Below, one piece after another: positions 1 to 47,463 of a stretch of 47,463 nt of DNA (position 1 is its first letter; each line of letters opens with the position of its first letter). The position numbers and the translations under genes are program-made. Source of the DNA: Candidatus Methylomirabilota bacterium (GTDB taxonomy: Bacteria > Methylomirabilota > Methylomirabilia > Rokubacteriales > CSP1-6); assembly GCA_036002485.1 (NCBI GenBank), contig DASYTI010000024.1:1-47463 (forward strand), written 5' to 3'. The notes under the pieces were generated by a model that was not told where the DNA came from, searched no databases, and worked only from the letters and a program-made list of their open reading frames with translations.

Positions 1-121
1 GCCCTGCTACGCAGGACGGCTCGCGCGGCGGAGGCGCCCTGCGCTTCGGGGCGCGCTACGGCTCGTCGGATTCGCTCCCGAGGGCATGCCGGTCACCGCA
101 CCCGCCCGTGTTCGTGGAAAT

Positions 122-1141
122 CTACGGAGACTCGGGGGCGAGCTTCACGACCATCTTGCCGAGGTTGTCGCCGGAAAAGAGGCCGAGGAAGGCCCGCGGC
201 GCGTTCTCGATGCCCTCGACCACCGTCTCCTCGCGCTTGAGGCGTCCGGACTCGAGCCATCCTCCCACCTCCGCGAGGAACTCCGGATAGAGATTCAGGT
301 GGTCGGAGATGATGAAGCCTTGCATCAGGACGCGATTGCCGATCATGGAGAAGAGATAGCGCGGCCCGGGATCGGGCGGATCGAGGTTGTACTGCGAGAT
401 CATGCCGCAGAGGGGAATGCGGGCATGGGGATTCACGAGCCGCAGCACGGCATCCAGGAGAGGACCGCCCACGTTCTCGAAATAGATGTCGATGCCGGTG
501 GGACAGGCCGGGCGGAGCGCCTCCAGGAGATCGCCCGCCTTCTTGTAGTTGATGGCGGCGTCCGCGCCCAGTTCCTTGGTCAGATAGGCGCACTTGGCGT
601 CCGTCCCTGCCGTCCCCACCACGCGGCAGCCGAAGATCTTGCCCATCTGGACCACGAGGGATCCCGTGGCTCCCGCCGCCCCCGACACCACGAGCGTCTC
701 GCCCGCCTTGGGCTTGCCGATCATCTTGAGCCCGTACCAGCCGGTGAAGCCCGGGATCCCGAGAACTCCGAGATATGCTGCGAGCGGCACCGATGGGTCG
801 ACGGGATTGAGTCCTTCGCCGCTCGACACGAAGTACTCGCGCCAGCCCAGCATGCTGCTGACCACGGCGCCTTCCTTGAGCGAGGGATGCCTGGACTGGA
901 CGATGCGGCCGATGGCGCGGCCCTCCATGGTCTTGCCCACCTCGAAGGAGGGAGCATAGGACTTCCGATCGCTCATGCGCCCACGCATGTACGGGTCGAC
1001 GGACATCCACAGATTGCGCACGAGCACCTGGCCGGGCGCCGGCTCGGGGACGGGCGTGCTCTCGATCTTGAAGTCGCTCGGCTTGGGGAGGCCCTGCGGA
1101 CGCGCCGCGAGCACGACGTGACGATTCGATCTGGTGGTCAT
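122..1141 (-). CDS. NADP-dependent oxidoreductase, CurA / prostaglandin-reductase-like MDR family
   Basis: A 339-residue zinc-independent medium-chain reductase expected to reduce the C=C bond of enones or enals with NADPH in the cytoplasm. The N-terminal part contains the family-typical segment NLWMSVDPYMRGRM (about residues 43-56), and the Rossmann glycine motif GAAGATGS lies at about 154-161, followed by the ELGADAAINYK segment. No catalytic-zinc cysteine/histidine set is seen, which fits the leukotriene B4 dehydrogenase/CurA branch. The start codon overlaps the stop of the upstream RNase D gene as ATGA, so the two are probably translationally coupled. The physiological substrate cannot be told from sequence. 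Confidence 0.92.
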   Translation of the reverse strand: MTTRSNRHVVLAARPQGLPKPSDFKIESTPVPEPAPGQVLVRNLWMSVDPYMRGRMSDRKSYAPSFEVGKTMEGRAIGRIVQSRHPSLKEGAVVSSMLGWREYFVSSGEGLNPVDPSVPLAAYLGVLGIPGFTGWYGLKMIGKPKAGETLVVSGAAGATGSLVVQMGKIFGCRVVGTAGTDAKCAYLTKELGADAAINYKKAGDLLEALRPACPTGIDIYFENVGGPLLDAVLRLVNPHARIPLCGMISQYNLDPPDPGPRYLFSMIGNRVLMQGFIISDHLNLYPEFLAEVGGWLESGRLKREETVVEGIENAPRAFLGLFSGDNLGKMVVKLAPESP

Positions 1142-2268
1142 CGCAGTCTCCTCAGGAGATCGGCGCCGAAAAGCTCGGCACGCCAGCGGCCAACGGCTTC
1201 CACGCGAGCGAGGGCCTCGATGTCCGTCGGCGGATCGGCCGACAGGCGATCGATCAACCGCTGCGGAAAGATGACGCCGGGATCGAGCCCGACCTGCTTG
1301 GAGGCCTCCACCCGCCAGAGGCGCAGGACCTCGCGCCGGCGCTGCACGGCGCCGGAAATGACGGGCCGGGGCCTGCTCTTTCGCACGGGCAGCTCCGATT
1401 CTGGCACGGCGAGCCCGCGTTCAACGGCGGCCAGGATGGCCTCCCCCGCCCGACGCACGACATTGCTCGTGCACCCGCGCACGGTCAGGATGGCCTCGCT
1501 GTCCCGCGGCCTGAGCGCGGCCAGCGCGACCAGCGACTCGTTGCCCAGGATCATGAAGGGCGGCCGGTCGAGCTTCACGGCCAGCGCCTCACGCGCCTGA
1601 TGGAGCTCGCGCAGCACGGCGAGCCCGCGCCCGTCGAGGTCCTTGGCGCCCTTGAGCCCCATGTAGGCATCGGGGTCGACGGGGCTCGAAGGGGCGGGCA
1701 TGGCCGCCACCGCCGCGCACTCCTCCTCGACCCAGCGGAGACGTCCCTTGGCACGCAGCTCATCGGCGAGGCGATCGCGCAGCGGGATCAGATGCAGTAC
1801 GTCGTTGAGGGCATACGTCTCCTGCGCCGGCGAGAGCGGCCGCCGCGACCAGTCGTCCTTCTGCCGCGAGGGGCCTGGATCCACCCCGAGGAAATCGCGC
1901 AGGAGCCCTTCCAGGGACAGCGACGTCACGCCGAGGAAGCGCGCGGCGATCGCGGTGTCGAAGATTCCCGCGGACGTGAAGCCATACAGGCGCTTGAGGT
2001 AACCCAGGTCATTGTCGGCGGCGTGAAGCACCTTGAGGATGCCGGGATCGGCGAAGAACGGGCCGAGCGGCGAGAGGGTGGACAGGGCGAGCGGATCGAT
2101 CAGGTGGCTCTGGCCGCGATCATCGGCCACCTGCACCAGGCAGAGCTTGGCCGGATAGTGGTGAAGGCCATCGGCTTCGGTGTCGCACGAGAGCGCCTTG
2201 GCTGAGCTCAACGAAGCCACGAGGGCGGCGAGCTCGTCGGGGGTCCGGATCCAGCGCGGCGGGGTCAT
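1138..2268 (-). CDS. rnd: Ribonuclease D
   Basis: A 376-residue DEDDy 3'-5' exoribonuclease, in known systems acting in tRNA 3'-end trimming. Visible exonuclease motifs are Exo I (SCDTEADG, about residues 28-35), Exo II ([10 protein letters not shown]) and Exo III (YALNDVLHL, with the Tyr and Asp of the DEDDy class). An HRDC-like helical region follows at roughly 215-290 (motif [14 protein letters not shown]). Length matches the family. The gene is first in a two-gene operon with the downstream reductase (4-bp ATGA overlap) and is divergent from the SDR gene across about 55 bp. Confidence 0.93.
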
Positions 2269-2323
2269 GGGTCTCGGCTATACTATCGCGCAGGCGAACC
2301 CCCTGCCGAGGAGGATTCCATCG

Positions 2324-3091
2324 ATGAAGATCGCGGGAAGCGTGGCGGTGATCACGGGTGGCGCCTCGGGACTGGGCCGCGCCACGGCTGAGCGAGTTCT
2401 CGGGAGCGGAGGCAAGGTCGCGCTCCTCGACTTGCCGAGGTCGCCGGGGGCGGAGGTCGCCAAGGGTTTGGGCGCGAGTGCGCTCTTCACGCCGTGCGAT
2501 GTCACCAGCGCGGACGAGGTGACGGCCGCGCTCGCCGAGACCGCGGCGAAATTCGGCGCCATCCACGTGCTCGTCAACTGCGCGGGCATCGGGACGGCGG
2601 AGAAAGCCTACGGCAAGCGCGGGCCGGCGGATCTGGCCGCCTTCACCCGCACCATCCAGGTCAACCTGATCGGTACCTTCAATTGCATCCGGCTCGCCGC
2701 CGCGCACATGGCGAAGAACCAGCCCAACGAGGAGGGCGAGCGCGGCGTCATGATCAACACCGCCTCGGTCGCCGCCTTCGACGGTCAGATCGGCCAGGCC
2801 GCCTACTCCGCCTCCAAGGGCGGCATCGTCGGCATGACGCTGCCCATCGCGCGGGACCTCGCCGAGCTGGGGATCCGCGTCGTCACCATCGCCCCCGGCC
2901 TCTTCGACACGCCGCTCCTGGCCGGCCTGCCCGAGCCCGCGCGCATCTCGCTGGGCAAGCAAGTGCCGTTTCCGCCGCGTCTGGGCCGGCCGGCCGAGTA
3001 CGGGGCGCTGGCCGCACACATCGTCGAGAACACCATGATCAACGGCGAGACCATCAGGCTCGACGGCGCCATCCGGATGCAGCCGCGCTGA
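2324..3091 (+). CDS. SDR-family dehydrogenase, 3-hydroxyacyl-CoA dehydrogenase type 2-like
   Basis: A 255-residue short-chain dehydrogenase. It shows the NAD-binding TGGASGLG motif (residues 11-18), the NCAG motif, the catalytic Ser in NTASVAAF and the YSASK catalytic Tyr/Lys pair. The overall sequence, especially the C-terminal [19 protein letters not shown] segment, resembles the HSD17B10/type 2 3-hydroxyacyl-CoA dehydrogenase group, so a role in fatty-acyl or branched-chain acyl-CoA oxidation is likely. I chose the ATG at 2324 over the in-frame start at 2180 because a strong GAGGAGGA ribosome binding site lies at 2308-2315, and the 2180 start would run into the divergent rnd gene. A TATACT -10-like hexamer lies at 2279-2284. 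Confidence 0.92.
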
Positions 3092-3098
3092 TCAGGGG

Positions 3099-3602
3099 TT
3101 GCATCCCACGGATATCTACCGGATCACCATCGGAGATGGCCGGTCCACCGAAGAGCTCGTGGAGGCCGGTGGCTACGGGTATGCGCATTCGTGCGTCAAC
3201 TCGGAGAATTTTCCGTCGAGGCATCTGGGTGGACCACGACCGCGCGAGGTGGTTCTCCTCGAATTCGATCGCGACGTAACGTCCAGCGACGCCATGGCCG
3301 AGGCGGCCCGGCGGGGTCTCGAGCCACCCACCTACGAGGATGCGCTCTATTTCGGGATCGCCCATCCCGACGTCCAGGGTCAGAGGCCGGTGGTCTTCCT
3401 TCACGATCCCTGGCTGGGCTTCTTCGGTCGGCGCGACGTCCTCTGCCTCTGGGGCAATGCCGGCCGGCGCGAGCTCGGCCTCGAAGGGTTCGACGACTCC
3501 TGGGGCCGGAACTACCGCTTCGCGTTCATTGCCGCGCCCCCTCACCCTCCCCTCTCCCCCGATGGGGGAGAGGGATCCGGAGGAGACAGCGGGGCCAACT
3601 AG
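3099..3602 (+). CDS. Conserved hypothetical protein with repeat-derived C-terminus
   Basis: 167 residues from a TTG start 7 bp after the SDR stop, so probably the second gene of that operon. I recognise it as belonging to a widespread uncharacterised small-protein family (N-terminal IYRITIGDG..STEELV, then EVVLLEFDRDVTSSD, ALYFGIAHPDVQ and a GLEGFDDSW...RFAF ending) but know of no function. No signal peptide or membrane segment is seen. The last ~25 residues (PHPPLSPDGGEGSGG...) are encoded by a palindromic dispersed repeat, so the native C-terminus has probably been replaced. Its stop overlaps the stop of the convergent PPOX gene within CTAG. Confidence 0.75.
   Translation: MHPTDIYRITIGDGRSTEELVEAGGYGYAHSCVNSENFPSRHLGGPRPREVVLLEFDRDVTSSDAMAEAARRGLEPPTYEDALYFGIAHPDVQGQRPVVFLHDPWLGFFGRRDVLCLWGNAGRRELGLEGFDDSWGRNYRFAFIAAPPHPPLSPDGGEGSGGDSGAN
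3533..3576. repeat. Dispersed palindromic repeat, copy 1 (CCCTCACCC...CTCTCCCC type)
   Basis: Contains a perfect hairpin with 11-bp arms (CCCTCTCCCCC at 3550-3560, GGGGGAGAGGG at 3564-3574, 3-nt loop) preceded by CGCGCCCCCTCACCCT. The same layout recurs at 26705-26748. It lies at the 3' end of a gene and is translated in frame as its C-terminus. REP-like or terminator-like; no T-run follows. Confidence 0.75.
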
Positions 3603-4231
3603 TAAAGCGTGTCGCGGACGCGCTTCGCCAGATCGCTGGCGTACTGATCAACCGAGGTCGCGCCGAGACGAGCGTTGGGCACCTGGTCCCAGAGCATCTG
3701 GGCGAAGGAGGGAAGCTTCTGAGGATCGGCCCAGGTCGACGTGTCCCACAGGCTCGAACGGAGGAAGGCCTTCGGACAGTGCAGGAAGGCCTCCTCGACC
3801 TCCACGCCGATCCCCACCTTGGGCAGCTTGCCGCGCATGGCGGCCCGCGAAAGGATCTCCTCGTCGCGGACGATCGACGCGCGGCCATTCACGCGAAGCG
3901 TGTCACCGCGGCCGGGCACGAGGAAGATCAATCCCACGTGCGGGTTTTCCAGGATATTGGTCAAGCCGTCGATGCGATTGTTGCCGGGACGGTCGGGCAC
4001 GACGAGGTGAGTCTCATCCAGCACCAGCACGAAACCGGGCCCATCGCCCTTGGGCGACACGTCGCACTGCCCGGCCGAGTTCGAGGTGGCCAGGAGCAGG
4101 AAGGGCGAGGCGGCGATGAAGGCGCGCGAGTGCTCGTCGAGCGCGGCCTTGCACTTGAGGACGGCACGCTCGTTCGCCTCTCCGAAGAGAGCGCGCAACT
4201 CCTGCTTTGAACTCACCACGTCCTTGAACAT
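3599..4231 (-). CDS. PPOX-class FMN-dependent flavoprotein (pyridoxamine 5'-phosphate oxidase family)
   Basis: 210-residue split-barrel flavoprotein. The segments FLLLATSNSAGQCDVSPKGDGPGFV, DRPGNNRIDGLTNILENPHVGLIFLVPG and TLRVNGRASIVRD are typical of the MSMEG_1061-type PPOX group, which binds FMN or F420-like cofactors. The C-terminal FLHCPKAFLRSSLWD motif also fits. A general redox function is likely; the substrate is unknown. It is monocistronic and convergent with the upstream-lying hypothetical gene. Confidence 0.88.
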   Translation of the reverse strand: MFKDVVSSKQELRALFGEANERAVLKCKAALDEHSRAFIAASPFLLLATSNSAGQCDVSPKGDGPGFVLVLDETHLVVPDRPGNNRIDGLTNILENPHVGLIFLVPGRGDTLRVNGRASIVRDEEILSRAAMRGKLPKVGIGVEVEEAFLHCPKAFLRSSLWDTSTWADPQKLPSFAQMLWDQVPNARLGATSVDQYASDLAKRVRDTLY

Positions 4232-4320
4232 GGCCCCACCTCCTGCAGGGAGGATAGCACGCGCGAGAGGGCGGCGGCCACCCCCCCGCTCGAGGGGACA
4301 CTTTACGCGTTCTCATTTTC

Positions 4321-4350
4321 TTGGTGGGCGGCGAGGGCAGGCGCTATCCT
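4321..4350 (+). promoter_or_regulatory. Possible sigma70-type promoter for the Cache-HAMP gene
   Basis: TTGGTG at 4321-4326 and TATCCT at 4345-4350 with an 18-bp spacer, ending 29 bp before the ATG at 4380. The match is partial, so this is tentative. Confidence 0.35.
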
Positions 4351-4379
4351 GATCGAGTCCCGATCATCGAGGGGGATTC

Positions 4380-5441
4380 ATGAGACTACGCCTGAGTTTC
4401 GGCATCTTCCCCAAGCTCCTCCTGACCATGCTCGTGGTGACGCTCACCCCGCTGGGCGCCATCTGGTACCTCGACTACCGCACGGAATCGGAGAACCTCT
4501 CGCGGCAGATCGAGCAGCGTCTGGGCGGCCAGGCCGACACCATCGTCGGCTATGTCGATGCCTGGGTCGAGATGCACCTGCGCATGCTGCGACAAAACGC
4601 CGCGCTCGAGGACATGTCCTCCATGGACGGCAAGCGCCAGAAGCCCCTCCTGCGCGCCATCACCGCCGAGTACAAGTGGATCTACCTCGGCTTCACCATC
4701 GCCCCCGACGGCAACAACGTCGGGCGCAATGACGAGGAGCCGCTGCGCTTCTATGGCGACCGGGGCTACTTCAAGCAGGCCATCGACGGGCGGCAGATGG
4801 GCCAGGAGGTCGTCATCAGCCGCACCACGGGGCAGGCCGCCGTCATCTTCTCCGTGCCGGTGTGGAGGGTGGAGCAGGTCGTGGGGGTGCTGGCCGTGGG
4901 GACGAGCATCGCGGATGTCACGAGCACCATCACCAATGTGAAGATCGGCCAGACGGGCTTCGTCTTTCTCGTGGACGATTCGGGCAAGGTCATCGCGCAC
5001 CCCACGGTGCGCGACAGCCTGAAGAGCCATCCGGCCATCGTGGCCTTGGGGGGCGAGCCCCGGAAGCAGATCGTGTTCACCGATCCCGTCAGGGGCAAGC
5101 AGGCCATCGCCCTGGCGGAAAAGACCAAACACGGTTGGACCTTGGTGGCCCAGCAGGACTTCGACGAAGCCTACCGGCCCCTGCGGCAGGCCAATCGCAA
5201 TGCCCTCATCCTCCTCGGCATCACCGTCGTCTTCGTGCTCCTCGTCTCCTACGCGCTGGCCGTCGCCTTCACGCGCCCCATCCGGCGGCTGACCCAGATC
5301 GCCGACGGGATCAGTCGTGGCAACCTGGGCGCGAGTATCGCTGAGGTCCAGCGCTCGGACGAGATCGGCAGCCTTGCGCGGGCCATCGAGCGGCTCCGCG
5401 CGAGCGTCAAGCTGGCCGTCGAGCGGCTCGGCACGCGGTAA
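4380..5441 (+). CDS. Cache-domain and HAMP membrane sensor without an output domain
   Basis: 353 residues. An N-terminal membrane helix (about 11-30, KLLLTMLVVTLTPLGAIWYL) leads into an extracytoplasmic double-Cache sensor region (about 31-270; characteristic segments YGDRGYFKQAI, GQEVVISRTTGQ, TGFVFLVDDSGKVIAHP). A second helix (about 277-298) is followed by a HAMP domain (TRPIRRLTQIADGISRGNLG ...). The protein then stops: there is no methyl-accepting, kinase or cyclase domain. It lies 16 bp upstream of a DUF4388-like gene, with which it probably forms a two-gene unit, so signalling may pass to a separate partner. Confidence 0.87.
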   Translation: MRLRLSFGIFPKLLLTMLVVTLTPLGAIWYLDYRTESENLSRQIEQRLGGQADTIVGYVDAWVEMHLRMLRQNAALEDMSSMDGKRQKPLLRAITAEYKWIYLGFTIAPDGNNVGRNDEEPLRFYGDRGYFKQAIDGRQMGQEVVISRTTGQAAVIFSVPVWRVEQVVGVLAVGTSIADVTSTITNVKIGQTGFVFLVDDSGKVIAHPTVRDSLKSHPAIVALGGEPRKQIVFTDPVRGKQAIALAEKTKHGWTLVAQQDFDEAYRPLRQANRNALILLGITVVFVLLVSYALAVAFTRPIRRLTQIADGISRGNLGASIAEVQRSDEIGSLARAIERLRASVKLAVERLGTR

Positions 5442-5457
5442 ACGGTAGGGGTGCTCC

Positions 5458-6072
5458 ATGAGTCCAGAGCCCGCGCCCGTTCCCTACCGTCAGATCGTCG
5501 CTGAGCTGGCCGCCCTCTGCGGCGCGGGGCGGACGGGCACGCTGTTCATGGCCACCACGGACAATCAGTCGGCGCGGATCGGGCTCACGCAGGGCGAGAT
5601 CACCTCACTCGTGTTCCGCAACCAGCGCGGGCTCGAGGCCCTCGATCATCTGCGCAAGATCGTGGCGGCCCGCATCAACTTCACCGATGCCGTGATGGAC
5701 CGTGGCGTCCGGGGCGACCTGCCCGCCACCTCCGACCTTCTGAGCATCCTGGGCGCTGAGGAGCCGCCCGCGGTGGCGCCGACCCGTCCCGCGCCCCTTG
5801 CCGCGCCACCCACCGCCCCCGCTCAGCCCCCTTCCCCTTCCGCGGCGGATGCGCAGCTCGCAAGGGTACAGGCCGTGATCGAGATGGAGCTGACGGAGTA
5901 TCTCGGGCCGATGGCCGTGGTGATCTGCCGCGAGCATGTCGCCCGCGCGGCCGCGACGGGCCCGCCGCACGACGTGCGTCAGATCGTCGAGGCGGTGGCC
6001 CGCGAGATCGGCGATCGCCCCAAGGAAGAGCGCTTCCGCCAGCTGGTCCTCGCCAGGCTGCGCGAGCGCTAA
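5458..6072 (+). CDS. DUF4388-like protein, putative partner of the Cache-HAMP sensor
   Basis: 204 residues, soluble. Residues 8-80 (GRTGTLFMATTDNQSARIGLTQGEITSLVF...GLEALDHLRKI) resemble the DUF4388/PATAN-like fold, in which a 'low-cost' ligand or partner-binding domain is found in many signalling proteins. A Pro/Ala linker (about 95-125) joins it to a helical C-terminal domain (about 130-204: LARVQAVIEMELTEYLGPMAVV...). The latter resembles C-terminal domains seen in similar bacterial signalling proteins. Gene order suggests it senses or relays the state of the adjacent receptor; this is inference. Confidence 0.7.
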   Translation: MSPEPAPVPYRQIVAELAALCGAGRTGTLFMATTDNQSARIGLTQGEITSLVFRNQRGLEALDHLRKIVAARINFTDAVMDRGVRGDLPATSDLLSILGAEEPPAVAPTRPAPLAAPPTAPAQPPSPSAADAQLARVQAVIEMELTEYLGPMAVVICREHVARAAATGPPHDVRQIVEAVAREIGDRPKEERFRQLVLARLRER

Positions 6073-6250
6073 GCAGGCGGCTGAAAAAGGCCCATCTGCT
6101 TCGTTGGCGCCCTCGACCGCAGGCTCAACGTACAGAGAGTACGCCTCGCCTGCGGATCAACTCAGCTCTCGTCTCGCGACGGCCAGGGGCCGCCGCTCAA
6201 CTCGAACGGCGGGTCGCCGCCTCGCATCTGGACCTTTTTGAGCCGCCTGC
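6073..6250. mobile_element. MITE-like palindromic element A
   Basis: A 178-bp non-coding element with 18-bp terminal inverted repeats (6073-6090 and 6233-6250, one mismatch, beginning GCAGGCGGCT). The inverted similarity continues past the repeats with ATCTGC/GCATCT. Inside are a hairpin module at about 6118-6155 (CGCAGG...CCTGCG around CTCAACGTACA) and ATCAACTCAGCTCTC at 6156-6170. Both inner modules recur in element B at 15572-15743. It begins directly after the TAA of the preceding gene and fills the gap between two convergent genes. No ORF is carried, so any mobility would need a transposase supplied in trans. Confidence 0.7.
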
Positions 6251-6268
6251 CAGGTTTATCGTCACTCG

Positions 6269-7948
<1,680 letters not shown>

Positions 7949-7984
7949 GGGGTCTGGATTATACCGGGCGGTCGCGGGATTTCA

Positions 7985-8013
7985 TTGACAAACTACCCCG
8001 CCCTCCCTATAAA
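7985..8013 (+). promoter_or_regulatory. Strong sigma70 promoter of the liv operon
   Basis: A perfect -35 TTGACA (7985-7990), a 17-bp spacer and a -10 TATAAA (8008-8013). Predicted transcription would start near 8020, leaving only about 15 nt before the livG ATG at 8036, with no evident Shine-Dalgarno sequence. It is the best consensus promoter in the window. Confidence 0.85.
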
Positions 8014-8035
8014 CGAGCCCACCATCAGACTGGCA

Positions 8036-8812
8036 ATGACGCCCGCGTCCACCTCGTCCATCCTCGCCGTCCAGGACCTTACGATGCGCTTCGGCGGAAT
8101 CGTGGCGCTCGACGGCGTCTCCTTCGCCATGGATTCGGGCCAGATCGTGGGCTTGATCGGGCCCAACGGGGCCGGCAAGACCACGCTCTTCAACTGCCTG
8201 GGGAGGCTGTACACGCCTCAGCACGGCGATATTCTCTTCGAGGGCCGCTCGATCACGGCCGCCACCCCGCACGGGATCGCCGAGCTCGGCATCGGCCGGA
8301 CCTTCCAGAACCTCGCGCTCTTCACGACCATGAGCGTGCTCGACAATGTGCTGGTGGGCGTCCACAGCCGCACGCGGAGCGATTTCGCGAGCAATGCTCT
8401 CAAGCTGCCGTGGGTGGGGCGGGAGGAGCGCGAGGCGCGGGAGATCGCCCGCGAGGTGATCGCCTTTCTCGACCTCGACGACGTGGCGGGGCACCCGGCG
8501 GCGGGGCTGTCCTTCGGCACCCTCAAGCGGGTGGAGCTCGCGCGCGCGCTGGCCGGCCGCCCCAAGCTTCTCCTCCTCGACGAGCCGGCGGGCGGGCTCA
8601 ACCACGAGGAGGTGGCGACGCTCGCGGAGCTCCTGCGGACGATCCGCGATGCCCGCGGCATTACCGTCCTGCTCGTCGAGCACCACATGAGCCTGGTCAT
8701 GCAGGTGTCGGACAATGTCGTCGTGCTCGACTTCGGCCGCAAGATTGCCGAGGGGCCGCCCACGCAAATCCAGCGTAACCCCGACGTGATCAAGGCGTAC
8801 CTCGGAGAGTGA
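8036..8812 (+). CDS. livG: Branched-chain amino acid-type ABC transporter ATP-binding protein LivG
   Basis: 258 residues. ABC ATPase with Walker A GPNGAGKTT (42-50), GRTFQNLALF Q-loop region, Walker B LLLLDEPAGGL and H-loop in VEHHM. The signature is LSFGTLKR, a LivG-style variant of LSGGQ. The ATG at 8036 is chosen because the promoter lies just upstream and the long upstream extension of this frame is antisense to ettA. It is first in an operon livG-livF-livH-livM-livK; together they import branched-chain amino acids or related small organic acids/amides. The true substrate of such paralogues is often not an amino acid. Confidence 0.92.
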   Translation: MTPASTSSILAVQDLTMRFGGIVALDGVSFAMDSGQIVGLIGPNGAGKTTLFNCLGRLYTPQHGDILFEGRSITAATPHGIAELGIGRTFQNLALFTTMSVLDNVLVGVHSRTRSDFASNALKLPWVGREEREAREIAREVIAFLDLDDVAGHPAAGLSFGTLKRVELARALAGRPKLLLLDEPAGGLNHEEVATLAELLRTIRDARGITVLLVEHHMSLVMQVSDNVVVLDFGRKIAEGPPTQIQRNPDVIKAYLGE

Positions 8813-8818
8813 AGCCCC

Positions 8819-9532
8819 ATGCCCACGCTGCTCGAAGCTGAGAACCTGGAGGCCTCCTACGGCTGGACCAAGGTCCTCCACGGGCTCCGCTTCACGGTGG
8901 AGTCCGGCGGTATCACGACCATACTAGGCGCCAACGGCGCGGGGAAAACGACCACGCTGCGCGCGGTGTGCGGCATGGTCAAGACGGCCGGGAGCGTGCG
9001 CTTCGAAGGCAAACGCATAGACGGCAAGGCGACCGAGGAGATCGTCCGGCTCGGGATCGCGCACACTCCCGAAGGGCGCGGCACTTTCATGAACCTCACC
9101 GTGCAGGAGAACCTGCGGCTGGGCGCCTATGTCCGGAAGGACCGAGCCGGCCTCGCCGCCGACTTCGACCGCGTCTATCAGTACTTCCCCGTCCTCGCCC
9201 AGCGCCAGGGCCAGCAGGCGGGCACGCTCTCGGGCGGCGAACAACAGATGCTCGCGGTGGCGCGCGGTCTCATGTCGCGCCCGCGCCTCTTGCTCCTGGA
9301 CGAGCCGTCGCTCGGGCTCGCGCCGCTCGTGGTGAGAGAGATCTTCCGCATCGTGCGGACCATCAATCGGGAGGAAGGCGTGAGCGTGCTGCTCGTCGAG
9401 CAGAACGCCGCCCTCGCTCTCGATCTGGCGGACCACGCCTATCTCCTCGAGACCGGCCGCGTCGTCATGTCTGGTCCGTCGGCAGACCTGCGCCGGAACG
9501 AGTCCGTGCGCCGCTCCTATCTCGGCTACTGA
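8819..9532 (+). CDS. livF: Branched-chain amino acid-type ABC transporter ATP-binding protein LivF
   Basis: 237 residues, six bases after livG. Walker [10 protein letters not shown] (37-45), LivF-typical HTPEGRGTFMNLTVQENL segment, canonical LSGGEQQM signature, Walker B LLLLDEPSLGLAPL and H-loop in LLVEQNA. Forms the ATPase heterodimer with LivG on the inner face of the membrane. The neighbouring permeases and binding protein confirm the complex. Confidence 0.94.
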   Translation: MPTLLEAENLEASYGWTKVLHGLRFTVESGGITTILGANGAGKTTTLRAVCGMVKTAGSVRFEGKRIDGKATEEIVRLGIAHTPEGRGTFMNLTVQENLRLGAYVRKDRAGLAADFDRVYQYFPVLAQRQGQQAGTLSGGEQQMLAVARGLMSRPRLLLLDEPSLGLAPLVVREIFRIVRTINREEGVSVLLVEQNAALALDLADHAYLLETGRVVMSGPSADLRRNESVRRSYLGY

Positions 9533-9538
9533 CCGTCC

Positions 9539-10420
9539 GTGGACATTCTTATTCAGCAAGTGGTGTCGGGACTGGCCACGGGTGGCATCTACGCGAGTCT
9601 GGCCCTGGCTCTGGTCATGATCTACCAGGCGACGGATGTGGTGAACTTCGCCCAGGGCGAGATGGCGATGTTCAGCACCTACCTCTGCTGGTCGCTGCTC
9701 CAGGCGGGGCTGCCCTACTGGGTCGCCTTCTTCGCGACCCTCGTCATCGCCTTCGTGGGCGGCGTGCTCATCGAGCGCATCGTGATCCGGCCCGTGGAGA
9801 ACGCCCCCATCCTCACCATCGTGATCGTGTGTATCGGCCTCCTCGTCATCCTCAACAGCGTGGCGGGCTGGATCTACACCTATATCCAGAAGCCCTTCCC
9901 GAGCCCTTTCCCGGGCAAGCCCATCAAGTTCGGCAACATCGTCTTCGGCGCCCACGACCTGGGCGAGATCGGCCTCACCCTGGGCGTCCTGCTGCTGCTC
10001 TTCCTCTTCTTCCGCTACACCACGCTGGGGCTTGCCATGCGGGCGGCGGCGCAAAATCCGACGTCGAGCCGTCTCGTGGGCATCCGCGTCGGCTGGATGC
10101 TGGCACTTGGCTGGGGACTGGCCGCGACGTTCGGGGCGGTGGCGGGCATGATGATCGCCCCCATCGTCTTCCTCGATCCCTACATGATGTTCGGCATCCA
10201 GATCTACGCCTTCGCGGCGGCGACGGTGGGCGGGTTCACGAGCCCCCTGGGCGCGGTGGTGGGAGGGCTCCTCGTCGGGGTGACCGAGAACCTGGTCGGG
10301 ACCTATGTGACCTTCATCGGGACGGAGCTCAAGCTGACGGTGGCGCTCGCCATGATCATCATCGTGCTGCTCGTGCGGCCGAGCGGCCTCTTCGGCCGCT
10401 CCTTCGTCAGGAGGGTCTAG
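9539..10420 (+). CDS. livH: Branched-chain amino acid-type ABC transporter permease LivH
   Basis: 293 residues, GTG start six bases after livF. Eight or so hydrophobic segments. The N-terminal VSGLATGGIYASLALALVMIY and following DVVNFAQGEM motif are hallmarks of LivH, and the cytoplasmic loop with GLAMRAAAQNP...LVGI is the EAA-like contact to the ATPases. It pairs with LivM as the transmembrane channel of the importer. Confidence 0.94.
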   Translation: MDILIQQVVSGLATGGIYASLALALVMIYQATDVVNFAQGEMAMFSTYLCWSLLQAGLPYWVAFFATLVIAFVGGVLIERIVIRPVENAPILTIVIVCIGLLVILNSVAGWIYTYIQKPFPSPFPGKPIKFGNIVFGAHDLGEIGLTLGVLLLLFLFFRYTTLGLAMRAAAQNPTSSRLVGIRVGWMLALGWGLAATFGAVAGMMIAPIVFLDPYMMFGIQIYAFAAATVGGFTSPLGAVVGGLLVGVTENLVGTYVTFIGTELKLTVALAMIIIVLLVRPSGLFGRSFVRRV

Positions 10421-10423
10421 CCG

Positions 10424-11416
10424 GTGGGGCGCGGCAGCGGCGCGGCGGTCAAGAACGCGGGCCTCGTGCTCATCCTGCTCCTGGCCGGTTTGCTCCCCTT
10501 CGCCCTCAGCGGGTTCCGCCTCTTCCAGTTCACCCAGGTCTACATCTATGCCATTGCCCTCCTCGGCCTCAACATCCTGACCGGCTACAACGGACAGATC
10601 TCCCTCGGCCACAGCGCCTTCTATGCGATCGGCGCCTATACCACGGCCATCATGATCGACAAGTGGAACATCGGCTATGGCTGGACCATCCCCGCCGCCG
10701 GCGTCCTCTGCCTCGTGGTCGGCTTCCTCTTCGGGCGGCCCGCCCTCCGGCTCGAGGGTCTCTACCTGGCCCTGGCCACCTTCGCGCTGGCCCTGGCCGC
10801 GCCACAGATCCTGAAATACTTCGAGCACTGGACGGGCGGCTCGCAGGGCATCGTGCTGTCCAAGCCCAAGGCGCCATTCCGGCTGCCCCTCAGCGAGGAC
10901 CAGTGGCTCTACTTCTTGACTCTCGCCGTCCTAATCGTGCTCTTCGTCCTGGCGGCAAACCTGCTGCGAAGCCGCACGGGCCGGGCTATCGTGGCCATCA
11001 GGGACAACCACATCGCCGCCGAGGCCATGGGCATCAACAGCGCGCTCTACAAGTCGGTCGTCTTCGGCGTGAGCGCCGCCTATACCGGGGTGGCGGGGGC
11101 GCTCAGCGGCATCACCATCGCCTTCGTCGCCCCCGACTCCTTCAATGTCTTCCTGTCCATCACGCTCCTGACGGGCGTGGTCATCGGGGGTCTGGCCACC
11201 ATCTCGGGCGCCATCTTCGGCGCCCTGTTCATCCAGTTCGTGCCAAACTGGGCCCAGGACATCTCCAAGGCGGCCCCGGGGGCCATCTTTGGCGTCTTCC
11301 TCATCGCCTTCATGTACGTGATGCCGCACGGGATAGCCGGCTTTCTCCGGCTGGCCTGGATCCGGATGACGAGGCCGGCGGTTACAGGAACGAAGGCGGA
11401 GGCGAAAATCCAGTGA
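10424..11416 (+). CDS. livM: Branched-chain amino acid-type ABC transporter permease LivM
   Basis: 330 residues, GTG start three bases after livH. Multi-pass protein with LivM-type motifs LLGLNILTGYNGQISLGHSAF and RSRTGRAIVAIRDNHIAAEAMGI (ATPase-contact loop). A C-terminal charged tail follows the last helix. Partner of LivH; both lie between the ATPase genes and the binding-protein gene. Confidence 0.94.
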   Translation: MGRGSGAAVKNAGLVLILLLAGLLPFALSGFRLFQFTQVYIYAIALLGLNILTGYNGQISLGHSAFYAIGAYTTAIMIDKWNIGYGWTIPAAGVLCLVVGFLFGRPALRLEGLYLALATFALALAAPQILKYFEHWTGGSQGIVLSKPKAPFRLPLSEDQWLYFLTLAVLIVLFVLAANLLRSRTGRAIVAIRDNHIAAEAMGINSALYKSVVFGVSAAYTGVAGALSGITIAFVAPDSFNVFLSITLLTGVVIGGLATISGAIFGALFIQFVPNWAQDISKAAPGAIFGVFLIAFMYVMPHGIAGFLRLAWIRMTRPAVTGTKAEAKIQ

Positions 11417-11454
11417 CACAAAAGGCCACAATCAACCTGAACGGGAGGACATTC

Positions 11455-12675
11455 ATGGGTCTGACGAAGCGAGTCGTAGCGCTCCTTCTCGCGCTCGGCG
11501 TGGTGACCGCGGCCGGTGTCGGCGTGGCCGCCGCCCAGACGGTGGTGGGCGTCACCGCCACCGAGATCAAGATCGGCAATACCAACCCCTACAGCGGGCC
11601 CGCCTCCGCCTACGGCACCATCGGCAAGGCCCTCGGCGCCTACTTCAAGAAGGTCAATGATGAGGGCGGGATCAACGGCCGCAAGATTAACTACATCACC
11701 TACGACGACGCCTACAGCCCGCCCAAGACCGTGGAGATGATCCGGCGGCTCGTCGAGCAGGACCAGGTCGCCTTCGTCTTCCAGACGCTGGGAACGCCGA
11801 CCAACAGCGCCATTCACAAGTACATGAACGAAAAGAAGGTGCCCCACCTCTTCGTGGCCACCGGCGCCACCAAGTGGAACGACCCCAAGACCTTCCCTTG
11901 GACCATGGGCTTCCAGCCCAACTATCAGACGGAGGGCAAGATCTACGCGGCCTATATCCTGAAGAACGTGCCCGACGCCAAGGTCGGCATCTTGTATCAG
12001 AATGACGACTACGGCAAGGATTACGTCAAGGGATTCAAGGATGGCCTGGGCGACGCCGCCAAGAAGCTCATCGTCCTCGAGCAGAGCCACGAGGTCACCG
12101 ATCCGACCATCGATTCCCAGATCGTCAACCTGAAGAACAGCGGGGCCAATGTCTTCTTCAACGTCACCATCCCGAAGTTCGCCGTGCAGGCCATCAAGAA
12201 GTCCCACGACATCGGCTGGAAGCCGCTGCATTTCCTGAACAACGTGTCGAGCTCGCTGGGCACCGTGCTCAAGCCGGCCGGGCTTGATGCCTCCAAGGGC
12301 TTGATCACCGCGCTCTATATGAAGGAGATCACCGACCCGCAGTGGAAGAACGACAAGGGCTTCCTGGAATGGATCGCGTGGATGAAGAAGTACTACCCCG
12401 AGGGGGCGCTCGACGACCAGGCCAACGGGTACGCCTACAACGTCGCCATCCTGATGACGCAGACGCTCAAGCAATGCGGCAACGACCTGTCGCGGGAGAA
12501 CATCATGCGCCAGGCGGCGAATCTCAAGAACGTGGAGCTGCCCCTGCTCCTGCCCGGTATCAAGGTCAATACGAGCGCGAGCGACTTCGCGCCCATCGAG
12601 CAGGAGCAGCTCGCCAAGTTCGACGGGGAGCGCTGGGCCGTCTTCGGCGAACTGGTAGACGCCAGCAAGAAGTAA
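11455..12675 (+). CDS. livK: Branched-chain amino acid-type ABC transporter substrate-binding protein LivK
   Basis: 406 residues. Begins with a signal peptide (KR at 5-6, hydrophobic run about 7-24, cleavage near AAAQ) and continues as a periplasmic-binding-protein type I fold: EIKIGNTNPYSGPASAYG at the N-terminal ligand cleft, then YDDAYSPPKTVEMIRRLVEQDQV and ILYQNDDYGKDY. The ATG at 11455 is preceded by GGGAGGAC at 11443-11450; the reading frame is open far upstream only as an artefact. It is last in the liv operon and followed by a strong terminator. This group (ABC transporter substrate-binding protein, Leu/Ile/Val family) may bind amides, urea or aromatic acids rather than Leu/Ile/Val. 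Confidence 0.92.
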   Translation: MGLTKRVVALLLALGVVTAAGVGVAAAQTVVGVTATEIKIGNTNPYSGPASAYGTIGKALGAYFKKVNDEGGINGRKINYITYDDAYSPPKTVEMIRRLVEQDQVAFVFQTLGTPTNSAIHKYMNEKKVPHLFVATGATKWNDPKTFPWTMGFQPNYQTEGKIYAAYILKNVPDAKVGILYQNDDYGKDYVKGFKDGLGDAAKKLIVLEQSHEVTDPTIDSQIVNLKNSGANVFFNVTIPKFAVQAIKKSHDIGWKPLHFLNNVSSSLGTVLKPAGLDASKGLITALYMKEITDPQWKNDKGFLEWIAWMKKYYPEGALDDQANGYAYNVAILMTQTLKQCGNDLSRENIMRQAANLKNVELPLLLPGIKVNTSASDFAPIEQEQLAKFDGERWAVFGELVDASKK

Positions 12676-12695
12676 GGGCGGCCTCGGAAACGACA

Positions 12696-12733
12696 ACGGC
12701 CGGCGGGTCGACCCGCCGGCCGTCTTCCTTTTC
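12696..12733 (+). terminator. Rho-independent-type terminator after livK
   Basis: A perfect 28-bp palindrome (12696-12723; two 14-bp arms, ACGGCCGGCGGGTC and its complement, meeting at the centre) followed by a pyrimidine/T-rich stretch (CTTCCTTTTCC). It lies 21 bp past the livK stop and 7 bp from the stop of the convergent gene, so it may serve both strands. Confidence 0.85.
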
Positions 12734-12739
12734 CGAGCG

Positions 12740-13141
12740 CTACTGGCCGGAACTACTGGAGTCGCGGCTGGCCGGTCGGCCCGGGGGTGCTTCCTGGACG
12801 ACGAGCTCCAGGGAGAACTGTGGCGTGACCGAGGCGGGCGCCGAGTACGGCAGCACATCGGTGCCTTCGTATCCACCGCTCGAGTTCTGCCAGCACATCT
12901 GCGGCACGCCGTCCATCGCTCCGCAGGGCAGTCCCATGGGCACCGGTCCGCGCTTCTTTTCAGCCTCGTAGGCGCCGGCAGTGACCAGCGTGCTCACCGC
13001 GCCCAGGAGAAGCTGCGCGCCGCTGATGATCAGGCTGAGCGTCATGGGATCGACCTGGGCACGGGCGGGGGCGGCCAGCGACAGAACCAGCGCCCCCGCT
13101 ACCAGCAAGCTCACGAGCCGCGAAACCACCCTCACTCTCAT
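12740..13141 (-). CDS. Secreted hypothetical protein
   Basis: 133 residues with a clear Sec signal peptide (RVRVVSR then a hydrophobic run, cleavage after APARAQ near residue 29). A second hydrophobic/glycine-rich stretch follows (about 33-52, SLIISGAQLLLGAVSTLVTAG). The mature part has two cysteines (PCGAMDGVPQMC) that could form a disulfide. I recognise no family. It is probably monocistronic; a TATAGT hexamer lies just upstream of its start. Function unknown. Confidence 0.65.
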   Translation of the reverse strand: MRVRVVSRLVSLLVAGALVLSLAAPARAQVDPMTLSLIISGAQLLLGAVSTLVTAGAYEAEKKRGPVPMGLPCGAMDGVPQMCWQNSSGGYEGTDVLPYSAPASVTPQFSLELVVQEAPPGRPASRDSSSSGQ

Positions 13142-13213
13142 GGTCGCCCTACTATACGCCCGGGGTTCGCCAAAGGAATAGTCAAAAGTGGGCGGGGTGG
13201 GCGCTCAGGTGAC

Positions 13214-13411
13214 TCAGGCGGTTCGGGGAGTGACAAAACCCCGCCCACTCAGCCGCCGCCCTGCCCTGAGGAGGGCGACGGCCAGCGCCGAGCGCAGCCC
13301 GCGCGGGTGCCTCCGCAGCGACCCCAGCAGCCGACTCCGCGCCGCGTCCGCGCGGAGCTGATCCAGCTTGCTCTCCACGAATCGTTCCAGCACATAAGTA
13401 TTCATGTCCAT
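13214..13411 (-). CDS. Small basic protein of the putative alkylation-responsive locus
   Basis: 65 residues from an ATG preceded by an excellent AGGAGG Shine-Dalgarno sequence, 17 bp after the upstream small gene, so the two form an operon. The N-terminal half (MDMNTYVLERFVESKLDQLRAD) looks like an amphipathic helix; the C-terminal half is Arg-rich with a possible helix (SALAVALLRAGRRL). Not recognised. The operon is preceded by the same bipartite promoter-like motif as the neighbouring ECF sigma gene, which suggests co-regulation. A longer overlapping frame at 13182-13418 was judged to be a shadow. Confidence 0.6.
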   Translation of the reverse strand: MDMNTYVLERFVESKLDQLRADAARSRLLGSLRRHPRGLRSALAVALLRAGRRLSGRGFVTPRTA

Positions 13412-13428
13412 GGTGCAATCCTCCTGGC

Positions 13429-13827
13429 TCAGGCCGCGAGCGGGGTGCCGGCGGTGCCGCGCGGTGACGTGATCGTGCGTGCGGCGCGCGGCCCCACGCC
13501 CGCGGGGTCGGGCGAGAGAACGATCTCCAATGGCTCGGCGGCGTGCTCTTCCGAGAAGTGCTCGCCCGTCACCCGCAGGATGGCCGCAACGGCGGCGGGT
13601 CGGTCGAGGGGCACGGCCATGGAGACTTGCCACCCGCCGCCGATCCGCTGGCGCACCGTGGGAGCGGCGGCGGCGCCCAGCTCGCGGTGGATGGCATCGG
13701 TGAGCGCGATCTGCCGGAGCCACACGCGCTCGCGCCTCTCTTGTAGATGCTCGGCAAGGACGAGCAGCCCGCTTATCGCGAGAAACGGAGCCAGCAAAAC
13801 TGTCAGAGCGGTAAACAGGGTCATCAT
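13429..13827 (-). CDS. Small membrane-anchored hypothetical protein
   Basis: 132 residues. One N-terminal membrane helix (about 3-26, LFTALTVLLAPFLAISGLLVLA), a charged stretch (EHLQERRERVWLRQI), then a soluble domain of about 85 residues and an unstructured tail (PRAARTITSPRGTAGTPLAA). Start chosen at the first of two ATGs; AAAGGAGGG lies 6-7 nt upstream. It is first in a two-gene operon whose predicted promoter (13850-13878) matches that of the ECF sigma operon. I recognise no family; by position it could be an effector of the sigma regulon. Confidence 0.65.
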   Translation of the reverse strand: MMTLFTALTVLLAPFLAISGLLVLAEHLQERRERVWLRQIALTDAIHRELGAAAAPTVRQRIGGGWQVSMAVPLDRPAAVAAILRVTGEHFSEEHAAEPLEIVLSPDPAGVGPRAARTITSPRGTAGTPLAA

Positions 13828-13849
13828 GGTCGCCCTCCTTTTCCACTCC

Positions 13850-13878
13850 TGAGACACCGGAGGCGCGCGGGTGTGAAA
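13850..13878 (-). promoter_or_regulatory. Predicted ECF-sigma promoter, copy 2 (small-gene operon)
   Basis: Read on the minus strand: TTTCACA (13878-13872), 12 bp, then CGGTGTCTCA (13859-13850). An identical pair with identical 12-bp spacing lies at 15538-15510 before the ECF sigma gene. TTTCACA to GTCT is 16 bp, a normal -35/-10 distance for ECF sigma factors. Transcription would begin near 13845, leaving a short leader that holds the Shine-Dalgarno sequence of the gene at 13827. Confidence 0.7.
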
Positions 13879-14014
13879 CGCGCGAGAAACTGTCTTTCGA
13901 GATGAGGGGCGGCCGAGCTGCCGCAGGCACGAGCGTGTGGCAGTTCGAGGTAAGCACCGACGGTGCGAGCCGAGTGCTGAGTAGATCGCGAGGGCTGAAA
14001 GGAGGCGAGAGAAG

Positions 14015-14974
14015 CTAGGAGGACAGCGGGTGGAGATCGGGCCGGCAGCTCGTGCAGGGCGTGAGGCCCACCGCTTCGGCGTGCCCGCGCGAGCCAAAGA
14101 GCGTGAGCCCGGCCAGAGACTGCCGAGACAGCGACCCACAAGTGGGCACGCAGTACTCCGAATCCGCCCCGGCCCGAACGTACATGTGGTCGCGCTCGAT
14201 CTTGCGGGCGCGGACAGCCACCGGCACCCCCTCGAGCGAGAGCAAGGTCCGCTTGAGCGAGATCTTGTTGCCGGCATATCCGGTCAGATCGCCGCCATTG
14301 CCGATCACCCGATGGCACGGGATGACGATGGGCACGGGATTGCGCCGCAGCGCCTGGGCCACCGCCCGCACTGCCGAAGGCGTGCCGATGCGTTGGGCGA
14401 TCCCGGCATAGGAGGTCACCGCGCCATACGGCAGCTCGGCCGTGGCCGTGAGCACGCGTCGCTGGAAATCGCTCCGGACCCAGCGGAGGTCGAGCGGCCA
14501 GTCGAGGCGGGTGCGTCGATGGTCCAGGTACTCGAGGAGCTCCTGGTACACCGCCTCCACACCGGCCTTGTCCTCTCGCATCTCACCCCCGGCCAGGCGG
14601 GCCAGGTGCGACGTGGCCGCGCTCTCCGACTCCAGATACTCGACGAGCGAGATCCCCAGCTCGGATCGGGCAATGAGAATCTTCCCGAGCGGCGAGGAGA
14701 AGATGCCGTAGGCGACCATACGCGCGCGGATATCGGCCAGGCGCGCCTCGAGCTCAGCGCGCGAGAGGGCCGGGTCAGCTCCCGGCAGAGGCGCGCGGCG
14801 AAGGTCTGTCACCATGCCCTCGAGCACTCGGTAACGCTCGAGCTCGTCGCGACAGTCGCGGCACACCGCGAGGTGCCGCTCGACCACGCGCGTGGCCACG
14901 GGCGCGGCCTCGCCGGCGGCCACCGCGACCAGATCGCGCTCGATCTCACGACAGGTCGGGTTCGCGGCACTCAT
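14015..14974 (-). CDS. Anti-sigma zinc finger - O6-methylguanine-DNA methyltransferase - Ada Cys4 fusion
   Basis: 319 residues with three parts. Residues 8-41 form a ZAS/zf-HC2 anti-sigma motif (Cys8, then His34-x3-Cys38-x2-Cys41). Residues about 86-255 are an O6-alkylguanine-DNA methyltransferase: DFQRRVL, LPYGAVTSYAGIA, AVRAVAQAL, and the active-site motif IPCHRVIG with acceptor Cys220. Residues about 262-316 match the N-terminal zinc domain of Ada: Cys275-x3-Cys279, 27 residues, Cys307-x2-Cys310, ending RPD. In E. coli Ada the first of these four cysteines accepts methyl groups from DNA phosphotriesters. No membrane segment or AraC domain is seen. The start overlaps the stop of the ECF sigma gene (ATGA). 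It likely both repairs alkylated DNA and holds the sigma factor. Confidence 0.88.
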   Translation of the reverse strand: MSAANPTCREIERDLVAVAAGEAAPVATRVVERHLAVCRDCRDELERYRVLEGMVTDLRRAPLPGADPALSRAELEARLADIRARMVAYGIFSSPLGKILIARSELGISLVEYLESESAATSHLARLAGGEMREDKAGVEAVYQELLEYLDHRRTRLDWPLDLRWVRSDFQRRVLTATAELPYGAVTSYAGIAQRIGTPSAVRAVAQALRRNPVPIVIPCHRVIGNGGDLTGYAGNKISLKRTLLSLEGVPVAVRARKIERDHMYVRAGADSEYCVPTCGSLSRQSLAGLTLFGSRGHAEAVGLTPCTSCRPDLHPLSS

Positions 14975-15498
14975 GGCTGGGGCTCCGTGGGGACGACCGC
15001 GAGGTCATTCAGTCCGCGCCGGATCTTCCGGAGGGCTTGAAAGACGTGGGCGCGGGCGCTTTCCGCCGAGCAGTGGAGGCTCTCGGCGATGGCATCGTAC
15101 TCGAGCTCGTGGACCTTTCGCAGGGTGAAGGCGAGGCGCTGCTTGAGGGGCAGCGCGGCCACGATCCGGTCGAGCTGGGCGCTGACCTGATTCACGATAG
15201 CCTCGCCCTCGGGCCAAGCGGGACCCCGCTCCGAGGCGCCCGCCGCGGCCACGGCCATGGCCTGCCGCCGCCGCTTCTCCGCGCGATAGTGGTTCCGACA
15301 GAGGTTGGTGGCGATGGTGAAAAGCCAGGCCCGCACGTTGGCATCCGCAGGCAGCGCTTGATAGGCCTTGTATGCTCGCACAAAGGTCTCCTGTGACAGG
15401 TCGTCGGCATCCCCGTTGCGCGAGGTGGCGCGGACGAGATACCGGTGTATCTCGGCGTGATGCGCCGCCACGACCGCCTCGAAGGGATCCCCCGTCAT
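14971..15498 (-). CDS. ECF-type RNA polymerase sigma factor
   Basis: 175 residues. Region 2 (about 13-80) has the typical EIHRYLVRATSRNGDADDLSQETFVRAYKAY and WLFTIATNLCRNHYR segments; region 4 (about 108-162) has LPLKQRLAFTLRKVHELEYDAIAESLHCSAESARAHVFQALRKIR, a helix-turn-helix for -35 recognition. The next gene overlaps by 4 bp and encodes an anti-sigma zinc finger fused to an alkylation-repair protein. I favour the ATG at 15498: the alternative in-frame ATG at 15510 lies inside the predicted -10 element of the gene's own promoter, and a near-leaderless transcript would reach only 15498. If the promoter is wrong, 15510 (179 residues) is the start. Confidence 0.88.
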   Translation of the reverse strand: MTGDPFEAVVAAHHAEIHRYLVRATSRNGDADDLSQETFVRAYKAYQALPADANVRAWLFTIATNLCRNHYRAEKRRRQAMAVAAAGASERGPAWPEGEAIVNQVSAQLDRIVAALPLKQRLAFTLRKVHELEYDAIAESLHCSAESARAHVFQALRKIRRGLNDLAVVPTEPQP

Positions 15499-15509
15499 AC
15501 TCTTGACCA

Positions 15510-15538
15510 TGAGACACCGTAGCCCGCCAATTGTGAAA
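15510..15538 (-). promoter_or_regulatory. Predicted autoregulated ECF-sigma promoter, copy 1
   Basis: Minus-strand TTTCACA (15538-15532), 12-bp spacer, CGGTGTCTCA (15519-15510); the same two blocks and spacing occur at 13878-13850. The flanking GCGAGA (plus strand) is also shared, one base offset. A sigma factor transcribing its own operon is usual for ECF systems. The predicted start of transcription, near 15505, gives an almost leaderless mRNA for the ATG at 15498. Confidence 0.7.
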
Positions 15539-15571
15539 TCGCGAGAGGCGAAATGGCCAGGTCGGCCCCCC

Positions 15572-15743
15572 GGTACTGGGTCAAGTTGCGAGCCAGACGA
15601 GGCCCGAGGGAGCCAGCGGCGCGAGGCGTACCTGTATGTACGTTGAGCGTCGCTGGCGACCGAGAACGTGGCATTTCGAGCTGAGCGGCCCGGCCGCGAG
15701 GTGAGAGCTGAGTTGATATGGCGAAGCAAATTGGCCCAGTACC
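15572..15743. mobile_element. MITE-like palindromic element B
   Basis: 172 bp with 18-bp terminal inverted repeats beginning GGTACTGGG (15572-15589 and 15726-15743; two mismatches), flanked on both sides by C-runs. It holds a hairpin module (CCAGCG...CGCTGG around GTACGTTGAG, about 15613-15656) and a GAGAGCTGAGTTGAT module (15703-15717). The reverse complements of these two modules occur in element A at 6073-6250, in the opposite order. No coding sequence. It lies between the ECF sigma gene and the divergent MpaB-like gene. Confidence 0.65.
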
Positions 15744-15782
15744 CCCCCGCGGTAGCAAGACCCTGGCCCCTCCGGTACCGTT

Positions 15783-16616
15783 ATGGCCATGGCCGCCCAG
15801 GACCCGCGCCCGACCACTCTCATGACCTGGCGGCTTCACCGCGAGGTCGTGCTGTTGGCCGGCTGGGGCCGAGCCATCCTGCTCCAGCTCGCCCATCCGC
15901 TGGTGGCCCAGGGAGTGGCCGACCACAGCGGCTTCGCCACGCAACCGCGAGGACACGTGAAGCGGCTCAAACGCACGCTTCGAGCCATGCTCGCTCTGAC
16001 CTTTGGCACGCCCCAAGAGGCCGAGACGGCCGCGGCGGGGATCAACCGCATCCACGATCGAGTGCACGGCCGCCTCGCCGAGGCCGCCGGCGCCTTCGCG
16101 CCCGGCACTGCATACAGCGCTCACGATCCCGCGCTGCTCGCCTGGGTCCACGCGACCCTGATCGACAGCTTTCTCCTCACCTACGAGCGTTTCGTCGCGC
16201 CGTTGACGCCGGCCGAGCGTGATCGGTACTGCCTCGAAGCCCTCAGCGGCGGACCCCTCCTGGGTATCCCGCCGGGGGTCTTGCCGGGAAGCGCCGCCGA
16301 GCTCTCGTCGTACATGGAGCGAATGGCGGCCAGCGGCGAGATTGCCGTCACCAACACCGCCCGGGGACTCGCGCGCCACGTGCTCGCGCCGCGCGGGTCG
16401 TGGCCGCTGCGCCCGTTCCTGGCGCTGGCTCGGCTCCCCGCCGTGGGCTTGCTGCCGCCGGCGATTCGCCACGCCTACGGCTTCGGGTGGACGGCGGGCC
16501 AGGAACGGCGGCTGGCCATGCTGAGCGCCATCGTGCGCCACGCCTTGCCGATCGCCTCGCCCGTCCTGCGCCACTGGCCCGCGGCGCGCCACGCGGAGAC
16601 TCGGACGGCGGGCTAG
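15783..16616 (+). CDS. Oxygenase MpaB / DUF2236 family protein
   Basis: 277 residues. Typical family features are the N-terminal LHREVVLLAGWGRAILLQLAHPLVAQGVADHS segment, the HDPALLAWVHATLIDSFLLTYERFV segment with its conserved His, and the C-terminal GWTAGQERRLAML. The family includes latex-clearing protein (a heme b oxygenase cleaving polyisoprene) and the fungal MpaB oxygenase; the reaction here is unknown. A second ATG six bases downstream is an alternative start. The gene stands alone, following MITE-like element B. Confidence 0.85.
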   Translation: MAMAAQDPRPTTLMTWRLHREVVLLAGWGRAILLQLAHPLVAQGVADHSGFATQPRGHVKRLKRTLRAMLALTFGTPQEAETAAAGINRIHDRVHGRLAEAAGAFAPGTAYSAHDPALLAWVHATLIDSFLLTYERFVAPLTPAERDRYCLEALSGGPLLGIPPGVLPGSAAELSSYMERMAASGEIAVTNTARGLARHVLAPRGSWPLRPFLALARLPAVGLLPPAIRHAYGFGWTAGQERRLAMLSAIVRHALPIASPVLRHWPAARHAETRTAG

Positions 16617-16652
16617 GCGCTTGTCCAAGTAATTCTCCTGCCTTCGCGAGCA

Positions 16653-16796
16653 GGAATGTTCCGCTTCGAGCGCCGGCTTCGCCGACGCGGTTCTCAGATT
16701 GCTCGCCTCGGACGGCGGGGCCCCAGCCCCACGACGTCCTGCCGCTCGCACTGCGTCGGGGGGAGGCTTCGGAAGGGGGCGGAGCCCCCCTCCGAG
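16653..16796. repeat. Dispersed hairpin repeat, copy 1 (GTTCCGCTTCGAGCGCC type)
   Basis: Two conserved blocks: 16653-16694 (GGAATGTTCCGCTTCGAGCG... with GGCTTCGCC) and 16755-16796 (GTCGGGGGGAGG then a GGGGGC/GCCCCC hairpin ending TCCGAG). Both blocks recur at 24319-24400; this copy has about 60 bp extra between them. It ends 5 bp from the stop codon of the minus-strand HhH gene, so it may act as its transcription terminator. The rest of the 16617-16801 gap shows nothing else. Confidence 0.75.
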
Positions 16797-16801
16797 CTAC
16801 C

Positions 16802-17035
16802 CTAGGCGCCCGGAGCTTCGGGCGCGGTCCCGTCGGCCGGAGAGAAGTCTGCCCGCTCCGAGAGCGTCCCGGCCAGGGACGGCCCACCGAGAATCGTGGC
16901 GAGCTGTCGCGCGTCCTGGATGGGGCCGTGCTCGGCGCGGAACTTCAAGATGGCCTCGGCCTCACGCGGTCCAACCCCGGGCAGTTCCAGCAGCTCGAGG
17001 GGGTTGGCGAGATTCACGCGTACCTTGTTCGACAT
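16802..17035 (-). CDS. Helix-hairpin-helix DNA-binding protein, ComEA-like domain
   Basis: 77 residues. Residues 6-60 (VNLANPLELLELPGVGPREAEAILKFRAEHGPIQDARQLATI) are a tandem HhH unit like that of ComEA, which binds DNA backbone non-specifically. No signal peptide or membrane anchor is present, so it is not a full ComEA and is probably cytoplasmic. A short acidic/proline tail follows. It stands alone between a repeat and a CxxC protein gene on the same strand. Confidence 0.82.
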   Translation of the reverse strand: MSNKVRVNLANPLELLELPGVGPREAEAILKFRAEHGPIQDARQLATILGGPSLAGTLSERADFSPADGTAPEAPGA

Positions 17036-17138
17036 GGAGGCACCTCCCTGGGCAGAGGAAATTCTGGGGTCAGTCTAGGCCAGTGGCCAGGAGAGTCAAG
17101 GGGCGGCTCCTGGGCAGGTTCGGCCAGTCAAAGAGATT

Positions 17139-17531
17139 CTAGGAAGTGGTAATCTTGGGCCCGAATCGGATGAAGGTACACCCCATGGAGTGCCGGATAT
17201 CCCGCGACTGGCGCCGATCGCCCCGACGTCGGTCGACGGCCACGGAGCGCAACGCTCGGCGCTGCTCTCGCGTGCGCCGCTCCGCGATGACCTTGACGCC
17301 GGAGACGGCAGCCATGCTCCGGGACAGATGATCGTAGAGGCCTTTGTCCTCATTCGCGACGACGATCAGGAGCTGGACGCCGGGGAAGGAGACGGACGGA
17401 AGCTGGGCGAGAAGCTGGGCCATATGATCCGGGCACAGGCCATGCGTCTCGCTCGGGTCGTCGAAGGGCTCTCGCTCTCCGAGGTCACCGGGTCGGCCTT
17501 GAGCTTTACACCACGCGCAGATCGCCCTCAT
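17139..17531 (-). CDS. CxxC-containing conserved hypothetical protein
   Basis: 130 residues from the ATG at 17531, chosen because the conserved part begins MRAICAWCKAQG; an upstream in-frame start at 17585 would add 18 unlikely residues. The N-terminal cysteines (CAWC at 4-7) and HGLCPDH motif (about 30-36) could bind a metal, a layout also seen at the ends of some bacterial sensory proteins. A middle alpha/beta-like part (VQLLIVVANEDKGLYDHL) is followed by an Arg-rich tail (RRRGDRRQSRD). Function unknown. Confidence 0.65.
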   Translation of the reverse strand: MRAICAWCKAQGRPGDLGEREPFDDPSETHGLCPDHMAQLLAQLPSVSFPGVQLLIVVANEDKGLYDHLSRSMAAVSGVKVIAERRTREQRRALRSVAVDRRRGDRRQSRDIRHSMGCTFIRFGPKITTS

Positions 17532-17788
17532 TGTGGCCGCTTGCCTCACCGTTCGGCTTCGCCGGAATCCAGGGGCCTCAGCCAAACAGCCTGGGTCAGC
17601 CCTTCCAGGGCGAAGATTCTGGGTCTATGTCCGTCGCTTTCGCGCAGCGGCTAGGGGTGTGAGCAAGAAGAATTCCAGCCCGCAAACCGCGGGGCAAACC
17701 CCGGGAAACAGGACGATCAGGACGATTCTTCCTTGGGGAGACTCTCGAGTTGTAAAGAAAACCTACAGAAGGGGCGCGGGGCGGGGGC

Positions 17789-17963
17789 TCAGAACAGCGC
17801 GATGGGATTGACGGGAGAGCCCGTGACGTTCTTGAGCCGGAGCGGGGCGAGGGTGAGCAGGAACTCCCAGCGCTTGCGCGTGGTGCGGAGCTCGTCGTCC
17901 TTACCCCAGCGACCCCAGTTGGGACAGGGTGCGCATGTACTCACGCACCTGGGCCTCGGTCAC
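17789..17963 (-). pseudogene. Remnant of a cyclase-family metal-dependent hydrolase
   Basis: Reading from GTG at 17963: VTEAQVREYMRTLS, then a one-base frameshift (an extra C in the CCC around 17918), then NWGRWGKDDEL, the hallmark N-terminus of the cyclase/kynurenine-formamidase-like family. This jumps directly to RKRWEFLLTLAPLRLKNVTGSPVNP and ends IALF, the family's usual C-terminus, with stop at 17789-17791. Some 200 internal codons holding the metal-binding core are missing. So a full gene once stood here and decayed by deletion plus frameshift. It lies directly downstream of the aldolase gene on the same strand. The stretch 17532-17788 beyond it holds nothing I recognise. Confidence 0.8.
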
Positions 17964-17994
17964 AACGGGTGCTACCGGCGCGATGGCCGCGCGG

Positions 17995-18921
17995 CTATTT
18001 CAGCTCGCCGGAGTATATCTTCATCACCGTGGAGAGAAACTCGAGCGCGCGCGGCTTGGCCCGCTGGAAGGAGTTCCGTCCGATGATGGAGCCGAAGCCG
18101 CCGCCATCGCGGATGGCCCGGCACTCCTCGTAGATCGCCTCGTCGTTCTCCTTGGTGGCGCCGCCCGAGAAGATGACCACCCGCCGCCCGTCGAAGGCAG
18201 ACTGGACGACGTGACGCACGCGCTCGGACAGCGTGGAGATCGCCACCCCGGTCTTCTCGTAGACCTTCTTGGCCTCGGGCTGCTCGATGTGCTGGGTGGG
18301 GGGCTTGACCTTGATGACATGGGCGCCCAGCTGAGCGGCGATCTGCGCGGCATAGGCGACCACGTCGATGGCCGTCTCGCCTTCCTTGCTGATATCGGAG
18401 CCCCGTGGATAGGACCAGACCACGGCCACCAGGCCATGGGCCTTGGCCTCTGCGATCATCTCGCGGCACTGCTGGTACATGATCTGCGCATGGGACGAGC
18501 CTGGGTAAATGGTGAAGCCGACGGCCACGCAGCCGAGCCGGAGCGCGTCCTTGACGGATCCCGTCACCGCCGAGAGCGGATCTTTCTCGTCGTGGAGGAG
18601 ATCGTGGTTGTTGATCTTGAGAATGAGGGGGATCTCGCCCGCGAACTCCGCCGCGCCCGCCTCGATGAACCCGAGGGGCGCCGCATAGGCATTGCAGCCC
18701 GCCGCGATGGCGAGCTGGAAGTGGTACGTGGGGTCATAGCCGGGCGGATTGACGGCGAAGCTCCGGGCCGGCCCATGCTCGAAGCCCTGGTCGACGGGGA
18801 GGATGACGAGCCGGCCGGTGCCGGCCAGGCTCCCATGATTGAGCAGGCGGGCCAGGTTGGTGCGAGTGCCGGGACTGTCGCTGGCATACCAGGAGAGGAT
18901 TTCGCGAACGCGGGCTTCCAT
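17995..18921 (-). CDS. Class I fructose-bisphosphate aldolase (DhnA/FbaB type)
   Basis: 308 residues. An archaeal-type class I aldolase that cleaves or forms fructose 1,6-bisphosphate through a Schiff base. Seen: VILPVDQGFEHGPARSF near the N-terminus, KINNHDLLHDEKDPL, the candidate Schiff-base lysine in HVIKVKPPTQ, and a C-terminal phosphate-binding VVIFSGGATKEND ... GFGSIIGRNSFQR. It lies 23 bp downstream of the fructose-1,6-bisphosphatase gene; together they carry out two consecutive gluconeogenic steps. Confidence 0.92.
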   Translation of the reverse strand: MEARVREILSWYASDSPGTRTNLARLLNHGSLAGTGRLVILPVDQGFEHGPARSFAVNPPGYDPTYHFQLAIAAGCNAYAAPLGFIEAGAAEFAGEIPLILKINNHDLLHDEKDPLSAVTGSVKDALRLGCVAVGFTIYPGSSHAQIMYQQCREMIAEAKAHGLVAVVWSYPRGSDISKEGETAIDVVAYAAQIAAQLGAHVIKVKPPTQHIEQPEAKKVYEKTGVAISTLSERVRHVVQSAFDGRRVVIFSGGATKENDEAIYEECRAIRDGGGFGSIIGRNSFQRAKPRALEFLSTVMKIYSGELK

Positions 18922-18944
18922 AGCCGTGCCGTCCTTTCTCTCTG

Positions 18945-19949
18945 TTACCGGCGGTAGAATTCTTCGGCGAGCGCGACATCGTCGGGGCTCCCCACGATGA
19001 TGGCCGCGCGCTGGTGATAGTCAGTGGCCTTGAGCTCGAGCACGCGCTCGGTGCCCGTGCTCGCGCGCCCCCCCGCTTGCTCGACAACCATGCCCATGGG
19101 CGCGACCTCGTAGAGGAGGCGAAGCTTGCCCTTGGGCTTGGTGGGATCGCTCATATCCGCAGGGTACATGAAGAGCCCACCGTCCAGCAGCGTCCGGTGC
19201 ACGTCGGCGACCATGGCCCCCGAATAGCGCAGCGAATAGGGCCGCCCCGTGGCCTTGTCCGGGGTGCGGAGATACTCGACGAAGCCGCGCTGGCCCGGAT
19301 GCCAGGTCGAGATGTTGCCCTCGTTGATCCCGTAGACCTTGCCCTTCTTGGGAATCCGGATATCCGGGTGGGTCAGGAAGAATGTGCCGCTCTCGCGATC
19401 CATGGTGAAGCCGTGCGTGCCCTGGCCCGCGGTGTAGACGAGCGCGGTGGCGGGCCCGTACATGACATAGCCGGCGGCCAGCTGGTCCGTCCCCGGCGTG
19501 AGCGCGGCGGGGCCGGCCGGATCCCAGCCGAGACTCGGCTTGACCGAGAAGATCGTCCCCACGGTGCCGTTGACATCCAGGTTGGAGGAGCCGTCGACAG
19601 GGTCACAGGCGACGACCACGCCCCGCGGGCCCTTGCCTTCGGGAATCTCGATGGGCTCGGGCGCCTCTTCGGAGACGAGGGCCGCGCACACGCCGCACTT
19701 GCGGAGCGTATCCAGCATGACGTCGTGGCCCCAGACATCGAGCTTCTTGACCTGATCGCCCGTGACATTGGTGCCGCCCGCCGCGCCCAGCCGGCCACGG
19801 AGGGCCGCGTGCGCGAGCTCATGGGCAATGGTGGAAGCGACGGCGGCGATGCAGGTGATGATGAGGGCGGTGCCGCGCGCCTGATCGGAGCCCAGCAAAA
19901 TCTGCTGGCTGCCGAGATGCTCCTCGAGGCTCTGGCGCGTGGCGTTCAT
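18945..19949 (-). CDS. fbp: Class 1 fructose-1,6-bisphosphatase
   Basis: 334 residues. Shows the metal-binding motif DPVDGSSNLDVNGTVGTIFSV (about 117-137) that defines class 1 FBPase, the active-site RYSGAMVADVHRTLLDGGLFMYPAD segment and KLRLLYEVAPMGMVVEQAGG. Hydrolyses fructose 1,6-bisphosphate to fructose 6-phosphate. Length is normal. It is upstream of the aldolase gene in what looks like a gluconeogenic operon and divergent from the glycine-zipper protein gene. Confidence 0.95.
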   Translation of the reverse strand: MNATRQSLEEHLGSQQILLGSDQARGTALIITCIAAVASTIAHELAHAALRGRLGAAGGTNVTGDQVKKLDVWGHDVMLDTLRKCGVCAALVSEEAPEPIEIPEGKGPRGVVVACDPVDGSSNLDVNGTVGTIFSVKPSLGWDPAGPAALTPGTDQLAAGYVMYGPATALVYTAGQGTHGFTMDRESGTFFLTHPDIRIPKKGKVYGINEGNISTWHPGQRGFVEYLRTPDKATGRPYSLRYSGAMVADVHRTLLDGGLFMYPADMSDPTKPKGKLRLLYEVAPMGMVVEQAGGRASTGTERVLELKATDYHQRAAIIVGSPDDVALAEEFYRR

Positions 19950-20015
19950 TTTTGGATGCTAAGCGATGCCCGCGTTTCAGTCAACCGCCCCTGGGATGGT
20001 ATTCTTTGCGTCGTC

Positions 20016-20468
20016 ATGATGATCTGGCGCGCCTTGCGCATCCGTTCACGACGGCGAGCGCTCCGCCTCTTGGCCGGCCTCACGGCGATGCTGCTCCTGG
20101 CATCATCCTGCTCGCAGGTGCCGCGCTATCAGGTGCTGCCCGGCCAGGGGCAAAGCAGCGAAACGCTCGACCGCGACCGCTACGAGTGCGCGCTCCAGGC
20201 GCAGAAGCAGACGAATTTTGATCCAGCCCGCGCGATGACCGCCGGTGCCCTGACCGGCCTGGTCGTGGGCGGCGCCCTCGGCGCGGGCCTGGGCGCGGCG
20301 GCCGGGATCAGCGGGGGCGTGGTCGGCACGGGCGCATCCTTCGGCGCCATCGCGGGCGGCACGACGGGCGCCATGCTGGGCGGCTCCTTCCTCCACGAGA
20401 AGGGTCTCAACGACACCCAGCGTGCCTTCTACGGCTGCCTGGCCGGCCGCGGCTACACCATCAAGTAA
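20016..20468 (+). CDS. Glycine-zipper protein, possible lipoprotein
   Basis: 150 residues. The N-terminal Arg-rich segment and hydrophobic run (about 17-30) end in LLLASSC, a marginal lipobox. The mature part has YECALQAQKQ and then a glycine-zipper membrane segment (about 70-120; repeated G-x3-G in TGLVVGGALGAGLGAAAGISGG), and ends in QRAFYGCLAGRGYTIK, a motif common in small envelope proteins of this type. Probable outer-envelope structural role. A TATTCT hexamer at 20000-20005 precedes the start by 10 bp. Confidence 0.8.
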   Translation: MMIWRALRIRSRRRALRLLAGLTAMLLLASSCSQVPRYQVLPGQGQSSETLDRDRYECALQAQKQTNFDPARAMTAGALTGLVVGGALGAGLGAAAGISGGVVGTGASFGAIAGGTTGAMLGGSFLHEKGLNDTQRAFYGCLAGRGYTIK

Positions 20469-20475
20469 GGCGGCA

Positions 20476-21714
20476 TTGGAGACGCCGCGCGGGTCTAGCC
20501 CCGCCCCCGGCCGCTGGCCGGCCCTCGCTCTCCTCTCCGCCGCCGAGCTGGGCGCGCTCTCGCTCTGGTTCAGCGCCTCGGCCGTCCTCCCCGCGCTCTC
20601 TCGTGAGTGGGCGCTCGGCGACGGGGGACGCGCGGGGCTCACCATCGCCGTCCAGGCCGGCTTTATCCTGGGCACGCTCGGCTCGGCGCTCGCCAATCTT
20701 CCCGACATCGTCTCGCCGCGCGCCCTCATGGGCTGGAGCGCGCTCGCCGGCGCGGCGCTCAATGGCGCGCTCGCCCTGTGGGTGGACAGCCTGGCCCCTG
20801 CCCTCGTGCTTCGCTTCGCCACGGGCCTCTGCATGGCCGGCGCCTATCCGCCCGCGATGAAGATCGTGGCCACGTGGTTCCGCGAGGCGCGCGGTCTGGC
20901 CATCGGCATCCTGGTGGGCGCCCTCACCGTGGGCTCGGCCGCGCCGCATCTGATTCGCGGCGTCACCGAGCTGCCGTGGCGCGGCACGCTCCTGGCCGCC
21001 TCGGTGATGGCCCTGGCCAGCGCGCTCGTGGTCTGGCGCTTCGTGCGCGAAGGCCCCGACCGCTTTCCCGCCGCGCGCTTCGATTTCCGCATGGCCGGCG
21101 CCGTCTTCCGCGAGCGCGGACCGCGGCTGGCCTGCTTCGGCTATTTCGGCCACATGTGGGAACTCTATGCCATGTGGACCTGGCTCGGCCTCTTTCTCGC
21201 CGCCAGCCTCGAGGCGCGCGGCGGCGGCAGCTACCTCGGCCTGTCGTCGCCCGCGGCCACCTTCGCCGCGATGGGAGCGGGCGGAGCTCTGGGCGCCTAT
21301 GCGGGCGGCGCGCTCGCCGATCGCTGGGGGCGCACCACGCTGACCATGGCGGCCATGGCCCTCTCGGGACTCTGCGCTACCGTGATCGGACTCTCCTTCG
21401 GAGGCCCGCCCGCGCTCACCTTCGGGCTGGCCATGCTCTGGGGCGTCTCCGTCATCGCGGACTCGGCGCAGTTCTCGACCGCCGTCACGGAGCTCTCGCC
21501 CCCCGCCTATGTCGGCACCGCGCTCACGGCGCAGACGTGCGTCGGCTTCGCGCTGACCATGATCTCGATCTGGCTCATCCCGCCCGTGGTCGGGGCGGTG
21601 GGCTGGCGCTGGGCCTTTGTCTCCCTGGCCATAGGTCCAGCTCTGGGCGTGCTGGCCATGGCGCGGCTTCGCGCGCTGCCCGAGGCGCTCCGGCTGGCCG
21701 GCGGCCGGCGGTAG
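20476..21714 (+). CDS. MFS transporter
   Basis: 412 residues with about 12 membrane helices. Loop motifs of the major facilitator superfamily are visible, such as GGALADRWGRTTLTM (about 295-309, the D-R-x-G-R loop). A TTG start 7 bp after the previous stop, with AAGG upstream, is preferred to an ATG at 20422 that would overlap the glycine-zipper gene by 47 bp. The substrate is unknown; the sequence resembles drug/anion:H+ symporter or nitrate/cyanate-type members. It is probably co-transcribed with the gene before it. Confidence 0.82.
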   Translation: METPRGSSPAPGRWPALALLSAAELGALSLWFSASAVLPALSREWALGDGGRAGLTIAVQAGFILGTLGSALANLPDIVSPRALMGWSALAGAALNGALALWVDSLAPALVLRFATGLCMAGAYPPAMKIVATWFREARGLAIGILVGALTVGSAAPHLIRGVTELPWRGTLLAASVMALASALVVWRFVREGPDRFPAARFDFRMAGAVFRERGPRLACFGYFGHMWELYAMWTWLGLFLAASLEARGGGSYLGLSSPAATFAAMGAGGALGAYAGGALADRWGRTTLTMAAMALSGLCATVIGLSFGGPPALTFGLAMLWGVSVIADSAQFSTAVTELSPPAYVGTALTAQTCVGFALTMISIWLIPPVVGAVGWRWAFVSLAIGPALGVLAMARLRALPEALRLAGGRR

Positions 21715-21766
21715 TTCCTTCCCGGGGAACCCTTTGGCCTCCTCCCTGCTTCTTAAGAGCGTGGAC

Positions 21767-22165
21767 ATGCATGTCGCGAGGACAATGATCGCGGGGAGCG
21801 TCTTGGCGCTGGCCTTGGCGGGAGGAGCCGCCGACGCCAACGCCCTCCCCGCCGCGAGCGTGAACGGGGCCGCTTCCGACTCAGTCCTGAGCCTGGACTG
21901 GCAGCCCGGTCAGACTCGCTCGGGCAAGCCGCTCATCACCGGGTATGTCCACACACACCAGGGCATGTCGGGCTACTGCAATATCCGCCTCTCCATCCAA
22001 ACGCTCGACGCCCAGGGCAATGTCATCGCGAGCTACACCGGCTTTGTCCCCGGCTATGTGGGTGGCGATGACCACGTCTACTTCGAGGTGCCCATCAAGG
22101 TGGCGGGGCCCGCCTATCGGGTCTCGGCTGACTCGTGGCTCAAGTGCGGCGGCGGCGGATCATAG
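21767..22165 (+). CDS. Secreted hypothetical protein, tandem paralogue 1
   Basis: 132 residues with signal peptide (hydrophobic run about 7-22). The domain shares a pattern with the next two genes: G(x)SxxGxPLITGYVH, RLSIQTLDAQGNVIA, and YFEVPIKVAGPAYRVSADS. It differs from them by extra cysteines (GYCNIRL and LKCGGGG). The ATG at 21767 is chosen; a TTG at 21734 is in frame but would add a leader without signal character. I do not recognise the family; an all-beta secreted fold is likely from the alternation pattern. Confidence 0.7.
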   Translation: MHVARTMIAGSVLALALAGGAADANALPAASVNGAASDSVLSLDWQPGQTRSGKPLITGYVHTHQGMSGYCNIRLSIQTLDAQGNVIASYTGFVPGYVGGDDHVYFEVPIKVAGPAYRVSADSWLKCGGGGS

Positions 22166-22524
22166 GGATTCGTGGCCACGCCGCCCTCGCCGCGGCCGTC
22201 TTCATGGTCTTGCTCGCCGCGGTCGCCCACGCCCAGATGGACGCCGGGCGCTTCCGCGTCGAGCTTCGAGTAGGTCAGTCGAAGAAGGGCGTTCCCGTTG
22301 TCTGGGGCTATCTCAACAACGACGGCAAAGGCGGCGTGGCCAATCCACGCTTGCTCGTCGAGACGCTCGATGCCCAGGGGCAGGTCATCGGCCAGGCTCA
22401 GGGCCAGGCGCTCGGCAACATGCTCGCCCGCGACCGGCTCTACTTCGAGGTGCCGATCCAGACGACCGGCGCGAGCTATCGTGTGCGCGTGCTGTCGTGG
22501 GATTCGTTCAGCACCGGGCAATGA
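22135..22524 (+). CDS. Secreted hypothetical protein, tandem paralogue 2
   Basis: 129 residues from a GTG that overlaps the preceding gene by 31 bp; a later start is possible, but the signal peptide (about 15-34, ALAAAVFMVLLAAVAHAQ) needs most of the leader. Shares QSKKGVPVVWGYLNN, RLLVETLDAQGQVIG and LYFEVPIQTTGASYRVRVLS with paralogue 3. No cysteines in the mature part. Its stop overlaps the start of paralogue 3 as ATGA. Function unknown. Confidence 0.7.
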   Translation: MAQVRRRRIIGIRGHAALAAAVFMVLLAAVAHAQMDAGRFRVELRVGQSKKGVPVVWGYLNNDGKGGVANPRLLVETLDAQGQVIGQAQGQALGNMLARDRLYFEVPIQTTGASYRVRVLSWDSFSTGQ

Positions 22525-22901
22525 AGGCCTGGCACCTCGGGGCGGCCATGGCGGTCGCGCTCCTGCTCATGGCCGGCGCGGGCAGGGTCGAGGCGCAGTT
22601 TGGCGCGACCCAGCCTCAGTTCCGCGTGGAATGGCAGGAAGGCAAGAGCAAGAAGGGCGCCCCCATCCTCGATGGCTATGTCTTCAATACCCGGCCCACG
22701 GGCGCCATCGACGTCCGCCTGCTCGTCGAGATCCTCGATGCCCAGGGCCAGGTCATCGGCCGGACCTACGGGGTGGTGCAGGGCTCCGTGAACGCCTTCG
22801 ACCGCGTCTACTTCTACGTTCCTCTGCCCATGACCGGCGCCAGCTACCGCGTTTCCGTGTATTCCTTCGAGCTCAGGGGCGGCGGCGGCGCCGGAATGTA
22901 G
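22521..22901 (+). CDS. Secreted hypothetical protein, tandem paralogue 3
   Basis: 126 residues, starting in the stop codon of paralogue 2. Signal peptide about 1-26 (cleavage near VEAQ). Shares KSKKGAPILDGYVFN, RLLVEILDAQGQVIG and VYFYVPLPMTGASYRVSVYS with paralogues 1 and 2, with a Gly-rich tail (GGGGAGM). Paralogues 2 and 3 are closer to each other than to 1, suggesting two successive duplications. Function unknown; all three are likely exported together. Confidence 0.75.
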   Translation: MKAWHLGAAMAVALLLMAGAGRVEAQFGATQPQFRVEWQEGKSKKGAPILDGYVFNTRPTGAIDVRLLVEILDAQGQVIGRTYGVVQGSVNAFDRVYFYVPLPMTGASYRVSVYSFELRGGGGAGM

Positions 22902-22931
22902 CGGTTCTCTTCCTCGGGGCGCGCGCCCGGG

Positions 22932-23507
22932 TCAGTGAGGCGCGGCGAAGTACTTCTTCAGGAGCGGCTCCCACGCCGAGAGCGGCCGCGTGGGCCGGCC
23001 CGCGACCTTGGCCTCGTCGTCCCAGCGGCGGAGGCGCAGCGCGTCCGGCCACCACGGATGCGTGGCGACGTTCACGGCCTCGTCGGGCGTCATGATGCCT
23101 CCCTGGAGAGCCAGCGTGTGCTTCGAGCCCTTGGAGAGCGTGGCGTAGTAGCCAGGGTCGGCGGCGCAAAGATAGCGCTTGGCGTCGGCATGCGCCCGCA
23201 CGAGAAAGGCCACGCGCTCGGGAACATACGGAGCGATCAGATCGCCGCCCGCCTCGTGGTGGCCGCGCACCTTCCCCGGGCGTGGCCCGCCCTCCACGAG
23301 CGTATCGCTGATCTCCTCCTGGGCCACCGCGTAGCGCCCCACGTCGTGGACCAGGCAGGCCAGGATCATCTGCTCGTCGCCGCCGGCCCCCGCGGCCAGC
23401 TCCGCGCACTGCAGCGCGTGCGCGAGCTCGGTCACCCGCTCCTTGCCATACTGTCGCGGCGCGGACCTGGTCATCGCCTCGATCAGCCGGTCGGCCATGG
23501 TGCTCAT
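22932..23507 (-). CDS. HD-domain protein of the PhnZ-like oxygenase type
   Basis: 191 residues. HALQCAELA, CLVHDVGRY, HHEAGGDLI, HADAKRYLC, YYATLSKGSKHTLALQGG and LRRWDDEAK correspond to the conserved metal and substrate motifs of PhnZ/TmpB-type proteins, a branch of the HD family that uses a mixed-valence di-iron centre and O2 instead of hydrolysing phosphate esters. In known members the substrates are 2-aminoethylphosphonate derivatives or trimethylaminoethylphosphonate. No phosphonate genes are nearby, so substrate is open. It may be a different MIOX-like oxygenase. Confidence 0.78.
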   Translation of the reverse strand: MSTMADRLIEAMTRSAPRQYGKERVTELAHALQCAELAAGAGGDEQMILACLVHDVGRYAVAQEEISDTLVEGGPRPGKVRGHHEAGGDLIAPYVPERVAFLVRAHADAKRYLCAADPGYYATLSKGSKHTLALQGGIMTPDEAVNVATHPWWPDALRLRRWDDEAKVAGRPTRPLSAWEPLLKKYFAAPH

Positions 23508-23558
23508 CGCGTGGAGTATACTCGGGCTCGGCGGTTCACATTTCTCTCAGGAAAAGGC

Positions 23559-23795
23559 ATGTCGATCACGGTCAAGCCGATTCCGGACGGCCCCCTCATG
23601 GTGAAGGGCGAGTGCGAGGTCCTGGATGCCCAGGGCAATTCCCTCCCGGCCAAGACCGGCGACACTTTCCTCTGCCGCTGCGGTGCCTCGGGCAACAAGC
23701 CCTTCTGCGACGGCGGCCACAAGAGGATCGGCTTCAAGAGCGAGCGGGAAGGCGCCCCCTCCGGCGTGACCCGGCTCACGCGCTGCGATTCTTGA
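23559..23795 (+). CDS. CDGSH-type iron-sulfur protein
   Basis: 78 residues. Motif CRCGASGNKPFCDGGH (about 39-54) supplies the Cys3-His ligand set of a [2Fe-2S] cluster; the usual Ser/Thr/Ala before the His is Gly here. The N-terminal PIPDGPLMVKGECEVLDAQG matches bacterial stand-alone members. Likely electron transfer or redox sensing in the cytosol. ATG at 23559 is preceded by AAAAGG. Its 3' end overlaps the convergent SnoaL-like gene by 20 bp. Confidence 0.9.
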   Translation: MSITVKPIPDGPLMVKGECEVLDAQGNSLPAKTGDTFLCRCGASGNKPFCDGGHKRIGFKSEREGAPSGVTRLTRCDS

Positions 23796-24141
23796 AGAAC
23801 GAGTTCTTGAGAGCGATCTTGCCCTTGTCGAAGGTGAAGATATCGCAGCCGTTGACCTCGACCTTCTTGCCATCGGCCGTGGTGCCCGTGAAGAGCCACT
23901 CCGAGAGGCCGCGATGGCCGGCCACGAAGTGGCGCGCGTTGCCGAAATTCGCGTCGGGGAACATCTTGAACACCCGGGCGAACGCCTCGCGGACATTGTC
24001 GCGTCCCGCGTAGCGGGTGCCGCAGGCTTCCTTGCCTGCGGTGGTCTCGAAGACGCAGTCTTCGGACATGAAGGTCATGATGAAGTCGACGTCGTGACGG
24101 TTCCAGCCGTCGAAGAACGCTTCCAGGTCCTTGGTCACCAT
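23776..24141 (-). CDS. SnoaL-like / nuclear transport factor 2 family protein
   Basis: 121 residues. The N-terminus (DLEAFFDGWNRHDVDFIMTFMSEDCVFETTAG) and YAGRDNVREAFARVFKMFPDANFGN followed by a four-strand sheet (SEWLFTGTTADGKKVEVNGCDIFTFDKGKI) are typical of the cone-shaped NTF2/SnoaL fold. These proteins bind small hydrophobic ligands or act as isomerases/hydratases; no certain catalytic residue can be assigned. The stretch 24142-24318 downstream of its start shows no gene. Confidence 0.85.
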   Translation of the reverse strand: MVTKDLEAFFDGWNRHDVDFIMTFMSEDCVFETTAGKEACGTRYAGRDNVREAFARVFKMFPDANFGNARHFVAGHRGLSEWLFTGTTADGKKVEVNGCDIFTFDKGKIALKNSFFKNRSA

Positions 24142-24318
24142 CGTCTCGTCTCCTCGCGATGTGATCGGACATGTCCCGCTCGATGCGCCTGACCATCGTC
24201 CCGAAGCGACAGTGAGTCAAGCGGTATTCTGGGTGGCCCCTTGTATGGGGCCGCGGGGACGGGATCGACCAGTTGTATAGCGCCCGCGCGCAAGAGGCAA
24301 CGGTATGCCACGCGAGCG

Positions 24319-24400
24319 GGAACGTTCCGCTTCGAGCGCCGGCTTCGCCGGCGCAATCTGTCGGGGGGAGGTTCGGAAGGGGGCGAAGCCCCCCTCCGAG
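24319..24400. repeat. Dispersed hairpin repeat, copy 2
   Basis: 82 bp sharing both blocks of the copy at 16653-16796: GGAACGTTCCGCTTCGAGCG with GGCTTCGCC, and GTCGGGGGGAGG followed by the GGGGGC/GCCCCC hairpin and CTCCGAG. It directly abuts the TAA stop (24401-24403) of the minus-strand MBL gene, as copy 1 abuts another minus-strand stop. A terminator role is plausible though no T-run follows. Confidence 0.8.
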
Positions 24401-25260
24401 TTAGAGCGGCTGGAAGCGCGTGCGCCCGCCGGGGGCGACGATGCGCCCCGCCACCGGGAAATGAGCGGCGAGCACGATGACGTCGGCATCCGCGTGGCGC
24501 TCGAGAAAGCCGCGGCGGGTCTTGCGGGCGAGATCCGCATCAACGCAGAAGCGGCTGTTCCACGCGGGCTCGGCGACCTGGATGGGCCGGTGCATCATGT
24601 CGCCGGTGAAGATGGCCTCGCCCGCCGGGGTGGTCAGCCGCACGCACACATGGGCGGGCGTGTGGCCGGGGGCCGGCTCGAGCCGGAGCCGGTCGTCGAT
24701 CACGTGGTCGCTCGCCACCAGGTCGGCCACGCCCGCCTCCACGACAGGAATCACGCTGTCGTCGATCAGGCCGAACTCTTCCCGGCCCGTCTCGCCCTCG
24801 CGCTTCCAGAACTCGAACTCCTCGCCCACGATGATGTAGCGGGCGCGCGGGAAGGTGGGCACCCACCGGCCGCCCTCGAGCCGCGTGTTCCACCCGACGT
24901 GATCCACATGCAGGTGCGTGCAGATCACCATGTCCACGCCCTCGGGCTTGACCCCGGCGGCGGCGAGGTCCGAGAGATACGTCCCCCGGCGCATGTGCCA
25001 CGCCGGGACGCCGTTGCGCGGCTTGTCGTTGCCCACGCAGGTATCGATGACCACCGTGTGCCACGGCGTGCGCAGCACGTAGGACTGGATGCAGGCCTTG
25101 TGGACGCCCGTGGCAGGGTCGAGCAGCTCGGGTCCCATCCAGTCCCGCTGCGCGGCGATCCGCTCGGGCGTCGACTCCGGCAGCATGGCACCGATCTCGA
25201 AGGACGAGCGATCGAGCTCGACCACCTTGGTCACGGTGACGTCGCCGATCTTGAGCGCGG

Positions 25261-25264
<4 letters not shown>
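24401..25264 (-). CDS. MBL-fold metallo-hydrolase
   Basis: 287 residues. Contains the zinc-binding [10 protein letters not shown] motif (HxHxDH, about 110-119), the downstream GHTPAHVCV and FTGDMMHRP elements of a metallo-beta-lactamase fold, and a terminal [12 protein letters not shown] His. An N-terminal [18 protein letters not shown] strand pair is typical of quorum-lactonase-like and related hydrolases. Start overlaps the fumarase stop (ATGA), giving a two-gene operon. Reaction not predictable from sequence. Confidence 0.9.
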
Positions 25265-26664
<1,400 letters not shown>

Positions 26665-26704
26665 GTCACCTGGGCTCCTGCCGATCGAGTCAATGTGCGA
26701 TTCC

Positions 26705-26748
26705 GCGCCCCTCACCCTGCCCTCTCCCCAGACGGGAGAGGAATTGAG
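26705..26748. repeat. Dispersed palindromic repeat, copy 2 (CTCACCCTGCCCTCTCCC type)
   Basis: CGCGCCCCTCACCCTGCC then a hairpin CCTCTCCC (26721-26728), 5-nt loop, GGGAGAGG (26734-26741). Same organisation as 3533-3576; a weaker relative lies at about 27833-27879. It sits between the solute-binding gene and the start of fumC. Confidence 0.72.
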
Positions 26749-26790
26749 GAGAGCTCTTGAAACGGATGTCCTGAAGCGAGATCAATTGGG

Positions 26791-27786
26791 TCACTCGATC
26801 ACCTCGTCGGCTCGCAACAGCAGCGACGGTGGGATTGTGAGTCCGAGCGCCTTCGCAGTCCTGTTGTTGATGACCAACTCGAACCGCGTTGCCTGTCGCA
26901 GCGGCAACTCACTCGGCCGAGCGCCATCCAGGATTTTTGCGACCTGATCAGCCGCGGTCGTATAGATCTCGGATTGGGTCGCGCCGTAGGACATGAGACC
27001 GCCAGCGTCTACGAAAAAACGGAACGCATGCATCGTGGGCAAGCGGGCCTTGATGGCGAAGTCGGCGAGCTGCCGAGGCCGAGGATGAGAGCTGAGAACG
27101 ACGTCGGGATACACGAGCAACGCGTCAGGACGCTCTTTCGCGATCATCGTGAGCTCTGGTAGCAGCTCTTCGGCGGCTGTCACCTGAGCCGCCTGCATTT
27201 TGATACCCAGACGCGGTGCGGCCTCCTGGGTCAGCTTGAACGCGTTGTGAGCAGCTTCAGGGTCATGAAGAAACATCACCCGCGAGACCTTGGGAACCGC
27301 CTCCTTGAGGAGTTGGAGGCGCTTCGGCATGAGCTCCGTCGTCATGCATGTAACACCTGTCAGATTTCCACCGGGCCGGGCGAGGTGTGTGACGTGCTCG
27401 AACGGGTCGCACGAGTAGACGACGAGCGGGGTAGTCTTCACGGTTCCGGCGACGATTCGCGCCGCCCTCGTGCCCATGGTGAACAGAACGTCGACCGGAA
27501 CCTGCACGAGGTCAGCGGCCAACCCCGGCATCCGGTCGTATCGGCAATCTGCGAATCGCTGCTCGAAGATGAGGTTCTTCCCCTCGACGCAGCCTTGTTC
27601 CGCTAGGCGGGCCCGGAAAATATCGAAATGGGGGCGCCGAGGACCGGGGCCACAGACCTCCAGCCAGCCGACGCGCGATATCCCGGCAGCCCTTTGCGCC
27701 TCGAGCGAGGTCGGTATGGCGAGCAGGCTTACGCCGAGAGCAAGAACCGTCACCCCGATCCGCATACCCGTCCCGTTCATCTTCAT
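26791..27786 (-). CDS. ABC transporter substrate-binding protein, TrpX-like (ABC_sub_bind) family
   Basis: 331 residues with a signal peptide (about 8-31, RIGVTVLALGVSLLAIPTSLEAQ). The mature part matches the ABC_sub_bind family seen in many soil bacteria: VGWLEVC..., GLVEGKNLIFEQRF-like block, VDVLFTMGTRAARI, TPLVVYSCDPFEHVTHLARPGGNLTGVT and the C-terminal NNRTAKALGLTIPPSLLLRADEVIE. Family members bind aromatic amino acids or unknown solutes. No permease or ATPase gene is adjacent, so it is an orphan binding protein. Start at 27786 has GGAGG upstream. Its base composition looks somewhat less GC-rich than neighbours. Confidence 0.88.
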   Translation of the reverse strand: MKMNGTGMRIGVTVLALGVSLLAIPTSLEAQRAAGISRVGWLEVCGPGPRRPHFDIFRARLAEQGCVEGKNLIFEQRFADCRYDRMPGLAADLVQVPVDVLFTMGTRAARIVAGTVKTTPLVVYSCDPFEHVTHLARPGGNLTGVTCMTTELMPKRLQLLKEAVPKVSRVMFLHDPEAAHNAFKLTQEAAPRLGIKMQAAQVTAAEELLPELTMIAKERPDALLVYPDVVLSSHPRPRQLADFAIKARLPTMHAFRFFVDAGGLMSYGATQSEIYTTAADQVAKILDGARPSELPLRQATRFELVINNRTAKALGLTIPPSLLLRADEVIE

Positions 27787-27914
27787 GGCACGGCCTCCGA
27801 GCCCGCTGCCGGCTGCGTCCCGTTGGTGAGCGCCGCCCCTCACTTCTCGGAAACCCCTCTCCCCATAGGGAAGAAGGGTCTGACCGAGCGCCGCATAGCA
27901 TAGCACCGCCGGCG

Positions 27915-29090
27915 TCAACGAGTCGGCCGCCACAGGAGCCGCGCGCCGAGCCCGAGGCCGACCACGCCGATGGCGGTCAGAAAGACCGCCTCGCCCGAAG
28001 GGCCGAGAAACCCGCAGATGAACGGCCCGAGGAAGGACGCGCCGTCCACGCCGACGCGATAGACGCCGGTGGTCCACGCGAGCCGGGCCAGCGGCGTGTG
28101 CTCGCGGATCACTCCGAGCGGCAGCATCCAGCCCGCCAGGGCCAACCCGAGACAGATGCAGCCGAAGGCGAACCACACGAGGGAGCCCAGCCCTACCCCG
28201 ATGGCGCCGAACCCGAGCATCACGGCGACCGAGCCCAGCACGAGGCCGCGGCCGACGCGGTCGGCGAGACGCCCCACGGGAAGCAGCACGAGCAGATCGA
28301 GCGATTGCGCGGCGGCCAGCAGCCAGGAGATCCCCGTGCGCGAGAGGCCGAAGTCCCGGGCGCCCCGAATCGGCACCACGAACTGGCTCACCCCCGACCA
28401 GCCCAGCGCGAATATGATGCCCACCGCGAACATCAGCGCGATCACGCTCTTGCTGCCCGGCCGTTGACGGAGAGCCGTCGCGCGATCCGCGGGAGCAACC
28501 ACGCGCTCGAACATCGGCGCCTTCGGGAACGCCCGCCGCATGGTCCGCGTCAACAGGAGCGGAATCAGGACGGGCGCGGAGCCGATGAGGAGGGAGATCT
28601 TCCATCCCCATGCGACGGGCACCAGGGCCACCGTGCCGAGACCGCCCAGGATACCGAGCATGCCGGCGAACTCGAAGATGTTGAGACGCACGGAAGCGTT
28701 GCGGCCGCGCTCGTCGATGAGGATCGCGCTCAGCCCGCCCACCATGGCCAGCGTGTGTGCCACCCCGAGGAGCAGGCGACCGGCGACGAGGAGCCAAAAG
28801 GGGCCGCCGCTCACGAGCAGGAGCAGTCCCGAGATGAGCACGAGCGGCGCCGCCACGAGCGCGGTGCCGAGCCGTCGTCCCACGAAGGCGCCCGTCGGCA
28901 TGGCCGCGGCCATGCGGGCAAAGCCGAAGGCGCTGGCGAGGAGACCGATCTGCCAGTTGGCCAAGCCCTGTGTCCGGCTGATCTCGGGCAGCAGCGGGTT
29001 GAAGCCCCCGAGCCCGAAGGTATTGCAGAAGAGCAGGACGGAGAGCAGCCCGACCCGGGTACGCAGAAAGGGGCGGCCCGCGCCCCTCAC
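27915..29090 (-). CDS. MFS transporter
   Basis: 391 residues, about 12 membrane helices. N-terminal segment RVGLLSVLLFCNTFGLGGFNPLLPEISR and the loop LADRVGRGLVL (about 275-285) are typical of the superfamily. GTG start overlaps the stop of the enoyl-CoA hydratase gene (GTGA), so the two are translationally coupled. Substrate unknown; coupling suggests uptake of, or release from, an acid processed as a CoA ester. The gap 27787-27914 holds a degenerate palindromic repeat only. Confidence 0.85.
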   Translation of the reverse strand: MRGAGRPFLRTRVGLLSVLLFCNTFGLGGFNPLLPEISRTQGLANWQIGLLASAFGFARMAAAMPTGAFVGRRLGTALVAAPLVLISGLLLLVSGGPFWLLVAGRLLLGVAHTLAMVGGLSAILIDERGRNASVRLNIFEFAGMLGILGGLGTVALVPVAWGWKISLLIGSAPVLIPLLLTRTMRRAFPKAPMFERVVAPADRATALRQRPGSKSVIALMFAVGIIFALGWSGVSQFVVPIRGARDFGLSRTGISWLLAAAQSLDLLVLLPVGRLADRVGRGLVLGSVAVMLGFGAIGVGLGSLVWFAFGCICLGLALAGWMLPLGVIREHTPLARLAWTTGVYRVGVDGASFLGPFICGFLGPSGEAVFLTAIGVVGLGLGARLLWRPTR

Positions 29091-29947
29091 TTAAAGGAGC
29101 GCTCGGTCCACCACGGATAGAAAGGGGGCATGTCCTGGCTGGGCTTGAGCGGGAAACGCGCCGGGCGCTTCTCGAGGAAAGCCGAGACGCCTTCGCGCGC
29201 ATCCGCCGAGCGACCCGTCCAGTCCATGCCGCGCGAGTCGAGCCGGTGGGCCTCCATCGGATGGTCAGCGCCCAGGAGCTTCCACATCATCTGCCTGGCC
29301 AGGGCCACGGAGATGGCCGAGGTATTGTCAGCGATCTCGCGGCCCAGGGCCCGCGCCGCCGGCAGGAGCGCCTCGGGCGGCACCACGCGGCTCACCAGCC
29401 CGCTCCGGCACGCCTCCTCGGCATCGAAGACGCGTCCCGTATAGACCCATTCGGCCGCCTGCTGGATGCCCACGAGCCGCGGGAGAAACCAGGTGCTGCA
29501 GGCCTCGGGCACCACGCCGCGCCGTGAGAAGACGAAGCCCATGCGCGCGGCCGAGGAGGCGATCCTGATGTCCATGGCCAGCGTCACCGTGACGCCGAAG
29601 CCCACGGCCGGCCCATTGATGGCGGCAATGACGGGTTTCTTCATGTCGAAGATCCGAAGCGTCACGAGCCCGCCCCCGTCGCGGTGCTCGTGATCGACGT
29701 CCGGTCGTCCCCGCTCGGCGCCATCAAACGTCTTGGCCCCGCCGGACAGATCGGCGCCCGCGCAGAACGCGCGTCCGGCTCCCGTGACGATGACCGCGCG
29801 CACGGAGTCGTCCGCATCGGCGGCATCGAAGGCCGCGATGAGCTCGCCGATCATCACGCTGGTGACCGCGTTGAGCTTCTCGGGGCGATGGAGCGTCACC
29901 GTGGCGATGCCATCGGCCGCCTCGTAGCGGATCTGCTCGTAAGCCAC
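29087..29947 (-). CDS. Enoyl-CoA hydratase/isomerase family protein
   Basis: 286 residues with the crotonase fold: EKLNAVTSVMI, oxyanion-hole segments GRAFCAGADLSG and NGPAVGFGVTVTLAMDI, and the RRGVVPEACSTWFLPRLVG block, whose Glu lies where crotonases place a catalytic acid. The extended C-terminal tail (FPLKPSQDMPPFYPWW) is found in one crotonase subgroup common in actinobacteria and Rokubacteria-like genomes. It lies between the MFS gene and the NtrC-type regulator. Confidence 0.9.
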   Translation of the reverse strand: MAYEQIRYEAADGIATVTLHRPEKLNAVTSVMIGELIAAFDAADADDSVRAVIVTGAGRAFCAGADLSGGAKTFDGAERGRPDVDHEHRDGGGLVTLRIFDMKKPVIAAINGPAVGFGVTVTLAMDIRIASSAARMGFVFSRRGVVPEACSTWFLPRLVGIQQAAEWVYTGRVFDAEEACRSGLVSRVVPPEALLPAARALGREIADNTSAISVALARQMMWKLLGADHPMEAHRLDSRGMDWTGRSADAREGVSAFLEKRPARFPLKPSQDMPPFYPWWTERSFK

Positions 29948-29950
29948 GGG

Positions 29951-31408
29951 TCAGGAGGCGGTGGGCTTGTCGGCGTCGGCGACGCTGTCCTCCGCCTCGG
30001 CCCGCTTGAGCTTGCGGAAGACCGTCTTCGGGTCGATGCCGAGCTGCTTGGCGGTGAGGCTCCGGTTGCCCTTGTTCATGCGCAGCGTCTCCTCGAGCAG
30101 GCGCTCCTCCACCTCGGCCAGCGGAGTCCCCACGCGGATGGTGAAGACCCCGCCCGGGGTATCCCCCGGCGCGGCACCAGCGCTCTCGAGGTCGTCGCGC
30201 TTGAACATGACCGACCGCTCCGTGACATTGGCGGGCAGGTTCTCCACCTCGATGGCCGTGCCGCGGGCGAGCACCACCGCGCGCTCGATCACGTTCTCGA
30301 GCTCGCGGACATTGCCCGGCCACGCATAGGCCTCGAGGCAGCTCATGGCCCCGTCGGAGACGCCGTCGAGCCTGCGGTTGTTCTTGGCCGCGTAGAGGCG
30401 CAGGAAGTGCTGGGCGAGCACCGGGATGTCCTCGCGGCGATCCCGCAGGGGCGGCGTGGTGATGGTGATGACGTTGAGCCGGTAGAAGAGATCCTCGCGG
30501 AAGCGCTTGTCCCGCACGAGCTGCGTCAGGTCCTGGTTGGTGGCGGTGACGATGCGCACGTCGACGCGCAGCGTGCGCGTGCCGCCCACGCGCTCGAACT
30601 CGCCCTCCTGCAGCACGCGGAGGATCTTCGGCTGGGTGACGGGCGAGAGATCGGCGACCTCGTCGAGGAAGAGGGTGCCGCCGTCGGCCAGCTCGAAGCG
30701 ACCCTCCTTGCGGGTCGCCGCGCCCGTGAAGGCGCCCTTCTCGTAGCCGAAGAGCTCGGACTCGAGCAGGGTCTCGGGCAGGGCGGCGCAGTTGACGGCG
30801 ATGAAGGGCCCGTTTCGCCGCGGCGAGCGGTCATGGATGTCGCGCGCCGCCAGCTCCTTGCCGGTGCCGCTCTCGCCCTGGATGAGCACGCTGGCCGAGC
30901 TGTCGGCCACCTGCTCGACGAGGGTCATCATCTGCTTGAAGGCGTGGCTGACCCCGATGGCCCTGCCCTCGCGCAGCAGGTCGTCGAGGCGCTGCTGGAG
31001 GGCGCGGTTCTGCTGGATGAGCGAGCGCCGCTCGAGGGCCTGGCGAATCACGCGCACGAGCTGGGCGCGCTGGAGCGGCTTGGTCAGGAAGTCGATGGCA
31101 CCGTCCTTCATGGCACGCACGGCTTCCTCCACGGTGCCGAAGGCGGTGAGGAGGATGACGTCGACGTCGGGCGCCGCCTCGCGCGCCTGCTTCAAGAGCT
31201 CGAGGCCAGTGAGGCCCGGCATCTTGAGATCGGAGAGCAGGAGGTCGATGCCGCCCTCGCGCAGCCGATCGAGGGCAGCCTGCCCGTCGGGCGCCAGCAC
31301 CACGCCATAGCCCTCGCGCGTCAGCGTGCGCTCGAGGCTCTGGCGGACCGCGGGATCGTCATCGGCCACCAGCAGCATCGCCTGTTCAGCCATCCTCTCA
31401 TCAGACAT
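29951..31408 (-). CDS. Sigma54-dependent response regulator, NtrC/AtoC type
   Basis: 485 residues. Receiver domain with phospho-acceptor Asp60 ([10 protein letters not shown]) and Lys110; AAA+ domain with Walker A GESGTGKE (178-185), the sigma54-contacting GAFTGA (225-230) and Walker B GTLFLDE; C-terminal Fis-type helix-turn-helix ([27 protein letters not shown]). All key residues are present. Its start overlaps the histidine kinase gene by 8 bp, so the two form a coupled two-component pair. The target genes are unknown; the nearby enoyl-CoA hydratase and MFS genes lie downstream on the same strand. Confidence 0.95.
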
Positions 31409-32702
31409 CCTGTGCCCTCTTGATCGGCAGCGTGGCCGTGAAAGTGGTCCCCTGCCCCGGCACGCTCTCCCATGTGAGCGTGCCGCCGTGCTGTTCGATG
31501 ACCTGCCGCGATATATAGAGTCCCAGGCCCGTGCCCTGCGGCTTGGTGGTGAAGAACTGCTCGAAGAGCCGCTTGGCCACCTCGGGCCTGATGCCGGGGC
31601 CGCTGTCGATGATAGCGATCTCGGCGTGGTCGTCCACGCGGCGCGTGCTCACGGTGAGGCGCCCCTTGCCGCCGAGCGCCTCGAGACCATTCTTGACGAG
31701 GTTCAAGACGGCCTGGCGCAGCAGGGTGCGGTCGATGGCCATGGGCGGCAAGGCTTGATCGGTGGTCGTCTCGAGGACCGCGCCCTGGCGCGCGGCGAGC
31801 GGCCGGATGAACTCCACGAGCGCCGTCACCATCTCGTTGATCGAATCCTCCTCGTACTGGGGTCGGGGGAAGCGCGCGAAGGCCAGGTACTCCTCGGTCA
31901 GCGCGTCGAGGGCGCTGACCTGCTCGCGGATGGCCGAGACGAGGCTGCCCGCCTCCTCCATGTCCGGGCCCTGGCGCTCCTTGACGATATCCCCGACGAG
32001 CTCGGCGTTCAGCCCGATGGCCGCAATGGGATTGCGCACCTCGTGGGCCATCTTGAGAGACAGCCGTCCGACCGTGGCCATCCGCTCGGCCACCACCAGC
32101 TCGTCCTGGGCGGCCCGGAGGCGCGTGAGGGTGCCGGTCAGCTCGGCATTGAGCCGCTCGACCTCCACGCGGGCACGCCGCTCGCGATTGGCGGCCATGC
32201 CCACGGCCAGCGCGGGCAGGCCGACCAGCCCGATCAGGATGATCACGGCGTTCCACCCCACCCAGGGCGGCGTCAGCGCGGCCGCCGCGGCGTAGAGGAG
32301 CCCGGCCACGACCGCGCTCGCGAGACCGAGCCAGGGGCCGAAGTAATACGCGTTGACGGCGATGAGGGGGAAGAAGAGGAGGTAGAAGAGGCTGTCGTAG
32401 CCGCCCGTCAGGTAGAGGAGCGCGAAGATCAGGAGCAGGTCGACGGCGAGCGCCCCGCTGAACACCACGCTCGTCTTGCGCGGGCTCGGGTTGACGCTGA
32501 CGAGGGCGAGGATGCCGACCTTGTAGGCGGCGAACCAGAAGACCAGAGAAGGCAGGTCGATGCGGAAGCGCGGCCGGAGGGCCAGGCCCAGGGTGGAGAG
32601 GCCGCCGACCATGACCACGGCCAGGAGCACGGCAAACACGCGCTCGTCGCGCTCGAGGAGACGAACGATGGCGGTCCAGGTCCGGCGCGCCGGGGTCGGC
32701 AT
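31401..32702 (-). CDS. Membrane sensor histidine kinase
   Basis: 433 residues. Six hydrophobic segments in residues 22-170 (paired hairpins, no large periplasmic domain), then a coiled stretch and the dimerisation H-box MAHEVRNPIAAIG with phospho-acceptor His220, and an HATPase domain with N-box NLVKNGLEA, G1 DSGPGIRP and GTGLGLYI. Partner of the NtrC-type regulator that overlaps its 3' end. A membrane-integral sensor suggests detection of a signal within or at the membrane, as proposed for NtrY-like and PilS-like kinases. Confidence 0.94.
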   Translation of the reverse strand: MPTPARRTWTAIVRLLERDERVFAVLLAVVMVGGLSTLGLALRPRFRIDLPSLVFWFAAYKVGILALVSVNPSPRKTSVVFSGALAVDLLLIFALLYLTGGYDSLFYLLFFPLIAVNAYYFGPWLGLASAVVAGLLYAAAAALTPPWVGWNAVIILIGLVGLPALAVGMAANRERRARVEVERLNAELTGTLTRLRAAQDELVVAERMATVGRLSLKMAHEVRNPIAAIGLNAELVGDIVKERQGPDMEEAGSLVSAIREQVSALDALTEEYLAFARFPRPQYEEDSINEMVTALVEFIRPLAARQGAVLETTTDQALPPMAIDRTLLRQAVLNLVKNGLEALGGKGRLTVSTRRVDDHAEIAIIDSGPGIRPEVAKRLFEQFFTTKPQGTGLGLYISRQVIEQHGGTLTWESVPGQGTTFTATLPIKRAQDV

Positions 32703-32745
32703 GGCCTGTAGTTTATCTCAACCGGCGCCGCGGGCCCGATCCCTC

Positions 32746-32774
32746 TTGACGGCCCGTGGGCGAGCGGCTAGGGT
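32746..32774 (+). promoter_or_regulatory. Promoter with near-leaderless start
   Basis: TTGACG (32746-32751), 17-bp spacer, TAGGGT (32769-32774). Transcription would begin at about 32781, next to the ATG at 32782. A comparable arrangement (TTGACG, 18 bp, TAGTTT) precedes the WD40 gene. Confidence 0.6.
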
Positions 32775-32781
32775 CGGCGCC

Positions 32782-33453
32782 ATGAGCTTCCTGGGATCCG
32801 CCATCCTCGCCTTCTGGGCCGACGTCGAGCCTGCCGGCGAAGCCGATTTCAACGACTGGCACACCCGCGAGCACATGCCCGAGCGCGTCGGGGTCCCCGG
32901 CTTTCTCCGCGGCCGTCGCTACGTGGCCGTCAAGGGGGCGCCCAAGTATTTCATGATGTACGAGACGGAAAGCCTCGGCACCCTGGCCAGCCCGGCCTAT
33001 GTCGACCGGCTCAATAACCCCACGCCGTGGACGCGCAAGTCGCTGGCCATCTTCCGCAACTCCAACCGCACGGCCTGCCGCACGGTGGCTTCGGTGGGGC
33101 GCGGCATCGGCGGGGTCCTGGCCACGCTGCGCCTTGGCCCTCGAGTGGGACAGGAAAACGCGCTACGCCGCTGGCTGACCGAGGAGGCCTTCCCCAAGCT
33201 GGTGGAGCGGCCGGGCCTCTCGGGCGCCAATCTCTTCGAGGCGGATGTCGAGACGACCACCGTGAAGACCGAGGAGAAGAACATCCGCGACAAGCCCGAC
33301 GAGCTGGCGCGCTGGGTGGTGCTGGTGGAGGGCATCGACACGGACATCGTCGAGCGCGCCTGCCGCGAGGTGCTGGACGCCAAGACCCTGGCCAGCCACG
33401 GGGCCGAGCCCGACCCCATCCTCGGCGTCTACCGGCTGCACTACATCCTTTAA
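32782..33453 (+). CDS. EthD-like dimeric alpha/beta-barrel hypothetical protein
   Basis: 223 residues. The segment FNDWHTREHMPERVGVPGFLRGRRYVAV (about 23-50) followed by PKYFMMYETESLGTLASPAYVDRLN is typical of a duplicated ferredoxin-like barrel found in DUF4286/EthD-like proteins; a second, weaker copy follows (EEAFPKLVERPGLSGANLFEAD). Such proteins handle small organic molecules, often in degradation pathways. No catalytic residue can be assigned. Start at 32782 is supported by the promoter just upstream and by the absence of a Shine-Dalgarno sequence. Confidence 0.75.
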   Translation: MSFLGSAILAFWADVEPAGEADFNDWHTREHMPERVGVPGFLRGRRYVAVKGAPKYFMMYETESLGTLASPAYVDRLNNPTPWTRKSLAIFRNSNRTACRTVASVGRGIGGVLATLRLGPRVGQENALRRWLTEEAFPKLVERPGLSGANLFEADVETTTVKTEEKNIRDKPDELARWVVLVEGIDTDIVERACREVLDAKTLASHGAEPDPILGVYRLHYIL

Positions 33454-33469
33454 CGATAACGAGTGTCCT

Positions 33470-34423
33470 GTGCGCTATAGCCGGCCTTCCCAGCTTTTCA
33501 CCCTGGTCGCTCTCGCCTGCCTCGTCCTCACCGTCGTCGCCGGCTGCGCCACGACCCAGGAGACCCCGCAGCAGGCCTACGTCTGGCAAATGGGCCGCAT
33601 TTGCGACGCCAACTCTCCCTTCTGGCGCATGGAGCGGGTCGAGGCGGATGGCCGCTATTGGGTTCAAGGAGCCACGAACGCTCCTCCCGGGAGAAACGAA
33701 TACTTGCAGTGCATGCAAGAGCAGTTCAAGAAGACACCCTACGGGACGTGGCTCAGGGAGCGTTCGGGCTCGCTCGAGTCCGCTCCCGTGGCCCCGTCTT
33801 CAAGTGGAAGCGTGACCTCCTCGACGGCCACGACCACTCAATCGCCGCTGGCCAAGGCCTCCGTCGGCCCGAGCGGAGAGCGCGCGCTCAAGCCCACCTG
33901 GACGGTGGGCGACCAGTGGTCCTATCGGTGGCAGAGCCCAGAGGGGAAAGGCACCTTCGTCTGGGTGGTGGATCGCTTCGACAACACGGATGGCATCGAC
34001 TCGGTCGTGATCAAGAGCGGCTCCCGCGAGAGCTTCTACCGTCGCGAGGACGGCGCCCTCCGGCACTCCACCGTGAACGGCCGGGTGGAATCCCGCTATG
34101 ATCCCCCGTTCCTCAGCTTGCCCTTCCCGCTCGAGGTGGGAAAGCAGTGGCATCCGGACTTCACGCACGAACGACCCACGGCACAGCGGACGACCGAGCT
34201 GCTCCTGGATTGCCGCGTCGAGGGCGAGGAGTCAGTGACGGTGCCGGCGGGGACGTTCCGGACGTTTCACGTGATCTGCAACAACCAGCGATCGAAACTG
34301 CTGAACTTCGAGCTCTGGTATGCCCCGGAAGTCGGTCACATGGTCAAGGAGCGCACGCGCTTCAGCTACGGGATTCGCGAGCGAGAGCTCACGGGATTCA
34401 AGTTCGCGGAAAGACCGCGGTAG
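33470..34423 (+). CDS. Lipoprotein, unknown function
   Basis: 317 residues, GTG start. Signal peptide ends in the lipobox VVAGC (Cys26), so it is probably lipid-anchored. After a short Cys-containing region (about 35-95) and a Ser/Thr/Pro linker (about 100-130), a beta-rich domain follows (about 137-310: TWTVGDQWSYRWQSPEGKGTFVW... VPAGTFRTFHV). The latter resembles the DUF3108-like beta-sheet domain of some envelope proteins. It follows the EthD-like gene by 16 bp. Confidence 0.75.
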   Translation: MRYSRPSQLFTLVALACLVLTVVAGCATTQETPQQAYVWQMGRICDANSPFWRMERVEADGRYWVQGATNAPPGRNEYLQCMQEQFKKTPYGTWLRERSGSLESAPVAPSSSGSVTSSTATTTQSPLAKASVGPSGERALKPTWTVGDQWSYRWQSPEGKGTFVWVVDRFDNTDGIDSVVIKSGSRESFYRREDGALRHSTVNGRVESRYDPPFLSLPFPLEVGKQWHPDFTHERPTAQRTTELLLDCRVEGEESVTVPAGTFRTFHVICNNQRSKLLNFELWYAPEVGHMVKERTRFSYGIRERELTGFKFAERPR

Positions 34424-34447
34424 CTCAGCGATCCCCCGCGCCCGAGG

Positions 34448-35851
34448 CTAGCCCAGCGCGGGGCGCTGGTGATGCCAGGAGGCGGCCTCCTGGTAGGCGT
34501 GCCCCACGCGAAGCAGCAGGGCCTCGTCGAAGGGCCGCCCTACGAGCTGGAAGGCGAGCGGCAGCCCTGCCTTCGAGAGGCCGCACGGCACCGACAGGGC
34601 GGGCAGCCCATAGGCATTGAAGGGCCGCGTGAGGCGCGAGAAGGCCGCCGCGCGCGTATTGAACTCATCGGCCGTCAGGGCCTTGAGGGGTTCGCGCGCC
34701 GGGGCAGGCTCGGGGATCGTCGGGGTCAGCAGCACGTCGACCTCGCCGAACACGTCGCGGATGAAGCCGCGCGTGAGGCGCGCGCGCAGGCGGAGGGCCT
34801 GCAGGTAGTCATAGGCCGAGATGCCAAAGCCCACCTCGAGGCGCGCCCGCACCATGGGTTGCAGCTCGTGCGGCCGCTCCCGGGCGATGCGCGCGTGCAG
34901 AGTGGAGGCCTCCGAGCGCGTGATCAGCATGGCGATGTCCAGGATGGTCTGCGGATCGGGCAGCTTCACCTCGGACACATGCGCCCCCAGCTCTTCGAGC
35001 AGGCGCCCCGTTTGGCGCACGCCCACGGCGATCTCGGCATCCACGCCCTGGAAGAAATAGTTCTCGGGCACCCCGACGCGCAGCCCCGCCACGCCGTCGT
35101 CAAGACGCGCCAGATAGTCCGGCACGGCGTGGCGGCTCGAGGTCTCATCGGCGCGATCGCGCCCGGCGATCACCTGGAGCAGGATGGCCACGTCGCGCGC
35201 CGTCCACGCCATGGGCCCGATATGGTCCATGGACCAGGACAGCGGCATGGCCCCCGCGCGGCTCACGCGGCCATAGGTCGGCTTGAGGCCGACGATGCCG
35301 CAGCAGGCCGCGGGCAGGCGGATGGAGCCGCCCGTGTCGGTGCCCAGCGCCCCCAGGAAGAAGCCCGCGGCCACCCCCGCCCCCGAGCCGCTGGACGAGC
35401 CGCCGGCGCAATGCCCCGCCCGCCAGGGATTGTCCACGTCGCCGTGATGGGCGTTGTCGCCATAGGGGCCCATGGCCAGCTCGGTCATGTTGAGCTTGCC
35501 CAGGCTGATGGCGCCGGCATCGAGCAGACGCCGGGCCGCCGTGCACTCCTGCGGCGAGCTGAAGTACTCGGCCGTCTTAGTGCCGCAGGAGGTCGGCAGG
35601 CCTTTCAGATGGCAGAGATCCTTGAAGGCCACCGGCACCCCGTGCAGCGGCCCGCGCCAGCGCCCCGCCGCGCCATCGGCCTCGAGCGTGTGTGCCGCGC
35701 CGAGGGCCCCGGACTCATCCAGGCGGATGAAGGCCCGCATCCGCGTGTCGAGCCGTCGCACGCGATCCAGACAGCTTCCCACCGCCTCGACGGGCGACAT
35801 GCGCCGCGTGCGGATGGCCGCGGCAATGGTGACGAGGCTGCGCTCACTCAT
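34448..35851 (-). CDS. Amidase (amidase signature family)
   Basis: 467 residues. The Ser-cisSer-Lys triad is visible: Lys77 (VAFKDLC), the cis-Ser in the loop AGGSSSGSGAG (about 149-159) and nucleophile Ser176 (GTDTGGSIRLP). Hydrolyses amide bonds of small molecules; the substrate is unknown. Start at 35851 (MSERSLV) is preferred over 35911, which would extend across the small upstream gene. It overlaps that small gene by 8 bp, which suggests a functional pairing like GatC/GatA or AtzG/AtzE. Confidence 0.9.
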   Translation of the reverse strand: MSERSLVTIAAAIRTRRMSPVEAVGSCLDRVRRLDTRMRAFIRLDESGALGAAHTLEADGAAGRWRGPLHGVPVAFKDLCHLKGLPTSCGTKTAEYFSSPQECTAARRLLDAGAISLGKLNMTELAMGPYGDNAHHGDVDNPWRAGHCAGGSSSGSGAGVAAGFFLGALGTDTGGSIRLPAACCGIVGLKPTYGRVSRAGAMPLSWSMDHIGPMAWTARDVAILLQVIAGRDRADETSSRHAVPDYLARLDDGVAGLRVGVPENYFFQGVDAEIAVGVRQTGRLLEELGAHVSEVKLPDPQTILDIAMLITRSEASTLHARIARERPHELQPMVRARLEVGFGISAYDYLQALRLRARLTRGFIRDVFGEVDVLLTPTIPEPAPAREPLKALTADEFNTRAAAFSRLTRPFNAYGLPALSVPCGLSKAGLPLAFQLVGRPFDEALLLRVGHAYQEAASWHHQRPALG

Positions 35852-35990
35852 CGCCGGTCTTGGGGGCGCCCTCTTCCAGCGCGGCCTCGAAGCCGGCCGG
35901 CTCCTCGGCAAGCGCCAGCTCGCCCGCCAGCCGCTCGATGATGCCGGCCAGGTGCGCCAGCTCGGCCTGCCGGGGCTGCCGCTCGCTCAT
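35844..35990 (-). CDS. Tiny protein encoded immediately upstream of the amidase
   Basis: 48 residues, too small to be called automatically in this frame. ATG at 35990 is preceded by a good GGAGGATCCTCG ribosome-binding context, and the gene overlaps the amidase start by 8 bp. It is predicted to be helical and acidic (RQAELAHLAGIIERLAGELALAEEPAGFEAALEE). Small helical subunits of this size (GatC-like, AtzG/DUF4089-like) partner with amidases, but similarity here is too weak to assign a family. The 220-bp gap upstream (35991-36210) separates it from the divergent gene and shows no further feature. Confidence 0.55.
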   Translation of the reverse strand: MSERQPRQAELAHLAGIIERLAGELALAEEPAGFEAALEEGAPKTGDE

Positions 35991-36210
35991 CGAGGATCCT
36001 CCGAGGCCCAGCCCCTGGGCGTAGATGCGAGGCCAAGCCGGGGCGAACCTAACACGCCGCGCAATCGAGGCGCAACCAGGCAGCCCTGCGCGATGGCGAT
36101 GTGCTAGCCTTGGCCCGAACAGAGCGCCGGCGCCGGTGACGCGGCCGGGTGTCGGCGAGGTTCGACCACGAGACGCACGAGAGGTGGCCGAGGGTGAGGA
36201 AGCCTCGCAG

Positions 36211-36642
36211 ATGACGCGCGACGAGTGGCTGGTCCTCGCCATCGCCGCCGCCGATGATCCCGGCATCGCCCCCATCCAGTTGCAGCAGAGCCTGTTCCTC
36301 TTCAATCTGAAGCGCGAGAAAGACTCCGGCCCCGACTTCTACGAGTTCGAGCCGCACAACTATGGCTCCGCCGCCAAAGAGGCCGAGGGCCCATTCTCCC
36401 AGGAGCTCTACGCCGACCTGGACGCCCTGGTCGACGAAGGGCTGGTCAGCAAGACCTGGCAGCCCGGCGAGGCCTGCTCGCTCTTCCGCCCCACCGAGAT
36501 CGGGCACGCCTGGGTCAAGGACCTGCGCCGCCAGGCCAAGAAGGACGCCCTGTCCTATCTGGAAGAGGCCGTGGCCTGGGTGGGGCAGCAGAGCGCCTAC
36601 GAGTCCGTGCACAAGACGGCGACCATCCGCATCATCGGCTGA
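36211..36642 (+). CDS. SocA/Panacea-like (DUF4065-like) hypothetical protein
   Basis: 143 residues. QLQQSLFLFNLKREKDSGPDFYEFEPHNYG then PFSQELYADLDALVDEGLVSKTW follows the pattern of Panacea-domain proteins (hydrophobic helix, Y-F-x-x-YGPFS, then D-L-x-L). In toxin-antitoxin systems this domain often forms the antitoxin; other members stand alone. Here SAAKEAE appears inserted between YG and PFS. ATG at 36211 follows GAGGAAG. No toxin gene is adjacent. The assignment is moderate. Confidence 0.6.
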   Translation: MTRDEWLVLAIAAADDPGIAPIQLQQSLFLFNLKREKDSGPDFYEFEPHNYGSAAKEAEGPFSQELYADLDALVDEGLVSKTWQPGEACSLFRPTEIGHAWVKDLRRQAKKDALSYLEEAVAWVGQQSAYESVHKTATIRIIG

Positions 36643-36676
36643 CGTCCCGCGCCGGGTAGCAGTCTGGCTCGCCACA

Positions 36677-38002
36677 CTATCGTTCGCGCAGACTCTCCCG
36701 AGCGTGGCGAATCAGCGGACTCAGGAAGAATTCGATGAGCCGGCGCTGTCCCGTCTTGATCTCGACGCTCACGGACATTCCGGCCAGCAGGGGCGTCGCC
36801 GGCCCATCCACAACGATGGCAGACCGATCCAGGCTGGCCCGGGCCGCGTAGACGAGCCCGACCTTGTCCACCTGCACGGCGTCCCGGGAAACGACGAGAA
36901 TCCTTCCCGGCACAGTTCCGTATGTTGTGAAGGGAAAGGTGTCGATCTTGACCTCTACCGGCTGGCCGGAGCTGACGAAGCCCACGTCCTTGTTCTCGAT
37001 CCATGCTTCTACCTCGAGGGGATGGTCGTGCGGCACGATCACCATCAGCTGTTGCGCCGGCGTGACCACTCCGCCGACGGTATGCACGGCCATCTGCTGA
37101 ATCACGCCAGCGATAGGTGAAGCAAGTCGCTGGATGGCCGTTCGTTGGGAAGCCTTGACGAGCTCCTGGGCGAGCGACGTTGCCCGTGTCTCCCATTCGG
37201 TCAATTCGGTCAAATGAGTACGCCTGAACTCAGCCTCGAGCGTGGCCTTTTGCTGGTGCGCTTCGGCCAAGGCCGCCTCGTCCTGAACCAGCCGCTCCCT
37301 TTGCATGGCCAGCGACTGGACCCGCGTGACTCGCTGCTCTTCGATCTCGAGATACTGCATCCGGGCGACAAAGCCGCCTTGCAGGAGCTTCTTGAAGGCC
37401 TCGGCACGCTCAGTCAGCATGGGTACGGTGGTTTCAAGTCGCTGCACGTCAGCTTGCGTCGCGGCCATGGCGGCCTCGCGCTGCTCGACGGCCAGTTGGG
37501 CCGCCTCGAGCCGGCTCTCGTGCTCACGTCGCTGGTCTTGCAGGAGCTGCCCCTGGAGCGTCGCAAAAGCCGGGTGGACATCCACTGGCGCTTCGAAGGG
37601 TCCTCCCGCCAAGAGCGCACGTAGTCGCGTCGCCTGCGCTCGGGCGGCGGAATACTCCCGGGTCACCCGTTCCTGTTCGGCGCGGCTGGCCGTCGGATCG
37701 AGCTCGATCAAGACCTGCCCTTGGCCGACGTCCTGCCCATCGCGCACGTGAATGACCCGGACGATCCCCGCATCGAGAGGCTGGATGATCTTGGAATGGC
37801 CGCTCGGGATCAGCTTCCCGCGAGCCACCGCGACCACGTCAATCCTGCCGACGACGGCCCACCCAATCGCCGTCGAGAACACAAGGACAATGACCCACAT
37901 CACCGTCCGGCCGATCGGCGATGGAGGAGATTGCTGAATCTCCAGGGCCGCGGGCAAGAATTCGCTTTCTCGTCGGCGCGGCGCCGGGCGGCGTTCCCTC
38001 AC
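36677..38002 (-). CDS. hlyD: HlyD-family type I secretion adaptor
   Basis: 441 residues from a GTG that overlaps the ABC gene's stop (GTGA). A cytoplasmic start (ESEFLPAALEIQQSPPSP) leads into one membrane helix (about 33-50) and a periplasmic lipoyl-like/coiled-coil structure: GKLIPSGHSKIIQPLDAGIVRVIHVRDGQDVGQGQVLIELDP, a long coiled coil (about 110-330), and the barrel domain with GGVVTPAQQLMVIVP. It bridges the inner-membrane ABC exporter to an outer-membrane TolC-like channel. No TolC gene lies in the window. It is last in the WD40-RTX-T1SS operon. Confidence 0.94.
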   Translation of the reverse strand: MRERRPAPRRRESEFLPAALEIQQSPPSPIGRTVMWVIVLVFSTAIGWAVVGRIDVVAVARGKLIPSGHSKIIQPLDAGIVRVIHVRDGQDVGQGQVLIELDPTASRAEQERVTREYSAARAQATRLRALLAGGPFEAPVDVHPAFATLQGQLLQDQRREHESRLEAAQLAVEQREAAMAATQADVQRLETTVPMLTERAEAFKKLLQGGFVARMQYLEIEEQRVTRVQSLAMQRERLVQDEAALAEAHQQKATLEAEFRRTHLTELTEWETRATSLAQELVKASQRTAIQRLASPIAGVIQQMAVHTVGGVVTPAQQLMVIVPHDHPLEVEAWIENKDVGFVSSGQPVEVKIDTFPFTTYGTVPGRILVVSRDAVQVDKVGLVYAARASLDRSAIVVDGPATPLLAGMSVSVEIKTGQRRLIEFFLSPLIRHARESLRER

Positions 38003-40179
38003 ACGGAAACAGCCAGGACTTCGCGCCCGCTCTGGAGACCATGAAGATGGGCATAGGAGCCACCCAGCCTGATCAGCTCGTCGTGATTGCCTTCCTCGAC
38101 GATGGTGCCCTGATCGATGACCACGATTCGGTCTGCTCTCCGCACCGTGCCCAGGCGGTGGGCGATGAGGAAAACGGTCCGGCCCGCACACATCTCGCTC
38201 AAGTTCTGCTGGATGATCCGCTCTGATTCATAGTCGAGGGCGCTCGTGGCCTCATCGAAGACGAGGATTCGCGGATCGACGACGAGCGCGCGAGCGATCG
38301 CGATGCGCTGCCGCTGGCCCCCCGACAGCGAGCAGCCGTGCTCTCCGACTACGGTGTCGTAGCCCTCGGGCAGGGTCAGGATGAAGTCGTGGGCCCCTGC
38401 GAGTTGGGCGGCCCGGACGATGGACTCAAAGGGTCGGCCGGGATCGGCCAGGGCGATATTTTCCCGAACAGAGCGGTTGAACAGAAAGTTCTCCTGAAGC
38501 ACGACGCCCACCTGGCGACGTAGCCACGTCGGGTCGATCTGGGCGACGTCTATGCCGTCGATGAGGACCCGGCCGCTCTCCGGCACGTACAGCCTTTGGA
38601 TGAGCTTGGCGATGGTGCTCTTACCTGAGCCCGACCGACCCACGATTCCCATGACCGTGCCGGGCGTCGCCACGAACGAGACTCGGCGGAGAGCCTCCGG
38701 GCGGTCCGGGCGATAGCGAAAGGTGACGCTCTCGAAGGTGACCTGACCGTTCAAGACCCAGGCTGCCATGTCCGGAGATCGGTGGCGCGGCTCGGCGGGC
38801 GCGTTCAGCACATCCGCCAAACGGTGAATCGAGATTCCCGCCTGCTGAAATTCCTGCCACAGCTGGACCAAGCGCAACACAGGTCCGGTCACCCGCCCCG
38901 CGAGCATATTGAAAGCTATCAGCTCTCCCACCGTCAGCTCACCGCGCATCACGAGATGGGCCCCCGTCCAGAGAATGGCGATCAGCGAGACCTTGTTGAG
39001 AAACGACCCCGCCTGCCCCGCCACGTTGCCGAGGCTGACCGCGCTCAGGCTTGCTCTCACATAGGCCGCGAGCTGTTCCTCCCATCGGCGCTGCATCTGT
39101 GGCTCGACGGACAGGGCCTTGACGGTTTGGATCCCGTTCACGGACTCAACAAGGAAGGCGTAGTTCTCGGCTCCTCGATCGAAGCGCTCGTTGAGCCGCG
39201 CGCGAAAGACGGGCGTGGCCACCGCGAAGAGAATCGCGTAGCCGGGCAGCAACCCGATCACGATCCACGTCAGATATGGACTGTAGAAGAACATGACGCC
39301 CAGAAAAATCCCGGTGAAGAGAACGTCGACGAGGAGGGTGACGGTGGAGCTCGTGAGAAACTGGCGGATGTTTTCCAGCTCGCGAACCCTGGCCACGGTG
39401 TCCCCGACGCGGCGCGCCTCGAAATACGCGAGGGGAAGGGCAAGCAGATGGCGAAAGAGCCGAGCCCCTAGCTCGACGTCGATGCGGCTCGACGTGTGAT
39501 ACAGGACATAGGCTCGGAGCCCGCCCAGGAGCGCTTCGAAAACCGTCAACGCCAGCATGCCCACGGACAGCACATGCAGGGTGGTTGGAGCGTTGTGGAC
39601 GAGCACCTTGTCGATGACCACCTGGGTGAAGAGCGGCGCCAGCAAAGCGAAGATTTGGAGGAAGAACGAGGCAATCAGGACCTCACCGAGGAAGCGTCGG
39701 TAGCGCGCGAGGGCGGGAATGAACCAGGTAAAGCCGAACCCCCGGTCCGACGAAGGGTCCATGGCGCGGCGGGCGACGAGAATCAGGTGACCCGTCCACG
39801 ATTGCTCAAAGGTCTCGCGCCGTCGAAGCGAAGGCGCGGGCTCCCGCGGGTCCTGGAGCACGACCTGCTCGCCCTCGACTCGCGCCAGCACGACGTAGTG
39901 CCCGTCCCTTGATACGGCTATGGCGGGGAGCGGGGTCGCCTCGAGCCGCTCCCAGCTGCTCGAGAGACGCGCGGCCTTGAGCCCCAAGGACTTGGCACCG
40001 CGGAGGATTTCCGTGTCGCCAAACAGCGTGGCCGGCGCGCCGAAAAGGTGCTTGAGGTGATTCGCGTCAGCGGGCAGACCCAGGTAGCGAGCCAGCAGGA
40101 CCAGGCACATGAGGCCGGTGTCCAGTTCTGCGGGCGAGCCGTCTCCCGCAGACACTTCATGCTTTCGCTGCTCGCCCAC
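37999..40179 (-). CDS. Type I secretion ABC transporter (HlyB-like, degenerate C39 domain)
   Basis: 726 residues from a GTG. Residues 1-135 resemble a C39 peptidase: the catalytic Cys position is Thr21 (LDTGLMC) while His94 and Asp110 remain. So it is a non-cleaving C39-like domain of the sort that binds RTX substrates. A six-helix ABC membrane domain (about 150-430) follows. The ATPase has Walker [10 protein letters not shown] (514-522), LSGGQ (618-622), Walker B ILVFDE (638-643) and the H-loop His674. It begins 10 bp after the RTX gene. It likely exports that protein without processing, in complex with the HlyD adaptor. Confidence 0.95.
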
Positions 40180-40189
40180 GTCCCGTCGC

Positions 40190-43100
40190 CTAGGACGGGC
40201 GTTGCCAGTAGCCGACCAGAACCGTCTGGACGTCCTCGGGCCGCTGGTCGATAGCCTGGTCCCAAGTAAGGCCCGTGTTGTCGCTATAGCTCGCCATGGC
40301 TTGAATCAGCAGGTCTACCTGGTTGCTGAGCAGCTTGCTCCCGTCCCCTGCTTGGATCACCTCCGTCTGGCAGGCACCACCGTTGTACCAGCCTTGCACG
40401 GTGGCCCTGTCCGCCGACCCGTGAAGCGCGAGAGCCAGGCTACTGCCGGCCCGGCTCAGAACGAGGTCCAGTGGCCGCACGGGTCCGCCGAAGAGGAGCC
40501 TGTCATTGTTTCCGGCGGCGGAGTCATTCTCAGCGACGGTGTCCTGGCCCCAGCCAGGCTTGAAGACGTAGGTATCGTTTCCCGCGCCCCCGGCCAGGAT
40601 ATTGGCCGCGCTATTGCCGGTCAGGACATTGTCGAGCGCGTTGCCATTGCCGTTGATCATGGCGCTCCCGACCAGCATCAGGTTCTCGATGTTGGCGGGC
40701 AGCGCGTAAGTCACCGAGCTCAGGACGGTGTCCGTCCCTTTGCCGGAGGATTCGACGGCGACGTCGGCAGGATTGTCCACGAGATACGTATCGTCGCCGG
40801 CCTCGCCGTACATGGTATCGGCACCGGGGCCACCGTCCAGCTGATCGTCGCCGGCCCGGCCAAAGATGGTGTCATTTCCGCCCAACCCAACGAGAGTGTC
40901 GGCCGTGGCGTAGCCGACCAGCGAGTCGGCCCCGGGCGTGCCCGTCAGTACGTTGAGCTTGATCGCCGCCGCGTCCCACACCGTTCCATCCGCGAAGCGG
41001 ATCTGCTCCACCCGGTTGTCGGCGAGATCCTGCCAGAACCAGTAGTAGACCGTGAGCTGATCGGTCGTGCCGTTGATCCGCAGCACGAGATGATCGCCAT
41101 TGCGAGAGAGGGCGACGTCGATCGGCAAGACTCCCGCCGCCATCTGGATGGTGTCCGCCACTCCCGCCGTCGAGTCCGCGTCCTGGATGGTGTCCTGGCC
41201 GCTGCCGCGGCCAAACAGATAGGTGTCGCCACTGAGCCCGCCATCCATCGAGTCGTTGCCGGCACCGCCGTCCAGCGTGTCCGTTCCCGCGCCGCCATTG
41301 AGATAGTCGTCGCCGGGGCCGCCCAGCAGCGTGTCATTGCCCGTTTCGCCATAGAGCCGGTCCGCCCCGTCGCCACCCCTCAGCATGTCATCATCGGCCC
41401 GGCCGAAGACGGTGTCATTGCCGGCCAGACCATCAAGGGTGTCGGCCGTGGCATAGCCGGTCAACGTGTCAGCCCCAGGCGTCCCCGTCACCACCTTCGC
41501 CTTGATCGTGGGCGTATCCCACACCGTTCCGTCGGCAAAGCGGACCTGCTCGACCTGGTTGTCGGGCAGATCCTGCCAGAACCAGTTGTAAACGGTGAGC
41601 TGATCGCTCGTGCCATTGATCGAGAGGACGAGATGATCGCCGTCGCGCTTGACGGCGACGTCACTCGGCCTCAGATCAGATGCGAGCTGGATGGCGTCGA
41701 TCACTCCCGGCATCGTGTCCGCATCCTGAATCGTGTCCTGTCCGCTCCCACGGCCGAAGAGATAGGTATCGGGCCCACGGCCACCATTCATCGAATCATT
41801 GTCGGCTCCACCATCGAGCCGATCCGCACCGGTACCGCCATCGAGATAGTCGTCCCCGACCTCTCCACTGAGGGCATCGTCGTCGGACCCACCGTAGAGC
41901 TGGTCGTTTCCGGCGCCGCCCCGCAGGCTGTCGTCCCCCGCCTCCCCGTCGAGGCGATCCGCCCCGGGACCACCATCGAGTGTGTCGTTACCCCCTCGGC
42001 CCGAAATGACGTCGTTGCCCCCGAGACCGCTGATGCTGTCGGGCGTCTCGTAACCGATCAAGGTGTCCGGCCCACCCGTCCCCTGGATCAGGATGTTCTT
42101 GACCTGGAGGAGGTCCCACACGGTGCCGTCGGCGAACACAATCGCTTCCATTTCGTTGGCGGGGCTGAATTGTCCGAACGCGTAGTAGACCGTCAGCTGA
42201 TCCGTGGTTCCCTTGATGCCAAGTACGAGATGATCGCCCTCGCGTCGGACGGCAATATCGCTCGGCGCGATGCCCGCCCCCAGGCGGATGACATCGGATG
42301 CCCCGGTGATATCCCCATTCTCCTGAATGGAGTCCTGCCCGCTGCCGCGACCAAAGAGGTAGACATCGTTACCCTGATGGCCTTGCATGCTGTCGGAGCC
42401 TGGTCCCCCATCCAGGAGATCCGCCCCGGGTCCGCCGGTGAGCACGTCGGTCCCGTCGCCACCGCGCAGCACGTCATCCCCGGCGCCCCCGCCCAGCTGG
42501 TCATTGCCCGCTCCCCCGAGCAGCGCATCGTCGCCGGCCTCCCCGAACAGGAGATCGTCCCCGTCGCCGCCTTCCAGCCGATCAGCTCCGTTACCGCCGT
42601 ACAATTGATCGCTGCCGACGCCACCCACGACGACGTCATCGCCGTCTTGGCCCCACAGCGTGTCGGCCCCTTCATCGCCATACAGCGCGTCGGGGCCCTC
42701 AGCGCCTCTCAGCACGTCATTGCCGGTCCCGCCACGCAGCGCGTCGTCGCTCAGTGTCCCTGACAGCACATCGGGGCCGCTCGTGCCGAGGATGAAATTG
42801 CTCCGGAGCGAGTCGAACACCCATCCGAGCGAGGGATCCTGCGACACGAAGGCGTCGCGGAACGACCAGTAGTCAAGCATGCCCTCGGTTGCAAACGTGC
42901 GCAGCCCGCGCGCGAACTCGGCCAGATCTGCCTGGGCGGCAACAGCATCGACGACGAGCCGGTGCTGAAGCTCGGCCGTGACGGCACTGAGGTCAGCCTT
43001 CAATCCCCTCGTCTCGTCCCAGATGAAGCCGATGCGATCATAGAGGTCAGCCAGATGCGTCTGGGCCATGAGCCCTGCGTGTACGAGGCCCTTCAGATTC

Positions 43101-45853
43101 GCGTAGGCCTCTTTCAGGATTGGCGCGGAGGTGTGATATGGGTCCGTGGCGCCGCCGTAACCAAGATAGCCTCTGCCCATGAAGGCCTCGAGCACCGCTA
43201 CCTGCCTGGCATCCATGAGGGGGCCCCGGCCGGCGGGGTTGATTCCGTCGCTCCCCGTCCAGCGGAACAGGATCTGATCCACGAGCCCACCACGCTGATT
43301 CGGATCACTCGAATTCGTGAACGATTCGACGAGGCCCTTCAATGTTCCGCTCGCATCGCGCACCATCGCCTGGTGCAGGCTATGAGTCGTCCCGTATCCG
43401 GGGAAGTCGGGCAGGGCCGCGACATCTGCGGGAACGTTGAGCAGGGACGCTGCGGTGCTGTGCAGCGGATCAGCTTGGAACCAGACATCCTCAGCCGCTC
43501 CCGTTGTACCGTCAACCCGTGTGAAGCTGCCGATCTGCTTGTGTGCGTTCCCCTGGGTGTCCACCGTCGTGGCGTTGACGTATGCGGTGTTGATGGCCGT
43601 GAGCCCGTGATCGCTCAGCAAGGTGATCTCATCCGGCTCGCTCACCCCATCATCATTGCTATCGCGCCAAATGCGGAGGTTGGACCACAGCGCATCGTTG
43701 GCGTCGATCCGGCCATCCGCATTGCCGTCCCATGAGGCCAGCGCCGCGAAGCCATTGGCCGCCACGCCACCCCCTCGCAGAGGAGTCCGGTTCCCGAAGA
43801 GCTCGGACCCACCATCGATGTGACCATTGCTATCCCGGTCCCACACGAGGAACCCATCGCCCGATCCTGCCCAACCGCTCCGTTCTTTGAACCCGTCGCC
43901 ATTGTGGTCAAAGGGCACGCCATCCGTGGCCGGCGTCGTTTCCACGCCGTCCCCGTCCAGGTCGAGCACGATGGGCGAGACGATCTGCTCCGCGTGGTCG
44001 AACTTGTCGCTGATAGCTCCGATCGTCTGATCGATCCACGACCCGGGAACAGACAGGGCGCGCGGCCCTGTCAGCTGGTCGGTCAATTCCGACTGAGGGT
44101 CGAGCGACAGCAGATCGGATGGCAGCGCCTGCTTTCGGTCCAGCACCTGCTTCCAGGACCACACCGTTCCGTCTCCAAACCGAACCAGCTCGATTCTCGA
44201 GACCGCCTCATCGTCCCAGCTCGGCACCCCATCTTCAATCCAGAGAGTCCCGCCACTCTGATTTCCGCCATCTGTCCCGTTGATACGGAAGACAAGATCG
44301 TTTCCGGACTGGAACACTTCTACCTGATCGGGGGTGATCGACGGATCGAGCTCGATTGTATCCACCTCATCGGCACTGGGGGTCAGGTCCTGATCCCATA
44401 GCCAATCATTGCCGGCTCCGTCGACGCCATAGGTATCGCTTCCACTGCCACCACGCATGGCATCGTCGCCCGGGCCGCCGTCTAGCCTGTCGTTGCCGCG
44501 CCCGCCCTCGAGGCCGTCGTTTCCCGGACCCCCGATGAGCTTGTCGTTCCCGTGCCCGCCGTCCAGCTTGTCGTTTCCAGGCCCGCCATAGAGCTGGTCA
44601 TGGTGACCGGCGCCCACGAGGGCATCATCACCATCTCCGCCAACCATGAGATCAGGCCTGTCGCTACCGGCGAGTTGCTCACTCGCAAATCCGCCAATCT
44701 GAATCAACGTGCCGCGCTCAAAATCGGCCGTCCGTCCGTCAATGAATTTCAAGGTGCCCGAACCATCCGCTTTCTCGTCGATGCTCTCGAGCTCGAGTGA
44801 TGGGCCGACTTCAAGAATTAGCCTCGCCCCTCCATCCACCAGCCCTTGGATGCGCTCAACCGAGCCGGCGGTAGCCACAAGGTTGGGTGCCCCGTCTCGG
44901 TCGAGGCCCACAAGCATTCCTTCTGTCGAACCTTCCGCTGGCACCGTCAAGAGGGATGCGGGCTGCCCCGGTTCGCCCGCCAGCAAGACGTAGGCCTTCC
45001 CGAGTCGCTCCAGGTCGATCTCCGCGGTGGGGTCGATCAATCTGTCGCTGGCGTCACGTAGACTGAGGAACGCACTTGACAGGGCCGAAGCATTGTCCGG
45101 AGTGTCCCGCGTCGGATCAATCTGCAAGGGCGGCAATGGGTCCGTCCCCGGAACCGTGTCAAGCTTTGCTTGGTACTCGTCCAGCGCATGGAAGGCAGCG
45201 ATCGCTCCGGCCAGATAGAGCGGACGGGTCGGGAAGAGGACAGAAGTCACCACGTCCAGAAGCCGCCATATTGGTCCTTGCTCGCCGATCTGGACGACCT
45301 GCCCGATCTGAGACTTGATCGTAGCGATGGGATCGCCTGCGTTGACAATGTTCAAGATGGAGGGCGCGTAACTGGACAACGGAGACACGAATCCTGCCTC
45401 GCCGGCAACAGTTGCCGCTCCGAGAGCGCCGAATGTAACTCCGTATGCGTTGATGAACCCTTGATCGATGAGGTAGGGTACGGACAGTTGAACACCGAGT
45501 CCTCCCAGGGAGTGACCCGTCATGGCGATCTGAACATCCTTGGGTTGATCGCGAGTAACGGCGTCGAGAAAAAGTCGGAGTTGATCGTTATACAGCTGTG
45601 GGAAGTTGTTTCCCAACACCGCCCCATCAGTATCGAGACTCCCGCCGCCATTGAATTGCGTTCCTGCAACTGCCACCGCGATGCGGGTTGGATCCAAGTT
45701 GTTCTGGTAGGCCACTGCCTTGAGTCCGGACTCGGGATCAAAGGCTGTCCTGATTACAACCCAACCGGCCGGTACTCTGGTCGCGCTGTCGTATGCGTGT
45801 GCATTGAGCTCTATGAGTTCTTTCGCATCGACAACAGTCGGGGAGTAACCCAT
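40190..45853 (-). CDS. Giant RTX protein with N-terminal lipase domain
   Basis: 1887 residues. Residues 1-240 form an alpha/beta-hydrolase of lipase class 3 type: nucleophile Ser115 in MTGHSLGG, candidate Asp174 (NAGDP) and His222 (AAFHALDEY). A first RTX block (about 400-470) precedes an FrpC-like region with EF-hand-type calcium loops (LDLDGDGVE, WDRDSNGHID, WRDSNDDGV). From about residue 1040 to 1790, dozens of GGxGxDxLxG nonapeptides alternate with modules containing YLFGRGSGQDTIQ, DQLTVYYWF and VRFADGTVWD. The C-terminus (GYWQRPS) should carry the secretion signal. SD AGGAGGT precedes the ATG. Exported by the adjacent ABC-HlyD genes; calcium likely folds it outside. Substrate unknown. 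Confidence 0.93.
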   Translation of the reverse strand: MGYSPTVVDAKELIELNAHAYDSATRVPAGWVVIRTAFDPESGLKAVAYQNNLDPTRIAVAVAGTQFNGGGSLDTDGAVLGNNFPQLYNDQLRLFLDAVTRDQPKDVQIAMTGHSLGGLGVQLSVPYLIDQGFINAYGVTFGALGAATVAGEAGFVSPLSSYAPSILNIVNAGDPIATIKSQIGQVVQIGEQGPIWRLLDVVTSVLFPTRPLYLAGAIAAFHALDEYQAKLDTVPGTDPLPPLQIDPTRDTPDNASALSSAFLSLRDASDRLIDPTAEIDLERLGKAYVLLAGEPGQPASLLTVPAEGSTEGMLVGLDRDGAPNLVATAGSVERIQGLVDGGARLILEVGPSLELESIDEKADGSGTLKFIDGRTADFERGTLIQIGGFASEQLAGSDRPDLMVGGDGDDALVGAGHHDQLYGGPGNDKLDGGHGNDKLIGGPGNDGLEGGRGNDRLDGGPGDDAMRGGSGSDTYGVDGAGNDWLWDQDLTPSADEVDTIELDPSITPDQVEVFQSGNDLVFRINGTDGGNQSGGTLWIEDGVPSWDDEAVSRIELVRFGDGTVWSWKQVLDRKQALPSDLLSLDPQSELTDQLTGPRALSVPGSWIDQTIGAISDKFDHAEQIVSPIVLDLDGDGVETTPATDGVPFDHNGDGFKERSGWAGSGDGFLVWDRDSNGHIDGGSELFGNRTPLRGGGVAANGFAALASWDGNADGRIDANDALWSNLRIWRDSNDDGVSEPDEITLLSDHGLTAINTAYVNATTVDTQGNAHKQIGSFTRVDGTTGAAEDVWFQADPLHSTAASLLNVPADVAALPDFPGYGTTHSLHQAMVRDASGTLKGLVESFTNSSDPNQRGGLVDQILFRWTGSDGINPAGRGPLMDARQVAVLEAFMGRGYLGYGGATDPYHTSAPILKEAYANLKGLVHAGLMAQTHLADLYDRIGFIWDETRGLKADLSAVTAELQHRLVVDAVAAQADLAEFARGLRTFATEGMLDYWSFRDAFVSQDPSLGWVFDSLRSNFILGTSGPDVLSGTLSDDALRGGTGNDVLRGAEGPDALYGDEGADTLWGQDGDDVVVGGVGSDQLYGGNGADRLEGGDGDDLLFGEAGDDALLGGAGNDQLGGGAGDDVLRGGDGTDVLTGGPGADLLDGGPGSDSMQGHQGNDVYLFGRGSGQDSIQENGDITGASDVIRLGAGIAPSDIAVRREGDHLVLGIKGTTDQLTVYYAFGQFSPANEMEAIVFADGTVWDLLQVKNILIQGTGGPDTLIGYETPDSISGLGGNDVISGRGGNDTLDGGPGADRLDGEAGDDSLRGGAGNDQLYGGSDDDALSGEVGDDYLDGGTGADRLDGGADNDSMNGGRGPDTYLFGRGSGQDTIQDADTMPGVIDAIQLASDLRPSDVAVKRDGDHLVLSINGTSDQLTVYNWFWQDLPDNQVEQVRFADGTVWDTPTIKAKVVTGTPGADTLTGYATADTLDGLAGNDTVFGRADDDMLRGGDGADRLYGETGNDTLLGGPGDDYLNGGAGTDTLDGGAGNDSMDGGLSGDTYLFGRGSGQDTIQDADSTAGVADTIQMAAGVLPIDVALSRNGDHLVLRINGTTDQLTVYYWFWQDLADNRVEQIRFADGTVWDAAAIKLNVLTGTPGADSLVGYATADTLVGLGGNDTIFGRAGDDQLDGGPGADTMYGEAGDDTYLVDNPADVAVESSGKGTDTVLSSVTYALPANIENLMLVGSAMINGNGNALDNVLTGNSAANILAGGAGNDTYVFKPGWGQDTVAENDSAAGNNDRLLFGGPVRPLDLVLSRAGSSLALALHGSADRATVQGWYNGGACQTEVIQAGDGSKLLSNQVDLLIQAMASYSDNTGLTWDQAIDQRPEDVQTVLVGYWQRPS
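40970..42400. repeat. Tandem long repeats inside the RTX gene
   Basis: Three copies of a module of about 540-600 bp can be matched at DNA level. Each has a block encoding YLFGRGSGQ (near 41190, 41735 and 42340) and a block encoding HLVLxIxGTxDQLTVY (near 41050, 41590 and 42190). Nearby RTX nonapeptides are similar too, so recombination between modules could change protein length. Confidence 0.75.
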
Positions 45854-45879
45854 AGAGACCTCCTAAATTAGTAAGGTGA

Positions 45880-47064
45880 TCAGCGTTCCGCGCGTTCGAG
45901 ACCGGAAAGCTCCCAGAGTGTAATCTCAGAACCCCCGACGGCAACGATGATGGTCCCATCAGGGCTAACTCCGAGGCGATCGACACTGTGCCGATGGTCG
46001 GTAAGTACAGCCACTGTTACGCGACTACTGGCATCCAGAAGATAGACAGACCGGCGCAATGCCATGGCCAGATAGCGCGAGTTTGGTGAAAAGGACAAAC
46101 CATAGATGGTGTAGGGTTTCGACGGCTCCAGCATTTGCACCAATTCTCCGGTGACTGCATTGAAGAAACCTAAGCGCGTACCCTCACCAACAGCTACCTG
46201 CTGACCGTCAGGACGAAATGCAATGCTCGGATACCCGACCTCTATTCCCGTCCGGAGACTGACCCATTGCGTCAGTACACGGCCACTAGGTACGTCATAG
46301 ACGAGGATCTCGTTGCCGATGGTCCCGATGAGCCGAGCGCCGTCTGGGCTGAAGGCCACTTGGGCTGCATTAGGCGCTAGAGCTCCAACACGACGCCAAG
46401 TCATGCCGTCCTTGGCATAGAAGGCCAACCCGCCTGTGTAGCTCACAGCGAGATGTCGAGCATCTGGACTGAATGCAATTGCCCGGACGCCGAACGATCC
46501 AATTTCCTGCGTTTCGTCGACAAGATTTTGCACCCACGCGCTGGATTGCCCGTCCCACACACTCACGACGTATCGGCCCGGGCCTGTCGGCATGGGCTGA
46601 TCCGGGCCGCGCCCGATCATCCCGCGCGCCACCGCCAAATAGCGGCCGTCCGGGCTATAGGCAAGGCCATGAGTGCCGCCCATCTGATCCGCCGGTCCGG
46701 GCAATCGTTGACCAGTGCGCACATCCCAGACGCTCATCCGTTTGTCCAGCAGACCACCCACAGCGAGTCGTTGGCTGTTGGGCGCCCAGGCCATGACGTT
46801 GGCATAGCCCGGCGCATCGAGCACAATCCTTCGCACTGCTTTGACCTTCACCATGGCCTCCCGTTGCTTGACGTCCTGAGCTGCGACCAGCCAATCCGCG
46901 CTATCAAGTCGTAGCCAGCGAGAGCCTTCAGGAGAAATGTGGACGATCAGCGACACGACACCCAGCGATACTGCGGCGACTGCTCGCGTCTCGCGCCGTG
47001 CCAGGAGACCGGCCCACGGGCGGTCGGATTTTTCGGGCCGAGGTGAGTCCGTACGGGCTTTCAT
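45880..47064 (-). CDS. Membrane-anchored WD40-like beta-propeller protein
   Basis: 394 residues. One membrane helix (about 28-44) near the N-terminus after a short basic cytoplasmic segment (topology N-in by positive-inside rule), then about six to seven WD40-like repeats, each with a recurrent AFSPDGxxLAV or AYSPDGRYLAV strand pair (e.g. about 133-145, 199-208, 240-248). No catalytic residues are evident. It lies 26 bp upstream of the RTX lipase gene on the same strand and so is probably first in the secretion operon. Base composition looks AT-richer than the surrounding DNA. Role unknown; a chaperone, scaffold or lipase-foldase-like function is speculative. Confidence 0.8.
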   Translation of the reverse strand: MKARTDSPRPEKSDRPWAGLLARRETRAVAAVSLGVVSLIVHISPEGSRWLRLDSADWLVAAQDVKQREAMVKVKAVRRIVLDAPGYANVMAWAPNSQRLAVGGLLDKRMSVWDVRTGQRLPGPADQMGGTHGLAYSPDGRYLAVARGMIGRGPDQPMPTGPGRYVVSVWDGQSSAWVQNLVDETQEIGSFGVRAIAFSPDARHLAVSYTGGLAFYAKDGMTWRRVGALAPNAAQVAFSPDGARLIGTIGNEILVYDVPSGRVLTQWVSLRTGIEVGYPSIAFRPDGQQVAVGEGTRLGFFNAVTGELVQMLEPSKPYTIYGLSFSPNSRYLAMALRRSVYLLDASSRVTVAVLTDHRHSVDRLGVSPDGTIIVAVGGSEITLWELSGLERAER

Positions 47065-47070
47065 GCGCGC

Positions 47071-47100
47071 AAACTAAGCCGCGCAAATGCCAGCCGTCAA
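47071..47100 (-). promoter_or_regulatory. Possible promoter of the WD40-RTX-T1SS operon
   Basis: On the minus strand TTGACG (47100-47095), 18-bp spacer, TAGTTT (47076-47071), six bases before the ATG at 47064. This would give a leaderless mRNA, as at 32746-32774. Confidence 0.5.
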
Positions 47101-47126
47101 CGTGAAATGTTTGATACGCGCAGATG

Positions 47127-47154
47127 TTGGTCTACGGATCGATAGTCAGACCAA
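47127..47154. repeat. Inverted repeat upstream of the RTX operon
   Basis: TTGGTCT (47127-47133) and AGACCAA (47148-47154) are perfect 7-bp arms around a 14-bp spacer, placed between the RES toxin stop and the predicted promoter. It could be an operator for a dimeric regulator or a weak terminator for the RES gene. Confidence 0.5.
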
Positions 47155-47159
47155 GCTGC

Positions 47160-47463
47160 TTACCTGCTCTCGCGAGAAGATCTGCGCGGCCGGTACATGC
47201 GGTCGTCGTAGCGGAACTCGCGCTCGATGGCCATCCGGACCGCGGCAAACTCATGGTGGGCCGGGTTGACGACCGCGTTCTTCTCCTCGGGCACGAGGGC
47301 GGAGGGGACATAGAGGACGAGCGAGCGGAGCTCCTTCGCCCAGGCGGTCCCGAAGGTCATGCTGCCGGGCGTGGCGGGCACGCGCGGCCAGTCGCGCGGC
47401 AGCTGGGCCAGGGCGGGCGTCTCGGCGGAATGCTTGTCCGGCAGCTCGATCCGGACCAGCACC
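47160..47463 (-). CDS. RES-domain toxin, C-terminal part (cut by the window edge)
   Basis: About 100 residues are visible; the 5' part lies beyond the right edge. The segment LPRDWPRVPATPGSMTFGTAW, then LRSLVLYVPSALVPEEKNAVVNPAHHEFAAVR and EFRYDDRMY, is the typical C-terminal half of RES-family toxins, which degrade NAD+. These are usually paired with an Xre/ParS-type antitoxin gene just upstream, which here would be outside the window. The first residues of the domain (Arg/Glu/Ser RES motif) cannot be seen. Confidence 0.82.
   Translation of the reverse strand, partial: VLVRIELPDKHSAETPALAQLPRDWPRVPATPGSMTFGTAWAKELRSLVLYVPSALVPEEKNAVVNPAHHEFAAVRMAIEREFRYDDRMYRPRRSSRESR

Follow-up and report, generated by a model that had tools for sequence, protein, structure and literature searches.

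The window considered here, meaning the whole stretch of DNA that was analysed, is 47,463 nucleotides long and comes from a 4.45-Mb genome. Its close relatives belong to Candidatus Rokuibacteriota/Methylomirabilota, five of them having been reached by a contig search with the fusion protein described below. On the minus strand lies a gene for an ECF sigma factor, followed directly by a gene whose product joins a predicted zinc-finger anti-sigma region, an O6-alkylguanine-DNA methyltransferase (MGMT) and an Ada-like Cys4 domain (Table 1). The two genes share a 4-bp ATGA overlap in the window, and we infer that they are co-transcribed. A possible alternative in-frame start for the sigma factor lies 12 bases further upstream, at an ATG at position 15510. 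Both reading frames and their overlap were re-read from the sequence and are as given in the preliminary description of this DNA, and the residues quoted there are all present: C8, H34, C38 and C41 in the finger, C220 within IPCHRV, and C275, C279, C307 and C310 near the C-terminus.

The surroundings contain further genes. Beyond the fusion gene comes a gene for a small putative membrane protein, and the 65-aa reading frame that follows it is probably part of the same operon; reading frames of a similar kind, beginning MDMN or MGMN, come after the membrane-protein gene at two other loci as well (L065 and L099). On the other side, a divergent gene for an MPAB/Lcp-type oxygenase (PF09995; window positions 15783-16616) adjoins the sigma gene.

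Table 1. Features of the sigma factor locus, with positions in the window
Feature	Position	Strand	Description	Basis or context
ECF sigma factor gene	14971..15498	-	175 aa from ATG (MTGDPFEAVV)	Pfam, orthologues
Anti-sigma/MGMT/Ada-Cys4 fusion gene	14015..14974	-	319 aa	Pfam, PDB profile, structure comparison, orthologues
Anti-sigma region (predicted)	14720..14974	-	Residues 1-85, four predicted helices	C8, H34, C38, C41 invariant
O6-alkylguanine-DNA methyltransferase region	14225..14719	-	Residues 86-250, acceptor C220	
Ada-like Cys4 domain	14018..14197	-	Residues 260-319, candidate acceptor C275	
Predicted sigma-dependent autoregulatory promoter	15513..15538	-	TTTCACAATTGGCGGGCTACGGTGTC	Motif conserved in 27 of 28 loci
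Second motif copy	13853..13878	-	TTTCACACCCGCGCGCCTCCGGTGTC	Just beyond fusion gene, ahead of next gene downstream
Small putative membrane protein gene	13429..13827	-	132 aa, MMTLFTALTVLL...	Behind second motif; recurrent regulon member
Small reading frame	13214..13411	-	65 aa, MDMNTYVLERF...	After membrane-protein gene

Domains of the two proteins

The sigma protein matches Sigma70_r2 (E 5.8e-16) and Sigma70_r4_2 (E 1.7e-12) in Pfam, both above cut-off, and thus has the sigma2 and sigma4 regions without sigma3 that define an ECF factor. In the fusion protein, zf-HC2 is matched at residues 8-42 (29.2 bits against a cut-off of 22.2, E 9.7e-7), and the finger has the H-x3-C-x2-C form with an upstream Cys/His ligand that is characteristic of ZAS proteins. 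NCBIfam adds weak matches to the ChrR and RsrA anti-sigma models, and the PDB profile match of this region is likewise weak (E 0.04-0.5). The methyltransferase follows, with Methyltransf_1N at residues 88-163 (30.1 bits, cut-off 21) and DNA_binding_1 at residues 169-250 (104 bits, cut-off 27, E 3.9e-30). At the C-terminus, Ada_Zn_binding is matched at residues 274-313 with 17.7 bits, below the cut-off of 23 and over profile positions 27-65 only; a profile of the C-terminus built from 26 orthologues matches E. coli N-Ada (1adn) in the PDB with E 7.5e-6, placing C275 opposite C38 of Ada and aligning the other three cysteines as well.

Comparisons of the predicted structure point in the same direction, with the reservation that the model was built from six sequences and has a pLDDT of 66, a low confidence that is worst at 215-263, the acceptor region. 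The methyltransferase region resembles Ogt structures with a Z of about 12. The anti-sigma region, a small helical domain, matches RslA (3hug) with a modest Z of 7.0 over 55 residues, the next structures being RsiW, MucA and ChrR, and the Cys4 domain matches methylated N-Ada (1u8b) with an equally modest Z of 6.6. Because these last two scores are modest, the structure comparisons support, but do not prove, both of the small-domain assignments.

Taken with the Pfam and profile results, these comparisons uphold the domain identities originally proposed (ECF, ZAS, MGMT and Ada-like Cys4). The order of the domains is permuted relative to Ada and an AraC domain is absent, also as first described: Pfam finds no AraC-type domain in the fusion protein, which falls short of the NCBIfam cut-off for Ada (PRK15435; 104.9 bits against 345). 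All sequence criteria make the protein an MGMT, and its motif and gene context place it among the ZAS-type anti-sigma factors.

Conservation of the pair in Methylomirabilota

The preliminary description had let its proposal depend on whether the pairing occurs in related genomes, and indeed it does. In a sample of 95 genomes of the phylum Methylomirabilota, a profile of the fusion protein (threshold E 1e-40) finds matches in 49; about half of the 95 have a full-length orthologue, and most of these belong to the window's own family. Wherever both genes are readable, which is the case at 28 loci after exclusion of one genome's duplicates in two collections, the sigma gene lies directly upstream of the fusion gene (28/28). 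The junction is a 4-bp overlap at 26 of these loci and a 4-bp gap at the other two. The pairs are 53-89% identical, and since all 28 keep both the layout and the nine residues quoted above, the pairing is not due to chance.

The same nine residues are invariant across 29-31 homologues, C220 together with the whole of P219-R222. The MGMT catalytic set is intact as well, with Y189, R203, N212, P219-R222, Y233 and E248 invariant in 28 sequences; we take Y189, R203, N212, Y233 and E248 to correspond to Tyr114, Arg128, Asn137, Tyr158 and Glu172 of human MGMT. Given that finger and catalytic residues are both invariant, selection has maintained the repair chemistry along with the finger.

Two of the 49 profile matches lack the finger (G052 and G057). 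These MGMT-Cys4 proteins were considered as distant relatives of the system and set aside, as no ECF gene adjoins them. Loci L164 and L165, from class-level relatives, show an MGMT that ends in an Ada-like Cys4 domain and has no ECF neighbour, an arrangement that amounts to a permuted Ada without a regulator. A plasmid search with the fusion protein matched other taxa over the MGMT part only (plus the Cys4 tail in one record), and revealed no zinc-finger version outside Methylomirabilota.

A shared promoter motif and its predicted regulon

A common sequence, TTTCAC-N14-GG(T/G)GTC-(T/A)(T/C)A, precedes the sigma gene at 27 of the 28 loci, always with the 14-base spacer and usually 10-22 bases ahead of the start codon. 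Because the -10-like box ends a mere 10-15 bases ahead of the start codon at most loci, the transcript probably has little or no leader. A tandem pair of motifs lies ahead of one sigma gene (locus L027; L092 minus strand, positions 1377 and 1501).

How specific is this motif? In about 40 genomes there are about 50 genome-wide matches with GGTGTC and 25 with GGGGTC, whereas the reversed pattern gives about 4 and 2, and a further 40 genomes agree with this result. The mean number of sites is 3.2 in 45 genomes that have the system and 0.7 in 28 that do not (Mann-Whitney p 3e-11, uncorrected for relatedness, several of the system-negative genomes being incomplete or fragmented); in one genome counted as lacking the system (G082), the sigma gene sits at a contig end. 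From its position and co-occurrence, we predict that TTTCAC-N14-GG(T/G)GTC is the sequence recognised by the sigma factor. The promoter motif and the gene set behind it are new here.

Of the genes just behind the 126 distinct sites, those at 99 sites belong to seven recurrent families, namely DUF2652 (25), the sigma operon itself (23), the small membrane protein (20), ClbS/DUF1706-type DinB proteins (20), other DinB proteins (5), Usp (3) and SRPBCC (3). Ogt is the second gene in seven of the ClbS/DUF1706 operons, including one in the window's own genome (contig C162). ClbS protects against colibactin, a DNA-alkylating agent, and both ClbS and the DinB-type thiol transferases are in keeping with a response to electrophiles or alkylation. 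Against the alkylation reading, AlkA and AlkB are absent from the regulon predicted from the 126 sites, and its two commonest members apart from the sigma operon, DUF2652 and the small membrane protein, are not known to be connected with alkylation. The homologue of the small membrane protein that was examined has no Pfam match. DUF2652, as the commonest single motif target, offers a lead to the function of an uncharacterised family.

A second circuit and actinobacterial pairs

The same genome carries another ECF gene that overlaps an MGMT-Cys4 gene, here without a zinc finger (G000:C109, about 12184-14161; locus L103). The MGMT-Cys4 protein of this second system is found at 16 loci (L103-L118), at 15 of which a sigma gene is recognisable upstream, and in six of its genomes a gene for Oxygenase-NA (PF09859) comes next. 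System 2 has a conserved upstream motif of its own, TTCC(A/G)CCC-N14-17-CGTATA, which also precedes MFS and EamA transporter genes. EamA transporters that are 54% identical lie behind a site of the window's system (system 1) in G034 and behind a system 2 site in G020 (L192 and L220), which suggests that the two systems have overlapping duties.

Similar pairs, with an ECF gene followed by an MGMT-Ada-Cys4 gene, occur in replicons of Rubrobacter, Nonomuraea and Streptomyces (L133, L134 and L135), with a 4-bp gene overlap in Nonomuraea. In the Streptomyces pair the Cys4 domain is intact and the MGMT core looks degenerate. The Ada_Zn_binding cut-off, which the window's fusion protein misses, is exceeded by the system 2 and actinobacterial homologues. 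A common origin of systems 1 and 2 was considered and is not supported, the sigma factors lying far apart in trees; the MGMT of system 1 is placed nearer to plain Ogt, with weak support. The existence of the second pair and of the actinobacterial pairs suggests that coupling an ECF factor to an MGMT-Cys4 protein has been repeatedly useful.

Proposed mechanism and alternatives

That the fusion protein is the anti-sigma factor of the adjoining sigma factor, as was predicted at the outset, and that the pair is autoregulated are both well supported by what can be read from sequence, the former by gene order at 28 loci and by the zf-HC2 finger. In uncultured Rokubacteria the sigma factor is always encoded with a finger-repair fusion, so it is probably the repair enzyme that signals alkylation damage to the transcription machinery. 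We favour a self-regulating switch that responds to alkylation (electrophile) stress, with a suicide repair protein as the anti-sigma factor, a reading to which we assign a probability of roughly 0.6. At rest, the N-terminal zinc domain would hold the sigma factor. C220 of the MGMT domain would then accept an alkyl group from O6-alkylguanine, or C275 of the Ada-like domain a methyl group, or both, and the altered body would either disturb helix 4, which adjoins it in the anti-sigma domain, or mark the protein for destruction, so that the sigma factor is freed. Free sigma factor would read the TTTCAC-N14-GG(T/G)GTC promoters, its own included, yielding more sigma factor and repair protein along with ClbS/DinB proteins, Ogt, DUF2652 and others. 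Once the damage is gone, newly made fusion protein would stay unalkylated and recapture the sigma factor.

How could alkylation of the repair domains be felt by the sigma factor? Class I anti-sigma factors use helix 4 to cover the face of sigma2 that binds RNA polymerase (PMC7406223). In the predicted structure of the fusion protein, helix 4 (residues 68-85) is contiguous with the first MGMT strand, which starts at residue 86, and there would therefore be only a short path from the alkylated body to the sigma contact. The proposed release of the sigma factor by alkyl transfer fits all of the data, and the invariance of the anti-sigma site, of both acceptor sites and of the AGT catalytic set counts in its favour. 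We regard it as an even bet that the anti-sigma factor is a stoichiometric suicide repair enzyme, so that every lesion repaired takes one inhibitor molecule out of action for good, and that Ada-like sensing has been rewired to sigma factors more than once, as a zinc-finger type in Rokubacteria and a finger-less type in Rokubacteria and Actinobacteria.

Among the readings considered, alkylation-triggered release is the most likely and redox sensing by the finger comes next, although we consider the latter unlikely. Here, oxidation or direct alkylation of C8, C38 or C41 by an electrophile would free the sigma factor, as in RsrA or RslA, and the repair domains would be cargo made whenever the sigma factor is active. 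Redox sensors are common among the soluble class I anti-sigma factors of the zinc type (PMC7406223), the C8-H34-C38-C41 set is invariant with three cysteines that would suffice for such a role, the weak NCBIfam matches are to ChrR and RsrA, and the DinB-type, Usp and DUF2652 proteins of the regulon are not specific to alkylation. What this explanation leaves unaccounted for is why the repair domains are fused to the finger in every orthologue instead of being encoded separately, and why a second MGMT pair exists that has no finger at all.

Two other explanations keep the anti-sigma and repair domains but assign them different parts. On binding to lesion DNA, the MGMT domain might pull the anti-sigma region off the sigma factor, the chemistry serving repair only. 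The match of the domain to DNA-bound Ogt structures would suit such a model, but signalling by binding alone needs neither the two acceptor cysteines nor the catalytic set, all of which are invariant, though repair would need them; we judge it improbable. Methylated Ada is an activator that contacts sigma (PMC4437013), and the fusion protein might by analogy be a co-activator or chaperone of the sigma factor, like methylated Ada with RNA polymerase. The modest N-terminal match to solved anti-sigma factors leaves some room for this idea, but zf-HC2 scores above its cut-off and the structural matches (RslA, RsiW, MucA and ChrR) are all anti-sigma factors, making it very improbable indeed.

Ada, which activates transcription by binding DNA, underlies the best-known of the inducible responses to alkylation. 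Alkylation-triggered release, if true, would represent a second logic, in which damage chemistry is read by consuming an anti-sigma factor, with an intrinsic count of lesions and an automatic shut-off. It would also offer a concrete, testable mechanism for ECF122-type sigma factors, and possible parts for alkylation biosensors. The analysis further provides a predicted promoter and target list for a phylum with little cultured genetics.

Comparison with known systems

One precedent is ECF122. A 2022 review reports that ECF122 sigma genes adjoin genes for 6-O-methylguanine DNA methyltransferase, without an anti-sigma factor and with the mechanism unknown (PMC8999054). The window shares the placement of an ECF gene beside an MGMT gene, whereas its MGMT partner carries a zinc anti-sigma finger. 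Going by the review's description, ECF122 seems to have more in common with system 2 and the actinobacterial pairs. The original statement that no system of this exact design had been described thus holds for the fusion of finger and MGMT but not for the neighbourhood of MGMT and ECF genes: in the literature searched, which included few subscription papers, the ECF122 remark was the only one found, and no MGMT or Ada anti-sigma fusion was described.

Like ChrR, RslA and RsrA, the fusion protein has an N-terminal H-x3-C-x2-C zinc finger and is encoded just behind its own ECF gene, and like ChrR it has another domain fused C-terminally to the finger. The fused body is a cupin in ChrR and a membrane part in RslA, whereas here it is a repair methyltransferase with an Ada-like domain. 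With Ogt and MGMT proteins it has in common the full catalytic set, including PCHR, and the structural similarity noted above, but those are stand-alone repair enzymes with neither finger nor Cys4 tail. E. coli Ada likewise combines an MGMT domain with a Cys4 methyl-acceptor-like domain, and in both cases the repair protein is thought to double as the sensor. In the fusion protein, however, MGMT precedes a Cys4 domain that is shortened at its N-terminus, the AraC domain is absent, and the output would run through an ECF sigma factor rather than through direct binding to promoters.
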